Origin: Brachypterus glaber
Taxonomy: Eukaryota > Arthropoda > Insecta > Coleoptera > Kateretidae
DNA length: 64,000 nucleotides
Direction of reading: 5' to 3'
Assembly: GCA_958510825.1 (NCBI GenBank)
Contig: OY294049.1
Location: 22,458,945-22,522,944 of the forward strand
Positions 1 to 64,000 of this stretch are shown here, piece after piece. The translations under genes were made by a program, and so were the position numbers. Positions within the stretch are counted from its first letter, which is position 1. Each line of letters starts with the position of its first letter. The notes under the pieces are model-generated. The model saw nothing but the letters and a program-made list of their open reading frames with translations, ran no database searches and had not been told where the DNA came from.

Positions 1-1170
1 TTGCATAAACCTGAAGTAAGAAACCAACCCGCATGCAAAAGCTGCCTTTTGGCATTTAATAAAGGGGATTATTCTATATCACAAAACATGAAAAACCAGT
101 ATAGGAAAAGTCCGGAAACAAACCCCAAGAGAGTTGACCTTTTAAAATTTTACTAAAAACAAGGTTTTTAACTAATAACTCTGGTACCCTTTGAGCTAGA
201 GCGCCGAATTTTCGATGTATACTGATATTAATAACGGCCATTAGTTTATGTTAATATATTTTTCTGAATCTACCCATAGGCGTGCCTCTAAGTACAACTT
301 GTAAGGCTTTCCATATTTTTGACTCAGACTTTTTAGTGTGTATTTTTTTGGATTTTTTGTAAAAATATGGATTACTTAAGTAAAAATACATAAAAAATGT
401 AATATAGTTTAACACTGTATTAGCAACAGTTTACAAAAAATGCGATTAAGAGGAAGTAACATTTTGTGCCACCAAAAATGTTACTCCTTTAATATTTTAG
501 GTGTTTTGGTAAACCTAACTTGTTTGCTTGGTGTTAAGTGAAAAATCGCCCTAAAGCATTAAAATTATTTTGTTGCTTTCTTTGTTCCCCATTCAATATG
601 TCCATCTTCGAAGGGACGTAGCTCTTTTAGCGCTTATTTCCGGACATATGTTCCTATGTTGGTTTTCATGTTTTGTGATGTTGATTCATCCCCTTTGTTT
701 ATTGCCAAAAGACTGCAAACTCCGAGTATAATAAACGGATATATTTATAATATAATCCCTATTTTGTTACTTTTATTATGTAATGTATGCTATTTAAAAA
801 GATTAGGTAGGTACTGTTCAATGGATGGAAAATAAACGTGGATATATTTATTAAAAACTTTAATCCGTTGATAAATAACGGCTATAAACGTGCATGATAT
901 TTTGGACAGACACTTATTTAGATGTATGAAAGCATTTGTTTGCTTGCGCTAGCATTTTTAAAATAATAGAACATTATTAATGACCGGTGCAAATTGATAC
1001 TAAAATAACACTATGCTTCAAAATTTTTGTATTTTTGTACAATTCCACCCAAGATGACTTAACTTAAAAAGTCATCTTGGTTCCACCTTAGGTATTTGGG
1101 AGAGTTGAAAATAACTTACTTTCCAAGAAAAAACCCTTAAGAAAAAACCTTAAATTTTAATTTTGGTTCT
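1..1170. other. gene-free AT-rich DNA
   Basis: I see no credible coding exon or RNA gene. The block around 340-520 shares an inverted match with 45880-46020 (a segment reading GTAACATTTTGTGCCACC here and its complement there), so part of it is a dispersed repeat. A 12-bp hairpin (arms 1049-1060 and 1069-1080) is present. Confidence 0.6.
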
Positions 1171-1207
1171 GATCTGTCAAACGGTAGGCCATACCGTTTG
1201 ACAGATC
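1171..1207. repeat. perfect 16-bp hairpin
   Basis: Arms 1171-1186 and 1192-1207 are exact reverse complements around a 5-base loop. The arm core is TGTCAAACGGTA. A similar TGTCAAACG...TTTGACA inverted pair occurs near 60675-60695, so this may be the remnant of a small fold-back element. Confidence 0.8.
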
Positions 1208-1246
1208 AAGCCTTTGGATATAAAAAAAATCAGATTTCCCATTTGC

Positions 1247-1400
1247 TCAAAAAAATAATTAATTACGTGCATTTAACAGACTTCCCGGCCCCCCCAATAG
1301 GGGGGGGTGTTACGGGGGGTAGCCAAAATATAAAATCTCTACAGCCTTTAATAACGTGAGAAACGTGGTATGAAGTGTATGAATTTTTGTCAACAATTTG
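1247..1400. repeat. MITE-related segment
   Basis: The stretch GGGGTAGCCAAAA...AAATCTCTACAGC...TTTAATAACG...GAG near 1316-1395 matches the right half of the MITE at 14047-14263 (14156-14235). It is a diverged partial copy without a recognisable second arm. Confidence 0.55.
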
Positions 1401-1715
1401 CGTGACTTATTTTATGGATGACGCCTATTCTACTAAGAAGATTATTTAATTGTCAATAAATAAGAATCAATATTTTAAATTTAAGGCTCTACGGTTATCC
1501 ATTGAAACATTATCGGAAGAAAGCAATATATAACTGTTTTCTATCAGACGCAAACCCTGGGTGATTTGATTTAGAGACTAGATTTTTTGTCATAACCTAA
1601 GGACAAGTCCCAATTCATTTTTTTGTGGCTGCAACCATTAGCTTGTTAGTCAGTCTTCGTTAGTTTTAAAATAAATATTCTAGGGCTGAAAAAGTCTCTT
1701 TTTTTTTAAAGCTAA

Positions 1716-1746
1716 CTTTCCCATCCGGGAATCGAACCCTAGGCGG
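1716..1746 (-). other. isolated tRNA-type B box
   Basis: On the minus strand the segment reads GGGTTCGATTCCC, a good RNA polymerase III B box, within a T-arm-like sequence. No A box or acceptor stem can be found at tRNA spacing, so this is better read as a fragment of a tRNA-derived SINE or tRNA pseudogene than as a tRNA gene. Confidence 0.35.
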
Positions 1747-4194
1747 TGGTGAAAAAAATGTTTCCCTGTTTCCCATTGAATTTTAAGTAGTAATTTCGAG
1801 TCGCACAAAAACCTTGTTGCCTACTATGATTGTTGATTTGCTCTACAACAACAGATACCAAACAGTTAAAACGGAACAATTCCACGCAAAATGACCGCAT
1901 GAATAAATCTTCTTTATGTGGGTATTTGGTGCAATCAATATCGCCGAAAAACGGTCTTATACAATAATACGATACTATAATGTTTGATAATGCGGCATAT
2001 ATTTTCAATTTAATAGTTACTTTGTCTCGTAACATCGATTTATATATGTATATATAAATTTATAGATTACAGAATTTAAAAGGATTTTAAGAAAAATATG
2101 AGACTTTTTTCAATACAATATATTTTTCCTTTCAATCTTCTTTTTACTTTCTCATATTTATGAGAATACAAGGTTTTGTGCTGGAAAAAAATCAAAATTT
2201 TCTTGTTGCCTAAATCATCCTTTTCTGAAACGTTGAGAAAAATCTAAATAAGCAAAGCAAAAAATGATGTCTCTCTGTCGGTCTGTCTGTATCTATCCAT
2301 GATAAATTAAGAACGCTTGGAGCTAGAGACTTGAAATTTAGTATGCAGATGTATTTTTATATTATCTTGGACAAGTTCGTATTTGAACAAAATCGTTTTA
2401 GGGGGAGGGGGGTTGAAGGGAGGTTAAATTTTTGTTTTTGTCTTAACTTCAGTACTATTTGCAGTAAAAGAAAAATTTAAAACCCGCCTAAAAGGTAAAT
2501 AAAAATTACACAAAAAAAATTTAACCATTTTTTTCCATGACATCTGTCCCCCGAAATTTAAATAGTTTTTGGGCATAATTTTATTATTCACAATAGAAGA
2601 AAAGTTTAAAACCCACCTTAAAGGTCAAAAAATACACAAAAATAATATATTATAATATTTTTTACCACGAAGGATGGGGTAAATAACATTAATTTAGCGA
2701 AAATATATATTTATATTTGTAAAAGTTGCAGAAATATATAAAATTTAAAAAATAATAACAGAAATAAAAAAATAATATTGATAAAATAAAGAAAACCAAT
2801 AAGGTATCTTATTTAAATATTTAATAGCGGTTAAAACTTCATTCCTATATATTTGGTTCTGTCGTGTAGAATTCTTTAATTTCTCAGCCATTTTCCTTAT
2901 ATTAGCCCCAAAATAAATTGTTAAAATTGATTTTTGTTGCTCGGTTAAGTAAAGAATGTTGACACATTTGACACTTGGAAAAATTATGTTTCAAACAAGA
3001 CGACTGTTATACTTAGTTTTATGTAGTTAAGTCATCAACTGACTTTATTGACAAGTTAGATTTAAATGAAACAATTTTTGGGTGTAGTACTTTTTAAAGA
3101 TCGCAACTGTATACCATATCTTGAAGAATGTATAAAATTTATAAAACATTTAATGTTTTTCTATTCCAAATTTAACCTTAAAATTACGAAATTTGATGAT
3201 TTTACTTTTTTTTAAGTAGATCTGTGCACAAGTATAACACATTACATACCTAAAATGGCATTTATGCATAGTAAAGTGTTAACATAGGACTCAGCTATAA
3301 TTACATGTTTACTAGTGTATATGTTAATGTATTAGTATTTTACACACGTTTTCATTAATTTACAGGCCATGTCTTTAATGTATCATTTGTGGTTGGAAAA
3401 TTGAATTATCTAACTACAAGCACAACTTAATTAACTGTAATTGTGTTCTGATTTTATAAAAATTAAAAGTTTTCGTGCTAAATTAATTCACCGTAAACTT
3501 TATTTCAAAGAAAATATATTTCCGCAGCTCGGAATAAATAATCCGAAAAAGTAAAAATAGATATACAAAAACAAGTTTTGAAGATAACTGTACACATGAA
3601 TATGAACAGTACCGTAATTTCACACAATAGTCCAGCCATACACTAAAGTCCATTTAAAAAAATAAGCAAAACGTGGGCGACATCTAGTATTAAGTATACC
3701 TAGTAGGCGTAAGCTAATAGTCTAACAAATAGTTATTTTTGCACGACCAAGACTAAAACCTAATTTTACGCTTTCATTTTCGGGACTAAACTTGCCGTTT
3801 TTCTCCCTAGGTAATAAAAATCACAGCAACCTTGATAATATTAAAATATTATACTTACTATGTGCTTTGCTGGTTCAAAAATTAGGTTTGGTGGTGTTTT
3901 TTAAAAAATTAGCGATTCAAACCAATTTATTTGATTTTAACAAAGAAAACCTTTAAAAATAATATTGTTATAACAATTTATACATAACTTAAAATTTATC
4001 ATCTTCGTCCATGTTTTTGACGTTTGTGTCAACCATATTAAAAAACAATTGAAATCTCGATAGCCATGAAACTGACTTTTCGCAATTTACAGGCATCTTG
4101 ATTAAATTACGAAAATAAAACAACCGATTTTAGACGCGTGGTTTTTAATTTTATCTACCTACCTAAATTATGTTTGGTCCTGCAAAAAATAGTG
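1747..4194. other. gene-free AT-rich DNA
   Basis: No exon-like segment was recognised. The 2240-2640 part carries a dispersed motif (CTGTCGGTCTGTCTGTATC, then a sequence about inferring the slope of T runs and AAACCCACCT) whose relatives occur near 11540, 13590, 33715, 40400 and 44300. The 3780-3815 part resembles one end of the fold-back at 4195-4320. Confidence 0.5.
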
Positions 4195-4320
4195 TATATA
4201 CCTCAGGACTAAACTTGGCTGTTTTAGTCCCTTGCATTTTTGTTTCCCTCGCTCGCTACGCTCGCTCAGGAAACACTAATGCAGCGGGACTAAAACAGCC
4301 AGTTTAGTCCCTTGGTATAT
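4195..4320. mobile_element. short fold-back MITE
   Basis: Two arms of about 45 bases (4202-4247 and 4269-4315) are near-complementary. Both contain GGACTAAAC and CTGTTTTAGTCCC, separated by a GCTCGCT-rich loop. TATAC/GTATA flank both ends, which suggests a TA-type target site. It has no coding capacity. A half copy occurs near 3780-3815. Confidence 0.7.
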
Positions 4321-5672
4321 AAATAACTATTTTATACTATTGATTCTAAAAGCGATACTTTTTGCTCATGTTTTGCAGGCGAAAAGTTGTACTTTGTGGC
4401 CCAAGGGCCAAAAAGTTTTATGCCCCGCTAACTAAAACTTGTTATTTTAAAGTTTTTTAAATAAGTTTCTTTACCTTTACTGTAATATAAAAAAATATGA
4501 CCTTTTGTTTACTTTTGGTCTTGATCTTTATATTCTTTGGACTTGATAGTAAATTTAAAGCAGTTATCCTTGTGAGGAAATACTGAAGTATAAACTATCT
4601 CATATAAGGAAATTTACAAAAAACTTTAATAATGCTTAATTTTTCATGTTATTTGTAAACTTTAAGTTAAACCACAGGTTAGGTTGTAATATCCCTTGAA
4701 AAATACAGGAAGTGATTGTAACAATATGTCGAATTCACAGTAACATTAAAAAGCACAGAACAACTGTAAAAAAAGCTGCGAAAACACGACGGTAATACAC
4801 TCAAACGCTTTAAATTTACTTTAAAAATTAAGGTTTTTTTACAATCGCTATTTAAAAATACATTTAGGCTTTAAATTTACTATAACACTTGCTGGCAATA
4901 AATTGCCTACAATAATCGCTGGACATGTTTTTAGAGTGTACTCATAAGCTTCTGGCCTGCGCGAGAAACTATTCTTAAATGAATATTTGAATCACTTTAC
5001 CAGCAGTAATTCATTTAACCCCGGTCGACGGTACCTATTTTATATTTCTAAATAGTTCCTGGGACTTAGATTCCCAAGAACATAAACTTTATCACAGTCT
5101 TTGATTTGTAGATCATAAAAATAGTCATATAAGAATATTAGCGAAAAAATTTTATACTTTTTCCAGCTAGCAAGAACTTTTCCTGCTATTTAGATTGATT
5201 TTATTGAATAGTCGGCAGTTTGTCATTTTTTTTATGGAAAATCAATCAATCTAAGCATCTGTTCATATATAAAATAGTAGGAGGCGGTGGCGTCTGTAAC
5301 ATAAATCAAATTAAAACACACAATGATTTTTTCGTATTTTTTGTATATTTGGATAAACTATTTTTTATTCAATTCAATTTTTCACAGGTTTTCGAACAAA
5401 GCGACTAAAAAAAATAGAAAAAGAGTTAAAATTGATATACCGCGTGTCCCAGTCAATACTAACGGTATATTTAAAACAAAACTTATAACAGTTATTGGGG
5501 ATCCGGTATACTGGATAGCTTTTAAGCTATTATTTGGTACAAAGAAAACTGCTGCATCATCTTTTTTTCTTGAGTTACAGTTATTTTAAATAAATTAATC
5601 AAAAGTACCAAAAATAGACGGAATAGTTCCCATAAACATATGGCCTAAAACGACTCGTAAGGGAGCTACGCT
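4321..5672. other. gene-free DNA
   Basis: Nothing recognisable. The short overlapping open frames between 5220 and 5589 have no similarity I can name and no splice context. Confidence 0.5.
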
Positions 5673-5740
5673 AGGGACACTAGATCTAGGTCTTAAGTTA
5701 GCAAGGCCTTGCTAACTTAAGACCTAGATCTAGTGTCCCT
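5673..5740. repeat. 68-base perfect palindrome, no spacer
   Basis: Positions 5673-5706 and 5707-5740 are exact reverse complements with centre AAGG|CCTT, and no loop bases. Outside this the symmetry continues weakly (GGGAGCTACGCT on the left, AAGCTATTCCCC on the right). Such spacer-free palindromes are usually unstable, so this is either a very recent inverted duplication or an assembly or cloning artefact. Confidence 0.9.
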
Positions 5741-6174
5741 AAGCTATTCCCCTACAAAATGGGGTCTAAAAATTCGATTTTTGTTTAATAACTTAAAAAT
5801 CCTTTGTGTTAAAGCAACGAGGCTTTTCATATGGACTTATCTTAATAAGGTCCATCTTCGTAGGTTATTTTCATGTGCTTATTTCAACCACGGGTCTGCG
5901 AAACGGGCCTTATCAGTTTTTTGTCCCAAACTTTTTTTTGTAACTTTTTTGTAATTTTATTTTTGGAATATGAACCTTCAGGTCAAAATAAATAAAAAAA
6001 GGTACTCTTGTTGTAATACTGTAGGTATATTAACCGTTTTAGAGAAAAGTTGATTTGAAGGTGAAATTTCACAGTTCAAAAACTAAAAGTTAAAGACTAA
6101 ATGTTAAAAAAACAAAATTTCACCCTTTCGTGAAATATGCAACACGGCCAGCTTGTACCTCTTTTAATTAATTT

Positions 6175-6730
6175 TAATTTGTTTTTATATTTTTTTCAGT
6201 GTATTTTTAATTTTTTTACTGATATCGAAAGAGTTAATGTTTTTAAGCAATTTTGTACAATTTATTTTTTTTTCATTTGTTTCTAAGATATTTAAAATCA
6301 AAATTGACAAACTCATTTTTTAATCAAGTCTGCCATATTCAAAAATTTTAAAATGATTTGAAATTAGGTTAATGCCATCTACAAATGTTATGTTAGAAAA
6401 TTACCATAAAATGGCTCTAAGCGCCAAAACGCCAACTTAATTTTTTTGTATAGATATTATGTCTTGGCGCTTAGAGCCATTTTGTGGTAATTTTCGAACA
6501 TAAAAGCTGTAGATGTAAACTAATTTCAAATTATTTTATTTTTTTTTTAATATCTCGACAGGTTACAATGGCAGACTTGATTAAAAAATGAGCTTTGTCA
6601 AGTTTGATTTTAAATATCTCAGAAACAAATGAAAAAAAAAGGAATTATACAAAATTGTTAAAAAAAAACAAACTCTTCGATATCAGTAATAAAAATTAAA
6701 CATGCACTGAAAAAAATATAAAAACAAATA
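6175..6730. mobile_element. fold-back element, ~260-bp inverted arms
   Basis: Left arm (about 6175-6432) and right arm (about 6461-6730) are inverted copies with a ~30-base centre. Matching landmarks are ATATTTTTTTCAGTG / CACTGAAAAAAATAT at the outside and AAAATGGCTCTAAGCGCCAA / TTGGCGCTTAGAGCC at the inside. There is no transposase frame. It looks like a non-autonomous long-inverted-repeat transposon; I could not fix a target-site duplication. Confidence 0.75.
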
Positions 6731-6894
6731 AAAAGCGCCCCAAGGATTTTTTTCATTTTGCTCCTAAAATAATCAGGGAATGTCCCCAAATCCATTTCTG
6801 AAAAAAACTAAGAGTGATAACATTTCTAATTAAAGGTAGGTCCATGAAATATATAACTTTTTTCTAAAAATTAATGACTAAAAACAAAAGGTCC

Positions 6895-6992
6895 CCACCC
6901 TTTCGTGAAATATGCAACTTTTCTATTTTTAATCCATGAAATATGTAACTTTTGTATTTTGAATCCATGTAATATGCAGCTTTTGTATTTTA
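6895..6992. repeat. short tandem repeat (ATGAAATATGTAAC-type)
   Basis: Three imperfect copies of a ~40-base unit containing TGAAATATGCAAC followed by TTTTGTATTTT. The first half-unit (CACCCTTTCGTGAAATATGC) is also present at 6121-6141, beside the fold-back. Confidence 0.6.
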
Positions 6993-7439
6993 AATCACTT
7001 GATAAACCTAAATACAGAAAATTTGCATCAAAGATCGCTTCATCATGCAAAGTTTAATAAAATTTTATATGCACATGTAGTATCTTTCGAGAGACTTACA
7101 ATCAGGTATTTTACCAAAAGTTCTTGCTCGGAATTGTTTTTGGTGAACATTGGGGTCCCCAAGGGGGCAAATGGGGAAAAACAATATTTTTTTTACAAAA
7201 ATTTGAAATTTTCTATATAGGGATTTTTGAGGTTGCTGAATTCTAATCTGATAATTTAAATTTTCTAACTCCACCCTCGCGGGGGTGAGGGGTTTAAATA
7301 TTTTCAATATTTTCGTGAAAATTTGTACACATTGGTTTTTGAGGTTGCTAAAACTGAATCTTGAAATAAAAAAAAGTCCTCCTAGGGGTGGGAGGTGATT
7401 TTTGTGAAAATTCTTATATTTGTTTTTTGAGGTTTCTGA

Positions 7440-7690
7440 AAGTAAATCTAATAACAGATTCGTGATCAGCTAATAATCAGCTAATCAGCATAAAAACCCA
7501 CATACAACTTCTGTTATTTATTTACGAAATCGGTCCGCCATATTGGATCCGCTATCTTGAACTTTTAAAATCTAATAACAGATATATACCAATTTCTATT
7601 ACAATCAGAGTTAATTTTACGAATTCGGTCAGCCATATTGGATCCGACATTTTGAATTTTGAAAATCTAATAACAGATTCGCGGTCAGCG
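7440..7690. repeat. imperfect tandem repeat, ~95-120-bp period
   Basis: The block AATCTAATAACAGAT recurs at about 7445, 7568 and 7664. The block CGGTC(C/A)GCCATATTGGATCCG recurs at about 7531 and 7626. The copies are diverged. This is not a CRISPR array: the spacers are themselves similar and the unit is long. Confidence 0.65.
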
Positions 7691-7915
7691 TACCCAAAAA
7701 CTTATAATTCAACTATTTTTATAGAAATACAGTCATTAGAAAAATGCGTGCTTCAAAGGGTTAAATATAGTTCTTTTAATGAAAACAAATATGTCCTAAA
7801 TATATGGTTTTTGTTGGATAAGATATTATTTTAGATTTTAAGCTTTCACGGCTATTAAGATATAAAGAACTTTCACTTTCGGGTTTAGACCGTGTTAATG
7901 GATTTTCACTTTCCG

Positions 7916-7952
7916 ACGTTTCGTCTCTTACTACTAGAGACATCTTCAGGGA
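7916..7952 (-). ncRNA. hammerhead-like hairpin of the Penelope end (left copy)
   Basis: Reverse complement of the motif at 10102-10136: CTGAAGA, one extra U, a 6-bp stem GTCTCT/AGAGAC, then GAAACGTC. It resembles a hammerhead core, but there is an extra base before stem II and no loop for stem III. See the right-hand copy. Confidence 0.4.
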
Positions 7953-7992
7953 TTAATCTGAAACTAAGTTTCGAATCAACTTGTGTCACTAT

Positions 7993-8787
7993 TTATGACG
8001 AGTTGTGGTTATTCACCCGTGACGAGGTTTTTCCTATCAAAGACTTCCATATTGCAGGTAAGTGGTAACCAGTGTCCCGATTGATATTGTTAGGATGCTT
8101 GATGATTTCTATCGATTCCCGTATCTTCCTTGGCATTTTTCTGTTTTCTGTTAATATTTGTTTTGTTTCAGACAAATTGATTTTATGACCTGTTTCATGT
8201 ACATGTTCGGCTACTGCCGATAAGGAAATTTGTTTCTTTCTTATATTGCGCTCATGCTCTTGAAGTCTTGTAGAAATTTTTCTCTTAGTTTCACCTATGT
8301 AAACCGTACCACAGGAGCAGGGTATTTTATATACGCCTTCTGAACTCAGGGGTATTTTGTCTTTTGTTGAAGTCAAACATTGACCTAATTTTTGGTTGGA
8401 CCGAAATATAGGCTTAATATTTGACTTCTTCAAAAGTTTACCTATTTTATCCGTGATACCGCTTACATAGGGAAGTATAACTTGTGTCTGTCTGTCATTG
8501 TCACTATTATCCTGTTGTTTGGGTCTGGGATTTCTGTATTTGTATATGGTCTTATTAATGTCTTTTTTGGTATAACCGTTCATGGTCAAGGCTTTGGTTA
8601 GTTTAAGGAGTTCTGTGTCTAAGGAATTCTTGTCTGAAATCATGAAAGCCCTATGAACAAGTGAATTAACTACCGAGCGTTTTTGAGAGGGATGGTGGTG
8701 TGAAAATGCGTTTAGGTATCTGTCAGTGTGGGTTTTCTTCCTGTATACCGAGTGTCCTATTGAGCCATTTTTCGTTTTGTAAACCAA
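7993..8787 (-). CDS. Penelope-like protein, C-terminal part with GIY-YIG endonuclease (inverted copy)
   Basis: A 264-codon frame covering the end of the reverse-transcriptase region and the complete endonuclease. The first ~140 residues hold the linker/thumb part (SHHHPSQKRSVVNSLVHRAF). The GIY-YIG nuclease follows, with YKIPCSCGTVYIGETKRKI, the R...EH signature and a late KHPNNINRDTG block. The nuclease of this family nicks target DNA for target-primed insertion. The upstream reverse transcriptase is missing in this orientation because the inverted copy stops near 8790, so the frame's apparent start is not native. It differs from the plus-strand copy by a few substitutions and retains a segment (YKTKNGSIGHSVYRKK) that the plus-strand copy has lost. 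Confidence 0.85.
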   Translation of the reverse strand: MVYKTKNGSIGHSVYRKKTHTDRYLNAFSHHHPSQKRSVVNSLVHRAFMISDKNSLDTELLKLTKALTMNGYTKKDINKTIYKYRNPRPKQQDNSDNDRQTQVILPYVSGITDKIGKLLKKSNIKPIFRSNQKLGQCLTSTKDKIPLSSEGVYKIPCSCGTVYIGETKRKISTRLQEHERNIRKKQISLSAVAEHVHETGHKINLSETKQILTENRKMPRKIRESIEIIKHPNNINRDTGYHLPAIWKSLIGKTSSRVNNHNSS

Positions 8788-8799
8788 AACGTCCCTTAC

Positions 8800-10052
8800 A
8801 CCTCTTACACCTTACACCTCTTGAAATTTATAATCTAACCCCCCGAGACTCCCGCGTACCAAAATTATATGGTTTACCTAAAATTCACAAGGACGGTGCC
8901 CCTCTTAGACCAATTGTCAGCACAATAGGTTCCCCTACGTGTAAACTTGCCAAACACCTTGCCCAAATCTTAAATCAGTTAGTTGGAAAAACGAGGTCTT
9001 ATGTAAAAAATTCCACACACTTTGTACAAACCTTATCGACAGTGACCCTGGACCCCTCGGACATAATGGTTAGTTTCGACGTAGAATCTCTATTTACTAA
9101 CGTTCCCGTTCCCGATACAATAAATATTATACGAGACCTACTTACAACTGAAAATCTTGACCCTAAGTTATGTAAATTATTTGAAGCTTGTCTGACATCT
9201 ACATGAACAAGTGTCAGGCGCCGCAATGGGATCCCCATTATCACCCCCTGCGGCCAATGCTTTCATGGAATACTTCGAGAATAAAGCTATTGAGTCATTT
9301 CCATTAAAACCTAAAATTTGGCGCAGATACGTAGACGATGTATATGCTATTTGGCCCCATGGCATACCTAAACGCATTTTCACACCACCATCCCTCTCAA
9401 AAACGCTCGGTAGTTAATTCACTTGTTCATAGGGCTTTCATGATTTCAGACAAGAATTCCTTAGACATAGAACTCCTTAAACTAACCAAAGCCTTGACCA
9501 TGAACGGTTATACCAAAAAAGACAATAAGACCATATAAAAATACAGAAATCCCAGACAGACAGACACAAGTTATACTTCCCTATGTAAGCGGTATCACGG
9601 ATAAAATAGGTAAACTTTTGAAGAAGTCAAATATTAAGCCTATATTTCGGTCCAACCAAAAATTAGGTCAATTTTTGACTTCAACAAAAGACAAAATACC
9701 CCTGAGTTCAGAAGGCGTATATAAAATACCCTGCTCCTGTGGTACGGTTTACATAGGTGAAACTAAGAGAAAAATTTCTACAAGACTTCAAGAGCATGAG
9801 CGCAATATAAGAAAGAAACAAATTTCCTTATCGGCAGTAGCCGAACATGTACATGAAACAGGTCATAAAATCAATTTGTCTGAAACAAAACAAATATTAA
9901 CAGAAAACAGAAAAATGCCAAGGAAGATACGGGAATCGATAGAAATCATCAAGCATCCTAACAATGTCAATCGGGACACTGGTTACCACTTACCTGCAAT
10001 ATGGAAGTCTTTGATAGGAAAAACCTCGTCACGGGTGAATAACCACAACTAG
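8800..10052 (+). pseudogene. Penelope-like reverse transcriptase/GIY-YIG protein, broken
   Basis: 5'-truncated copy starting inside the reverse-transcriptase fingers. Landmarks in order: LYGLPKIHKDGAPLRPIVS, motif A FDVESLFTNVPV (about 9072-9110), GAAMGSPLSPPAAN (about 9215-9256), RRYVDDVYAIW with the catalytic YVDD (about 9322-9354), then the linker and the GIY-YIG domain (about 9700-10052, YIGETKRKI). Damage: a stop and small deletion near 9203-9210, between motif A and the GAAMGS block; a frame change with loss of ~30 or more codons near 9360-9375; an in-frame stop near 9536; and a further deletion near 9555. The catalytic residues survive but the protein cannot be made in one piece. Confidence 0.88.
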
Positions 10053-10101
10053 TCATAAATAGTGACACAAGTTGATTCGAAACTTAGTTTCAGATTAATC
10101 C

Positions 10102-10136
10102 CTGAAGATGTCTCTAGTAGTAAGAGACGAAACGTC
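10102..10136 (+). ncRNA. hammerhead-like hairpin at the Penelope 3' end
   Basis: Sequence order: CTGAAGA (the CUGANGA core pattern), an extra U, stem GTCTCT with loop AGTAGTA and AGAGAC, then GAA ACGTC. A 3-bp stem I (UCC/GGA) flanks it. Stem III has only AC/GU with no loop bases, so a monomer could not fold canonically; a dimer could. Hammerhead motifs have been described in Penelope-like elements, so this is a reasonable but unproven reading. The motif is repeated in inverted orientation at the left end. Confidence 0.45.
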
Positions 10137-10202
10137 GGAAAGTGAAAATTCATTAACACGGTCTAAACCCGAAAGTGAAAGTTCTTTATAAGATATTATT
10201 TT

Positions 10203-10738
10203 TATGTGTGTACGTATCAGTTTACTAACTCTACTAACTCTATTAGGGAGCACATCATTAACCTTAATTTGAAATAAGGATAGCCTATTTTAGAGAAAAG
10301 ACATTGAAATTTGCTTAATTTACAAAACTGATTAAATTACATGATTAATTTATTATCCGTGTGAAAATTCGTGGCCCAATTTTCGGTAGGGTAATGAGTT
10401 GACTGCCCTGCGCATCAACGAGGCCCTATAAATCACGTCAGTTACGGTAACCAGGTAATAAATGTCTGGCAACGACCTCCCTGCTTGTAACAGCTCAACC
10501 TGCTTATCACTTAAATCGCCACGTTCCAATAACCAACAAAACAGTTTTTTTTGATTATCTTATGGCTGATTTTTTAAAGGTACTAAAATAATAAATACTA
10601 CTAATATACACTAAAAATTTGTTACTGTACTTAACAATTTTTATACGGAACCCCAAGCAAGTTTAGTTGAATACATATTGTTACAGTAAAAAATACACTG
10701 CCCAGTAAAAAAGCTTTCCCAATAAAATACAGGGCGTC
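10203..10738. other. gene-free DNA between two insertions
   Basis: I see no coding or structured element here apart from the boundaries of the neighbouring transposons. Confidence 0.5.
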
Positions 10739-10746
10739 GCACGGAC

Positions 10747-11297
10747 GGCAGACTAACATCTCTACTCTAAATTTCTCTACTCCCTAACATCCCTACTCTA
10801 TAACATCCCTACTCCACCACAACTCTACTCCGTAATATCTCTACTCCATAACATCTCTACTCCGTAACAACTCTACTCCACACTATATGCACTTTATTAG
10901 CCACTTAATAATAAATGAGCAGTTCAAAGAACAAAGAATCTTCTTCTTCTAGATTATTTTATTTTTTTCCTAGAAAACGTTTATCTTTAAATGTAAATCT
11001 AGAACAATCATAAATGAATTATTCTAAAAGCAACAATGACCGCGTACTCTTAACATGCACTAATATGTAAGTAATTAATAAACTGAATTCATTTTTGACA
11101 GTGACTTAGCATGACAAATATTCTTTTGAGTTAAGACAAGTGGCTAATCGAGTGTCTATAGTGTGGAGTAGAGTTGTTACGGAGTAGAGATGTTATGGAG
11201 TAGAGATGTTACGGAGTAGAGTTGTTGTGGAGTAGGGATGTTATGGAGTAGAGATGTTAGGGAGTAGAGAAATTTAGAGTAGAGATATTAGTCTGCC
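10747..11297. mobile_element. 551-bp non-autonomous DNA transposon with satellite-like TIRs
   Basis: Flanked by an exact 8-bp target-site duplication GCACGGAC (10739-10746 and 11298-11305). Inverted repeats of about 145 bp begin GGCAGACTAA and consist of about eight imperfect copies of a ~15-bp motif, CTCTACTCC(G/A)TAACAT. The ~265-bp centre has no open frame of note. An 8-bp duplication fits hAT, Merlin or P-type transposases; the terminal GG resembles Merlin more than hAT. I cannot assign the superfamily with certainty. Confidence 0.88.
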
Positions 11298-11305
11298 GCA
11301 CGGAC

Positions 11306-13320
11306 CGTCTCCCCACGTCAGCCTTGATCTGATCGTTTTATCTTCGTTTTCTCTGTTTTGTATAATCTGAAAAGCAAAGTATAGCAATTTTCAAATTTTT
11401 GTAAAAAAAATGGTTTTTTCCCATTTGGCTCCTTGCAGCACCCCAATGTTCACTAAAATCCATCCCGAGCGAGATCTTTTGGTAACATACCTTTATGCTA
11501 AATTTCAAGTCTCTAGCTTAAAGCGTTCTTAAGTTATCGTTCACACAAGACTTCCCGGACATATCGATCGACCGACCGAGCAACCATTTTTTTTTGCTCG
11601 AAATTTATATTTATCCATATGAAACGTCATAAAACGTAATAATACGTAAAAAATGTTTTGAAAATTTTTGCACGAATACAAGGCTTTGCCGAAATTTTGA
11701 AAATATTTAAAATGGGAAAGCAATAACAGAACGTTATGCTTTGCATCCATTATTTTAATTGATAGCTATAGTTAACTCTATGAAACCAACACTTTTACTA
11801 CTACAGCGATGTTGGTTAACCAAAACTATGTAATTACATATGATTCAGCATGTAAATGTGATTCAAGGCAGATGTATGAAAAATTAACAAGATTATATTT
11901 GTATTTTTACCATTTTACATGTAATTACATTTAATATTCATATAAAATTTTAGAATTACATGAAAAATTGTAAAATTACATATAAAATCTTATTAATTTT
12001 AGATGTATCCGATTTGAATCACATTTACATACAGAATGACTTTTTTACAGTGTAGACTGTTTTTTATTCGATTGGATTAGTACCGTCAAGTGGGGTGGAA
12101 TTGAACCCCACAACTTGTACACATAACCTCACCACTTTTGCACACGTGCTTTGGTTCAAAGGTTTTTGCGAAAAAGTGTCCAAAGTCACCCACACCGTCC
12201 GAAGTCAAATCACGTTACGGCATTTTAGTCAAAATGTCATCAGTTTTAATTCCAATCAACCAAAGTTTATTTTTTTAAGGTATAGTTATTTTAAATTTGC
12301 CGCTAAATACTCCACAAAGTCCGATTTACACTGAACCATTTGGCTTGTTTTGAATGTCAACATAACCAAAATTTATAATTTTTGTTTACTTTGTTTTTAT
12401 GATGACTTTTGTATTCCTGTAGAAACAAAATTTGCTTATAAAATCGCTTTTATTCCAATAATTAAGAGGAATAAACCATTATTTTGTTCTCGTTAATGGC
12501 AACGTTTTACAGTAGTGTAAATTGGGCCTAGTCATTTCGCTTACAACGCATGCGTATCTTACGTTGCTATGGTAATTTCGAGATTGTTAACAAGCGGGAA
12601 GGTTTAAAATTCTGTAATATTGCTTTTATTCTGTAATATTGCTTTTAGAATTTTTTTTTGTATTTTATATTTATATGTACTCTTGACCTACCAAATGTAC
12701 TTCGTGTATCCTTAAATTGGTGAATGAATAAATAAATAAATAACTATACCTTAAAAAAATAAACTTTAATCAACGTCGACTATTTTACTTTTCGTACTGG
12801 TAAGAGAAATAAAATTTTCGTAGGAATTTATTAAACAAAAAGTTGTGTTTTTAAATTAAATTGAATAAAAAACAGTTTTTATTCGATTGTATCTAAAAGC
12901 ACCACTTTTTGTACAATAAAACTGTACGAAATGGTAGTTTTTCAGTCTAGGCTGCAAAAGTAAAATATTCAACGTTTATTGGTTGATAGATATTAAAACT
13001 GTTACAAAAAAAATAATCATATTTTTCGTCTTTTGGAATTAGAGGTACCTTTTATAATTCTGCGATTTACGGATACTTTTCTGCAGACTCATTCATAAAT
13101 AAATGAAAAAAATTTTCTCAAGCAAAAACACCCTTGTAAACAGCTGCTGTTGACTTGTTTTTATAAGTACGAAGAATATTTTAGTTAGGGTAGGTATGAA
13201 CTAAGAATAATAATAAGGGAAATAATAATATACCAGAAGGAAAAAAGCTTACAGGAATTTGACTTCAAACTTTAACAAAAAGAACAAGCCTTGAAGATAT
13301 GTAATGCTACGCATTCCATT
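11306..13320. other. gene-free DNA
   Basis: No exon recognised. 11400-11760 carries the dispersed motif about GTTCTTAAGTTATCG...CCGGACATATCG also seen near 13590, 33715 and 40400. A 19-base direct repeat (ATTCTGTAATATTGC) sits at about 12609-12647. A GTCAAGTGGGGTGGAATTGAAC block near 12087 forms a short self-complementary unit with CCCCACAACTTG. Confidence 0.5.
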
Positions 13321-13784
13321 ATATACTATTCACAGTAAATGGTTTATTGCATTTTCCCAAATACTAACAACAAAATTAAAAAAAAAATCAAAAAAATTTC
13401 AATTCAATTTTTTTTTTATTTTCTTTTTGCAAAAAAAAAGAATAAAAATTAAAAAAAAATAACAATTTTTTTTTAAATAATATTCTTAAAATAAAATCTT
13501 TTTTTGAAAAACAAAAAAAATTATTTCTTTTGATTTTTTTTTTAAGTTTAACCCCCATAACTTGATTTTTTCTGAAAAGTCGATCGGATTATTCGTTCTT
13601 GAGTTATCGTGCACACAAAAACGTGTCGGACGGACATTAAAAAAAAAGTTACTTATTTTTTCATGAAACAAATTTATATCCAAGAGATTTAGAGATTTTT
13701 ATCTAGGACGGTATTGAAAAATTTTTAAAATTCGAAACTACCGTATAATACTATTCTAGTGCAGGTGCTGTGAATAGTATAATA
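13321..13784. mobile_element. non-autonomous element with ACTATTCACAG termini
   Basis: Left end ATATACTATTCACAG and right end CTGTGAATAGTATA form the inverted termini. The interior is extremely A/T-rich, with the block TATTCGTTCTTGAGTTATCG and a CGGACGGACA tract. A second copy with the same order of blocks lies at 33239-33900, and a partial one at 62640-62712. No transposase frame is visible. Confidence 0.65.
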
Positions 13785-14046
13785 AACTGAAGAAGGTACG
13801 GTTCCATTTCACGCACTAACTTTCTCACGAGGACGGCTTTATTCTTATCTGTCAAATTTATAAATTTAAATTGGAAAATTAAGCAATCCCGTCTTTTTAG
13901 TTTTTATAGCCAACTAAAATCCCGCATTAAACAAAAATATGATGAATACCATTTATTTTCATTTATAAAAACGGCTGTATTTATCCTACAAAAAACTAAA
14001 GGAAATTAATAAATTACTTAATTATGGTACTTTGTATACATTATAA

Positions 14047-14263
14047 GGAAACGTTCAAGTATTACGCAAATTGTACCAAAATTCATACACCTCATACCCC
14101 GGTTCCCGCGTTATTAAAGGCTGTCGAGGCTACCCCTCTTAACAAACGCCTATTTGAGGGGTAGCCAAAACATAAAATCTCTACAGCGTTTAATAACGCG
14201 AGAAATGGAGTATAAAGTGTATGAATTTCGATACAACTTGCGTTACGTAACACTTGAACGTCC
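14047..14263. mobile_element. MITE with GGAAACGTTCAAGTATTACG termini
   Basis: Left arm 14047-14130 and right arm 14158-14263 are inverted copies (TTCATACAC / GTGTATGAA, CGCGTTATTAAA / TTTAATAACGCG, GGCTACCCC / GGGGTAGCC). Related termini occur at 28226-28275 and 36385-36425 and a half copy at 1316-1395, so this is a family with several members in the window. Confidence 0.75.
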
Positions 14264-15050
14264 TCTAATCGAGTTTTAAGCTTAAATTTATTTTTCTATA
14301 GGGTTCTATAGGGTTGTTATCATTATGCTCAGAATGAAGCATTTTTATGTAAAAAATATAGGGTGTCCCATTTAAAAATCTAATTTTAAAATTGTTTAAC
14401 TGAATTATAAATGGACTTTTAAGCGTAAATTTATTTTTCTAAGTGTTTTTTAAATATTTTTCTGTAATATAAAACATAAAAAACACGTAAAGGGCTATCA
14501 CCCTTGGATTTAATGAAAATCCATCCTCCAAATAGGGTTAAACTACCCCAAGCACCAAAAAAAGTAGTAAATCATAAAGTATCTTAAGAAAAATCGAGTT
14601 AAGGGATCCAGCCAGTTATGCTTAATAAAATGTGAAAAAATCAATAAAATTCAATTCAAGTACCCATAGTTAACCATTTGTTTAAGGGGATTTTTAGCTT
14701 CTAGAACAATAAATCTTGCTTTTTGCACAAGTTCATGACCAGACAAAAATTTTGAGCACTTAAACGTTAAATTTTATCAATTCCAATCGAAGTTACAGGT
14801 TGAAAAAACAACTTTTAAAACAAAAAACTTGTTACGCCCGGTATACCTACTCATGTAGGTATGCATTATTAACTCTAAAAACACTTATCTTTGCTGATTT
14901 ATCCTTTTACCCTACTCGAGCACGTTTGTCCTTCTCCTCTTATTATTTCACTTGTCATGAGCTTTATATTCGATTCCACTTTACCCCAGGCCAATAACGG
15001 TCAGAATTAGATACTCTACTCAGATAAAAATCCCATTCCCATTTAGGTTG
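14264..15050. other. gene-free DNA
   Basis: No recognisable gene. A short open frame at 14800-14997 has no motif, splice context or codon signal that I would trust. Confidence 0.5.
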
Positions 15051-15198
15051 AAGGCATATTCAGAAGCTTGCATAAGAACATAAAACATAAGAATGCGATG
15101 CTGTGATTGGCTTACAAGATACATGGCGGCAAATCAAGCCAATCACAGCATCGCATTCTTATGTATTACGTTCTTATGCGAGACTGTGGGTATGCCCT
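15051..15198. mobile_element. 148-bp hairpin MITE
   Basis: Arms 15051-15113 and 15136-15198 are complementary (GAATGCGATGCTGTGATTGG / CCAATCACAGCATCGCATTC) around a ~22-base loop. The outer part is GCATAAGAAC / GTTCTTATGC. The element at 42171-42288 is a diverged copy (CTCGCATAACAA / TTGTTATGCGAG). Confidence 0.8.
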
Positions 15199-15245
15199 GT
15201 ATATGTAAAATTGTACATAAATTATTGCTGAATTCTTAAATTTTA

Positions 15246-15934
15246 ACTGGGGAGTGTCAAAATTCGGCCCCCTTTGACTTTTGAAAGGCTTAAGATTTCA
15301 ACTTAAAATTTTGAACCCATAATTTATGGGCCATAAATAATGTAACCCAAATAATTTTTTGGTATTTATTTGATATGTTTAGGAGTCATGGGGGCAAGGG
15401 GGAACATTTTTTTAAATAGAAAGGAGATCGTGTAAAACATCATTTTTGAAGCTCATAAAATTCTTTATTTGGTTATATATTTTTTCATTTTTTAACCTTT
15501 TTTTAAAGATTCAAATTTTTCATTTTTTTTTGCAAAGAATGCTTTTTTTTGTAAAATTTTATTTATTCATTTAAAATTATTTAAAAAGTATAAGTAACGT
15601 ATTTACATCATGAAATAAATAATTTTTCAAAAATAGTTTGATGAATTGTTTGAGGAATTTTGACAAATTTTTAACCCTATTTTAAACCCCCAAAAGTTTA
15701 TCCGAAAAAATAAAAAAAATATGTGGGCAAATAAAAAATTTTATAAGTTTTAAATTGATGTATCATACGTCTTCCATTTTCGTTTAAAAGAAATTCACTC
15801 TACCATTGTGCCCCATAAACATATAAAATATATACCAAAAAATATATCGGTTATGTTATTTACGTGTTCCAAATTTCAAGTTGATATCTTCAGCCGTTCA
15901 AAAGTTAAAGGGGGCGGACTTTAGATAGCCGCTG
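15246..15934. mobile_element. long-TIR MITE related to the 41289-42014 element
   Basis: Left end CGGCCCCCTTTGACTTTTGAA and right end TTCAAAAGTTAAAGGGGGCG are inverted. Internal blocks (TCATGGGGGCAAGGGGG, then TCGTG...ACATCA...AAGCT.ATAAAATTC) match those inside 41289-42014. A TA dinucleotide follows the right end. The arms extend for about 200 bases each. A further partial relative lies at about 29260-29330. Confidence 0.65.
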
Positions 15935-16041
15935 TATAATATTATACCTTTACATAATAAGTTGTGATTTTTGGCGAGCTGCAGCGCTGTATTCACAGAA
16001 CTTTACGTTGGTATCATTTCTTGCGAACGTTAAGTTATCTG

Positions 16042-16110
16042 ATCTGGTAGATGGCGCACATGTATACATCAATCTAACAACGTTACTTCTAAAGTAAATA
16101 AAGTCTGAAA
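16042..16110 (+). repeat. diverged fragment of the ribozyme-bearing 354-bp unit
   Basis: The block AGATGGCGCACATGTATACATC followed by AATCTAA and AAATAAAGTCTGAAAA matches the unit's AGATGGCGCACAAGTCTACATC...AGTAAAGTCTAAAAA at 35825-35895. The hammerhead-bearing part that should follow is absent; a fold-back begins at 16127 instead. AATAGATTGATGGAATA of the same unit reappears just beyond the fold-back, at about 16761. Confidence 0.55.
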
Positions 16111-16126
16111 ATTATTCTCAATTTCT

Positions 16127-16748
16127 CTGGTTTACAAAAAAAATCTTCTCCAAGGACTAAACCTACCATGCCTTAAGTATTTTTGTTTGCTGAAACCGAA
16201 TTTTCAATTTAAAAAACTTTCTACCGCGTAGATTTTGAGTAAATCCCGGTTTTTATTAGAGATACCATCCCAATAAAGTAAACTTTTTCGGATTCATCTG
16301 AAAACAAATTTAAATCATGGGCTAGGGTGTGAGGATTACGTAAATGCATTTTTCTTAAAAATCAGTTACGATTTCAGGGGGCACCGAGCAAAATAGTGGA
16401 GGGCCTTGGTTTTAATTTTATGCTTTTGGTTATCTGAGCATTTTTTAAGAGAGATTCATTAACTTTTTTGTCTTTTCCTAAGCTTTAGAGTTTTACAGTT
16501 ATAATACAATGCTCAAAATCTAGTGTAGGACTAAGGGGGTGCGGCCAGGGGCAATAAGAACCCGAAAAGCCCACGATTTAAATTTGTCCTCAGATGAATC
16601 CGGAAAAGTTTACTTTTTTCTAATAAAAACCGGAATTTTCTCGAAATCTACGTAAAAAGTTTTTTAATTCGAAAATTCGGTTTCAGCACATAAAAATACT
16701 TAAGGCATGATAGGTTAGTCCTTGGAGAAGATATTTTTTGTAGACCAG
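16127..16748. mobile_element. 622-bp fold-back element
   Basis: Inverted arms of about 190 bases: CTGGTTTACAAAAAAAATC and CTTCTCCAAGGACTAAACC at 16127-16170 are mirrored by GGTTAGTCCTTGGAGAAG and TTTTTTGTAGACCAG at 16712-16748. The centre has no coding frame. It appears to interrupt a diverged copy of the 354-bp unit (matching sequence lies on both sides). The exact target-site duplication is unclear. Confidence 0.75.
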
Positions 16749-17832
16749 TGTTATTGGAAAAATAGATTGATGGAATATTTAATTAATATTTTTTTAATTT
16801 ACAACGTATTTTTTCCTCTGCAAATGAAAATCGCTATGTTGCGAGTTAACTTTTATGTGTAAGCGAATTATACGGTTATATTTGACAATTAAACCTGAAA
16901 TTAAATTTTAATTAAACGGAAAAAATCTCATTTGATATATGAGCTTTATTTTAATAAAAAAAAATAATAGGTATCTTTTTATTACATTTGCTATAGCTGC
17001 AGTTATTCATGAATAGTTCAGTTAGGTTTCATTTTTAAATAGACTTTTTTTATACTTTGATAATCCTAAAAAATCCTCATCGATAATTAAACCTTATAAG
17101 TTATAATTTCACTGTAAAAAGTAAACTGAATATTAATTTTTTCACTACCAGCCTAAAACCACATCTTTATTACTGTTCTTTTCATTGGTAGAAATATTAT
17201 TTCTCTACCTATGACGTCAGAGGTTCTAAAAATAATAAAATTGCACCATAGTTAATAATGAATTTTTATTCAGCTGTTTTGGCATCTGACGTTTCACTTA
17301 ATTATTAAATCACATTGCTATTTACAAGTGTCTTTAGGCACCAAATTTATTTATTGCATGATAAATTAAAAAATATTAACTAAATTAGTACCTATAAAAC
17401 ATGTTTTACAAAAAACACTTCGAAAAGTGAAAATCATTGGCCTATCATATTCAACCATAGATTATACAACCCATATATTATCGTAAGGATCATAGATTAC
17501 TAGAGGTACAACCCCCATATATTGATTTTTGAGACAATAGATTCTCCCTCACAGTTTTCGCCTGTCCCCTTATTTCTGGGGGAGTACCAGAATCATCACT
17601 TTGCATTTCACTTTCCATTTTTATATATTTTATTACACTTAACACGGAAATACTTTCTAACTTAATAATTTTAGCAGATCACCAGAAAATTTCTGCCAGA
17701 AATGTCAAGTTATTCATTTGTTTTTTTAATGGCCGCGAACGGCCAGCGTGATATTTTAAATTTATAACCTTTTTCATTAAATTTTAGTAAAAAAATAAAT
17801 AAATAGCTAATTAATTGTACTGGTAGTGAAAA
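16749..17832. other. gene-free DNA
   Basis: Nothing recognised apart from AATAGATTGATGGAATA at 16761 (shared with the 354-bp unit) and a TTTTTTCACTACCAGC block near 17142 that is complementary to GCTGG-like TACTGGTAGTGAAAAAA at 17819-17834, suggesting the outer ends of a ~700-bp inverted-repeat element. Confidence 0.4.
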
Positions 17833-18131
17833 AAATACTATATTTTCCACGTGAGTGAAGATTTAACATTTTAGACCGCGTCTTGCAATTTGACGCAGGT
17901 CAAAAATGTTAAACTTCTCTCACTTGGTAAATAATATACTATTACAAATGAATAGGAAATTGAAAATTATTATCCTATACAATTGTACTTTAATTTTTGT
18001 TAAAAACACTATAGTTCTAAAGTCACGTACTTTAGTATTTAAGGACGGACATGGAATGTTGCGTGTTTTTAACAAAAATTAAAGTACAATTGTGTAGGAT
18101 AATAATTTCCGATTTCCTATTCATTTGTAAC
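17833..18131. repeat. two adjacent fold-backs
   Basis: First: 17838-17880 pairs with 17891-17938 (AACATTTTAGACC...GGTCAAAAATGTT). Second: 17942-18010 pairs with 18064-18131 (ACAAATGAATAGGAAAT...ATTTCCTATTCATTTGT, and AATTGTACTTTAATTTTTGT with its complement). They touch at 17940, so they may be one element with nested symmetry. Confidence 0.75.
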
Positions 18132-18436
18132 GTTTTAATTTGACGCTCGGATAATGCCGGATAAGCCGGATAATCAAGATAAATCTAATCGTTTTAACGC
18201 AATTTCACTTAAAACCGGCTTAATTTGGTTCTAATACCAACCAAATTTTTAGAAAATGATCGGACAACTCGGATAAGTCGGATAACTTGATTAAGGGGTC
18301 ACTCAAATATTACGGCAGGCTAAAAGTCTTTTAAATGCCTCTAAACTTGATTCTGTGGACCTGCAATATTAAAATACCAAGAGAAAATTATAAAATTTGT
18401 GATTATACCATAAGGCGTTATTTGATTATTACTTAA

Positions 18437-18514
18437 CGATGATTAGAAAATAGATTGATGGAATAATAAATTAATATTTTTATAATTTTGTTTAAAATTA
18501 AAAATTTCTGTCCT
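18437..18514 (+). repeat. 78-bp fragment of the 354-bp ribozyme-bearing unit
   Basis: From GATGATTAGAAAATAG through AAATTTCTGTCCTTA the sequence is essentially identical to unit positions 35976-36056, starting just after the ribozyme's stem I. CTTAACG stands on both sides and could be a short target-site duplication. The 3' limit (TTTCTGTCCTTA) is the same as the limit of the inverted piece at 35528. Confidence 0.75.
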
Positions 18515-19278
18515 TAACGCTTAAAGTTTTATAAAGATTTTATTTGGTATTTCGTTTAAAATAAGGTTGATTGGACTCTTGGTCGCTGAAATAAAAATAC
18601 TACTAAATTTATTTTTTAGAAATTTATATTTAAGATGATAACGCCACAACGCACTAATAGTGCACTAATAGAGACAGAAGTCGGTTCATTTTTTTTGCGA
18701 AAAGTTTTTATTCATAGAAATATTTATTTCTAAGTACTATTTTCTAACTTTTAGTTTCTGAGATATGCAAACAAAGAAATAATTACTATAAGCAAGTACA
18801 CAATATCCAGGTCCAATGGCTCAAAGATTTGTATATCCGCAAGCATGTTAAGTACTTAAATCAAATTTTTGTGCTTGATTACAGTTGAATGCGAAGACCA
18901 ATAGGTTAAATTTGAATCACGTAAAAGTACTTGGTTTGAATAATAAAATTTCTTCTGAGATTAAAAGTAACTTAAATGAAAGATAGCAGGCATATATTAA
19001 TAATGGGATTATATCCGAGCAGGTTAACATCTAATTCAAATCCTAAAACGCCGCGACGCCGCACCCAGCTAAAAAATCCCAAAAAAAAAACGGAAAAAAA
19101 TCATAAAGCGTCGAATGTTGAATATTTATAAACCTTATAGTGTCCTCTAAATGATTTCAATACACTTTTTCAAACATTTTTTCGACCTCGGGAAAAAATT
19201 AATTTAAGGGGCACATTGCATATACATATCTTAATTTTCTTTACGACTGTATTTTTTAAATTTTAATATATAGTACAA
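18515..19278. other. gene-free DNA
   Basis: No gene, RNA or clear repeat recognised between the unit fragment and the 3' end of the LINE. Confidence 0.5.
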
Positions 19279-19840
19279 ATATAATAATAATAATAATAAT
19301 AATAATATTTATTGCAGAAAGTTTACAAACATAAAGCATTTGCAATAAATATGCAAATTTTACACTTAAATGTAGCTAGACATTTGTATGTGTAATTAAC
19401 AAATTTTACATTATCTATAAAATTAATAATAATAATTATAAAAACAACAATAATAATATCTAATAATAAATCCAATAATAATATCCGTATCTAATATTAA
19501 TAACCAAACCCAAAAGGCTAACAATCTATAAATATATACACACACACATACATATACATACAAATAAATATTTTTGTTTTTTTTTTTTTTTTTTTTTTTT
19601 TATTTATTTAATTTTTTTAAGGTAAGTATTTTAAAAGTTAATTTTTAGCTTAAAAATAGAGGTAAGTATTTAAAGAAGAAGGTAATTAAGTTTATGTATA
19701 ATAATAATATAATAATAGTAAATATCATTATATATGTATTTTTTGTTTTAGGTATGGACCAGTTATATAATAAAGTCTATATGTAATAGATCGTAAGTAT
19801 TTGAAATAGAATTTAATTAATTAGTATACTATTTTATGTG

Positions 19841-21889
19841 TTAATTATTTTTTATATCAATTTTTCCAGTTATAAATTCTCTAGAAAGCTGTAATATATA
19901 GTTTTTGCACACTTTTTTAAACAAAATGATGCCGGACACGTTTTTTATGTTTGCAGGTAATTGGTTATAAACCCTTGGTCCTAAGAACTTGCTACTCCTT
20001 TGACCTATGGTCTTACAAACTTTTGGAACAGGTAAGTTCATATTTTGTCTAGTATTGGTGATTCTATGTTTTTGTTTTTCAGAATGCGTGTATGTACATA
20101 GGGACAAATAATATAACTGTCTGCAGTCCATTTTACCAGAGAGCTTGAACAATTCGTCAGTTGGGTAAGTATACGGGACATTGTGTATAATTTTAAGAAT
20201 CCTTTTTTGTGAGACTTCAAGATCTTCTATATGGTTTCTATAAACCCCTCCCCAGCCCAAGATACCATATCTCAAATGGGTTTCTACTAGTGCATTGTAT
20301 ACAGTATTTAACTGCCTTTCATTAAGGATTTGCTGTAATATTTTGAAATATGGTATGAGGCATCTTATTTTTTTAGTTATTTGTTGCACTTGCAGATCCC
20401 ATTTGAGATGTTTATCAATTGTAAGGCCTAGAAATTTAGTTGATGTTGCTGAGCTTATGGAAAAATTTTCAAATGTACTGCGAAAGTTGAGCAGACTATA
20501 TTCTGGTAGACTATTGGCATATGAACCAAACGCCATGAATACAGTCTTATCAACGTTCAAAGTTAATAAGTTGTGATCAAACCATTCTTTAATTTTGACA
20601 AAATCTGATTCTATCATATCTTTAAGCAGTTGCCATGTTAGACCCTTATAAAAGATGGTAGTATCGTCCGCAAAACTAATTATTTTCCCTTTGCTGTTAA
20701 TTCTAAATAGGTTGTTCAAATAGAGAATAAATAATAATGGTCCTAAAATAGTGCCTTGGGGGACACCATATTCGGGGGACATCGGTGCACTGAATTTATT
20801 TCCAAGTTTTACAAACTGTTGTCTGTCTTTTAAATAGCTTTTCATTAACTTCAGAAGGGTTCCTCTAATTCCCAGATCTTCCAGAATGCTAATAAGCTTT
20901 TCATGACTGACCGTATCAAACGCTTTTGCAAGATCTAAAAAAATGCATATTGCTGGTATTCCTTTATCAATAGCGTCATACAGTTCAGTCACTAGTGAGA
21001 TTATAGCATCTTGGGTCGATTTTCCTTTCTGGAAACCAAATTGCTTTTCTGAAATTATTGAGTACTTTTTAATAAAGCCATCTAGTCTTATTTTTAAAAG
21101 GGTTTCAAAAATTTTTGTAAAGTTAGTGATAAGCGATATCGGCCTGTAATTAACTGGATCTAACCTGTCTCCTTTTTTATAAATTGGTACTATAACTGAA
21201 GTTTTAAAAGGTGTTGGGCAAATTCCTGTGATAAAAATGGTGTTGATTAGTTTTGAAAGAGGGTAAACAATATTTTGAGAAATATTTTTTATGGTTTCTG
21301 TACTTATGCAATCAAAACCAACAGACTTTTTGTTTTTTAACTTTTTTATGACTGATTGTATTTCTTTGGGACATGTGGGGAGTAAAAACATAGAGTTTGG
21401 CATTTTAAGTTTATTCTCCTTATAATTTTTATTCTTTTTAATTTTGTTTGCAAGTTTACTTCCCATTTCAATATAATGCTTATTAAAAGTGTCACACATT
21501 TTTTGTTTGTTAGTAATAATTAAATTTCCATCTCTTATTTCTTTTATCTCATTTTTATTTGATTTTGTATTTTTTAGTTCGTTAATTGTATCCCACATTC
21601 CTTTGTTGCTTGAGCTAGTATCTATTTTATTTTTATAGTAGCCATTTTTTGCTTTATTTATAAGTTGATTTAATTTATTTCTGTAAACATTGTATTCTTT
21701 TTTAATCTCTTCGTTTTGTGTTCGGTGATAATAATCCAATAGTTTGTCTCTGTAATTAATTGAAATAATAAGTCCTTGCGTAATCCAGGGTTTGCGTTTC
21801 CTCAACTCTTTTTTAATTTTTTTTTGGATAGTATTTAATTCTATATTTTCCTGTATTATATTTATAAATTTTTTTGTTGCAGTTTCCAC
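19841..21889 (-). pseudogene. LINE ORF2, linker plus reverse transcriptase
   Basis: About 682 codons. Residues 1-160 are a basic linker region. The reverse transcriptase follows: VNYRPISL (about 245), FLDLAKAFDTV (motif A, about 318), GVPQGTILGPLLF (about 377), FADDTTIFY (catalytic motif C, about 406), then the thumb and a C-terminal domain ending near residue 680. No RNase H or zinc-knuckle tail is visible. The frame continues upstream without a stop to about 21978, where an A8 homopolymer (plus-strand T8, 21985-21993) shifts it relative to the endonuclease frame. One base fewer would restore the reading frame, so this is probably a recent lesion or a sequencing error. The apparent first codon here is GTG inside the polyprotein, not a real start. 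Confidence 0.9.
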
Positions 21890-21977
21890 ATCGCCTTCAA
21901 GAATATGGTCCCATTTGACTTGGTTTAAATGCTGATTTAGTGTTTTATAATTAATTTGTTTAATATAATTTTTTGTA

Positions 21978-22364
21978 TTACTTTGTTTTTTTTGTTCCTT
22001 TTCCAGTATAATTTGTGTAGTAATGATCAGTAATATTGGTTTTTACGATTACAGGTAAAATATGTTCCTCTATGTTAATCCTAGTTTTAATAAAAATATG
22101 ATCAATACATGTGCCTTTTTCATTGTTATTTTTCCTTGTTATATTATTTATTAACGATTTAAAATTATGTTCCCCCATAATGTTCAAGTACTCACCAGAG
22201 GGACCAACAGGATCTAGGATATCTATATTTAGGTCACCTGTAAACATACAAACATCTGCTTTGAAAGTATTTGCATTTAGGTAGCTATCAAGATCTGACA
22301 AAAAGTTTGTTATTTTTATAGGATGTAGTCTATAAATACCTATTATATTAATTAGTTTGTTCAT
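21978..22364 (-). pseudogene. LINE ORF2, C-terminal half of the endonuclease
   Basis: Contains the diagnostic motifs of the exonuclease/endonuclease/phosphatase fold: GDLNIDIL with the catalytic Asp/Asn pair, CIDHIFI and TDHY with the catalytic His. It lies in a different frame from both neighbouring ORF2 pieces. The frame is open upstream of the first Met to about 22440, where a T5 run (A-run on the plus strand at 22440-22444) changes frame relative to the N-terminal half. Function in the intact element: nicking target DNA to prime reverse transcription. Confidence 0.85.
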
Positions 22365-22438
22365 AAACTCAATGTTTGTATTTATAATTTTGCAATCATT
22401 TATTTTATCAATTTTATGACTGTATCTAATTCCGTCTT

Positions 22439-22759
22439 TTAAAAACCATCATTCTGATTAAATGTGCCCCCGCTATATACCACACTGTACCCATTTAATT
22501 TAATATAATCAATGTTAACTTGGCGAGTTTCTGTGAGTACTATGCACTCAAATTTATCTGAAAATTGATCCAAAAAAATTTCTAATTCTGTTAAGTTCTT
22601 TTTAATACTTCTAATATTTAGTTGAAGTAACTTAAAATTTGTGTGTTTAGAATTTATTTCAAATACTTTATTACATTCATACGCGCTACTGACTGTTTCT
22701 GTAATAATATTATGAACATCAAAGTCTTTTATAAATGGATCCATGTAAAAAAAAAACAA
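22439..22759 (-). pseudogene. LINE ORF2, N-terminal half of the endonuclease
   Basis: Begins near MDPFIKDFD and contains LLQLNIRSIKKN (the N-terminal catalytic Asn block) and IVLTETR (the catalytic Glu). It terminates at a TAA created by a one-base difference in a homopolymer at about 22440-22446; the expected continuation is in the adjacent frame immediately downstream. The spacing from ORF1 is about 215 bases. Confidence 0.85.
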
Positions 22760-22974
22760 TTTAATTTAAACCTAATAATAATTTAAAAAAAATATATAAC
22801 TACCTTCTTTTTTTGTGTATGTTTAAGTATAAATATAAATTATTAAAATGAATAAGTTAAAACCTAGACCTAAAATTAAGAAAAAAACATAAAACACTAC
22901 AAGTTTAAAATAAAGATAAATAAAGATAAAAAGAGAGAGAGAGAGAAAAAAAAGAGATTTATAAAAATTACTAT

Positions 22975-23937
22975 TTAGTTTTTCTTCTTAGACCTTTTTG
23001 GATTTTTTTTGATTGGAGTTATCTCGCACCGTTTTTTCTTTTCTGACTTTTCCTCTTTCTTTTTTTTCTCTATCTCACTCTTTTCCTCTTTTTTTGTTTT
23101 TTTTGAACAATGTTCTTCGGATATATCTTCTTCCTCTTCCTCTTCCTTTTCAGATATTTCTTCTTCTGTGCCGCTACTTTCCGCTATTTCTAATTTTTCG
23201 TCTGTTTCACTATCGTTTCGTATACGTATTGGTGTTGGCGGGGCACTACTTATTAGTCTTTGTTGTGGTAGAAGTACACTAGGGGAGTCTGGGTGGGTGC
23301 TATTATTTGTTTCAAGAAGTTGCTTGTAAGTAAATGTTTCCCCGTTAACAATTAATGTATCCCTATATATTTTTGCTGTGTAGTTCTTTGCCTTTGCCTC
23401 TTTAAGATGTTTTACCAGTACTTTTTGAATTGCCCTTTGCTCTTCGGAGAGATCATGTGCCACACTGATTCCAGAGTTTTTTAATTTTGGTAATTGTTTA
23501 AAAATTTCTTGTTTCTTTAAGTTTGAAACAAACTTTATCATAATAGGTCGGTGTAGATTATTATTTGAATTTTTTCCCAGTCTATATATGTTATTTATGT
23601 CTTGTACTGTGACGGTAATGTTAAAATATTTTATCGTAAAATTATTCAAAGTTTCTATCAAGTTTTCATCTATTTCTTCCTTTAGGCCGTAAACTATAAA
23701 ATTATTTTCCCTGTACTTTGCCAGTTGTGTTTCCAAATTTTCAATTTTTTTATTTAAGTTTTGTTGCTTTGTTTCGATTTTTTTATTTTCTTCAAATAGT
23801 GTTTCGATATTTTGTGTCGTCTGATCTATCTTCAATGAGAGGTTGTCTATTTTTGTATTTAATTCAGTGTTTTGACTTTCAATTGAGCTTTGAATATGTT
23901 TTAAAATTTCGTATAAATCTTTATTTGTTGGTTCCAT
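22975..23937 (-). CDS. LINE ORF1 protein, coiled coil plus RRM-like domain
   Basis: An intact 320-codon frame. Residues about 8-75 form a long heptad coiled coil (repeated NxxLxxKI-type spacing). Residues about 80-165 resemble the RNA-recognition-type domain of L1/CR1 ORF1 proteins (NFIVYGLKEE, IYRLGK, RPIMIKF), followed by a CTD-like segment (AKIYRDTLIVNG). The last ~90 residues are a highly charged Ser/Glu/Lys-rich tail, encoded by the purine-rich stretch at 22980-23200. Such proteins bind element RNA as trimers and act as nucleic-acid chaperones. ATG at 23937 begins MEPTNKDL. The intact frame indicates a young copy. Confidence 0.85.
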   Translation of the reverse strand: MEPTNKDLYEILKHIQSSIESQNTELNTKIDNLSLKIDQTTQNIETLFEENKKIETKQQNLNKKIENLETQLAKYRENNFIVYGLKEEIDENLIETLNNFTIKYFNITVTVQDINNIYRLGKNSNNNLHRPIMIKFVSNLKKQEIFKQLPKLKNSGISVAHDLSEEQRAIQKVLVKHLKEAKAKNYTAKIYRDTLIVNGETFTYKQLLETNNSTHPDSPSVLLPQQRLISSAPPTPIRIRNDSETDEKLEIAESSGTEEEISEKEEEEEEDISEEHCSKKTKKEEKSEIEKKKKEEKSEKKKRCEITPIKKNPKRSKKKN

Positions 23938-24299
23938 ATTAGATTATTTGCATTTGGAACGTAGGGACTGAATGTAAACAAACTTATCTCCGCCCACTAA
24001 TACGGCTTTGTATCATGAATTTTTATAATTTTCTTCTTATAATTGTGTTTTTCACAGCGAAATATACAATATATATAAACTAGGACTTACTGCGAGTCTG
24101 GCTATATCCTTAAAATATTTAATTTTTTTGTTTTTTCCTCACAAAATTTCACTTTAGTTATGAGCGACACACACCACCGTACGATGGCCTCACTAAAATA
24201 AATTTGTGGATGAGGTATCAAATCATAAAAAGGTATTATCTCCATGTCATCTTGGTCTATTATGTAAATTTTTATACTGAATTTGAATCTGAATAAAAA

Positions 24300-24400
24300 A
24301 TTATCTCAGCTGAACCGAGTTTAAGTTAAAAATGCTGCGTTCTGATTGGACGGCCGTCAATTTAAGTTTAAAGTTAAACCATCATTGATGCAAGTGACCC
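24300..24400 (-). mobile_element. truncated Harbinger-type MITE copy
   Basis: Inverted copy of the complete MITE at 32244-32378: it shares TTATCTCAGCTGAACCGAGT, the TTTAAACTTAAA block and the end TTGATGCAAGTGACCC, followed by TAA. The left terminal repeat is missing. It sits about 100 bases beyond the 5' end of the LINE. Confidence 0.75.
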
Positions 24401-25016
24401 TAAGTAGAATATTACGAGGTTAAATAAACATGTAATGTAATGTAATACTAAGTATTTAAAATACTAAAAATAATGACAAATAATACTAATTAGTATTAGT
24501 ACTAATTACTTGGAAACAAGTACTAACTGAACTTGAAACAAATTATTAAATTATTTTAAATTAGTTAAATATGTGCGTATTCGTTTCAAAATCCCAACTT
24601 ATTCTATTGAGCCGCACACTACCGAGAAGTGAAAAGCACCCCACCCACAGATTGCGTCGTTTTTGATCCCTATCTTGGCAAGGTGCTTTCTTAGGCCACA
24701 GACTCCCAGGAAAACCTTTATAAATATTTTCCTTTTACAGAACTGTTTGTATATATTTTATCTGTATATCAATTAAATTCCTTTAAATGCATAAATGAAT
24801 AAAAAGTATGTTTTCTTAATGATATAAGAGAGTCTTTCATATATAAAAGTATAAAGTAGGTTGGTTCAAAGTATTTCTCTCTTGAATGTTATTGTTTATT
24901 TTGATAAAAAAAATCAAAAAAGAAAAAATAGTTTCTGCGAACTTAACATTGTAAAGATGTAAGTACTTAATATTTAATAATTTCCCAATGAATGTGCTTT
25001 TAAAAAAAAATGCACT
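24401..25016. other. gene-free DNA
   Basis: No gene recognised. Short repeats of ACTAATTAGTATTAGTACTAATTA near 24485-24510 form a local palindrome. Confidence 0.5.
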
Positions 25017-25680
25017 TTGTGGCAGTACATATTTTCGAATTGTGGTATTTTTTTTTTTATACCAGTTATATTAAAAATATTTGAATTTACTCTAAAAACC
25101 AAAATGTATGATTATTTTGATCAAAATAGACTCTTTACAAATAGCTTTCGCAAAAACAAGTCCACCACTTTGACTATTTGTGAATCGCTAGAAAAGATAG
25201 TTTTGGGATATGGAAATAAGGAGTATGTGACCGGAATCTTATGTGATCTAACGAAAGCGTTTAATTGTGTGGACCATCCCACTCTCTTAAATAAATTGAA
25301 ATTTTATGACTTTAGAGATATTACTTATAGTTGAATAAAAAACTATCTAAGTGGTAGAGGAAAAATTACATTCGTTGGCGGAGAGCTCTCTTCTAGGGCC
25401 CTTGCTAATTCTAATTTATATCAACGATATAGCTGCTTCTGTCGAAGATGCTGAGTTGGTGTTTTTTGCAGATAATGCCACTGTTTTAAAATCAAATAAA
25501 ATGATATCAGACATAGATCTAAAGATAATACTTATTGAAGACTGGTTTACAGCAAACAAACTAAGCGTAAACGAATCAAAAACAGACAGTATCCCTTTTT
25601 CATTGAGGCAACCGTTTGGGAGTGAAAAAGAAAAAAGATCTCAAATTCCTTGGTGTCCAGCTTGACTGAAAAATAAGTTT
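25017..25680 (+). pseudogene. eroded LINE reverse-transcriptase fragment
   Basis: Two overlapping plus-strand frames together show the order of reverse-transcriptase motifs: CDLTKAFNCVDHPTLL (motif A, with the AFD Asp changed to Asn, about 25240-25290), LLGPLLILIYINDI (about 25390-25430), FFADNATVL (FADD changed to FADN, about 25465), and LKFLGVQLD (about 25638-25665). Internal stops (about 25333) and a frame change remove function. The resemblance is to Jockey/CR1-type enzymes, but it differs clearly from the LINE at 19279-24195. Confidence 0.8.
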
Positions 25681-25912
25681 TGAGAAGCATGAATAACAAA
25701 ATTAAATTTCTGCAAAAAAAAACTGGTTAAAGTTGTAGACTCTTTAAAACAGAGTATCCAAATGGACTTTTAGCTTGGGGGCACTACTCTAGTGCAGAGG
25801 GTTTTTGGTCTCTTAGAGGCCATTCCAGCGTTTCGGGTGTTTCTCTAGTATACATTGAAACGGATTTTATAAATACTTATTGCACTAATAGATTGGTCCA
25901 AGTGTGCTACAA

Positions 25913-26128
25913 TTAGACTAATATACCAGTTAATCAAGCTGTTAAAACCCGAAATAAAATTTAAAAAAATTAAGGAAGATATTGGCAGAATTTGCCGTTT
26001 CGGGAGTTACATTTTGTTTGCAAACAAATGAAACACCCGAAACGGCAAATTTTGTCAATATTTACGTTAACTTTTTTAAATTTTATTTCGGGTTTTCACA
26101 GCTTGTTTAACTGGTGTATTAGTCTAAT
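25913..26128. mobile_element. 216-bp fold-back MITE
   Basis: Arms 25913-26004 and 26037-26128 are near-perfect inverted copies (TTAGACTAATATACCAG / CTGGTGTATTAGTCTAA outside, TTTGCCGTTTCGGG / CCCGAAACGGCAAA inside) with a 32-base loop. A GCGTTTCGGGTGTTTC fragment of the same family lies at about 25828. No coding capacity. Confidence 0.85.
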
Positions 26129-26715
26129 GGAGATTTCTCCATTTAGAATAGACAGGGACAAAAGTTCTACCCAAAAAGGATAGAAGTAATATCACCAACA
26201 TAAATAAAAAAAAAATCTCCTAGGTTTTATGTTGGCTGCACTTTCAGTAACGCCATTTTCTTTGTGTGAGCTGCGTTTGATATTGTTTTGATTTCAGTTT
26301 TTTGTGTCTTTTACTAAATATTGTGTTTTTATTGACTATTATAGTACTTTTACGAGTTTTGATATTTAAATATTGTTCACCAAAGGTAAGTCCTTTCTTT
26401 ATACCTTAGATTTAAAGCCTATGCGAAATTCGTTTGGACTTTTGCAACCCTTGTAAAAATATCTTGGCATTTTGGTAGCTATAATAGAAATAACGCTCGT
26501 CATAAAATTAATTTCTTGAAATGTAGAAACTGGTAACGATATTAAAATATATAATAATATATAGTTAATAATAAATATGATAAACATTAAATAAATTCAT
26601 ATTTACCTTTTCATATTTGAGGTTATGTTTTGTAAATAAATAAACAGATTAAGCAACCTACCTAAGAACAATTAATAGGATTTATATTTCTTTCTTATTT
26701 TACTATTAAATCATC

Positions 26716-26915
26716 NNNNNNNNNNNNNNNNNNNNNNNNNNNNNNNNNNNNNNNNNNNNNNNNNNNNNNNNNNNNNNNNNNNNNNNNNNNNNNNNNNNNN
26801 NNNNNNNNNNNNNNNNNNNNNNNNNNNNNNNNNNNNNNNNNNNNNNNNNNNNNNNNNNNNNNNNNNNNNNNNNNNNNNNNNNNNNNNNNNNNNNNNNNNN
26901 NNNNNNNNNNNNNNN
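26716..26915. other. assembly gap (200 N)
   Basis: A run of exactly 200 N, probably a scaffold gap of unknown true size. Confidence 0.98.
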
Positions 26916-27200
26916 TTTATCACTTCATATCTCAGAAACGGTTTAACTTATTAACATGAAATTTTTACTGAACCAATAAATGTAAACATTTAGCGTTTTA
27001 TTAAAATTAGGGTTTTTGACCGGGGGCGTAGATAAGGGGTGCCTCATAATTTATATGTAAAACTGTAAATCCGCCCCTGGTTAAACATTTAATTTTTGTA
27101 TGTCGTAAATTGATAATATTTATTGGTTGCCTACCACAGTAAAAATTTTAAGTCAATAAGTTAAACCGTTCCTGAGTTATTAAGTGAAAAATATTCTAAA
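26916..27200. repeat. fold-back adjoining the gap
   Basis: TATCACTTCATATCTCAGAAACGGTTTAAC...TTTTTACTG...CCAATAAAT near 26918-26985 is inverted at 27115-27195 (ATTTATTGG...AGTAAAAATTTT...GTTAAACCGTTCCTGAG). The centre contains GGGGCGTAGAT / TCCGCCCCTGG. The left end may be cut by the N run. Confidence 0.6.
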
Positions 27201-29027
27201 AATGCCCCTTAAACGTGTTCTAGCTCCCCTAAAAAGCCATTTAACACAAACGTCCATAAAAACTTTTTGTCTCACTTTTTGACGTAAAATCTGAATAACT
27301 AAAATCTAAAAAAAAATTAATAAGTCATATTTTTTTGTTAAAACAAATGAAAATCGTTTTTCTCAAAAACGCATCGATAGATTTTTTTTAATTTGGTCTT
27401 AAAAAGATGCCAAAACTTGAAATAATTAAATTATGAAAAAAAAAACTTGGGTTAGGTATATGAAAGTTGAGCTAAACATTGTTTCCAGACCGGTGTGTAC
27501 AGTGATAATTATATCTTCTAGATTTTGAGACGATTTTTATTAGGCGTGTGGCGTAGTCGTATAAGTATAGGTATATGTATAGGTACGATAATATTATAAA
27601 CTATTTAGATTGATATTTTTTCATTAATAAATACCCGATTGGCCTTGTTAATATAGTAGATATTCAATTATTATGGGTCCGATTATCCCAGTTAGAGTTT
27701 CAGAAAACGTCACATTAAGTAAGGCACTCTTATCACAATAACTCTCCTTTAACCCTTACTGCATTTGTAATGTTTTTTACGCGTGTTCATGAATTCATGA
27801 AATCCCTTCGTTTTTCATAAACTTTTATAAATCAAATAGTTGTGCAATTGATTGCTTGATATGGCGATAAATTAATAATAATTGACAGCCATTCAAACTA
27901 ATATTAATTATCGGATTATATGTACCACATAAATTATATACGAAAGCAGTAAATTTACTTGACATGATAATGAAGTATATATACAGACAAATATTGCCTA
28001 CGTACGTTAAATTTGAGAAAAAAATACAAAAAGCACGATTATTTTATATGTATTATAATGAAATTTGTAATTTTGTGGATTAAAATAAATACATTTATTA
28101 TTAAATATAATAATACGCATTACTGTTGAAAACTTTTAGCTGGAATTACGTGCATTATATTGAATATTATTGTTTATAGGGGTATTTAATACCGTATACG
28201 GATTAATAATCCGTATAACGTAATATAGGGAACCTTCAAGTATTACGTAACGCAAATTTTGATCATTTTGGATCCCCAACTCCAATTATGCCTGAATCAA
28301 ACTAAAAATAAAAAAGTTTTATGTTTACAATACGCATGCTAATTTTATTTAATTACGTGCGTAATTAAAATTTGTGATTCGGTAAAAGGAAATTAAGTTG
28401 CATAAAGCTTAAATATCCACTAATCAAAACACCATATTTTAGACTTTATTTTCAGTTAACGTTTAAACAATCATTATTACAAGTGCAAGGTTGTTAGACC
28501 GTCAAACCATATGAACTAACCGTATTTTTCGAGAACATTTTAAATTGTTTAAATTTTAAACTTAAAAATTTTGTATTTTTTAAAATTTTAAAACTTCATC
28601 TATAACCTATTAATTTACATAAACCATTCAAGTTTTGATTATTTATTATTCTTGCATAAATTTTTATTATATTTAAAAAAAAAGTGATTATGTATTTTTA
28701 ATTTTGATAAATACCAATCTTTTGAGTCCTTTGACAACATATTCATTTATAATAACAATAATTTATTATGCAGCTATTAAAATATACTGCCTATTGGCAT
28801 TATTAATAAATATTATTCTCGATATTATTTAAAATATAATAAATAATTAATCATCCCGAATTACCATAATAATAATATATTTTATTTATATATTAATCAA
28901 CATTCAATAATTATAATAATTATTAATATAAAACAAATTCATTTTTATATTTAATATTATTTATTAGTTATTAATATTTATGTATATCCTTGATATTATG
29001 TGAAACCCTTACCTTACACAATAAAAA
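27201..29027. other. gene-free DNA
   Basis: No exon found. 27690-27740 carries AACGTCACATTAAG...GGCACTCTTA, matching an end of the MITE at 49541-50004. 28226-28275 carries a solo end of the GGAAACGTTCAAGTATTACG family. The rest is AT-rich, with many TATTATTAA-type runs. Confidence 0.5.
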
Positions 29028-29051
29028 CCCCCTTATATGGATATAAGGGGG
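29028..29051. repeat. G/C-capped hairpin
   Basis: CCCCCTTATAT (29028-29038), loop GG, ATATAAGGGGG (29041-29051). Followed by long (TA)n tracts at about 29140-29210 and 29536-29577. Confidence 0.8.
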
Positions 29052-29139
29052 GTCTGTATGGTGTCAGATATACCCAAAAGTTTTCTTATTTCGAAAATCT
29101 TCTATTAATTATGTAATATGATTAACCAAATGCACAAGG

Positions 29140-29145
29140 TTAATC

Positions 29146-29182
<37 letters not shown>

Positions 29183-29212
29183 ATATATTATATATATATA
29201 TATATATATCGA
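29140..29212. repeat. (TA)n microsatellite
   Basis: An almost uninterrupted TA dinucleotide run. A second run lies at 29536-29577. A 10-base repeat (TATATATGG) follows, five copies, at about 29586-29632. Confidence 0.9.
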
Positions 29213-29532
29213 TACCCCCAAGCAACAAAGCCGTAACTCATATATTGGGTAAATGATTGAAGTGGAAAAGGAAGTCATGTGATACATCATTTGAAAGCTT
29301 ATAAAATTCTCTATTTAACTGTTTAAGTATTTATTGTTTATTTACTGTTTGTTTCTGATAATATCCAAGTTTAGAATTTCTTACTTTAGTGATTTTAAGT
29401 AAACTTTTGCTTAAAGTAGACTGTGGAGAAACCTGAGTAGTACCACCATGTGTGTCTTTTTTCAAGGCGTTTACCTATGAGTATAACTCAAAATGGGTCT
29501 AACTTGAGTTACATCCTTGTTGCTTGGGAGTG

Positions 29533-29580
<48 letters not shown>

Positions 29581-29766
29581 ATAGTATATGGTATATATGG
29601 TATATATGGTATATATGGTATATATGGTATACCATTGGTATATTCAAGATTTAATTTAATTTAATATAGCGTATCATACAGTCCGTATACTTGATTTAAC
29701 TATATAATGTTTAATTTAACTATTCCATGGTTAAAATGATCATGGAATATGTTTCTTTATCCATAT

Positions 29767-29938
29767 CCAAGTAACACAGTAGCTATAAAGTATCTTTTAG
29801 TGCTCTTTCGCAGCAAAATAACAGCCATATGGCTATAAAGTATCTCTTAGCGCTCTTTCAAGCAAAATTACAGCCATATGGCTGTTATTTTGCTGAGAAA
29901 GAGCGCTAAGAGATACTTTATAGCTACTGTGTTCCTTG
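29767..29938. mobile_element. fold-back with an internal tandem duplication
   Basis: Two direct copies of a ~54-base unit (GCTATAAAGTATCT...GCGCTCTTTC...CAGCCATAT at 29783-29830 and 29831-29880) are followed by one inverted copy (29881-29930). Outer ends are CCAAGTAACACAGTAGC and GCTACTGTGTTCCTTG. A simpler copy is at 38834-38917. Confidence 0.8.
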
Positions 29939-30061
29939 AATAATCATATCATACCTCTACGTATAGAATAAATTAATGAAATAATATTTTTTATAAACAT
30001 AATAACCTTGTTATTCAATAATAGAATTAAATTTTTCTGCGAGTATCTTCTACCCCATTAC

Positions 30062-30358
30062 CTGTATGTTTCTCCGCAGACTTGAGCGTAAACCCATTTA
30101 GATGTGTAACTCCGCTCCGGCCTTTCTTGTTAGCAGCGTAGAGTCCCACATCAAATCCCAGGCCGGATTCCAAACCGACAACGGTGAAAGTGGGATTTCT
30201 CGACGTGACATTGCTCACCAATTTGCGAGTCTGGGTGTCGTACACCTCCATAATGAATTCCTGCTGAAGGCCTCCGTCAAAACCTTCGATGCATTCCACG
30301 TGCAGGGATTCGTAGGTTTGGTTTACAATCGTGCAGTTTGACAGTGGGTCTGGCTTGC
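30062..30358 (-). CDS. sidestep-like receptor, fibronectin III exon
   Basis: Exon of 297 bases bounded by an acceptor (TTTCCGATTAG before 30358) and a donor (ACAG|GTAATG at 30062/30061); both introns are phase 1. The translation begins (G)KPDPLSNCTIVNQTY, contains GFDGGLQQEF, MEVYDTQTRKLVSN, FTVVGLESGLGFDVGLYAANKKGRS, and ends LKSAEKHTG. This is the fibronectin III domain that follows the last Ig domain in sidestep-family proteins; the FDGGLxQxF and YAxNxKGRS motifs are typical. NCT, NQT and NVT are potential N-glycosylation sites. Joined to the preceding exon it reads NPAG-KPDP. Sidestep proteins are neuronal or muscle surface ligands that interact with Beat receptors during axon guidance. 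The next exon, expected to encode the membrane span, was not found at lower coordinates. Confidence 0.9.
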
Positions 30359-30953
30359 CTAATCGGAAATAAAGCAAATGTAAAAATTAGAAATACACTA
30401 ATGTTAAAATTTTGTATAGCATGTTACATTTTGGCGAAACATATTGTGTCGATTTGACTGGTAATTTTATCGAGGAGCTTATATATATACAAAGTCGTTG
30501 AGTATTTAACATATTCTAGGTGTAGGTGCACTTAGTAATAAAATTTTGCACTTGTTTCAAGTAACTTTAATTGAACAAATTTAGAACTCTATGATGGCAA
30601 AACTTTAGTATTTATGACTTTATTATATGTCCATAAGCTGCAAACAATACTGTTTAAAACTTTTGAACCCATGGACATTTTGAAACTTTTATTACACATG
30701 CATATTTACAAATTATCTGCTTGCTTGTTAATGTCCAACATAAAAGTTGACTATGAGTTTTTTAGTTAACCCTTTCGTACCCAATAACGCTTTAAAATGG
30801 AGCTATATTATGGAATTATAACTGTATACGATAAATAATTGTTTTTGCCACTTTATCCTACACGTATAGTATACGCCAGAGATATAGTAGAATGTTTACA
30901 TTTAAAACGGTTCATTTAAGATAGGGGCGTAAAATTTTATTATATTAAGTACT
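30359..30953. other. intronic DNA of the sidestep-like gene
   Basis: Part of the intron between the fibronectin III exon and the preceding Ig exon. Nothing else recognised. Confidence 0.6.
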
Positions 30954-30963
30954 TAGTAGACGA

Positions 30964-31630
30964 TGTCCTAGTCAGGGAGTGTGCAGAAGCCTTGGAAGAG
31001 CTAGCAAGGACCAAAAACGTTCAACTGGTATGGGTCATAGTGGAATTCCCGGAATCGAGAAGGCAGATGAACTTGCAAGACTCGGATCAGGGGCCGGAAC
31101 CTATATTGGGTGTTACAAGGAAGCAGGTAAAAACTGCTCTCGATGAGTGGGCTTATACCAAGCTAAAGGAGCAATGGAGGGCGGTCGACGGTTGCCGGCA
31201 AGCTAGGGACTTCCTGGTTGGCCCAAGCAAATCAAAGACCGACTGGTTGCTGGAAAAAGGAAGGACTGCACTCAGACAATTTGTAGGGGTCCTCACGGGC
31301 CACTGCAGGCTAAGGAAGCACCTGGCAACAATGCGGATTCTAGAGAGTCCGCTATGCCCAGAGTGTGAAGAGGATGAAACATCCTCTCATTACTTAGCCG
31401 AGTGTGTCAGATACGACAGGATCAGGTTGCAAGTCTTTGAAACTCAAAGACTCAACTAAGAGGAACTAAGAGATCTCCCCTGGCCCAATATCCTGAACTT
31501 TATTGAAAGGACGGGCAGGTTCAAGGAGGACTCAAATTAGTAAATGGCTGGGATTGCCTGGGGTGACAAAAAGGGCCAGAAATGGCCTAGTTGTCCGGCT
31601 TTGGCCAACCCAAAAATTTACTACTACTAC
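30964..31630 (+). mobile_element. 5'-truncated LINE tail
   Basis: A dead-on-arrival retrotransposon insertion. TAGTAGACGA flanks it at 30954-30963 and 31631-31640 (10-bp target-site duplication). The 3' end is a (TAC)n tract at about 31620-31630. The insertion holds only the end of ORF2 plus about 160 bases of 3' UTR. Confidence 0.85.
30968..31459 (+). pseudogene. LINE ORF2 C-terminus: RNase H remnant plus Cys/His tail
   Basis: The first ~40 codons correspond to the end of a retrotransposon RNase H domain: LVWV, then, in the next frame, HSGI...EKADELARLGS at about 31036-31095. A small deletion at about 31034 and another near 31100-31115 shift the frame. The remainder is the conserved tail: LDEWAYTKLKEQW, LTGHCRLRKHL and CPECEEDETSSHYLAEC, a CCHC-like cysteine/histidine cluster found at the C-terminus of I/R1/Loa-type insect LINEs. 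The frame ends at TAA (31457-31459). It belongs to a different LINE clade from the 19279-24195 element, which has no RNase H. Confidence 0.8.
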
Positions 31631-31640
31631 TAGTAGACGA

Positions 31641-32243
31641 AGTAGAACGTAGTAGACGTTCTGACTCGACTACTGGTGTCAACGAAACTTGACACGCGCC
31701 AGAAAAAGCGTGTGCTGCTAAAAAAATATATGTGGCGCCTACTATATGTTAACCATATTTCACGTGACGTAAACTAGATACTAAGGTGTGGTGAAAGAAT
31801 TATTTAAATTGCATATTCAAAAGTTAAGGATTGCAAAAGACCAACATTTTTTTATTACCCACATTTTTCACATTTGACGTAAAATCGAAAATGTAAAAAT
31901 ATGATTTTTTATTCGATTGTATGAATCGAATGTATAATAAATCCGTGAGAAAAGTTTTATTTTTTGCACTATTGTGCGCAAAGTAAGATAGTCGAGATTG
32001 ATTAGTTGGTTAATAATGAAAATGACACATGAACTCAAAAAAACAAATTTATTATTAGAGTTTCGGATAATCGGATAAAATATAGTGTATGATACACGGA
32101 CGAAAACTGTTTTTAGAGTGATTACGATTGCCAATCTCGCTCCCCGTAATCGACCTAGAAACAGTATTTTTTGTCCTTTCATCTCTGACCCAAGGACACT
32201 AGCTTAGCTTAGTAAACTACACCTAACTAATCTATTGACCTTA
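31641..32243. other. intronic DNA
   Basis: No feature recognised. The open frame at 31868-32182 has no motif I can name. Confidence 0.5.
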
Positions 32244-32378
32244 GGGCCACTTGCACCAATGATGGTTTAACTTTAAACTGGGATTAAATTGACGGTTGAC
32301 CAATCAAAACGCAGCATTTTTAACTTAAACTCGGTTTAGCTGAGATAATCCCAGACAAAAAGTTGGTGCAAGTCGCCG
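32244..32378. mobile_element. 135-bp Harbinger-type MITE
   Basis: Terminal inverted repeats GGGCCACTTGCACCAA (32244-32259) and TTGGTGCAAGTCGCCG (32363-32378) are flanked by TTA on both sides (32241-32243 and 32379-32381). A 3-bp TTA/TAA duplication is the hallmark of PIF/Harbinger transposition. The interior is itself symmetrical (GGTTTAACTTTAAACT). A truncated inverted copy lies at 24300-24400. Confidence 0.85.
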
Positions 32379-32865
32379 TTAATGTAGCCAGCCGTAACTA
32401 AATAATTTTGCAGGTTTCTTGGTTTTCCTTTATTTTATTTCTGAAAACTATATAATATAATATAATAATAAATTCAGGGTATAGTCGCTGCCAGAAATAT
32501 AAGAGAATTTTTTTTAGTAGCGATTATTTTTTTCTAGCGCGTGTCAAACTGTTCGTCCAATCGGGACGTTGCATAATTTTAGACTCATTTATACTAATGT
32601 ATTTTTATCTGGTCCACGATGACTAATTCCAGCCAATTAAAGTTCGACCCTATCCAGTCAAATTTCACAAAAGATTTAGCCATAACCACAACGCATTTGT
32701 AGCAATATATTTACTGGACCGACTTTATTTTTTTTATTTGTGTTCTGTGCATCGAGCTATATAGGATAAATACGTATGCAATATAATAAAATTTATTTAC
32801 GTCCTTGTCTTACATTAATCTCTATTCTATTATAAATGTGGGAGCGACTATAAATTAAAACATAC
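32379..32865. other. intronic DNA
   Basis: No other feature recognised between the MITE and the Ig exon. Confidence 0.5.
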
Positions 32866-33159
32866 CTGCGGGATTTATGTAAAAGACACATGGTTCCTTT
32901 TGCATCCCAATCTCATTCTTCCCCCAGCATAAAAGAGTTCCATAATCCAATTCGGTCATGGGTTTGTAGGCGACTGTGCTTTTCGCTTTTTCCGTGTAGA
33001 CCTGGCTTTGAGGAATATCGACGGTGTCTGCTGAATTATTGAATTTCCAAACGAATTGTATGTCAGTTGGATTTCCTTCTAGTTCACACGAGATTCTTGC
33101 GATTTCGTGTCGAGCTACTCCGAAAATTTTTAGTTGGCCTGGCCGGCAAGTTGGTATGA
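32866..33159 (-). CDS. sidestep-like receptor, last Ig-domain exon
   Basis: Exon of 294 bases (98 codons) with acceptor TTGTTTTAG before 33159 and donor CCCGCAG|GTATG at 32866/32865; both introns are phase 1. The translation includes IPTCRPGQLKIFGVARHE, ISCELEGNPTDIQFVWKF and MTELDYGTLLCWGKNEIG, ending FYINPAG. The Cys pair (ISC ... LLC), the WKF tryptophan and the DYGTLLC block define a complete C2-type Ig domain; the early IPTC cysteine is characteristic of the sidestep family. Splicing to the upstream exon gives VKF-IPTC and to the downstream exon NPAG-KPDP, both natural joins for this family. The predicted protein is extracellular. Confidence 0.92.
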
Positions 33160-33238
33160 CTAAAACAATAAGTACATATAATTAGCTTACAAAATAAGTA
33201 TACAAAATAAGTATAAAACAAGCCGTAAAAATATGTAA

Positions 33239-33900
33239 TTATATATTATTCACAGTAAATGGTATATAGCATTTTCCCAAATACTTAAAAAAAAAATAAA
33301 AAAAAATTCAAAAAAAACTTTAAAAAAATTAAACTTTTTTTTTACCAATATCTTTTTTTTAAAAGAAAATTTTTTGAAAAAAAAATTAAGAATAAAAAAA
33401 ATCAATAAAAAACGTTATTTTTTTTTCAATTTTGCTTTTGCGAAAAACGAAAAGTTTTTGATTTTTTTTAATGATAGTTTTTCATTTTTTAAAAAAGTTT
33501 AACGCCCCATAACTTTTTAGTTTTTTTTTTTGGGGGGGGGGGTTACTTTCAAAATTGGTAGAATTGAATCGGAATTTTCTTTTAGCGATTTTCGATTTTT
33601 TTTTACGTTTATCCCCCATAACTTTTTTGTTTTTGGTGGTATTACTTTTAAAAATAATAGGGATCTTTCCCTAATAGAACTTGTTTTTTTCTTAAAAATT
33701 TCAATCTGATTATTCGTTCTTGAGTTATCGTATCTACAAAAATCGTTAAATCGGACAGACAGACAAAAAAAAAAACGAAAATTTCTTATTTTTTTCATGA
33801 AACAAATTTGTATCCGAGATTTTTTTGTCTAGGTCGATTTTTGAAAATTCGAAACTACCGTATAATATTATTCTAGCGCAGGCGCTGTGAAATAATATAA
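33239..33900. mobile_element. second copy of the ACTATTCACAG-type element
   Basis: Left end TTATTCACAGTAAATGG and right end GCGCTGTGAAATAATATAA, with the same interior order as 13321-13784, including TTATTCGTTCTTGAGTTATCG and CGAAACTACCGTATAATA.TATTCTAG. It is longer because of A/T and G-run expansions (T9G10 at about 33520-33542). It lies in the 16-kb sidestep intron, 80 bases from the Ig exon. Confidence 0.65.
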
Positions 33901-34495
33901 TAATAAGACAGGTCCATAAAAAAAATCAGTTACTCTTAAACAGAAAATACGAGAAAATATTAATAAAGCATGTGGCATAAAGCAATTGTAGGAAAATTTT
34001 AGGGAAAGAATAATAAGACGGGCACACAAACAAAAATAAAGGGTCACTTACTCTTAATCAGACTACTATATAGTCTATAATATATAGCTATATTCTTCAC
34101 CGTCAAATTCGTTTTCAGGGCCCAAAAATACGTAAGCAAAATAGTCGTTTTTTTTTTGTTATTATTTATTTATTAGGCACTCTGAGGACATTATTTACAA
34201 GTATTAATATAACCATATGATGTTGTTAACATACGGATGTGTGGCTATTGAAAATATGTGTCGAATGTGAGTGCGACGCACTTGCACGCACGCACGCTTA
34301 TGACGTAAAGAAGAGAGCCGGCTATCCGTTCGGTGATACCTCTCCCTTGCGTCGCAGCTTTTCTACCGTGTGGATGACTATATTATGATGCATGTATTAA
34401 TTATAATACATTTTATCATTTTTGTAATTAAACGACTTGGTTAACAGGGCGGGATAGCATTTTCGTTGGGGGGAGGGGTGTAACTGGCAAAAATG
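33901..34495. other. intronic DNA
   Basis: No gene. Partial duplicate motifs (ATAATAAGAC.GG...AGTTACTCTTAA at about 33898-33940 and 34008-34060) suggest a ~115-bp diverged tandem duplication. Confidence 0.45.
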
Positions 34496-34545
34496 CCGAA
34501 TAAGAATAAAATACCGAATAAGAATAAAATACCGAATAAGAAAAT
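34496..34545. repeat. 17-bp minisatellite, three copies
   Basis: CCGAATAAGAATAAAATA repeated three times in tandem, creating open frames by chance. Confidence 0.9.
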
Positions 34546-34624
34546 ATTGATGACCAAACAAAAAGGTCATCACTCCAAATTAAATTTACCAAATGGATCA
34601 AAGATCTTCCGAATGGAAAAAGTT

Positions 34625-34960
34625 TCGCCAGGGCGCCAACCAACTTGGCACCCCTACGAAAAACAAAATGGCGCCCAAAAAAATACCCTTAGGAAAAAAA
34701 GCGTTGTCTCTGACGGTTTCTACCAAACTGGCGCCCCTACAATTAAAAAATTAGCGCCCCCAAAACATACCCTCTAGAAAAAAAGCTTTGTGACGGTTTC
34801 TATACCAGACTTGGCGCCCATACAATATTACAGTATTAAAATATTGGCGCCCCGAAAAACCGAAAAATACCCTCCAGGAAAAAAGCTTTCTCCCTGGCGG
34901 TTTCTGCCAAACTTGGCGCCCCAACAAAAAAATGGCTCCCCTACAAAAAAAAAATGGAGC
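34625..34960. repeat. imperfect tandem repeat with GGCGCCC blocks
   Basis: Units of about 84-100 bases containing TACCCTC(C/T)AG.AAAAAAAGC, GACGGTTTCT.CCAAACT and TGGCGCCCCTAC recur at about 34684, 34767 and 34868. All three phases are open in places only because of repetition. No protein similarity recognised. Confidence 0.75.
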
Positions 34961-34984
34961 CAAAAATCTTAAAATCTTTACTCC

Positions 34985-35515
34985 TCACGGAAGTTTTGAT
35001 GGCTGAAAAATTTGCCGAATGACTCTCAAAGATTTGCCGACTGGAAAAACTTTGGGGGGTGTCACCCCCCCCCCAATACCCCCTTTATGTCCGGCCCTGT
35101 TGGTTAAATAAATAAAGTAAAATTTAAAACATGAAAGAGCTGTTAATAATAAGACTATATTGAAACAGGATGGTTTATAAGCCAAAAACGCCAAGGATAT
35201 GCAGTTTTTTAACTTTCTCAAAACTAGGTCTTTGGTATGTAACATATATATTCTAGTTTCACTGAGTCAAATGGTAAGCTTAAACAAGAAAACTAGGCGT
35301 TAATGAATCCGTTGTCAAACAAGAGAAACATTTCTGTTGCAGCACAAAAGTTTAGTGTATGTGAGAAGTAGGTAGGTACCTAAGGTAAATCAGTGGGTTA
35401 AAGTTACTTCATAAATCAACAAATAAAATGGAAGTTTCAAATGTAAATGTTCAAATAGCATATTGTAGCATGAAAGTGGTTATATTCAAAGACTAAGAAT
35501 GGAACAAAACACAAT
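34985..35515. other. intronic DNA
   Basis: Nothing recognised up to the target-site duplication of the ribozyme-bearing insertion. Confidence 0.5.
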
Positions 35516-35527
35516 TATAAAGTTTAA

Positions 35528-35572
35528 AGGACAGAAATTTTTAGTTCAGTACCAAGAGTCAACTCTGCACGC
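35528..35572 (-). repeat. inverted 5' piece of the ribozyme-bearing unit
   Basis: Read on the minus strand it gives GCGTGCAGAGTTGACTC and TTGGTACTGA (the unit's sequence up to the hammerhead's first core residues), then jumps to TAAAAATTTCTGTCCT, which in the unit lies ~100 bases further on. It thus replaces the 5' side of the first hammerhead with its own complement. Such 5' inversions are typical of target-primed retroelement insertion. Confidence 0.8.
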
Positions 35573-35589
35573 CAGAAGAGGGCCAGAAG

Positions 35590-35625
35590 CCCGAAACTGT
35601 CAGTCTACCAATATCACTCTGTACG
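35590..35625 (+). ncRNA. broken hammerhead (first unit)
   Basis: Only the 3' half of the ribozyme (GCCC, GAAACTGTCAGTC, TACCAA) is in place. The 5' strand of stem I is missing and the core reads CAGAAGA instead of CTGAAGA, because of the inverted piece at 35528-35572. It cannot self-cleave as written. Confidence 0.75.
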
Positions 35626-35904
35626 ATGATTAGAAAATAGATTGATGGAATAATAAATTAATATTTTTATAATTTTGTTTAAAATTAAAAATTTCTGTCC
35701 TTACGAATTCTACGTCTAACCACCCGTTAGTGGTACTATGTGCTTGAGACACACAAGTCTTCAACTTGCTACCATTCAAAGTCTCCAGATTAGGAGAGGT
35801 ATGAGTAGTTGTCTACATCTAGAAATAGATGGCGCACAAGTCTACATCAATCTAATGGCTATATTCCTTTTGCGAGTAAAGTCTAAAAACGTTTTCTTAA
35901 TCAG

Positions 35905-35979
35905 CGTGCAGAGTTGACTCTTGGTACTGAAGAGGGCCAGAAGCCCGAAACTGTCAGTCTACCAATATCACTCTGTACG
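35905..35979 (+). ncRNA. type I hammerhead ribozyme (second unit)
   Basis: Self-cleaving RNA motif. Core: CTGAAGA (35927-35933, matching CUGANGA) and GAA (35947-35949). Stem II: GGGC 35934-35937 with GCCC 35943-35946, loop CAGAA, with the canonical G10.1-C11.1 pair. Stem III: ACT 35950-35952 with AGT 35956-35958, loop GTC; this includes the required A15.1-U16.1 pair. Cleavage site C17 is 35959, so cleavage is predicted between 35959 and 35960. Stem I: TTGGTA 35921-35926 with TACCAA 35960-35965, then an internal loop (7 and 5 bases), then nine more pairs (35905-35913 with 35971-35979, one G-U). The internal loop opposite a 5-base loop 2 is where natural hammerheads make their activating tertiary contact. 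Confidence 0.88.
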
Positions 35980-36258
35980 ATGATTAGAAAATAGATTGAT
36001 GGAATAATAAATTAATATTTTTATAATTTTGTTTAAAATTAAAAATTTCTGTCCTTACGAATTCTACGTCTAACCACCCGTTAGTGGTACTATGTGCTTG
36101 AGACACACAAGTCTTCAACTTGCTACCATTCAAAGTCTCCAGATTAGGAGAGGTATGAGTAGTTGTCTACATCTAGAAATAGATGGCGCACAAGTCTACA
36201 TCAATCTAATGACTATATTCCTTTTGCAAGTAAAGTCTAAAAACGTTTTCTTAATCAG

Positions 36259-36333
36259 CGTGCAGAGTTGACTCTTGGTACTGAAGAGGGCCAGAAGCCC
36301 GAAACTGTCAGTCTACCAATATCACTCTGTACG
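36259..36333 (+). ncRNA. type I hammerhead ribozyme (third unit)
   Basis: Identical over all 75 positions to the copy at 35905-35979, exactly 354 bases downstream. Predicted cleavage lies between 36313 and 36314. Cleavage at this and the previous site would release a unit-length 354-nt RNA with ends suited to circularisation. Confidence 0.88.
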
Positions 36334-36377
36334 ATGATTAGAAAATAGATTGATGGAATAATAAATATAAAGTTTAA

Positions 36378-36425
36378 TTTGCAAAGTCCAAAATGATCAA
36401 AATTTTCTTTACGTAATACTTGAAC
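36378..36425. repeat. solo end of the GGAAACGTTCAAGTATTACG MITE family
   Basis: TTTACGTAATACTTGAACGTTCCC, preceded by AAAATGATCAAAATTTT; the reverse complement matches 28226-28275. The retrozyme-like insertion lies directly beside it. Confidence 0.7.
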
Positions 36426-36449
36426 GTTCCCTTTAGTGCGTCTGAATAC

Positions 36450-36490
36450 AGATTACAAGTTTGCAAGAGCGTGTGTTCGATTCCCAGCAG
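36450..36490 (+). other. isolated tRNA-type B box
   Basis: GTGTTCGATTCCC lies near 36471-36483 with T-arm-like flanks. No acceptor stem or A box at proper spacing, so probably a SINE or tRNA remnant. Confidence 0.3.
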
Positions 36491-37309
36491 ATCTACTTGT
36501 TAATATAAAAGTACACTAATAACAACTGTGTACACTGCAAATGCAGCGCCTCTGCTGCAGCGGACGGTCAAAAGCCCAGATAATGGCTGAGCGGATCCGC
36601 GGATCCACACTCTGCCAGCATTTGCTACCTACACATCGTACTGAAGGCAGCGCACAGTACTGAAGGCAGCGACTAAAGTTCCGAAATAACCTTCCAGTAG
36701 CATGTCAAGGCCGCCAAATTAGATTATCAAATATTGCCAACTTAGCCTGAAAATGCCGATAATCTAGGTTCGGATTTCTCGTGGAACTGTAGGTACCTCG
36801 TTAAAGGTTAAAAACAGGACCAAAGAGTCTAATTAGAATTAACCTCTCTACCCGAAACTTTTACTATTACAATAAAACTGATTCATGGAGAGCCCTAGCT
36901 TATTTGCAAGTAAGCTTTAAGCTTGTGATAGGCTACATTAACACAAAAGCACAAACTTATTAGTTATAACTAATAATGGCGTAATATATCGATTACAAAT
37001 TTGGAATTAAAACAAAAACTTCCTTTGCACGTAAATTGTTTATTTTTGAACGAGTAGGAGGCAAAGGGAGGAAAATTTTAAGTAGAAAACTGAATGTAGA
37101 TGATGAATGTATATTCGTTTTTCAATTAAAGTTATTCCTTAATAACCAAGCTAATATCAAAATTTTACAAAACAGGTTAATTTGATTCATTTGTAAGGGG
37201 GTAAGACGAATAGTCTATAGGCCTATTTAATACCCCTTGTAAAGGGTAAATTTATTATAAGACCTTTTCTTTGTTAAGGAAGATAATAAAAATAAATCAA
37301 TTTCCCTCG
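36491..37309. other. intronic DNA
   Basis: Includes a more G/C-rich block at 36540-36680 with a local repeat (ACTGAAGGCAGCG twice, at about 36640 and 36659). No gene recognised. Confidence 0.5.
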
Positions 37310-37574
37310 CCAAGAACCAGCATCGCCTAATCAGAAAATTAACGTGCGGACCGTGAATTACTGTACCTCTCTCTCCGGCCCTGATTTCGTTCTTAGTACC
37401 TGCGTCACCGCTAAAGGCTTAGCTCAACTCCCGTCGGCAGTAGTTGCGTTTTCCGGCCCCACACACAATATAAATATTTGCGAGGAAACTTCTCCTTGGC
37501 AAGTTCCATACGATTTACCACTTAATATGATAAAATTTACCGCCTCTGCGTTTATGTCACATATGGATCCATGA
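37310..37574 (+). other. unexplained G/C-richer open frame
   Basis: A frame of about 85 codons (reading PRQEPASPNQKI...CTSLSGPDFVLSTCVTAK...MSHMDP) with balanced amino-acid composition in otherwise AT-rich DNA. It ends at TGA 37572-37574. I recognise no family. It has no ATG at the beginning of the open stretch (GTG only) and no obvious exon boundary. It may be a domesticated or decayed transposon fragment, or chance. It lies on the strand opposite to the sidestep-like gene. Confidence 0.3.
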
Positions 37575-37954
37575 TATCAACTTTTCTGTAACGAAAACTT
37601 TATTTAATATTGTACCGCATTCCACTGTCTTTGTGGAGATATGCTTCGTTTCGTATATGCGAATAAATTGAATGAAATTTTACTTTTATTTTTAAACTAA
37701 GCTTTTTGCCAGAAAAATATAGCAAAAAAATCTAAATTGATATTTTTTTTACGTTTATGTGAAAATAATTCAGCGAAATCCGACTAAAACCACTTTTGCA
37801 TAAGAAGGGAGCCAGCGATATTTTGATTAATAGTAAGTGAACTTAATTTGCCCCTCCTCCTCCTCTCCCTTCCAACCCTACTTAATTTTTTTTGTGGTCC
37901 GGTGTTATTTATTAGATGTAAAATGACAGTCAATGTCAAAAATTATCAATAGTA

Positions 37955-38715
37955 CAGTGGTGGCATTAAATATCGGGACAAACAATTTTTCATAGATTAT
38001 AGTGGGTCTTGTGTCATATTTTAGAAAACATCAAAATATGTCAAATGTTTGTTTATTTTTTGCTGTACGAGTAGCTTGTAAAAAGTGTTTTTTATCTTTA
38101 TTTTAATTTAAAATGAGTTTGCTTATCGTGGAAATTAAAGAGAAAAAATGCTCAGTCGTCCTTAGTATTAGGAGATATGGATGAGGTTCAATTTTACTGA
38201 AAACAGTTCAAGAAATAGATGTGTGTCTTAAGAAATGTTTTATTGAGAAAACATTAGGTTCTTATATCAAACCGAAAAACGATCCTCGGTGGTCAAAATC
38301 TACAATGGATGAGTTTTTTACGCCTACCTCAGTGAGGCTCTTCAGTAATGAACTCTTAAACTCAAATCCATTTGCAGTAGAAAATTTATAAAACCTTGTG
38401 AGTTTTAGCTGCACTGAAGAGAAAAACGAATATTAAACACATATTCTTTACCCGTATAGTACAATTTTGATCCAAAGAATATTAATTTTATTATTATTTA
38501 AACAATTAAAACATTTGTGTAAAATTTAATGAATCAATAAATATCAATTTATTAATTTAATATTTTTTGACAGTAAACTTCAACTAAATAATTCAATTAT
38601 GTCAAAACAAAGTAAAGTTTTTAATTTTTAAAATAATCCCATGTTAATCCATGAAAAAAATATAAAAATGACACGAATTTTTTTGAGGCTGTCCCGATAT
38701 TTAATGCCACAACTG
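37955..38715 (+). mobile_element. 761-bp Tc1/mariner-type deletion derivative
   Basis: Termini CAGTGGTGGCATTAAATATC and GATATTTAATGCCACAACTG are inverted, and TA flanks both ends (37953-37954 and 38716-38717). The interior begins with a short plus-strand coding-like stretch near 38110-38390 (LLIVEIKEKKCSVVLSI, KPKNDPRWSKST) that could be the remains of a transposase DNA-binding region, interrupted by stops. It is not autonomous. Confidence 0.8.
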
Positions 38716-38833
38716 TACAATGGATAATGAAAATATTACTGTCATTTTTAAATAACTAATAATACCAGCTGCTGCCTTGATCCCATTTTTTACTCAGATA
38801 GATTCTGTGCGGAGTTTAAGAAACGGTTGGGTT

Positions 38834-38917
38834 CCCAAGTAAGCTATAAAGTATCTCTTAGTACTCTTTCGCAGCAAAATTACAGCCATATAGCTGTTAT
38901 TTTACTGCGAAAGAACG
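38834..38917. mobile_element. short copy of the 29767-29938 fold-back family
   Basis: Contains GCTATAAAGTATCTCTTAG and TTCGCAGCAAAATTACAGCC, then the inverted GCTGTTATTTTACTGCGAA. It has a single arm pair with no tandem duplication. Confidence 0.7.
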
Positions 38918-39401
38918 CGTCGTTGTGAAACGCAACATTAATTCGAATAACTTTTAGTGCGTTAATTTCCATTACCTCCTATAATAAACGCAAATAACAA
39001 AATAATTGAGAATAAATTTGATTATATTAAGTAAATTTGGTTCTGGTTTATACTAGTGGAATCCTAAAATGATAATTTATTTTTAGAGTGAAACAACGAC
39101 TATAAATATCAATTTTAAGTAATGAGAGGTTTAGAAACTGACACAAAACGGATTAGAATATACAAATTACAAGGTGGAAAATGATTTATACCATGTGCTA
39201 TTTTGTTAGCTTTGCATTTCCAACTACAAATTTTCCGTGCAAAATAATCTTACTAATAAAACTGTCACACAGAGTATTCAAAAATTAATATTTTAATTCT
39301 GAATCAAATTGGCCTTGCAAATTTTTGATAAATAAACTTAGCGCAGTATATATCTTATACTCATTTGTACTTTTAAAAATTTATTATGGATGGCATAATA
39401 A
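38918..39401. other. intronic DNA
   Basis: No feature recognised. Confidence 0.5.
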
Positions 39402-39490
39402 ATTTTATCCACGGCCGTGATTAATAGGCCTATTAATCACGGGTCTGTAAAAATAAATCGTTTAAAAATTAAAACGACCGTGGATAAAGT
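39402..39490. repeat. nested palindrome
   Basis: A 28-base perfect palindrome without spacer (39415-39442, CGTGATTAATAGG and its complement). The wider arms ATTTTATCCACGG (39402-39414) and CCGTGGATAAAGT (39478-39490) enclose it asymmetrically. Confidence 0.8.
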
Positions 39491-41288
39491 ATAGTATTTT
39501 ACTCGCATATAATAGTTATTAATCATTCGGGTGATTAGGTCGTCACTCGCCTTTCGACTCGTGTCCCAAAATTCACCCTCATTGATTAATATCAATTATT
39601 ATACACTCATTGAATAATATACTACTTATAATTTCGTAGGTAGGTAAGGCACTCACCAGAGTTAACTCGGGCGGACTTTTTAATGTAGAAAATTATTATT
39701 ATTTTTTAATTTCTCAACATTATTTGTTATTGCCCTTCTGTGTAGACTAAAAATTAAGAAAAAAAAAATTGTGAAAAATTAACCACTTTCCCAAAAAAAA
39801 AGTGGTGAATCAAGGGGTTAAAAAAGTCGAATTAATTTTTGATAAATTGGTAAGATAAAGTAACTCAGTGCTTAATAAAAGTTTAATAATAAATATGTAG
39901 CAAAAAAATCTTAGTTAATCACCGGTTCAGCTAATATAAATTGTTATTTTAATAGTACATTATGAATAAAAAATTACTTCTAAAATCATTTTAAACAAAC
40001 TTTTACTTTTAAAAAACATTTTCTTATAATTATTTATAAGACAGTACATGACAGTCAATTTAACCTAAATGTGAAATATTATCAATGGGTAAAAAAATAC
40101 TGCTGCCAACAAAATAGCACCTTCCCCTATAGGCCTAGGTTCATAAAAAAAAAATAAAAAAAATAAAAAATATAACAAATAAAAAAATTTTTGTTTCACT
40201 TTCCAACAAAATTTTTGTTTCAAAAAATGTTTATTTTTTCGTAAAACGAAAAATAAATTGAAAAATATATGTTTTTGATAAAAATTGTTTTTACCCCATT
40301 TTACCCCCTTACCCCAACACAATTTTTAGGAAAAACAATCCAAACTTTGGATAATGAACCTGTGGTCCAAATTTGAAGTCTTTAGCCCGAAGCGCTCTTG
40401 AGTTATCGTGGTCACAAATTTCCCGGACACACAGACCGACAGACAGACCGACCGTCAGACAGACATTTTTTTTGACGGAAAAAGCAATAATTTTTTTTCG
40501 ATTTTTTTTTACTTAGGCAAGACTTTCTTTGGGGAAAGTAAATATAACTAAAAGCCATTTTTAAACCGCTAAGGTAATTATTCCAATTTTTGCTTAGATT
40601 CTGCAGCGAGTTTATGTCCAAAACCTGACTGGCAAGTCAACTAGTCATAACTAATACAAAATATGAATACTCGCCTAAAAATAATTTTGATCAGTCTTAC
40701 TTATTAAATTAATTTGGTTTTACTTTTTGGCGACAAAGCAACTTTTCGTCATTTATGTTTACAACCATTTAATAAAAAAGTTGATTATATTGCTGACAAG
40801 GCTATAGTTTTATCGTCAATATAACAAAAGTTTTTCAAGTATTACATTCCCTGCAAATTTGTGTACTTCTGACAGAATTGCTCCAAGTTGTAATTATTGT
40901 ATCAGTAGCTACTGAAAACTTACAAAAGAAATCTATCTTCATTGGTGTTCGATGTTATATTATGCGATAAGAAAATTTAAAGTTAAATAATAGTAGAAGA
41001 TTTTAAAGTTGAAGACTACAGGGAAAAAACGATTAAGTCGCAACACGAAAAATGGAAACGAAACTGAAAATTTAAATAAAGCCTATAGTATACTTGTAAT
41101 AATACATGCAGTGACTAATACCTAACCCGTACTATGCTGCAGAGATCTCTAAAACAAATTAGACCGTAATCATGCGAATCGTACCCGAATTGATATGATC
41201 TACGCCCTTTACCACGCTCTTGAAAATGTGTCACTATACTATAGAGTAAAAAATATTTTTTAATAAATTCCTTCGTGTATAGTATATA
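39491..41288. other. intronic DNA
   Basis: No exon. 40370-40480 carries the dispersed motif GCTCTTGAGTTATCG followed by a (GACAGACC)n-like tract, relatives of which occur at 2270, 11540, 13590, 33715 and 44300. The short open frames at 40065-40621 are products of low-complexity sequence. Confidence 0.5.
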
Positions 41289-42014
41289 CAGAGCGGTCCA
41301 AAAGTCACCCCCCCTCTTAACTTTTGAACCAGTTGAGATATCAACTTCAAATTTGGAAATTTTAAATAAGACAACTTAAACTATCTTTTAGCATATATTT
41401 AATACTTTCAGCTCTTAAAATGTGGGCAGGGGGGCATGGGGGCACATTTTTTTAAATGGAAAGGGGGGTCGTGTGATACATCACTTTAAAGCTTATAAAA
41501 TTCTCCATTTAACTGTAAATTTTTTATTTTTTTTAAACATTTTTTTTTGGGTTTAAAATAGGGTTGAAAATGGGTATTTTTGTCAAAATTTCTCTAAAAA
41601 ATCCAAACAATTTTTAAAAAATGCCTAATTTCATAATGAAAAAAAGTAAATTATACTTTTAAAATAATTTTAGTTGACATAAATAAAAATTAACAAAAAA
41701 AAAACTAAAAAAAAATTATTTTTTAGCACAAAAAACTGAAAAATCAAACCTTAAAAAACATGTTTAATAAATTTTAAAAATGTATGGTTATATAGAGAAT
41801 TTTAAAGGCTTTAAAATGATGTATCACACGACCCCCCTTTCCATTTAAAAATATTTCCCTCCATGCCCCCCTGCTCATATTTTAAGAGATAAAAGTATCA
41901 AATATATGCTTAAAGATAGTTTAAGTTGTCTTATTTAAGAGTTCTAAATTTGAAATCGATATCTCAACTCGTTCAAAAGTTAAGAGGGGGGGGGGTGACT
42001 TTTGGACCGCACTG
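41289..42014. mobile_element. 726-bp mariner-type MITE with long inverted repeats
   Basis: Ends CAGAGCGGTCCAAAAGTCACC and GGTGACTTTTGGACCGCACTG, flanked by TA (41287-41288 and 42015-42016). The arms extend about 270 bases each, with blocks TATCAACTTCAAATTTGGAA and GGGGGGCATGGGGGCACAT mirrored on the other side. No transposase frame. Related to 15246-15934. Confidence 0.85.
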
Positions 42015-42170
42015 TATATATAACTAGACGAAGTATATATACTCCATCCAGTTATGCAAGATAGTAAGGGACGAGGCCCGTTTTACACCACAGAGCGCAT
42101 AAATAGCATAATTATGCATAAATCGTAGTGTATCAAAAAATTAAACAGATGTCGGTACTGTTTTCCTGGA

Positions 42171-42288
42171 AAGGCCTACCCAAAGACTCGCATAACAAGC
42201 ATAGTACATAAGAATGCGATACACGATTGGCTTGATGTGTCGTCATGTATCTTGCAAGGGTTGTTATGCGAGCCTCTGGATAGGCCTT
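42171..42288. mobile_element. 118-bp hairpin MITE (copy of 15051-15198 family)
   Basis: AAGGCCTACCCAAAGACTCG (42171-42190) and CGAGCCTCTGGATAGGCCTT (42269-42288) are inverted termini. GCATAACAA / TTGTTATGC and ACATAAGAATGCGAT match the other family member. Confidence 0.75.
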
Positions 42289-43888
42289 AAGTTATAATTG
42301 TAACCTAAAAATTTGACGCCCAATTTGACGTTTTCCTTGTGTTCAATATATTTTACGTTTGTACAATATGTAGAATATGCTAATTTAGTATGTGTATGAA
42401 GAATAAACCAAAAAGTACCTTTTTCAATACCATACATAATAACATTAACTATAACAATTTTTTTATGTAACTGTCTCTTCTTTTATTAGCTTTAACGACC
42501 ATCAATCATTGTCATAGACAAAAAAAGTCAACAATATTTTATATGTTAAAAGGTAAGAGTTTTTAACCAATGATGTAGCTTAAAAATCGCGGAAATTTTA
42601 AACTAGTATCTTGCATAATTGGACGGACTATAACTTTATTTTACTGATCAAAAGACCTTTTAAAAAATTAATCATTTGTATTGTAATTTTCGAGCGTTGA
42701 ATGAAAGAACGCTCGAAGTCGCATTTCACTTCGCTAAAACTTTTTACCGCTGCGACTATTATCAGTGTTTTAATAAAACAGAATTTTTTTAAATGCTCAT
42801 AAAAATTACACACAATTTCGCTATCGCCGAAGTTGATTGCCATAAAATATAATTTTTGAAAAAAAATGTGACTTTAATCGTCCTCCCCTAAATAAGGAAA
42901 AAAAATACTTTAGTTCAAGTTGCTCCTAACAACGTGGACAATAAGCAGAACCCGGGCAGTTGCGAGCTATTAGTCATATTTTGTCTTTTTTTTTAGCTTT
43001 TATCATAAATAAACTGCCGTTGCGTTATTGTAGAGTGGGGACAGTCGTCTTGCAGTCGCTTCTTATGAGTGCTGAATTTATGTTATGCTCATGAATGAAA
43101 GAACAGATTGCTTATCCCCGAGTTATGTCATAAGATTAATTATAATTATTGTTAAAAAATCTTAATTTGAAACTTAATTTTAATTTAGGGTATTTCAAAT
43201 ATAATAATGTAACAGTGTATATAGAAATTTCAGGCCAACACTCACCCATAAAATTTTGTTCACTAAAGTTCGTACACTCGAAATGTTAACGAAGCACCCA
43301 TTTAAACAAACATGGCTTCTATGTCGACCAACCTCGATTTGGAAGGAGTAACACTAGCGCTCTTATTTGGCGCTATAGTCAGGTAGTTACTGCAGATTGC
43401 AACTGTTGCTCCATCTGTTGACGTTCGCTTGTTATAGACTATTCGTCAACTTACCCAATTAGTTATCTTAGGGCTCCTTCCCCTACGTATTTTAATTTTT
43501 GTTCTTACGAACAATACTTTTGTCAACAATACTTTTGCCAGAAGTCTTTTCGAGATTCTGTAACGATGCCCTTTTAGGCAAAAGTAAGTATTTTTTACGT
43601 ACTTCTTTTCAAGTGGATTAAATCAAAACTTCAAAAGCCGATTGCTAACTCCTCTAGAGATTGTCCATCCACACGTCTCAAACGGAGATGATTGATGTAT
43701 TTGTACAATTTCAGGTATTGCCATGATTTATTTCCCTTCTAAAGCCAATATTAAAGTTTTTTTTCATAGCAGCGTAGTTTTTTGGAATTTTGTTATTGAA
43801 AATGGTATCTACGAGGGATATACGATATTTACAAAAACTCCCATTAATAATTTGAAAGAAAATTAGGAAAACTGTCCACTCTTAATCT
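42289..43888. other. intronic DNA
   Basis: No exon or element recognised. Confidence 0.5.
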
Positions 43889-43909
43889 GGATTCGAACCA
43901 ACTAGGCTA
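43889..43909 (-). other. fused A-box/B-box tRNA remnant
   Basis: On the minus strand TAGCCTAGTTGG (an A-box match) runs directly into GGTTCGAATCC (a consensus B box). The anticodon region between them is missing, so this is a decayed tRNA or SINE head. Confidence 0.4.
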
Positions 43910-43913
43910 CCGA

Positions 43914-44045
43914 GAAATGAAAATTTAAAAACAAAATAAAATCACATTCTTAATAATATTGAAATGAAAATTTAAAAACAGAATAAAATCACATTCTTAA
44001 TAATATTTAGAATGTTATTTTATTTTGTTTTTAAAAATTCATTTC
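43914..44045. repeat. 47-bp tandem duplication plus inverted copy
   Basis: GAAATGAAAATTTAAAAACA...AATAATATT occurs at 43914-43960 and 43961-44007, followed directly by its inverted copy (44009-44043, ending AAATTCATTTC). Confidence 0.85.
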
Positions 44046-46632
44046 TTTGGTATATGCGGATTTTCGGGGTCCACTAGTGATGCTATCTTTTTCTTTTAAT
44101 AGAACCGATTTATATAGTCGTCCTTCTTTGACAGACACCCGCCGTTGATAATTTTTACATCGGCACTTAGTGCTACTAAGAGTGCCGATGTATTGAAATC
44201 TTCGCCGAAAAGTCAAAATCTTTGACCATGTTTTTTTCAGATTTCTCGACGTTTTAGACCTTTCTGAATCGAAATCAGTAAAAAAAAATTTTTCGTCCAC
44301 CTGTCTGTCTCTGTCTGTAAACTCGATAACTCTATTTTTAAATAAGATTTCGACAAGCGGTTTTTTGCATATTGTTTCTTATCGTATTTCGAAGAGCTGA
44401 TTAGATTTTGGGTGTAAACGATTGGGGGTAAGGGGGTAAGAATGGGGTAAAACTCCTATTTTTAGCGCTTTTTGGTTATATTTAAGGCAATTATTATTGT
44501 ATTTTATTAATTTAGCACTTATATGAAAGATAATTTTAAATTGGTCAAAAAATGTAACAAACTATTCTTTCTTAAAATGCATTGTTTTCGAGATATTGGC
44601 GTTTAAAGCAGTAAAATGTTTTTTTAGCATCTCACTTATGTATAACCCGATTTCAAAAAATTATATTTTAAATGAAAGTTTTTTTAAGCCCTATAAAAAT
44701 GTTACATACAGTTTTTTGCTAGAATATAACGTTTTGGAGATACAGACTTTCAAACTTAAATAAATTATGCAGGTGTATTAATGTTTGCCTATTCACGTGA
44801 TCACACAACTTTCCTTTTCATACCGTTTCAAATTAGTGCCTAGTGCCTAGTGCCGATGTTTTTACAAGGTGCTTGCAACTGTTCAGCTGGTTGACATTTA
44901 AGTAAAATTAATTGTTATTTTATAATGTGCTAATAAAATAAAATATTATATTACCTTAGCTGGTGATACCTAAAAGTATATTTTTTAAATAAAATTATGG
45001 ACCAAATAATTTTAACCTGCCCAAAAAAAATATGCCCATTATATCGCTTTATGTTTATAAAACATTTGTAAATTGATGATTTAGTTTCCTTTTTTAGGAT
45101 CTTTCTTGTTTTTTTCTACAATTTTCTTCTTGCTTTTTTAAAACCTATTTGTGTTTTCCTCAAATGTGAAAATATGACAATGAATTTAAAACACAAGTTA
45201 GTCAATATAGGGAATTAATTTTGTTCTGTCAACCAGACAAATGAGCATCAACGTTTTTCATGAGCCTGTCATTTTAGGTACTAAAGACGTTAAAAAACTA
45301 CTGCTTTTTCTATGCTTTTTCATTACAAATATTTCGAATAATTTTATATTCTGTTATAATGACAGTCTGTCATATTATGAATATATGCTTGATCTATTGG
45401 TTTCGCCCTCGTTTCGGTAAATAAACTTTTTTCTTACCGATGCGAGTCTCATATCATCAATCAGTTTTGTATGTAGATCGACAATATTTCATGTCTGCGT
45501 TATAGTGACGTCTAAAAATATATGTATTAGTAAAAATATCAAATAAATCTTTCTCCTAGAAAAAATGTTCAGATTTATATATAAAGTGCATTTGATTTTT
45601 CTACGTCAGGCGTCGCGACGCGTCGTGTCAGATAAGAAGTCAACAATAAAAATAAACAAACTGTTTAGAACAGCATTATAAAGAAATATGTTGCTACAGC
45701 TGAAGTCAAGCTTTTATGCAATAACACTTTCAATAAATAAATATACAGGGTAACTGGCATTCCAAAATTTAAGAGGTGATTCTAAATCCAAAAATATGAA
45801 AAAAAATCCTATAAAGGTTTTTCTTTTTTTAATCCTGCAAGGTTATTCTTAATTTTAAACTAAGCAAACGTAATAAATAAATAAATAAAACATTTTTGGT
45901 GGCACAAAATGTTACATCCTCTTAAATGCATTTTTTTTTGAAAACGGTTGCTCCTATAGTTACTCAAGAAATCTACTATATTTTTTACAAGATCCCAAAA
46001 AATACTCAAAATAGTTTGGGGCAAAAATGTGTTAACCTCTTGTCTACCAGTGTATCAAATTTGTAACAAACCCAACAAATAAGAAAAAATATTTTAAAAG
46101 TATCAGTTTTCACCATTGTATTATGTTTGTAAACTAATTTTTTACAGGATTTTAAGGCACAAACAATCCCATCAATTATATTTTTTTTTATGAAACACGC
46201 GTAAACTGAAATGATTAGCAAATTAAGTGCGTCAATAAAAAAATTGACATTTTTGAAATCAATATATTTCAAAGACCTCTAGCCCCCTTTAAATAATTTT
46301 TCTTTTACCCAAAAGGTTGGTCTTTGGCTTTTATTGCAATGATAAAAATTTAAAAAAAACAAGTATTTATACGTATACAGAGTTCACCAAAATAAATAAA
46401 TACCACTTTTTTGTATAAAATAAAAATTGAAACAAAATATACATTATTATTGACTTAACTTCCTAATTTTAGCTTATTTTTACAAAAAAATATTTTTTCC
46501 TATTAGCAAGAGGTTAAGCTTTACACATTTTGACCGTCTAGGCCTTTGAGTAAATTCAAAAAAATAAATTAAAATAAACTAATTGCCCTTATTAATTACA
46601 TTCAATTATTAATTAACTGAAAAAGGCAAATC
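44046..46632. other. intronic DNA
   Basis: No exon. A short hairpin CATCGGCACT...AGTGCCGATG lies at 44158-44190, and the same GTGCC(T)AGTGCCGATG motif recurs near 44840. 45880-46020 is a dispersed repeat inverted relative to 340-520. Confidence 0.5.
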
Positions 46633-46710
46633 GGCGCCAGTGAGAATCGAACTCACGCTAGTTGGCTAGTAGACTTGTCATGTACAGACGCGGTAGACCA
46701 CTATCCCAAT
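46633..46710 (-). other. tRNA-derived sequence (SINE head or tRNA pseudogene)
   Basis: The minus strand holds an A-box-like GATAGTGGTCTACC, a 5-bp T stem with loop (GTGAG TTCGATT CTCAC) containing the B box, and a terminal TGGCGCC. The 5' side has no complement to TGGCGCC, and the middle contains an extra CTAG-CCAA-CTAG hairpin, so no normal cloverleaf forms. It is likely of RNA polymerase III origin but not a working tRNA gene. Confidence 0.45.
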
Positions 46711-47047
46711 CCTCCCATTTACTACTACTATACATGCAAAAACTCGTGGCTCTAGCCTAAAGGATACCAGAGTTATGAATTAAAAACTTTATTTCTAGTA
46801 CAATTTTAAAGGGCCGTTGCTTATTGCCCGACCAACCTTTATAGGAGTTATCTCTATAAGTAAATAGTACCAAATGTCAAGTGATCCCTCATTTGAATGG
46901 TTTTTTGATTTTGGTTTCAACAGTGTTTTGTTTTTAAAAATACGGTCAACGGTTTTCGTGTTATTCGAAATTTATTTTTTCAGAATGATACACTAAAAAA
47001 ACGTTGGGGCAATATTTTTTTGCTTGCTACAATTAGAAATTTGGTAT
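46711..47047. other. intronic DNA
   Basis: Nothing recognised. Confidence 0.5.
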
Positions 47048-47105
47048 GGATCCTTAAAATCCAAGTTTTTTTTCTGGTAACCAAAAAACTTGGACTTTAA
47101 GGATC
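47048..47105. repeat. short fold-back
   Basis: GGATCCTTAAAATCCAAG and CTTGGACTTTAAGGATC are inverted around T7CTGGTAACCA6. Confidence 0.8.
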
Positions 47106-48276
47106 TGGTAAGCACAAAATCTTATCTTGTTGGCCTTACCAGATTACTGGTTGCAGAAAAATAGTTGTTCCCTATTTAACTATTAATCCGGTTGACCCAA
47201 CCAGATATATTTTTCAGTGTATCTTTGACAAAATACAAGTTTCTTAAAAGGCAATATTTGACCCATAAATACATAAATACATATTATCGTTTTTATATAT
47301 TTTCTTTCATTACAAGAATAGAATATCAGTCGGTAAACTGAAAAATACTTTTTTGTAATTACTCTTATGAGCGGTCTTAAATATTTAATATTTAATGCTG
47401 ATGTTAAATGCATTAAATAATTTTACAATTTTCTTTTAATATGAAAATTATTATCAATTTGTAGTAAAAATACAATAAATAAAGTAAATGCCATTAAATA
47501 TTTATCGGTAAAATTAAATTTAAATTTTTATTTTATCGTAATCACAACTAACATTATTTTATTTTATGTCCGTGAATTGATTATTAATAGATAAAAGTAG
47601 ATAATATCTATATTATGGCTTTAAGAAATAAAGAATTGCTTAATAAGCAAAAAACATTGATAATAACGAGGTAAAATTCATATTTTTATTGCTTTGGGCC
47701 TTGTCAGATACTGCGCCTAAAAATTAAACTGTAGTTCTTTCCATAAGCTGTGTTAAACGTCTGTTTAGGTATAACTTAATTCATAGAATTATGTAATATA
47801 TAGTAAGAAAAAGCGAGAAATATCTCTGTCCAAGGTTTGTGGACATTTAATTTTGGATTATTAATGTAGATTATATGTAAAGCTAAGGGTTAAATGCGAA
47901 AAAAAAGTATTATCTTATTCCCTTGCAAGGTCTTCTGACTAGGTCTAGTATTTCTTCTCTGGAATGCTGTAGATACACCTTTATCATAGAGCGCGCGATA
48001 GCATTTGTGGTAAGCAGTTTGACTATATAATCATAGAAAGTTCATAGCTTTGATTGTGTGATTTTTCATGCGAGGGTACAATAAACACGCGTGCTAAACG
48101 TGTACGTGTTGTAGAGCCATTGAATACTAATTACTGACTGGCATCGGACGCGGCTGATCTATATTGATGTCGGAATGAATACTACTGTTCGCAAGGTCAA
48201 GCGCCAAAAAATAATCAAATATATATATAAAGTTAAGAAATTCTTGATCCTTACTCATATTGGAGTTGATTTAAAT
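47106..48276. other. intronic DNA
   Basis: Nothing recognised. Confidence 0.5.
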
Positions 48277-48506
48277 AAACCATAGAAAAAATGTTATCTC
48301 TCCAAAATATAAATTTATTGTCTATTAAACTAACATTACAGCGACAATTGTTTCGACTTTTTTAACATAAAGTCATTTTCAAGTTTATAAATTTAAAAAC
48401 TTGAAAATGACTTTATGTTAAAAAAGTCGAAACAATTGTCGCTGTAATGTTAGTTTAATAGACAATAAATTTATATTTTGGAGAGATAACATTTTTTCTA
48501 TGGTTT
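48277..48506. mobile_element. perfect fold-back with 110-bp arms
   Basis: Arms 48277-48386 and 48397-48506 appear to be exact reverse complements around a 10-base loop. Near the loop the right arm reads TTGAAAATGACTT...AAGTCGAAACAATTGTC, the same layout as the Penelope terminal hairpin (UGA-core, U, stem, GAAAC, GUC). It may therefore be an inverted dimer of a Penelope- or retrozyme-like 3' end. Confidence 0.88.
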
Positions 48507-48799
48507 ATATATATAAAGACAAAAATGCTTCTCGGAAACAAAATAAGAAGAATTCAATAATATTAATAAAAATTGTTATTAATAAAAAGAAAGTAAGGGA
48601 GGATTAAACATTATACATTTAAAAAGAGCGATATTTCTTTTATATCTTGTATTCTTTATACATTCTTTAATAAACATTATAGGGTGGTATAGATTTCTCG
48701 TTAAACCATAGGTCCCGGTGTACAACAAAGAAAATCAGAATCAGAAAAATAAAAAAATTAGTGATTGTTAAATCTCTGGGGTATAAAATTCCCATGATG

Positions 48800-48809
48800 G
48801 GTATAAATA

Positions 48810-48840
<31 letters not shown>

Positions 48841-48842
48841 AA
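48800..48842. repeat. (AAAT)n microsatellite
   Basis: About nine AAAT repeats. The low-complexity open frame across it is not a gene. Confidence 0.9.
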
Positions 48843-49194
48843 ACCATTGTGATAAGGTAAAATGGACTAAAAAGTCCAATTGTCAGGCTTGATCTAACAC
48901 TAGAAACTAGTAATACAGCAAATATCAAGGATTTTTAGTCTTCCAAAAAATATATTGCCAACTATTTTAGTGTCTTATGGAAATTTATGTCCTCTTAACT
49001 ATGACTGGTAGCTGTCAGACGAACGAAAAAAGGCAGTCAGTAAGAGCAAACTTCAAGGACTTTAAGTCTTTCTCGCTTTAAAAATACATTTTTGTCTTAT
49101 TCAGTATTCAGAATTTGAATTTTAGATTCTATTTGCACCGTAAATTGTTCATTTTCTATGCGACTAAACTTAAACTAAAGCATAAATTACTTAC

Positions 49195-49354
49195 ATTTGA
49201 CATCCAAGTGCACGGGATTACTTTCCCCATCGCCTTCTTGATTGTGTCCCACGCAGGTGTAATGGCCGGACCGCGCTTTTGTAATGGATTGCAAAACCAA
49301 ACTTTGGTTACTCACTATCGTGTTTGTTTGTGCGTTATTATAAAGTTGTTTTCC
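49195..49354 (-). CDS. sidestep-like receptor, second half of an Ig domain
   Basis: Exon of 160 bases with acceptor CATTGTTTTCAG before 49354 and donor AAAT|GTAAGT at 49195/49194; phase 0 at the start and 1 at the end. The translation begins GKQLYNNAQ and includes IVSNQSLVLQSI, SGHYTCVGHNQEGDGESNP and ends HLDVK. The SNQSLVLQ and YTCxxxNxEG motifs are classic for the third/fourth Ig domain of sidestep proteins, and the second Ig cysteine is in YTC. Splicing to the upstream exon gives SWRHN-GKQL, restoring a continuous Ig fold. Downstream, codon T|TC completes VKF-IPTC. The flanking introns are about 7.6 and 16 kb. Confidence 0.92.
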
Positions 49355-49540
49355 CTGAAAACAATGACAACAATGGAAGAAAACATACACACAAAATTAA
49401 ATTCTGTTATGTTAGGTTGTAAAACAGTGTATCAATAATTTTAAAAAATACCAAAGAATGTAACATAGTTTCAAACGAGTAACCACGTCAATAATGCTAA
49501 TATTTTGTAATGAACTAACTCTATCCTAAATTTAAAGGTA

Positions 49541-50004
49541 GAGTACCCTAATGTGACGTTTTCTGTCAAGAATAAGAATGGAGACATTACTTAAAATCTA
49601 GGGAAATGGCAAACCCGCAAAAGTGTTTTCAACCTTTTTCGGATATGCCAAGTTTCTCTTCTATTTATAAATTTGTCAAAATATATTTTTAAGGTTATTA
49701 ATCATGACATATTTTGACAGTCCCGTATGACTTGTTTGTCATACCTCGCATATTTTTGAACTTTTTTTGTTCTCCAGTTAATAAATCATATTCTTTTTTC
49801 ATTCTGTTATTATCAAATAGAGTTTTAAATGAATGAAACCCATTTTCTTCGGACTTAGAGTAACATTTAATAAACCTTTTCTTTGAAAATGTTCACACAT
49901 GTAATTTGTGACATCTAATGCTAAAACTTAGTTACCAACAAACAAATAACAATTTTTATCAGATTTTATTCTTCCTTGACAGGAAACGTCACATTAAGGC
50001 TCTC
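49541..50004. mobile_element. 464-bp MITE with TA target site
   Basis: Termini GAGTACCCTAATGTGACG and CGTCACATTAAGGCTCTC are inverted, with TA on both sides (49539-49540 and 50005-50006). The next bases (TTTTCTGTCAAGAA / TTCCTTGACAGGAAA) continue the symmetry. A fragment of the same end occurs near 27700-27735. Confidence 0.75.
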
Positions 50005-50420
50005 TAGCCTTGACTATGTAGATGACAGATCAACATGCGAATTTAAATGTTATTAATAATAAAAAAAAAATAAAAACCAATTTTTAGTTTACTGATGTTA
50101 CTTTTGAGTCTTCACATGGCTTCTGTTATAATTACAGTCTAATGGATTGTAAAACTTTGGTAACTCGAGTGATAACTATCGTTTTTGTTTGGACTTCGTT
50201 GTAAAGTTGCCTTCCCTGTAAACAGTGTCACACTGTACAATACAATCTCCGAACAAAGCTTATCAGTTTTAGAAACTACTGTAGGTAACAAAAGTTGTGA
50301 CCTGGATTCAATAGATTGTAATAAATTTTCTACCTATGCTATGAAAACAAAGGGGGAGGCAATACTATAAAAGTATTTTCAAAAATAAAATACATTTTAC
50401 ATTTACATTACAGACAAACA
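50005..50420. other. intronic DNA
   Basis: 50125-50235 is a weak, diverged echo of the exon at 49195-49354 and its flank (AATGGATTG.AAAAC..AACTTTGGTAACTC, TATCGTTTTTGTTTG, GTTGTAAAGTTG.CTTCCCTG). It looks like an old duplicated and decayed copy of that exon. Confidence 0.5.
50125..50225 (-). pseudogene. decayed duplicate of the sidestep-like Ig half-exon
   Basis: Same order of blocks as 49262-49354 (TGGATTGTAAAAC versus TGGATTGCAAAAC, CTTTGGTAACTCG versus CTTTGGTTACTCA, TATCGTTTTTGTTTG versus TATCGTGTTTGTTTG, AAAGTTG and TTCCCTG.AAACA). Small indels destroy the reading frame. It lies about 850 bases 5' of the functional exon on the gene's strand. Confidence 0.6.
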
Positions 50421-50423
50421 TTA

Positions 50424-51713
50424 CACAGGCCCACAATTTTTTTTTTCTGAGTCCTGGATTCCAATATGATATTCCTATGTATTTTTTCCCGCTGAAACTG
50501 AATCCGCAACCCGTTTAACCCCCCTACACGTCAGGATTTTGACATAACCTCAAAAAACACCCGAAAAACTACTGAAACCGCTAAAATCATCTATGTCATA
50601 CCACTGTCCCCAAATTGCTAATTCTATAACCCTAGAACCCCATAATCCCCTAACCTATTATACCATAGCCGCATAACCTTAAAACCCCCTAACCTGATTA
50701 AGTAGAAAAATATAGTTTGGGAAAACAGAACAAATTCTTCAGTTTTTTTTTGTGGAACAAAGTCATAGGTAAGTAACTCTATAACCCCAAAATCCTCTAA
50801 CCTCAAAAAAGAAATATTATAAATAACCTCAAAATAACTTCACTTACTATATCCCCTTAATCCCGTTATCCTATTCTGTGGAGAAGTCCGGTTACTGAAA
50901 TTATAACCCCAAACCTCAGAAATGTGGAGTAAGTTTTTTATTGTTGATTTTTTCATATTAGTCTCTAATATTCTCGGAGGTAGCAGGATTTCAAATTTGA
51001 ATAGTAGTAGTAGTGGTAGTAATGGTCTTTCGTTAAATAATTGCGTAAATACCACGAAAAAATTCAATTTCATAAATATTGCAAAAAAGATATTGGATAA
51101 CAAGCTTACTGAGGTATCAGACGTCTGAGAGGTTTTAAAAAAATAATGAAGTAGACCTTCATTCATGACTTCACTCACAAAACTCTTATGATTTCGAAAA
51201 CCGGACTTCTCCACAGAATAGGATGATGGGGTTAAGATGTTAATATATGGGTTTACGGAGCGAAGGGGTTAGGAGGTTATGGTGTGATAGGATTTTAGGG
51301 TTATACAGTTACTATGTTCTATGTTCTACGTTCTATGTTCTATGTTCTATGTTCTACAGTTACTATGTTACTATGTTCTACAAGAAAATTTCACGTAATT
51401 GTTCTGTTTTCCCGAACCAGATTTTTCTACTTAATGAGGTTACGAGGTTTTGAGGTTATGGAGTAATGGTATTCCGAGGTTAGGGGATTATGGGGTTACA
51501 AAATCACAAATTTGGAGCAAGAGGGTGAAAGTGGTATGGAGTAGATGATTTTACCGGTTTCAGTAGTTTTTCGAGTGTTTTTTGAGGTTATGTCAAAATC
51601 CTGACGTGTAGGGGTTAAACGGGTTGCGGATTCGGTTTCAGTGGGAAAAAATACATAGGAATATCATATTGGAATCCAAGACTCACGAAAAAAAATTTTT
51701 TTGTGGGCCTGTG
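50424..51713. mobile_element. 1.29-kb long-TIR non-autonomous element
   Basis: Termini CACAGGCCCAC and GTGGGCCTGTG, flanked on both sides by TTA. Inverted arms of about 480-530 bases (50424-50900 and 51185-51713) include CCTATGTATTTTTTCCCGCTG and CTGTGGAGAAGTCCGG with their complements. The arms resemble those of the Tc1/mariner element at 53088-55959 (shared CCTATGTATTTT..CCGCTGAA and ACATAACCTCAAAAAAC). The centre (50900-51190) has open frames with no recognised motif. The right arm contains a TATGTTC minisatellite (51314-51380). Confidence 0.8.
51314..51380. repeat. (CTATGTT)n minisatellite
   Basis: Imperfect heptamer repeats (TATGTTC, TACGTTC) plus two TTACTATG variants, inside the right arm of the long-TIR element; absent from the left arm. 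Confidence 0.9.
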
Positions 51714-52387
51714 TTATCTGATCAGCTTTAATTTTTGGGCACTCTCTTTTAATCTGTGAAACATAAAAAGCATGAAAAACTGATTTTAAATTAAATTAGG
51801 TTGGGTCAAATTAATGATTTTGAATGTTCTTTGACTAGAGTTAGGAAACAGTAAAAGCTTTAGTACGTCTTAGATTAAAATTTTGACAGTTAAGTGTTAA
51901 ATATGCGTTAAATTAAGGCATATAAATGTTAGCAGTAGGTGAATAATAAATTAGGATCACTACAGGTTTAATGTCAAGAGATACAGAATATCAGGGGCGG
52001 ACAGAAACTGGAATTTCTATTACCGAAAAAAAAAAACGGGTGTATAATATGTGTTTCAAACGTGTTCCAGACTATACTTTTTCTTCGACTAAAAAATTTC
52101 CTAATAATTTTATTGCTTTTTTACTCAATCGCTCAGGTCCACAAAAAGTGTAGTATCTAATTTCAGTGTCATTTTTGATTGTTTAAATTCATTATAATTT
52201 AGTTATTAATAAGCACGTAGATGTCGCCATATGTGTCTATTCCATCACTAAAGCGAGCATATGATATTCTTGCACAGTATGCTAGAATCCAGTAATTCTG
52301 CAACTGAAAATTATTTAAGAATTATGCTACTCTAAAGTATTTGTAGAAAAACTTATCTTTTAGGTTTGAAGTCCCACCGCATGGCTA
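51714..52387. other. intronic DNA
   Basis: Nothing recognised; the open frame at 51971-52153 has no motif. Confidence 0.5.
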
Positions 52388-52597
52388 TGGTCTGTTTTAT
52401 CAAGCAAGAGATTAAATTAAAAATCGCACAGTGAATATTTTCAAAACAGATTCGAATATTGGATGTGCAAATATACTGCGTAGTTTATCTTATAAATCAT
52501 AACTATATTCTATACACAAACATATACTATTCAAACCTGTTGTAAAAATATTTACTGTGCGATTTTTAATTTACTCTCTTGCTTGATGAAACAGACC
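52388..52597. mobile_element. 210-bp fold-back MITE
   Basis: GGTCTGTTTTATCAAGCAAG and CTTGCTTGATGAAACAGACC form the outer ends. AAAAATCGCACAGTGAATATTT is mirrored at about 52545-52570. The loop is about 85 bases. Confidence 0.85.
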
Positions 52598-53087
52598 AAA
52601 GTTCTAAAAATTTTCACCTAAAACGTCAGGCAACTCCGATGTTTTTTTCTGATTATGATTCTGTGATGTATTTTATGAATATTATGTAAAAATTAAAAAA
52701 ATCGTTAGATGGCCTTTTTGTAGCATCGTCTTAAACTTAACACTTTAACCAAGGAATAGGGATTCAACTTTGACTTAACAAAAACAAGCTTCCTTATAGA
52801 TTTTAAGCTGCGAATCCATATCTGTTCTTAAAATATAGTAACATTGTGTAGTTTTTGCAAAATATTTTATTTTCAGGAATATGAAATTTTTACCAAGTTT
52901 GGGAGTCAACGTCAAAGAGTTTTAATTCTTTTTCAGCCTGTATGAATGTGTCGTATATTTAAGTTTATATGTATAAACATAAAAATGATCCACTAAGGCT
53001 CTATTTCAAATACGGCAAAACTCATTTTCTAAGTACTTGTATTGACTTTAAATTAGCCAAAACATAAGTAAGTTACTGTACATGATA
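52598..53087. other. intronic DNA
   Basis: GACGATGCTACAAAAAGG...CTGATTATGATTCTGTG at 52640-52740 is inverted relative to 56725-56810 (CAGAATCATAATCAG...GACGATGATGCAAAAA), about 3.3 kb apart on the other side of the Tc1 element. No gene. Confidence 0.5.
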
Positions 53088-55959
53088 ACACCGCCACACA
53101 AAATTAAAAAAGTTGACTCTCCGACGGACTTGTCTAGCAAATTCCTATGTATTTTGAGCCGCTGAATCCGAATCTGAGGTCAGAATTTGAAAGAGCTCTC
53201 ATTTTCAACATAACCTCAAAAAACGTGCTTTTCGCAACACTTCTGCTCAAAAATATCGGCCCACCTAAAAAAATACACATTTTTGAATGCAAATATCTCC
53301 AAAACTATTTAATGGATTTATTCGATCTTTTTTTTATTTTGAAGCTTGAACTTTTAGCTCTTACTTACTGGAATAAAAATTATCAAACATCTTTTTTTAT
53401 ACCGGCAGCAATGAAAAGTGCACAGCTATGTTTTTTTACTGCCTAATTAAATGGAAGTAATCTCTTTTTAAATTTTTTAATTTTCCTTTTCTCGTTTAGG
53501 AGATATAAGGTTTTTTCTAAAAATTTACATTTTTGCAAGTAACAAAAAAACTACGCAATGGATTTAATTGATTTTTTTTTAATTTGAAGCTTAAATCGTA
53601 AACTTTTATTTATTTAATTTAGGTTTCTGTTGGAAACATGTTTAAACTGAGTTTACATTGCTTAAATAGTCATGTTTTTTTTACTCGATCTTTTTTGTTG
53701 CAATTTAAACACAAACTCAAATCTTTCCATAAGTTTTAAAACTTATTCTAATAGCCACACTTATTGTGACTGATTCCGTCTTTTATTTTTTATCATAAGT
53801 CTTCTCATTTAGGAGAAATTATGTTTTTTTGGTAAATAAGGACTTTTTAAGTGGTGGGCTAGTGCCACCCCTGTAACTAACTTTTTTATGATTGACAAGA
53901 CTTGTCACTTATGTGACAATACTTTTTTAACTCGTTAAAATTTTATTTAATTGTATTATTTAAATGGAAACAAGTCCGGAAGTAGCTGCCCAAGCTGTAG
54001 CTCTGCTACAAGAAGGGCACAGTCAGCGTTATGTTGCTCAACAGTTAAATATTACGAGAGCAGCGGTAAGAAGAGTATTCCAACGTTTTGAGGAGACCGG
54101 TTCCTTTAGTCGACGCCAAGGAGCTGGCAGACATAGGTGCACGTCCGCTCGGGATGACCGATTTATCGAGCTTAATTCCCTGCGGAATCTTCGTCTAAAT
54201 TCAGTTAATTTGAGATCACGGCTTCAAGAAACAAGAGGTGTAGCAGTAAGTAGGTCCACTATTGGTCGAAGGCTTTTTGAAAGAAACCTTTGCTCTTATA
54301 AGGCCGCAACTGGACCTAAACTCACTGCTAACCATCGTCGTGCCAGGCTGCAGTTTGCAAGAAGACATTTAAACTGGGACAGAAACCAATGGGCAAAGGT
54401 TATGTTTTCTGATGAAACCAGGATATGTCTATTTGGGAATGATGCAAGACAGCGTGTCTACCGACGTCCTGGAGAACGTTATGCACAGACCTGCATTGCA
54501 GAAAAAGTTAATTATGGTGGTGGATAGTGCATGATATGGGGAGGTATATCATTGGAAGCTAAAACTGAATCCGTTTTTATTATAAGGGAAGAACGTGGAC
54601 GGCAAAGGCGAAGTCTTACAGCAAAAAGGTATGTCGAAGACATTTTGGAAGAGCACGTCGTACCTTACGCCGGATTTATAGGCGATGACTTTATTTACAT
54701 GCAAGACAATGCAAAGCCGCATACTGCAGCAAATGTCAGACGATACTTAAGAGATGTCGGTATCGACGTCTTAGACTGGCCAGCTAATACGTTTTTTTGT
54801 GTTTATAATTGTTATTAAATAATTTTAATAAAATTTAAAATTTGTTTATTGTTATTTTATTTGATAAAATATTTTGTTTAAAAAAAATTAAAAAGCAAAA
54901 AGACGTTAGAACTTGTTTTTGGAGTACCATTAGAGATTTAAACAGTTCGTTCGACATATATGCCTCAAAACGCAGTCTGAGCTGGGAACCAAAAAGTTGC
55001 TAACGCAGAAAACGTGTTAATTAAATGTATTTATTTAAGCTAAAGTTATAGAAGTGCAATAGATCTTTATATTCTATCGACGCTTTTCCGTCATATACAG
55101 TTTTACAGGGGTGGCACTAGCCCACTGATTAAAAAGTCACTTTTTCCGAAAAACTTTAATTTCTCCTAAATGAGAAGACTTATGATAAAAAATAAAAGAA
55201 GGAATCAGTCACAATAAGTGTGGCTTTTAGAATAAGTTTTAAAACTTATGGAAACATTTGAGTTTGTGGTTAAATTGCATCAAAAAAGATTGGGTAAAAA
55301 AAAACATGACTATTTAAGCAATGTAAACCCAGTTTAAACATGTTTGCACCAGAAACTTAAATTAAATAAATAAAAGTTAAGGACTTAAGCTTCAAATTAA
55401 AAAATAAATCAATTAAATCCACTGTGTAGTTTTTTTGTTATTTGCAAAAATGTTTATTTTCAGAAAAAACCGTATATCTCCTAAACGAGAAAAGGAAAAT
55501 TAAAAAGTTAAAAAAGAAATTACTCCCATTTAATTGGCCTATAAAATCAATTAATTAAATTGTAAAAAAATATGCAGTGGCAAACCGTGCGCATATCGAA
55601 AGAAGCAGTAAAAAAACATAGCTGTGTAATTTTCATTGCTGCCGGTTTAAAAAAAGATTTTTGATAATTTTTATTCCAGTAATTAAGAGCTAAAAGTTCA
55701 AGCTTTAAAATAAACAAAAAGGTCAAATAAATCTATTGAATAGTTTTGGAGTTATTAGCATTTGAAAATGTGTATTTTTTTAGGTGGGCCGATATTTTTG
55801 AGCAGAAGTGTATATGATATGTTTTTTTGGAGGTTATGTTGAAAACGGGAGCTAACTTTCAAATTCCGACCTCATTCGGATTCAGCGGCTCAAAATACAT
55901 AGGAATTTACTAGACAAGTCTGTCGGAGAGCCAACTTTTTAAATTTTGTGTGGCGGTGT
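53088..55959 (+). mobile_element. Tc1/mariner element with ~800-bp inverted repeats
   Basis: Begins ACACCGCCACACAAAATT and ends AATTTTGTGTGGCGGTGT, flanked by TA (53086-53087 and 55960-55961). The arms run from 53088 to about 53880 and from about 55106 to 55959; their inner ends are GGGCTAGTGCCACCCCTGTAA and its complement. The right arm carries a ~65-bp insertion (about 55540-55610) that the left lacks. Between the arms lies a damaged Tc1-type transposase. A TA target site and DDE transposase are diagnostic of the IS630-Tc1-mariner superfamily; arms this long are unusual for it. Confidence 0.9.
53964..54818 (+). pseudogene. Tc1-type transposase, one stop and C-terminal loss
   Basis: The frame reads through 284 codons apart from one TAG (54525-54527, codon 188) within GGG*CMIWGGI, where the family normally has GGGSVM. 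Residues about 1-115 form the bipartite helix-turn-helix DNA-binding region (LLQEGHSQRYVAQQLNI, VSRSTIGRRL). The catalytic domain has the first Asp in VMFSDETR (residue 150) and the second in YMQDNAKPHTA (residue 248). The sequence then runs LDWPA and loses similarity (NTFFCVYNCY), exactly where RSPDLNPIE with the third acidic residue is expected at about 283. So both a nonsense mutation and a 3' deletion inactivate it. The ATG at 53964 begins METSPEVAAQ, a natural start. Confidence 0.9.
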
Positions 55960-55961
55960 TA

Positions 55962-56230
55962 TCTCTGCAACTAAAAGTCCGATCAAAAAAAGTTTTTTAC
56001 AAAAGATTTTTATTTTTTTGAGGAAAATTAAATAACAGTAAAAAATATATGTTTCTATTTAAAAAAACAAAGTTGACCTTGAAATGACCTTGAAAACGTA
56101 AATATTCTTAAAAAATAAATACGCCATTTTGTTTCCCCCATTAAAATAAACGTTTTTTGTTTGACATTTTTTTTCTAAAATGCATAGTATTCGAGATATT
56201 TGAAAGTTTCAGGTTAAAAAAAACACCCGG
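55962..56230. other. intronic DNA
   Basis: Nothing recognised. Confidence 0.5.
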
Positions 56231-56352
56231 TATTATGATCCAAGGACAAGAAATAATGTTTCTCGGTCGCATGGGGAGATTGTGAATCGAGGCGCCGGCC
56301 GAGATTCACAACCGCTTAAGACCGAGATATATTTCTCTTCCGTGTATCATAT
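56231..56352. mobile_element. 122-bp hairpin MITE
   Basis: TATTATGATCCAAGGA...TCTCGGTC and GACCGAGATATATTTC...TATCATA form the arms, with GATTGTGAATCGAGGCG / CGGCCGAGATTCACAA inside. Confidence 0.75.
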
Positions 56353-56464
56353 GCTATTTTTTATTCGCTTGTTAACATATTTTTAACAAAAAAAATGTAA
56401 AAATAATAAGTAAAATTAGTTTTAATTTGGTTCTGTCAGTTCTCTGAAAATTTTCCATAAGGGA

Positions 56465-56496
56465 CCGCTAAAGTACTTTAGCGGGCTTCAGCCCGC
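56465..56496. repeat. palindrome overlapping a G/C hairpin
   Basis: CCGCTAAAGTACTTTAGCGG (56465-56484, perfect, no spacer) overlaps GCGGGCTTCAGCCCGC (56481-56496). Confidence 0.85.
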
Positions 56497-56931
56497 AAAA
56501 GACAAACTTTTAACAGAAGTGTCACATTTAACTTAACATTTCTAACCGAAAAATGTCACTTTGGAATACAAGCGAATAAATTTTTTTTTGGCATAACAAT
56601 TATTATAATTAATATTGTTATAATGACATTAAATGTAAACTATACACTGACTTCCATATGTTTTGCCTCATTCAAAGTCAGGTATTTAGAAAATCAGTTC
56701 CCTTTAGAACTAATCCCTGTCTAAGACGATGATGCAAAAAAAGCCAATTTTTTTTAATTTTTACAAAGAATGCATGAAATACACCACAGAATCATAATCA
56801 GAAAAAACATCGGAGTTGCCAGACCTTTTAGGTGAAATTTTTTAAAACCAGTTGTGACTGAGCATTTACCTAGCCAGTCCGCCTCTGAACAGTATCATAT
56901 AATGGAGTAGAAATGTCATCAGGTTACTTAC

Positions 56932-57062
56932 ATTATGTCTCCAGCTAACTTTGTAGACCCAAGGATTTGATTTGATGTTGCATTCAAAGTAGACGTCGAC
57001 GCCTTCCTTTATCGTGCTGCCATTTAAGGTGCTCCCAAGCTCCAGGTTCACCAGGGGAACGT
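56932..57062 (-). CDS. sidestep-like receptor, first half of an Ig domain
   Basis: Exon of 131 bases with acceptor GAATTTGCAG before 57062 and donor CATAAT|GTAAGT at 56932/56931; phase 1 at the start and 0 at the end. The translation is (x)VPLVNLELGSTLNG, IKEGVDVYFECNIKSNP and VYKVSWRHN. The DVYFECNIKxNP and WRHN blocks are among the most conserved of sidestep proteins; the first Ig cysteine is in FEC and the Ig tryptophan in SWRHN. NGS is a potential glycosylation site. It joins in phase to the exon at 49354-49195 to complete one Ig domain. The preceding exon (earlier Ig domains, signal peptide) must lie above 57062; I could not find it before the end of the window. Confidence 0.92.
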
Positions 57063-57237
57063 CTGCAAATTCAATATATTCCTAATTAGGTCATATACAT
57101 TGTGCTTTGTTAAACAGTGTACGGATAGATTTTCAAAGGATTATCTGTTAAAATCTGCAAGCTGTAATAATGCCCTAGTAAGAATATTTAAGTAATATGT
57201 TTTTTTTTTACAGTACAGTACAACATAGAATAGTAAT

Positions 57238-57308
57238 TATATACCAAGGTAGAGAAGACATTTTTTATAGCAGAGCTATAATAGTCTTCTCTACCGTGGT
57301 TTATATAT
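57238..57308. mobile_element. hairpin MITE
   Basis: ATATACCAAGGTAGAGAAGAC and GTCTTCTCTACCGTGG...TATAT form ~23-bp arms; TTATAGCAGAGCTATAA in the loop is itself palindromic. Confidence 0.8.
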
Positions 57309-58198
57309 TAGTTTTTTCACTACTAGCACTATTTAACTATTTTTATTCAAATAGTAAAATAAATTATTAACAGAAATTTCTTTAAATTTTCATAAAAATC
57401 AAGTAGCCTTGATCAATGACATTTGCTCAAATAAATACTTTGAACTGACGTTTAAAAATTTAGTTTTTTTTAATTTTTTTTTTCATAATATTTAGCTAAT
57501 TATTGATTGTATTAATTGGTAATAATTATAATTAATTATATTTAATAAATTAAAAGTTATTTAAAGCTATTTTCTTAGGTTTAATTAGTAAAAATTCCAC
57601 AAAGAACTGAAACATCTAAAGTGACAGAAATCAATTGTTTATAAAATTTACTCCTACTAGGAGAGAAATAGTTATTTATGGTACTAGTGGGTAAAGTAAG
57701 ATATTGCCCATGAGAAAATTAACAGGTTAATTTTCGAGAGGGCAATATCGGTTTACCTATGAGTGCCATACAAGGTTTTATCCAATAAATAGCTTAGGAA
57801 TTTATATTTTTATTAAAAATTTTAATGACATTTACAAGAAAATAATTTGACAAGTGACAGTTGAGTGGGTAAAATAAATAATTATCCACTCAATAAAGTA
57901 AAAGCCACGTGGGAGTTATTATTGAGTTTATCTATTTAAAATAAAGCTGGTAATTGTCTCATTATATGTATGTATTGGATAAAAATTATTATTGCTATAG
58001 GTGAAGAAAATTGATTTCACAGTCTGAAAACATGATAAATATTGGTATGTTCTAAAGCTAGTAGTTAATGTTATGGATTACTTTGCTGTTTTATTATTGT
58101 TTATTTATTATTTTATGATACATATTATTTATTTTTTGTATATGGCTATGAATTATATAATAATAATTATTATTTAAAGTAAAAATCTTAAGCAGATA
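57309..58198. other. gene-free DNA
   Basis: Nothing certain. TTTTTTCACTACTAGC near 57311 resembles the possible element end at 17142, and GTACTAGTGGGTAAAGT at 57681 could be its partner. Confidence 0.4.
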
Positions 58199-58759
58199 CC
58201 GGGTGAGTTTTATTTATGTCCACCCCAAAAATTAAGATTAATCTTCATTCGATAGAAAACGAAACTATGGTAATTTATATAATTTTACATTGGCTATAAA
58301 ATGGCAGATTATTTTTTTTTCACTTCCGGTTTTGCCGACGTGGCATAAATATGTTTTTTTTTTAATGTAATACCATGTAATCTTTTACATTTTTGAATTC
58401 TATGCATAAAAGCTGATTTTTGTATTATTTACTTTTTTTTTGTTCGTTTTTATCGTATAAAAATGAGATGCACATAATTTGCCTTCTTTTTACTTTACAA
58501 ATAAAGTTTACATGGACATTAAAAAATAGGAGTTTAGTATTAACTTTATATTTTTTTAAGCTTAAGTAAGTAAAAACAAGGTAAATTAAGTAAATCTCGT
58601 TTTTATACTATAAAAACGAAAACGAGAAAAAAAGTAAAAAAAAAAACAATCAATACATTGAATTTTCGGCTAAATTTAGAAATGTAAAAAACTACAGGGT
58701 GTCCATTAAAAAAACATATTTATGACACTTCCGGCGAAACCGGAATAAAACTCACCCGG
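58199..58759. mobile_element. 561-bp mariner-type MITE
   Basis: CCGGGTGAGTTTTATT and AATAAAACTCACCCGG form the termini, with TA on both sides (58197-58198 and 58760-58761). Subterminal CACTTCCGG.TTTGCCG and CACTTCCGGCGAAACCGG add symmetry. An internal hairpin (TCTCGTTTTTATA / TATAAAAACGAAAACGAG) lies near 58596-58627. No coding frame. Confidence 0.85.
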
Positions 58760-59827
58760 TATACAAAACAGATAGCTGGTCTCGCAAGTAATTTTCAATA
58801 GTGGCGCCTTCGCCAAAATTTTAAATAATTTCAAGAGACATTATAATCTTCAGAACACATAGTGCTTGAAAAGTATTATACGTCTAAATTATCAAATTCA
58901 TCAAAAGTTACGCTAAATCAAAAAAAAAAAAATAATCGGTGTTGAAAATTGTTGAACAGCCCCTTTGGCTGTAATGGTGTAAAGTGTATTATAAGATTAA
59001 TACGAAAGGAGGACAGGAACTTTGCTGAACAACTTTTCTTGAATAAAAATAGTTTTCCCTCAAGTTTTGCCAAAGAAGAATCTTTGTTATTCCTGTTAAA
59101 TTTTCAACTGATATATTATTTACGAATCCTATAAAAACGTCAAGGCATGCCGGCAATTTGTTAAATAACGGTTAACATTTTTCGATAGAGATATTAGCAT
59201 GTGACTCGATCAACGTTATCTTTTTCTGCCTATGAAAAATATTCTGCAGGAAAATGAAAAGGGATAATAACTACGGAAAATCACGCGAAACCGCAAAATA
59301 TTACTACTATCCCAAATTTAGCGTTTTTAAAGAAAAATTATGTTATTAATATTCTTTCCATGAGTATAACAAATATTTGAAGTCAACATACTCCTATAGT
59401 TGTTTTCCAAACATAGTTTTAGTCACTTTAAGTAATTTTGTATTTAAAAAAAGAATAAATTGTCTTATATTCAAGAAGAAGATACACTCTTAAAAAGTGA
59501 ATAAATTTTTTAGCGAAAAAGAAACTATTATTTAAGCAAGTATGAATACTTTTATATAATTATAAGTAATCTTGATTTTAGTTCAGTGTATTAAGACTTT
59601 AAATAAGTATACTACACTCGGCGCGAGAATAACACCACATTTCCAAGAATTACTATTCTCAACCTTATATTAAGGCATGTCTATTATGTATCATCTTACA
59701 GAACATCCAAACATCAGTCTGCATTTCACCGGCGCCCTTGCGTTTTCCAAACCTCGTGAAAAGTTTTAACTTAAAACCGATGTTTGACTAAAACGCCCGG
59801 AATTACGACTGCAGCGGTGGCTTCAAA
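58760..59827. other. gene-free DNA
   Basis: I looked for the upstream sidestep exon here and did not find it. The frame at 58949-59134 has no known motif. Confidence 0.5.
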
Positions 59828-60062
59828 AGATTTGGTTTTATAACTATTTATTTTAATTCCGTTATCAATCATCAATCGCGAACGGTTATAGTTAAGTTTT
59901 TGGTGAATAATAAAAATGGAGGACCTCCTTTCGAAATGGGATATGACCGATTTAATCAAAACTGTTTAGCATTTTTATTATTCAGCACAAACTATAACCG
60001 TTTGCGATTGATGATTGATAAAGGAATTAAAATAAATAGGTATAAAATCAAACGAAGAAACA
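59828..60062. mobile_element. fold-back element, ~87-bp arms
   Basis: ATTTTAATTCCGTTATCAATC...CGGTTATAGTT...GAATAATAAAAATG (59828-59918) is mirrored by CATTTTTATTATTC...ACTATAACCG...ATTGATAAAGGAATTAAAAT (59971-60060). The overlapping open frames on both strands are mirror images of each other, not genes. Confidence 0.8.
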
Positions 60063-60845
60063 TCCAAACAATAAAAAGATGTATTTCATAGGAGATGATA
60101 TTACTCTTGAAGAAAGTAATTATTAAATTATATATTATTATTATTATTATATTATATTTTTATACTTAATGCAATAATTTGCTAATCTACAAATAAGTAT
60201 AAGTAATACTCGGAACAAGATTGTATCTAGAATTGTTTAAAGTATAGTTATATTCTTGATTTCAATCCTAGTTAAGTCTTGAACAAAACATAACTTTTCT
60301 CATCGTACAAGAATAAGATTTTACTGAAAAACAGTATAACTAGAGTTACGGAATGGGGAAACTAGCATAGCATTGATTCAAGATTACTAATCTTCAATCC
60401 AGTTTAGATTTTTTTCCGTGAAGGTACCGTTACTTCCGATGGTAGTTTCAAAAAAGGTTCTTTGAAGCAAATTGTTCTATCAGGAAAAAAAAAGTAATTG
60501 GCTAAAGCCAAAATAATTCTGCATCAAGTACTGACACTGATAAATAGAAGTGTCTACTTTTAAAAGGAAGGTGCTTTTTTCCGCGGTTTCCAATCCACAC
60601 ATGAGTGACGTTGCCGATAAGCTTTATTATTTCCCATAATATAAAAAAAATATTTAAAACAGACAAAGGTTAACTGTCAAACGATTTGACAGTAGAATTT
60701 CAAATGTGGTCCGTTTTATTGCATCAGTTTAAAAATACTTAATTCCAATTGGTTGGATCTTTTACAGAATTTATTATTAAAATGAAATAATTGACGCAGT
60801 AAATAAAAAAGAAAACTAAATTAACGACGCCCCTTTCTTGTGGCA
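60063..60845. other. gene-free DNA
   Basis: Includes an ATTATTATT tract (60135-60160) and a small TGTCAAACGATTTGACA hairpin (60678-60694). No gene. Confidence 0.5.
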
Positions 60846-60978
60846 TGCCTATTGAAAATGACGGGTCTGCGCGGGTATAAATGTTGCATAGACCGGACTT
60901 GACCGGGTGAATTTCATCCGCTCAAGTCCGGTTTATGCACCATTTATACCCGCCCAGACCCGTCATTTTCAGCAGGGA
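60846..60978. mobile_element. 133-bp fold-back MITE, almost no loop
   Basis: Arms ATGACGGGTCTGCGCGGGTATAAAT...CGGACTTGACCGG and their complement meet at GTGAATTTCAT. Ends are GCCTATTGAAAATGACGGG and CCCGTCATTTTCAGCAGGG. Confidence 0.85.
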
Positions 60979-62522
60979 TTAGACTTTTTTAAAGTAAGTA
61001 GAGCATATATGCTGTCATTACTTGGCTAAAACATACTTAAATATGAAAACGGGTGGTTTTTCTTAGCTTTTCCCTTTGTGGTTTTTGACCACGAAGTTGA
61101 AAGTGCTCTTCAATCATTTTGGCAAGTCCCTACGGTCGATATGTAATGAAGGCGAATTTGCATATACAAAATAGAGAACGAGTGTAAACGCGTGAATGTT
61201 AGGCTTGTTGAAAAAGTACCCTCGGCTGACTGTGCTGTTTTGACTTTGTTTAATAAACATTGTTTAAGGCTCTTTTAACCCCATATAAAATATAATACTG
61301 CACATAAAAAGTAGGTACTTGAATATAGTTATATTATACACGGCGTATTTGAAATAGGGTCCGAAATTTGAAGGGGTAATTATACATTAGAAAAATTTTT
61401 AATTATATTTAATATGATAAAAAGTTCCTATAAACGAAATGTACATCAAAAAATAAGAAAAAAACCTTATATACAAAAATCAATCCTAAGGGAGCTATGG
61501 TCTCCTAAAAATGCACCATTTTTAAAGGACTATGTATAGTAGCTTTAAAACCGATTTTTCGACGTACATGTATAGAACTTTTTTCTTAGTTTTTGATGTA
61601 GAATCACCAGAAGCGTGCGTAAGCATTTCTAAAAACATATATTTTCAACAAAAGAATTTTCGGCTGTTGCAATTTAAAGTAGTAACCTGTTAAACATTTA
61701 ATACAGTTTCAATATAAAAGACCCCGCACATTTCTTATGGAAACCGGAGCTTGGTGAAGTTGGATTAAATTTTATTATGTGATGTCTTGGCATCCTCAAC
61801 AAAAGTGTCGGGGGCCAAAACTCGTTCATATAAAATAAAATAAATAAATAAATAAATAAGTAGTTTTTTTTTTGTTACAGCTGATTTTAGTTTTAAAATT
61901 CAAAATTGTTTTAAATCATAGAAAGGCTACAGCCATCATGATTTATATTCTTTTATAGTTTTATAGAAGGTCTAAAGATAAAATAGTTTAAATACTATCA
62001 ATTTTTGTAGTGTTTTTTCATACAAATACTATTACTGTTTTTTATCTTTAATATTGCTTTCTGCAATAAAAAAGATTGGAAAAAATAGTTTCGGTAATTT
62101 AATTTTAATGCGAAAATAACACAATGGAAAAATACAAATTAATTTTTACTCTCGGCTTTACAAATAAATTTAATTGCCCTAAAAAAGTTGGAAAAGAGAA
62201 ATGGAAAAACAAAACCGGAAGTGAAAATTAATTATTTATGAATTGTAAATCCCAGCATTATATACCCTAGTTTGAGTAAAATTAATTTTACAAAATATAA
62301 AATGTACTTATAAAGCACCATTCTTCTATTATAAACGATTTAGAGAAATAATAGCCAAACCTTTGTAAGTTTTTGACAAAGTTGTAAGTTTTTGCCAAAG
62401 TTGTAAATTTTAATTTTTAACAAGTGTTCCTTATATTATAATTAAAATTTTTATGAAATGAAAAATGATTTTTTTTAATCTAAATCTATAAAAGCTATGC
62501 CAACTAGGTATGAAAAATTTGC
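60979..62522. other. gene-free DNA
   Basis: No gene recognised; (AAATA)n near 61838-61858. Confidence 0.5.
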
Positions 62523-62585
62523 TTCTAAGAATATTCTAGGAAGGAAAGAATATTCTTAGAAATATCTAAGAATATTCTTAGAACA
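62523..62585. repeat. TTCTAAGAATATTCT repeats
   Basis: Three overlapping self-complementary AAGAATATTCTT blocks form a local cruciform-capable array. Confidence 0.75.
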
Positions 62586-62639
62586 TTTGTGCTGTCAGGG
62601 TAGTTAAAAGCATTTTACTAGTAAAGTGATATCCTTAAT

Positions 62640-62712
62640 ATATGTACTATTCACAGCGCGTAAGCACTAGAATAGTATAATACTAATAAGCGCTAGAATA
62701 ACATAATAGTAA
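62640..62712. repeat. fragment of the ACTATTCACAG-type element
   Basis: GTACTATTCACAGCGCGTAAGCACTAGAATAGTATAAT matches the ends of 13321-13784 and 33239-33900. Confidence 0.6.
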
Positions 62713-63052
62713 TTATAATAATTACATATAGAAAAGTATTATCTAAACCCTTAAACTGGCACTCGATTATAAAAAAAACACAATTTTAGTATGTATTTTT
62801 TTACATAGGACAACATAAAAAATACAAAAAATAGTATTATCATTTTTTTTTCGCACACTTCGCCATGGTTTAACCATGGTACTTAGTACTTAGTACTAAT
62901 AGTACTAAGCAAAGTTCTAGATCCAACCGTTTTCGAGAAAATTGCAATTAAAGAGGCAATTTTACGTTCTGAGCATAAAATAGGAACTAAAAAATGCACC
63001 AATAAAAATTGTAATACTGCAGGGTACTACATTGATACTTTTCATTATATCG
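62713..63052. other. gene-free DNA
   Basis: A near-palindrome CCATGGTTTAACCATGG (62863-62879) is followed by tandem TACTTAGTACTTAGTACTAA. Confidence 0.55.
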
Positions 63053-63330
63053 TCGGCTTACAAGTAAAGAGCACTAAGTCCAAAAACATGGTTTGGAGAT
63101 ATTGACAAATTTAACTTTCATTGTTGTTTTTTAATTTTTGTAATAATTGTTTTTGGAAAAAAACTACCGCAAATTGCAATTACATGTTTGGACATAATAA
63201 TCACCCAATTGCAGTTAAATAAAGAAAAATTAAAGTAGTTTAATTCAACTAAATTTGAAAAAAGACATGGACTTAGTGCCTTTTACTTGTAGGCCCACGA
63301 AATCGGCTTACAAGTAAAGAGCACTAAGTC
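63053..63330. repeat. direct and inverted repeats with CAAGTAAAGAGCACTAAG
   Basis: CGGCTTACAAGTAAAGAGC and ACTAAGTC occur at 63054-63080 and 63304-63330; an inverted form (GACTTAGTGCCTTTTACTTG) lies at 63270-63289, and relatives near 63890-63925. Ends of an inverted-repeat element or a small repeat cluster. Confidence 0.65.
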
Positions 63331-64000
63331 AATAAAATAATATAAAAAACAACTATTTAAAATTAAAACCCTTCTATTAATTAAACGTAATGTATAATTA
63401 TAAAGTAAAAAACAAGATATTTACATAAATTTTCAAAAACTAGATTTTTAAAAGAAGGGTTTGGACTTTTTGATTGTTTAAAAAACGTTTCCAAAATTAA
63501 TAATAATAATTAATTAGTATTAATTATATGAAACTGCTTACTATTCCAGAACTAAGACAGTTTTCAGAGGCCATCGGCTGTGCCGGCAAAGAAGCATCTC
63601 CTAAATTTAATAATTATAATGAATCATTATTAATGATAAAACACTTCACGGTGCATTTCTAAGGGCTGTTTTCCGAACTTGCCGCGAACTTTAGTTTTTT
63701 TTTATATTCTTGTTATTTCTGTTCTGTCTCTATTCCATCAACTTTAACATAGCAAAATTTGAATTCGTTTGTCAGTACAATAAATAACGCGATATTGTAT
63801 GTTATAAATAAATCAAGCAATCATATTTTTATAAATTAACTCTTTTTAGAAAGTCGCTTAGTGCAGAAACATTTGAAATAATCTACAAGTAAAACGCACT
63901 AAGTGCACTAAGTGACTTAGTGCCTATTGCCAGATAAAATTTTAATCAAAATCAAATTGGTGCATTTTGTATAGTGGGTAACTCCCTTGGCAGTCCACCT
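63331..64000. other. gene-free DNA to the window end
   Basis: No exon recognised. 63540-63600 is richer in G/C but shows no coding signal that I trust. Confidence 0.45.

Follow-up and report, generated by a model that had tools for sequence, protein, structure and literature searches.

The window, by which we mean the whole stretch of 64,000 nucleotides analyzed, holds at 35528–36365 an insertion of 838 bp that is flanked on both sides by 12-bp duplications (Table 1), and the score of this duplication was matched by 0.4% of flank pairs drawn from different copies. The insertion has a tandem period of 354 bp (TRF: 2.2 copies, 99% matches, 35575–36366), its GC content is 0.36, and it contains no ORF, with no stop-to-stop frame of at least 130 aa. 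The period and the near-identity of the units, the lack of coding capacity, and the 12-bp target-site duplication had been claimed in an earlier note on this DNA and are borne out here. The extent given there also stands. Two features had been overlooked, namely the inversion of the segment 35528–35572 and the two fixed ends described below.

Table 1 Features of the 838-bp insertion, of the Penelope-like element (PLE) copy, and of other sequences in the window (unit position 1 is the base directly after the ribozyme cut; RC, reverse complement)
Feature	Position	Strand	Remarks
Left target-site duplication TATAAAGTTTAA	35516–35527		12-mer identical to right one
Inverted arm	35528–35572	−	RC of unit 97..~78 + RC of unit 326..299; ends outward at site B (+97)
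Direct arm	35575–36365	+	2.2 copies of the 354-bp unit; ends outward at site A (+53)
Predicted type I hammerhead 1, complete	35900–35985	+	pairings checked; cut 35959/35960
Hammerhead 1, outer stem I	35909–35914/35970–35975	+	pairing checked
Hammerhead 1, inner stem I	35921–35926/35960–35965	+	pairing checked
Hammerhead 1, core CTGAAGA	35927–35933	+	read from sequence
Hammerhead 1, stem II	35934–35937/35943–35946	+	pairing checked
Hammerhead 1, GAAA	35947–35950	+	read from sequence
Hammerhead 1, stem III	35950–35952/35956–35958	+	pairing checked
Monomer between cuts	35960–36313	+	354 bp
Predicted type I hammerhead 2, complete	36254–36339	+	86 nt identical to hammerhead 1; cut 36313/36314
Right target-site duplication TATAAAGTTTAA	36366–36377		12-mer identical to left one
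Copy of candidate helper PLE family	7828–10190		broken RT and GIY-YIG frames; itself head-to-head
PLE inverted arm	7861–8719		matches 9364–10190 reversed; tail out to ~7828
PLE direct arm	ends at 10190		minimal hammerhead, cut after 10136
PLE duplication ATAAGATATT(ATTTT)	both sides of PLE		exact edges blurred by microhomology
Two arrays of 16-bp unit TAACATCTCTACTCCA	10754–10880 and 11164–11290		8 copies each; mutually inverted, facing
Tc3-type transposase fragment	53964–54527	+

Each full unit appears to bear a type I hammerhead ribozyme, as the earlier note had proposed for every full unit junction; two such hammerheads were found, with core and stems legible in both. In the first unit, the ribozyme (from 35575) has no 5′ strand, as the sequence before it is inverted. 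The core was read against the hammerhead consensus CUGANGA..GAAA..UH. An 81-nt ribozyme stretch folds better than expected from its composition (z = −4.1, with none of 200 shuffles equally good), and its minimum-energy fold contains stems I and II, part of the core being paired in place of stem III. Rfam called no hammerhead in the window insertion, either at the gathering threshold or at E ≤ 10. Since Rfam is silent and the fold backs only stems I and II, the assignment rests on the reading of core and stems and on conservation across 123 genomic units, in which the worst core position is conserved at 91%.

We then consider the family in the assembly (648 Mb, 842 contigs), the transposons of which are insect-like. 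A ribozyme core pattern of 32 bases, with up to three mismatches allowed, matched 5982 times genome-wide (3017 + 2965), and the reversed control 0 times. The first 100 cores in map order, all on one contig, fall into 67 separate clusters (48 with just one core) spread across 12.8 Mb; all 10 clusters with cores on both strands are head-to-head and none is tail-to-tail, and the spacing between same-strand cores equals 354 in 18 of 23 cases. A sequence search with the retrozyme returned 244 matches (the best 40 of 1584 candidates scored), and we examined 40 copies, the window copy and L009–L047, picked by similarity to the window copy. Arrays are mostly short, the largest among the 40 having about 15 units (L014). 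A duplication accompanies 27 of these copies (length 9–18, mode 12): a score of at least 9 was reached by 28, from which L014 was discounted because its apparent duplication is unit sequence, and 13 copies, L014 among them, have no clear duplication. In an earlier scoring, a duplication score of 10 was reached by 25 of the 40 copies (L014 included) vs. 20 of 1560 flank pairs from different copies. The duplicated targets are AT-rich (0.82 vs. 0.72 in the flanks), with the edges AA(C/T)^ and ^(R)TT.

The units within an array are also more alike than the family as a whole would predict. At nine sites with the minor allele in at least four loci, scored in 31 loci with at least two full units, mixed alleles occurred in 16 of 275 locus-by-site cells (permuted mean = 128, minimum = 91, 200 permutations), and L014, L027, and L042 were mixed at two or more of the nine sites. 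The units of one array therefore come largely from one monomer, as expected if a single circular RNA had been copied round and round; the same pattern could also arise if arrays were homogenized once inserted, or if the transcripts came from arrays that were homogeneous already.

The ends of the insertions are not scattered. Head-to-head copies, with two outward-facing 3′ ends, account for 33 of the 40, the other seven not being head-to-head, and their outer ends as placed by BLAST fall at two sites downstream of the ribozyme cut: site A near +53 (..GGAATAATAAAT) and site B near +98 (..TTTCTGTCCTTA). With A defined as 45–75 and B as 85–107, bounds kept wide because BLAST ends may extend into the flanks, 26 copies are AB, two AA, and one BB, and four have one end elsewhere. 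AB in 26 of 29 classified copies would be improbable if the ends were independent at 1:1 (binomial P = 7.6 × 10^−6). As a check beyond copies picked by similarity, we took the five shortest of the 10 two-strand clusters in the position-ordered sample, and four were AB (L087–L090). Three of these (L087, L088, and L089) have duplications of 13, 14, and 17 bp, that of L089 with one mismatch; L090 has an 11-bp duplication with one mismatch, its duplication and end being placed by eye. The fifth (L086) is AA by the class bounds (59 and 71) and has no clear duplication. An 8-mer end scan of the retrozymes (18 of 40 AB) was set aside in favor of BLAST ends, since AT-rich sequence gave it spurious matches. 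Dispersed copies in mostly short arrays, the 27 duplications, and the fixed ends thus support what the earlier note had argued, namely that this is a retrozyme and an insertion rather than a satellite expanding in place. The 40 copies are not mainly long arrays without duplications, yet 13 of them lack a clear one.

Several individual copies deserve mention. In L009, L012, and L020 the inner junction of the inverted arms lies inside the palindrome of hammerhead stem I (unit 1 vs. 287), and stem I complementarity may have guided the joining of the two cDNAs in these copies. An insertion at 2442–2816 of L053 consists of 4.2 copies of a 61-bp mini-unit (unit 337–354 + 1–43); one end lies at A (~50) and the other at B (97), the duplication reads ATAACTATGGTC (by eye), and the template was possibly a miniature or stuttered retrozyme. 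In the window, 81 bp at 18436–18516 are identical to unit 18–98 and stop at site B; this tiny additional copy shows no clear 12-bp duplication. Degenerate retrozyme-like pieces at 16048–16111 (78%) and 16759–16800 (93%) flank an apparent inverted-repeat element of ~650 bp (by eye).

A PLE family resides in the same genome, with one copy in the window. A 741-aa open frame of this family (L050) matches PLE-type proteins, including LOC134299269 of Anolis carolinensis (46% over 97%), and its relatives, among the best 120 of 2692 matches, carry RVT_1, PF28514, and PF26215. Pfam returned only RVT_1, below cut-off, in one of three PLE pieces and nothing on the 741-aa frame, so that the identity of the family rests on the protein matches of this frame; a PDB sequence search gave only matches at E = 0.08 or worse. 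Frames without internal stop were found at 35 of 49 scored places (the best 49 of 4746 candidates). The PLE hammerhead is of the minimal PLE form (CTGAAGA..GAAACGTC) and cuts 26 nt past its start codon (29 nt when counted from the A of ATG).

The PLE insertions are built like those of the retrozyme. In a DNA search, 21 of 37 clusters had both strands, and all 21 were head-to-head. Of 25 insertions with both ends, 22 were AB, two AA, and one BB by an 8-mer end scan, with site A mostly at +52 to +55 (..GTTCTTTATA) and site B mostly at +86/87 (..CTTAAAATCTAAAAT), +87 being where the scan stops; seven places with one end only or joined (L050, L052, L054, L056, L063, L071, and L076) were left out, L064 was dropped as a duplicate of L058, and L049, which is the window copy, was taken from the window. 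The cut position places site B at about nucleotide 115–116 of the ORF and site A at about 83, and because sequence runs past B into the frame in L084 and L085, site B of the PLE is internal to its RNA. Duplications were found in 20 of the 25 (mode 13; AT 0.86 vs. 0.71 in the flanks). One PLE insertion, L065, has two B ends and flanks that are also palindromic, which suggests a hairpin-type rearrangement. A PLE copy lies near the retrozyme in L014 and L039, each as a separate insertion, and no PLE pieces were found inside the 40 retrozyme insertions.

The two families thus share two adjacent start sites with a tail on one end only (26 of 33 head-to-head retrozymes and 22 of 25 PLEs). Site A lies 53 nt from the ribozyme cut in the retrozyme and 54 nt in the PLE, site B at +98 and +86/87, respectively, and duplication lengths are similar (mode 12 vs. 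13, P = 0.056). The sequences themselves are not alike: around A and B the best local score was reached by 179 of 1000 shuffles, and for the whole unit by 262 of 500. The best match, TTAAAAT(CT/T)AAAA, stands at +73 in both, an offset also matched in 17 of 2000 shuffles, which, having been noticed post hoc, is only a lead. Unlike Penelope/Poseidon PLEs, the retrozyme is without an ORF, its hammerhead is complete instead of minimal, its unit measures 354 bp, and no homology to the resident family is detectable; neither an RT and GIY-YIG ORF nor PLE pLTR sequence was found in it, similarity downstream of the hammerhead not being significant.

Published accounts of PLEs describe a comparable anatomy. 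Penelope/Poseidon elements likewise have head-to-head arms, AT-rich targets, and a hammerhead 5′ of both start sites (PMC3846280, PMC11167929), and an optional 31-bp tail is reported on one of the inverted pLTRs (PMC3846280); short tails on one inverted end measure 31 bp and 30–40 bp in these accounts and 45 nt in the retrozyme (PMC3846280, PMC11167929). The duplications reported there are shorter, at 8–10 bp vs. a mode of 12 (PMC3846280, PMC11167929). For the Anolis PLE, the ribozyme is said to cut 26 bp past the start codon, and reverse transcription to begin at 111–118 bp into the ORF (PMC11167929), which is where site B of the resident PLE falls. The two-site tail signature is there called unique to PLEs and ascribed to reverse transcription from two internal RNA sites, and the motif cleaved most often, on either strand, is given as 5′-ATT-3′ (PMC11167929). 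The AA(C/T)^ and ^(R)TT edges of the AT-rich retrozyme targets resemble this ATT preference on both strands, whereas the left edge of the resident PLE differs: AA(C/T) stands there in 17 of 27 retrozymes vs. three of 20 resident PLEs (P = 0.001). This difference may come from microhomology with the PLE end (..TTTATA) or from a different PLE helper. The same study reports that top- and bottom-strand start sites are alike, that hammerhead mutants inserted as well, and that RNA truncated to ORF +20 continued to serve (PMC11167929), results that leave the one-A-one-B rule and a role of the hammerhead in insertion unexplained. We therefore propose as a landmark for the PLE machinery only the stretch after the hammerhead, not the hammerhead fold.

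A helper from another PLE family, which would be a variant of PLE-type mobilization rather than an explanation exclusive of it, is possible but rather doubtful. It would accommodate the left-edge difference and the lack of sequence similarity to the resident PLE at A and B. All five PLE places examined as DNA, however, of 49 found by protein, belong to the resident family (98.4–99.3%), the geometry of which fits, and the edge difference may be microhomology.

Movement by a LINE with frequent twin priming, in which priming at the first nick uses one RNA site and priming at the second overhang an internal one, leaving a 5′ inversion, we consider improbable. Twin priming does yield head-to-head inversions in L1, and a LINE with RVT_1 (19841–22042) is present in the window, where 19841–23943 (− strand) comprises this LINE and a neighboring frame that may be its ORF1. 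Near the presumed 5′ end of the window LINE no duplication of at least 11 bp was found, one AT-rich 14-mer lying 2 kb beyond. The 15-bp duplications of Nematostella repeats have also been read as LINE-like (PMC4918200). A LINE would, however, have to invert 33 of 40 copies and start from two fixed sites, usually one per end, the tail signature called unique to PLEs. In a control of one LINE family (query 19500–20300, − strand; coordinates only), none of 40 scored places (13 with at least 94% identity, the others with 71–91%) had an opposite-strand neighbor, vs. the 21 of 37 PLE clusters.

In-place expansion of a satellite, or spread of the copies by way of DNA circles, would suit the tandem 354-bp units, the 13 copies without clear duplication, and the description of hammerhead repeats as satellite DNA in newts (PMC7229834) and as satellite-like in schistosomes (PMC8490949), but is very improbable given the dispersal of 100 cores into 67 clusters over 12.8 Mb (48 single), the duplications in 27 of 40 copies, the fixed ends, and a consistent head-to-head order that unequal exchange is not expected to give.

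The insertion belongs to a new family of non-autonomous animal retrozyme, probably mobilized by PLE machinery. PLE-type reverse transcription is indicated by the inverted arm together with the two fixed ends, and the insertions have the appearance of products of PLE machinery acting on circular RNA. In the known pathway of animal retrozymes, multimeric transcripts self-cleave at their hammerheads and the monomers are ligated into circles. From what the sequence offers (anatomy, the two sites, duplications, array homogeneity, and likeness to PLE anatomy), we infer the RNA, its circularity, and the action of the protein, as follows. Hammerhead self-cleavage of multimeric transcripts would release 354-nt monomers, and their ligation would give circles. 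A PLE protein, probably a dimer, would cut both strands of an AT-rich target ~12 bp apart, and each 3′ end would then serve as a primer on the retrozyme RNA, reverse transcription starting at a favored internal position. Usually one of the two ends would start at ~+53 (A) and its partner at ~+98 (B). Copying more than one round of the circle would give tandem units, the two first-strand cDNAs would be joined head to head, and fill-in of the staggered cut would produce the target duplication.

Among known retrozymes, the family resembles the animal non-LTR type, described as carrying one type I hammerhead in each unit of ~170–400 bp, forming short tandem arrays in thousands of copies, and being non-coding, with GC below 50% and duplications over 4 bp (PMC7229834); the unit of 354 bp, the dispersed cores, the absence of a frame of at least 130 aa, and the duplications (mode 12) all fall within this description. 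It differs in that direct tandem copies are described there, head-to-head arms with two fixed ends finding no mention in the available text (PMC7229834). Plant LTR retrozymes are likewise non-autonomous and hammerhead-bearing, with a circular RNA template proposed, but have type III hammerheads in LTRs and 4-bp duplications (PMC4918200). The literature searched, with subscription papers, preprints, and supplements outside its scope, did not describe any retrozyme as bearing the tail signature.

The enzyme that mobilizes animal retrozymes has been left open between LINEs and PLEs (Cervera & de la Peña 2020, PMC7229834), with PLEs named a strong candidate in 2020 on co-occurrence, hammerheads, and tandem form (PMC7229834), and a review of December 2024 still gives LINEs or PLEs (PMC11722881). 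The scars described here turn this question into a quantitative test, with two predicted cDNA starts on a 354-nt RNA, and a candidate helper PLE family with open reading frames sits in the same genome. By a small balance of probability, we suggest that animal retrozymes are parasites of PLEs: a dimeric RT-endonuclease, working from either side of a staggered break, would copy RNA circles made by the ribozyme, the two start sites would lie similarly far downstream of the hammerhead in both RNAs, and the stretch after the hammerhead would pass the foreign circle off as PLE RNA. Mobilization by PLEs, if true, would go some way toward accounting for the co-occurrence of PLEs and retrozymes and for the hammerheads that both carry, and the retrozyme would provide a minimal natural template for PLE biology.
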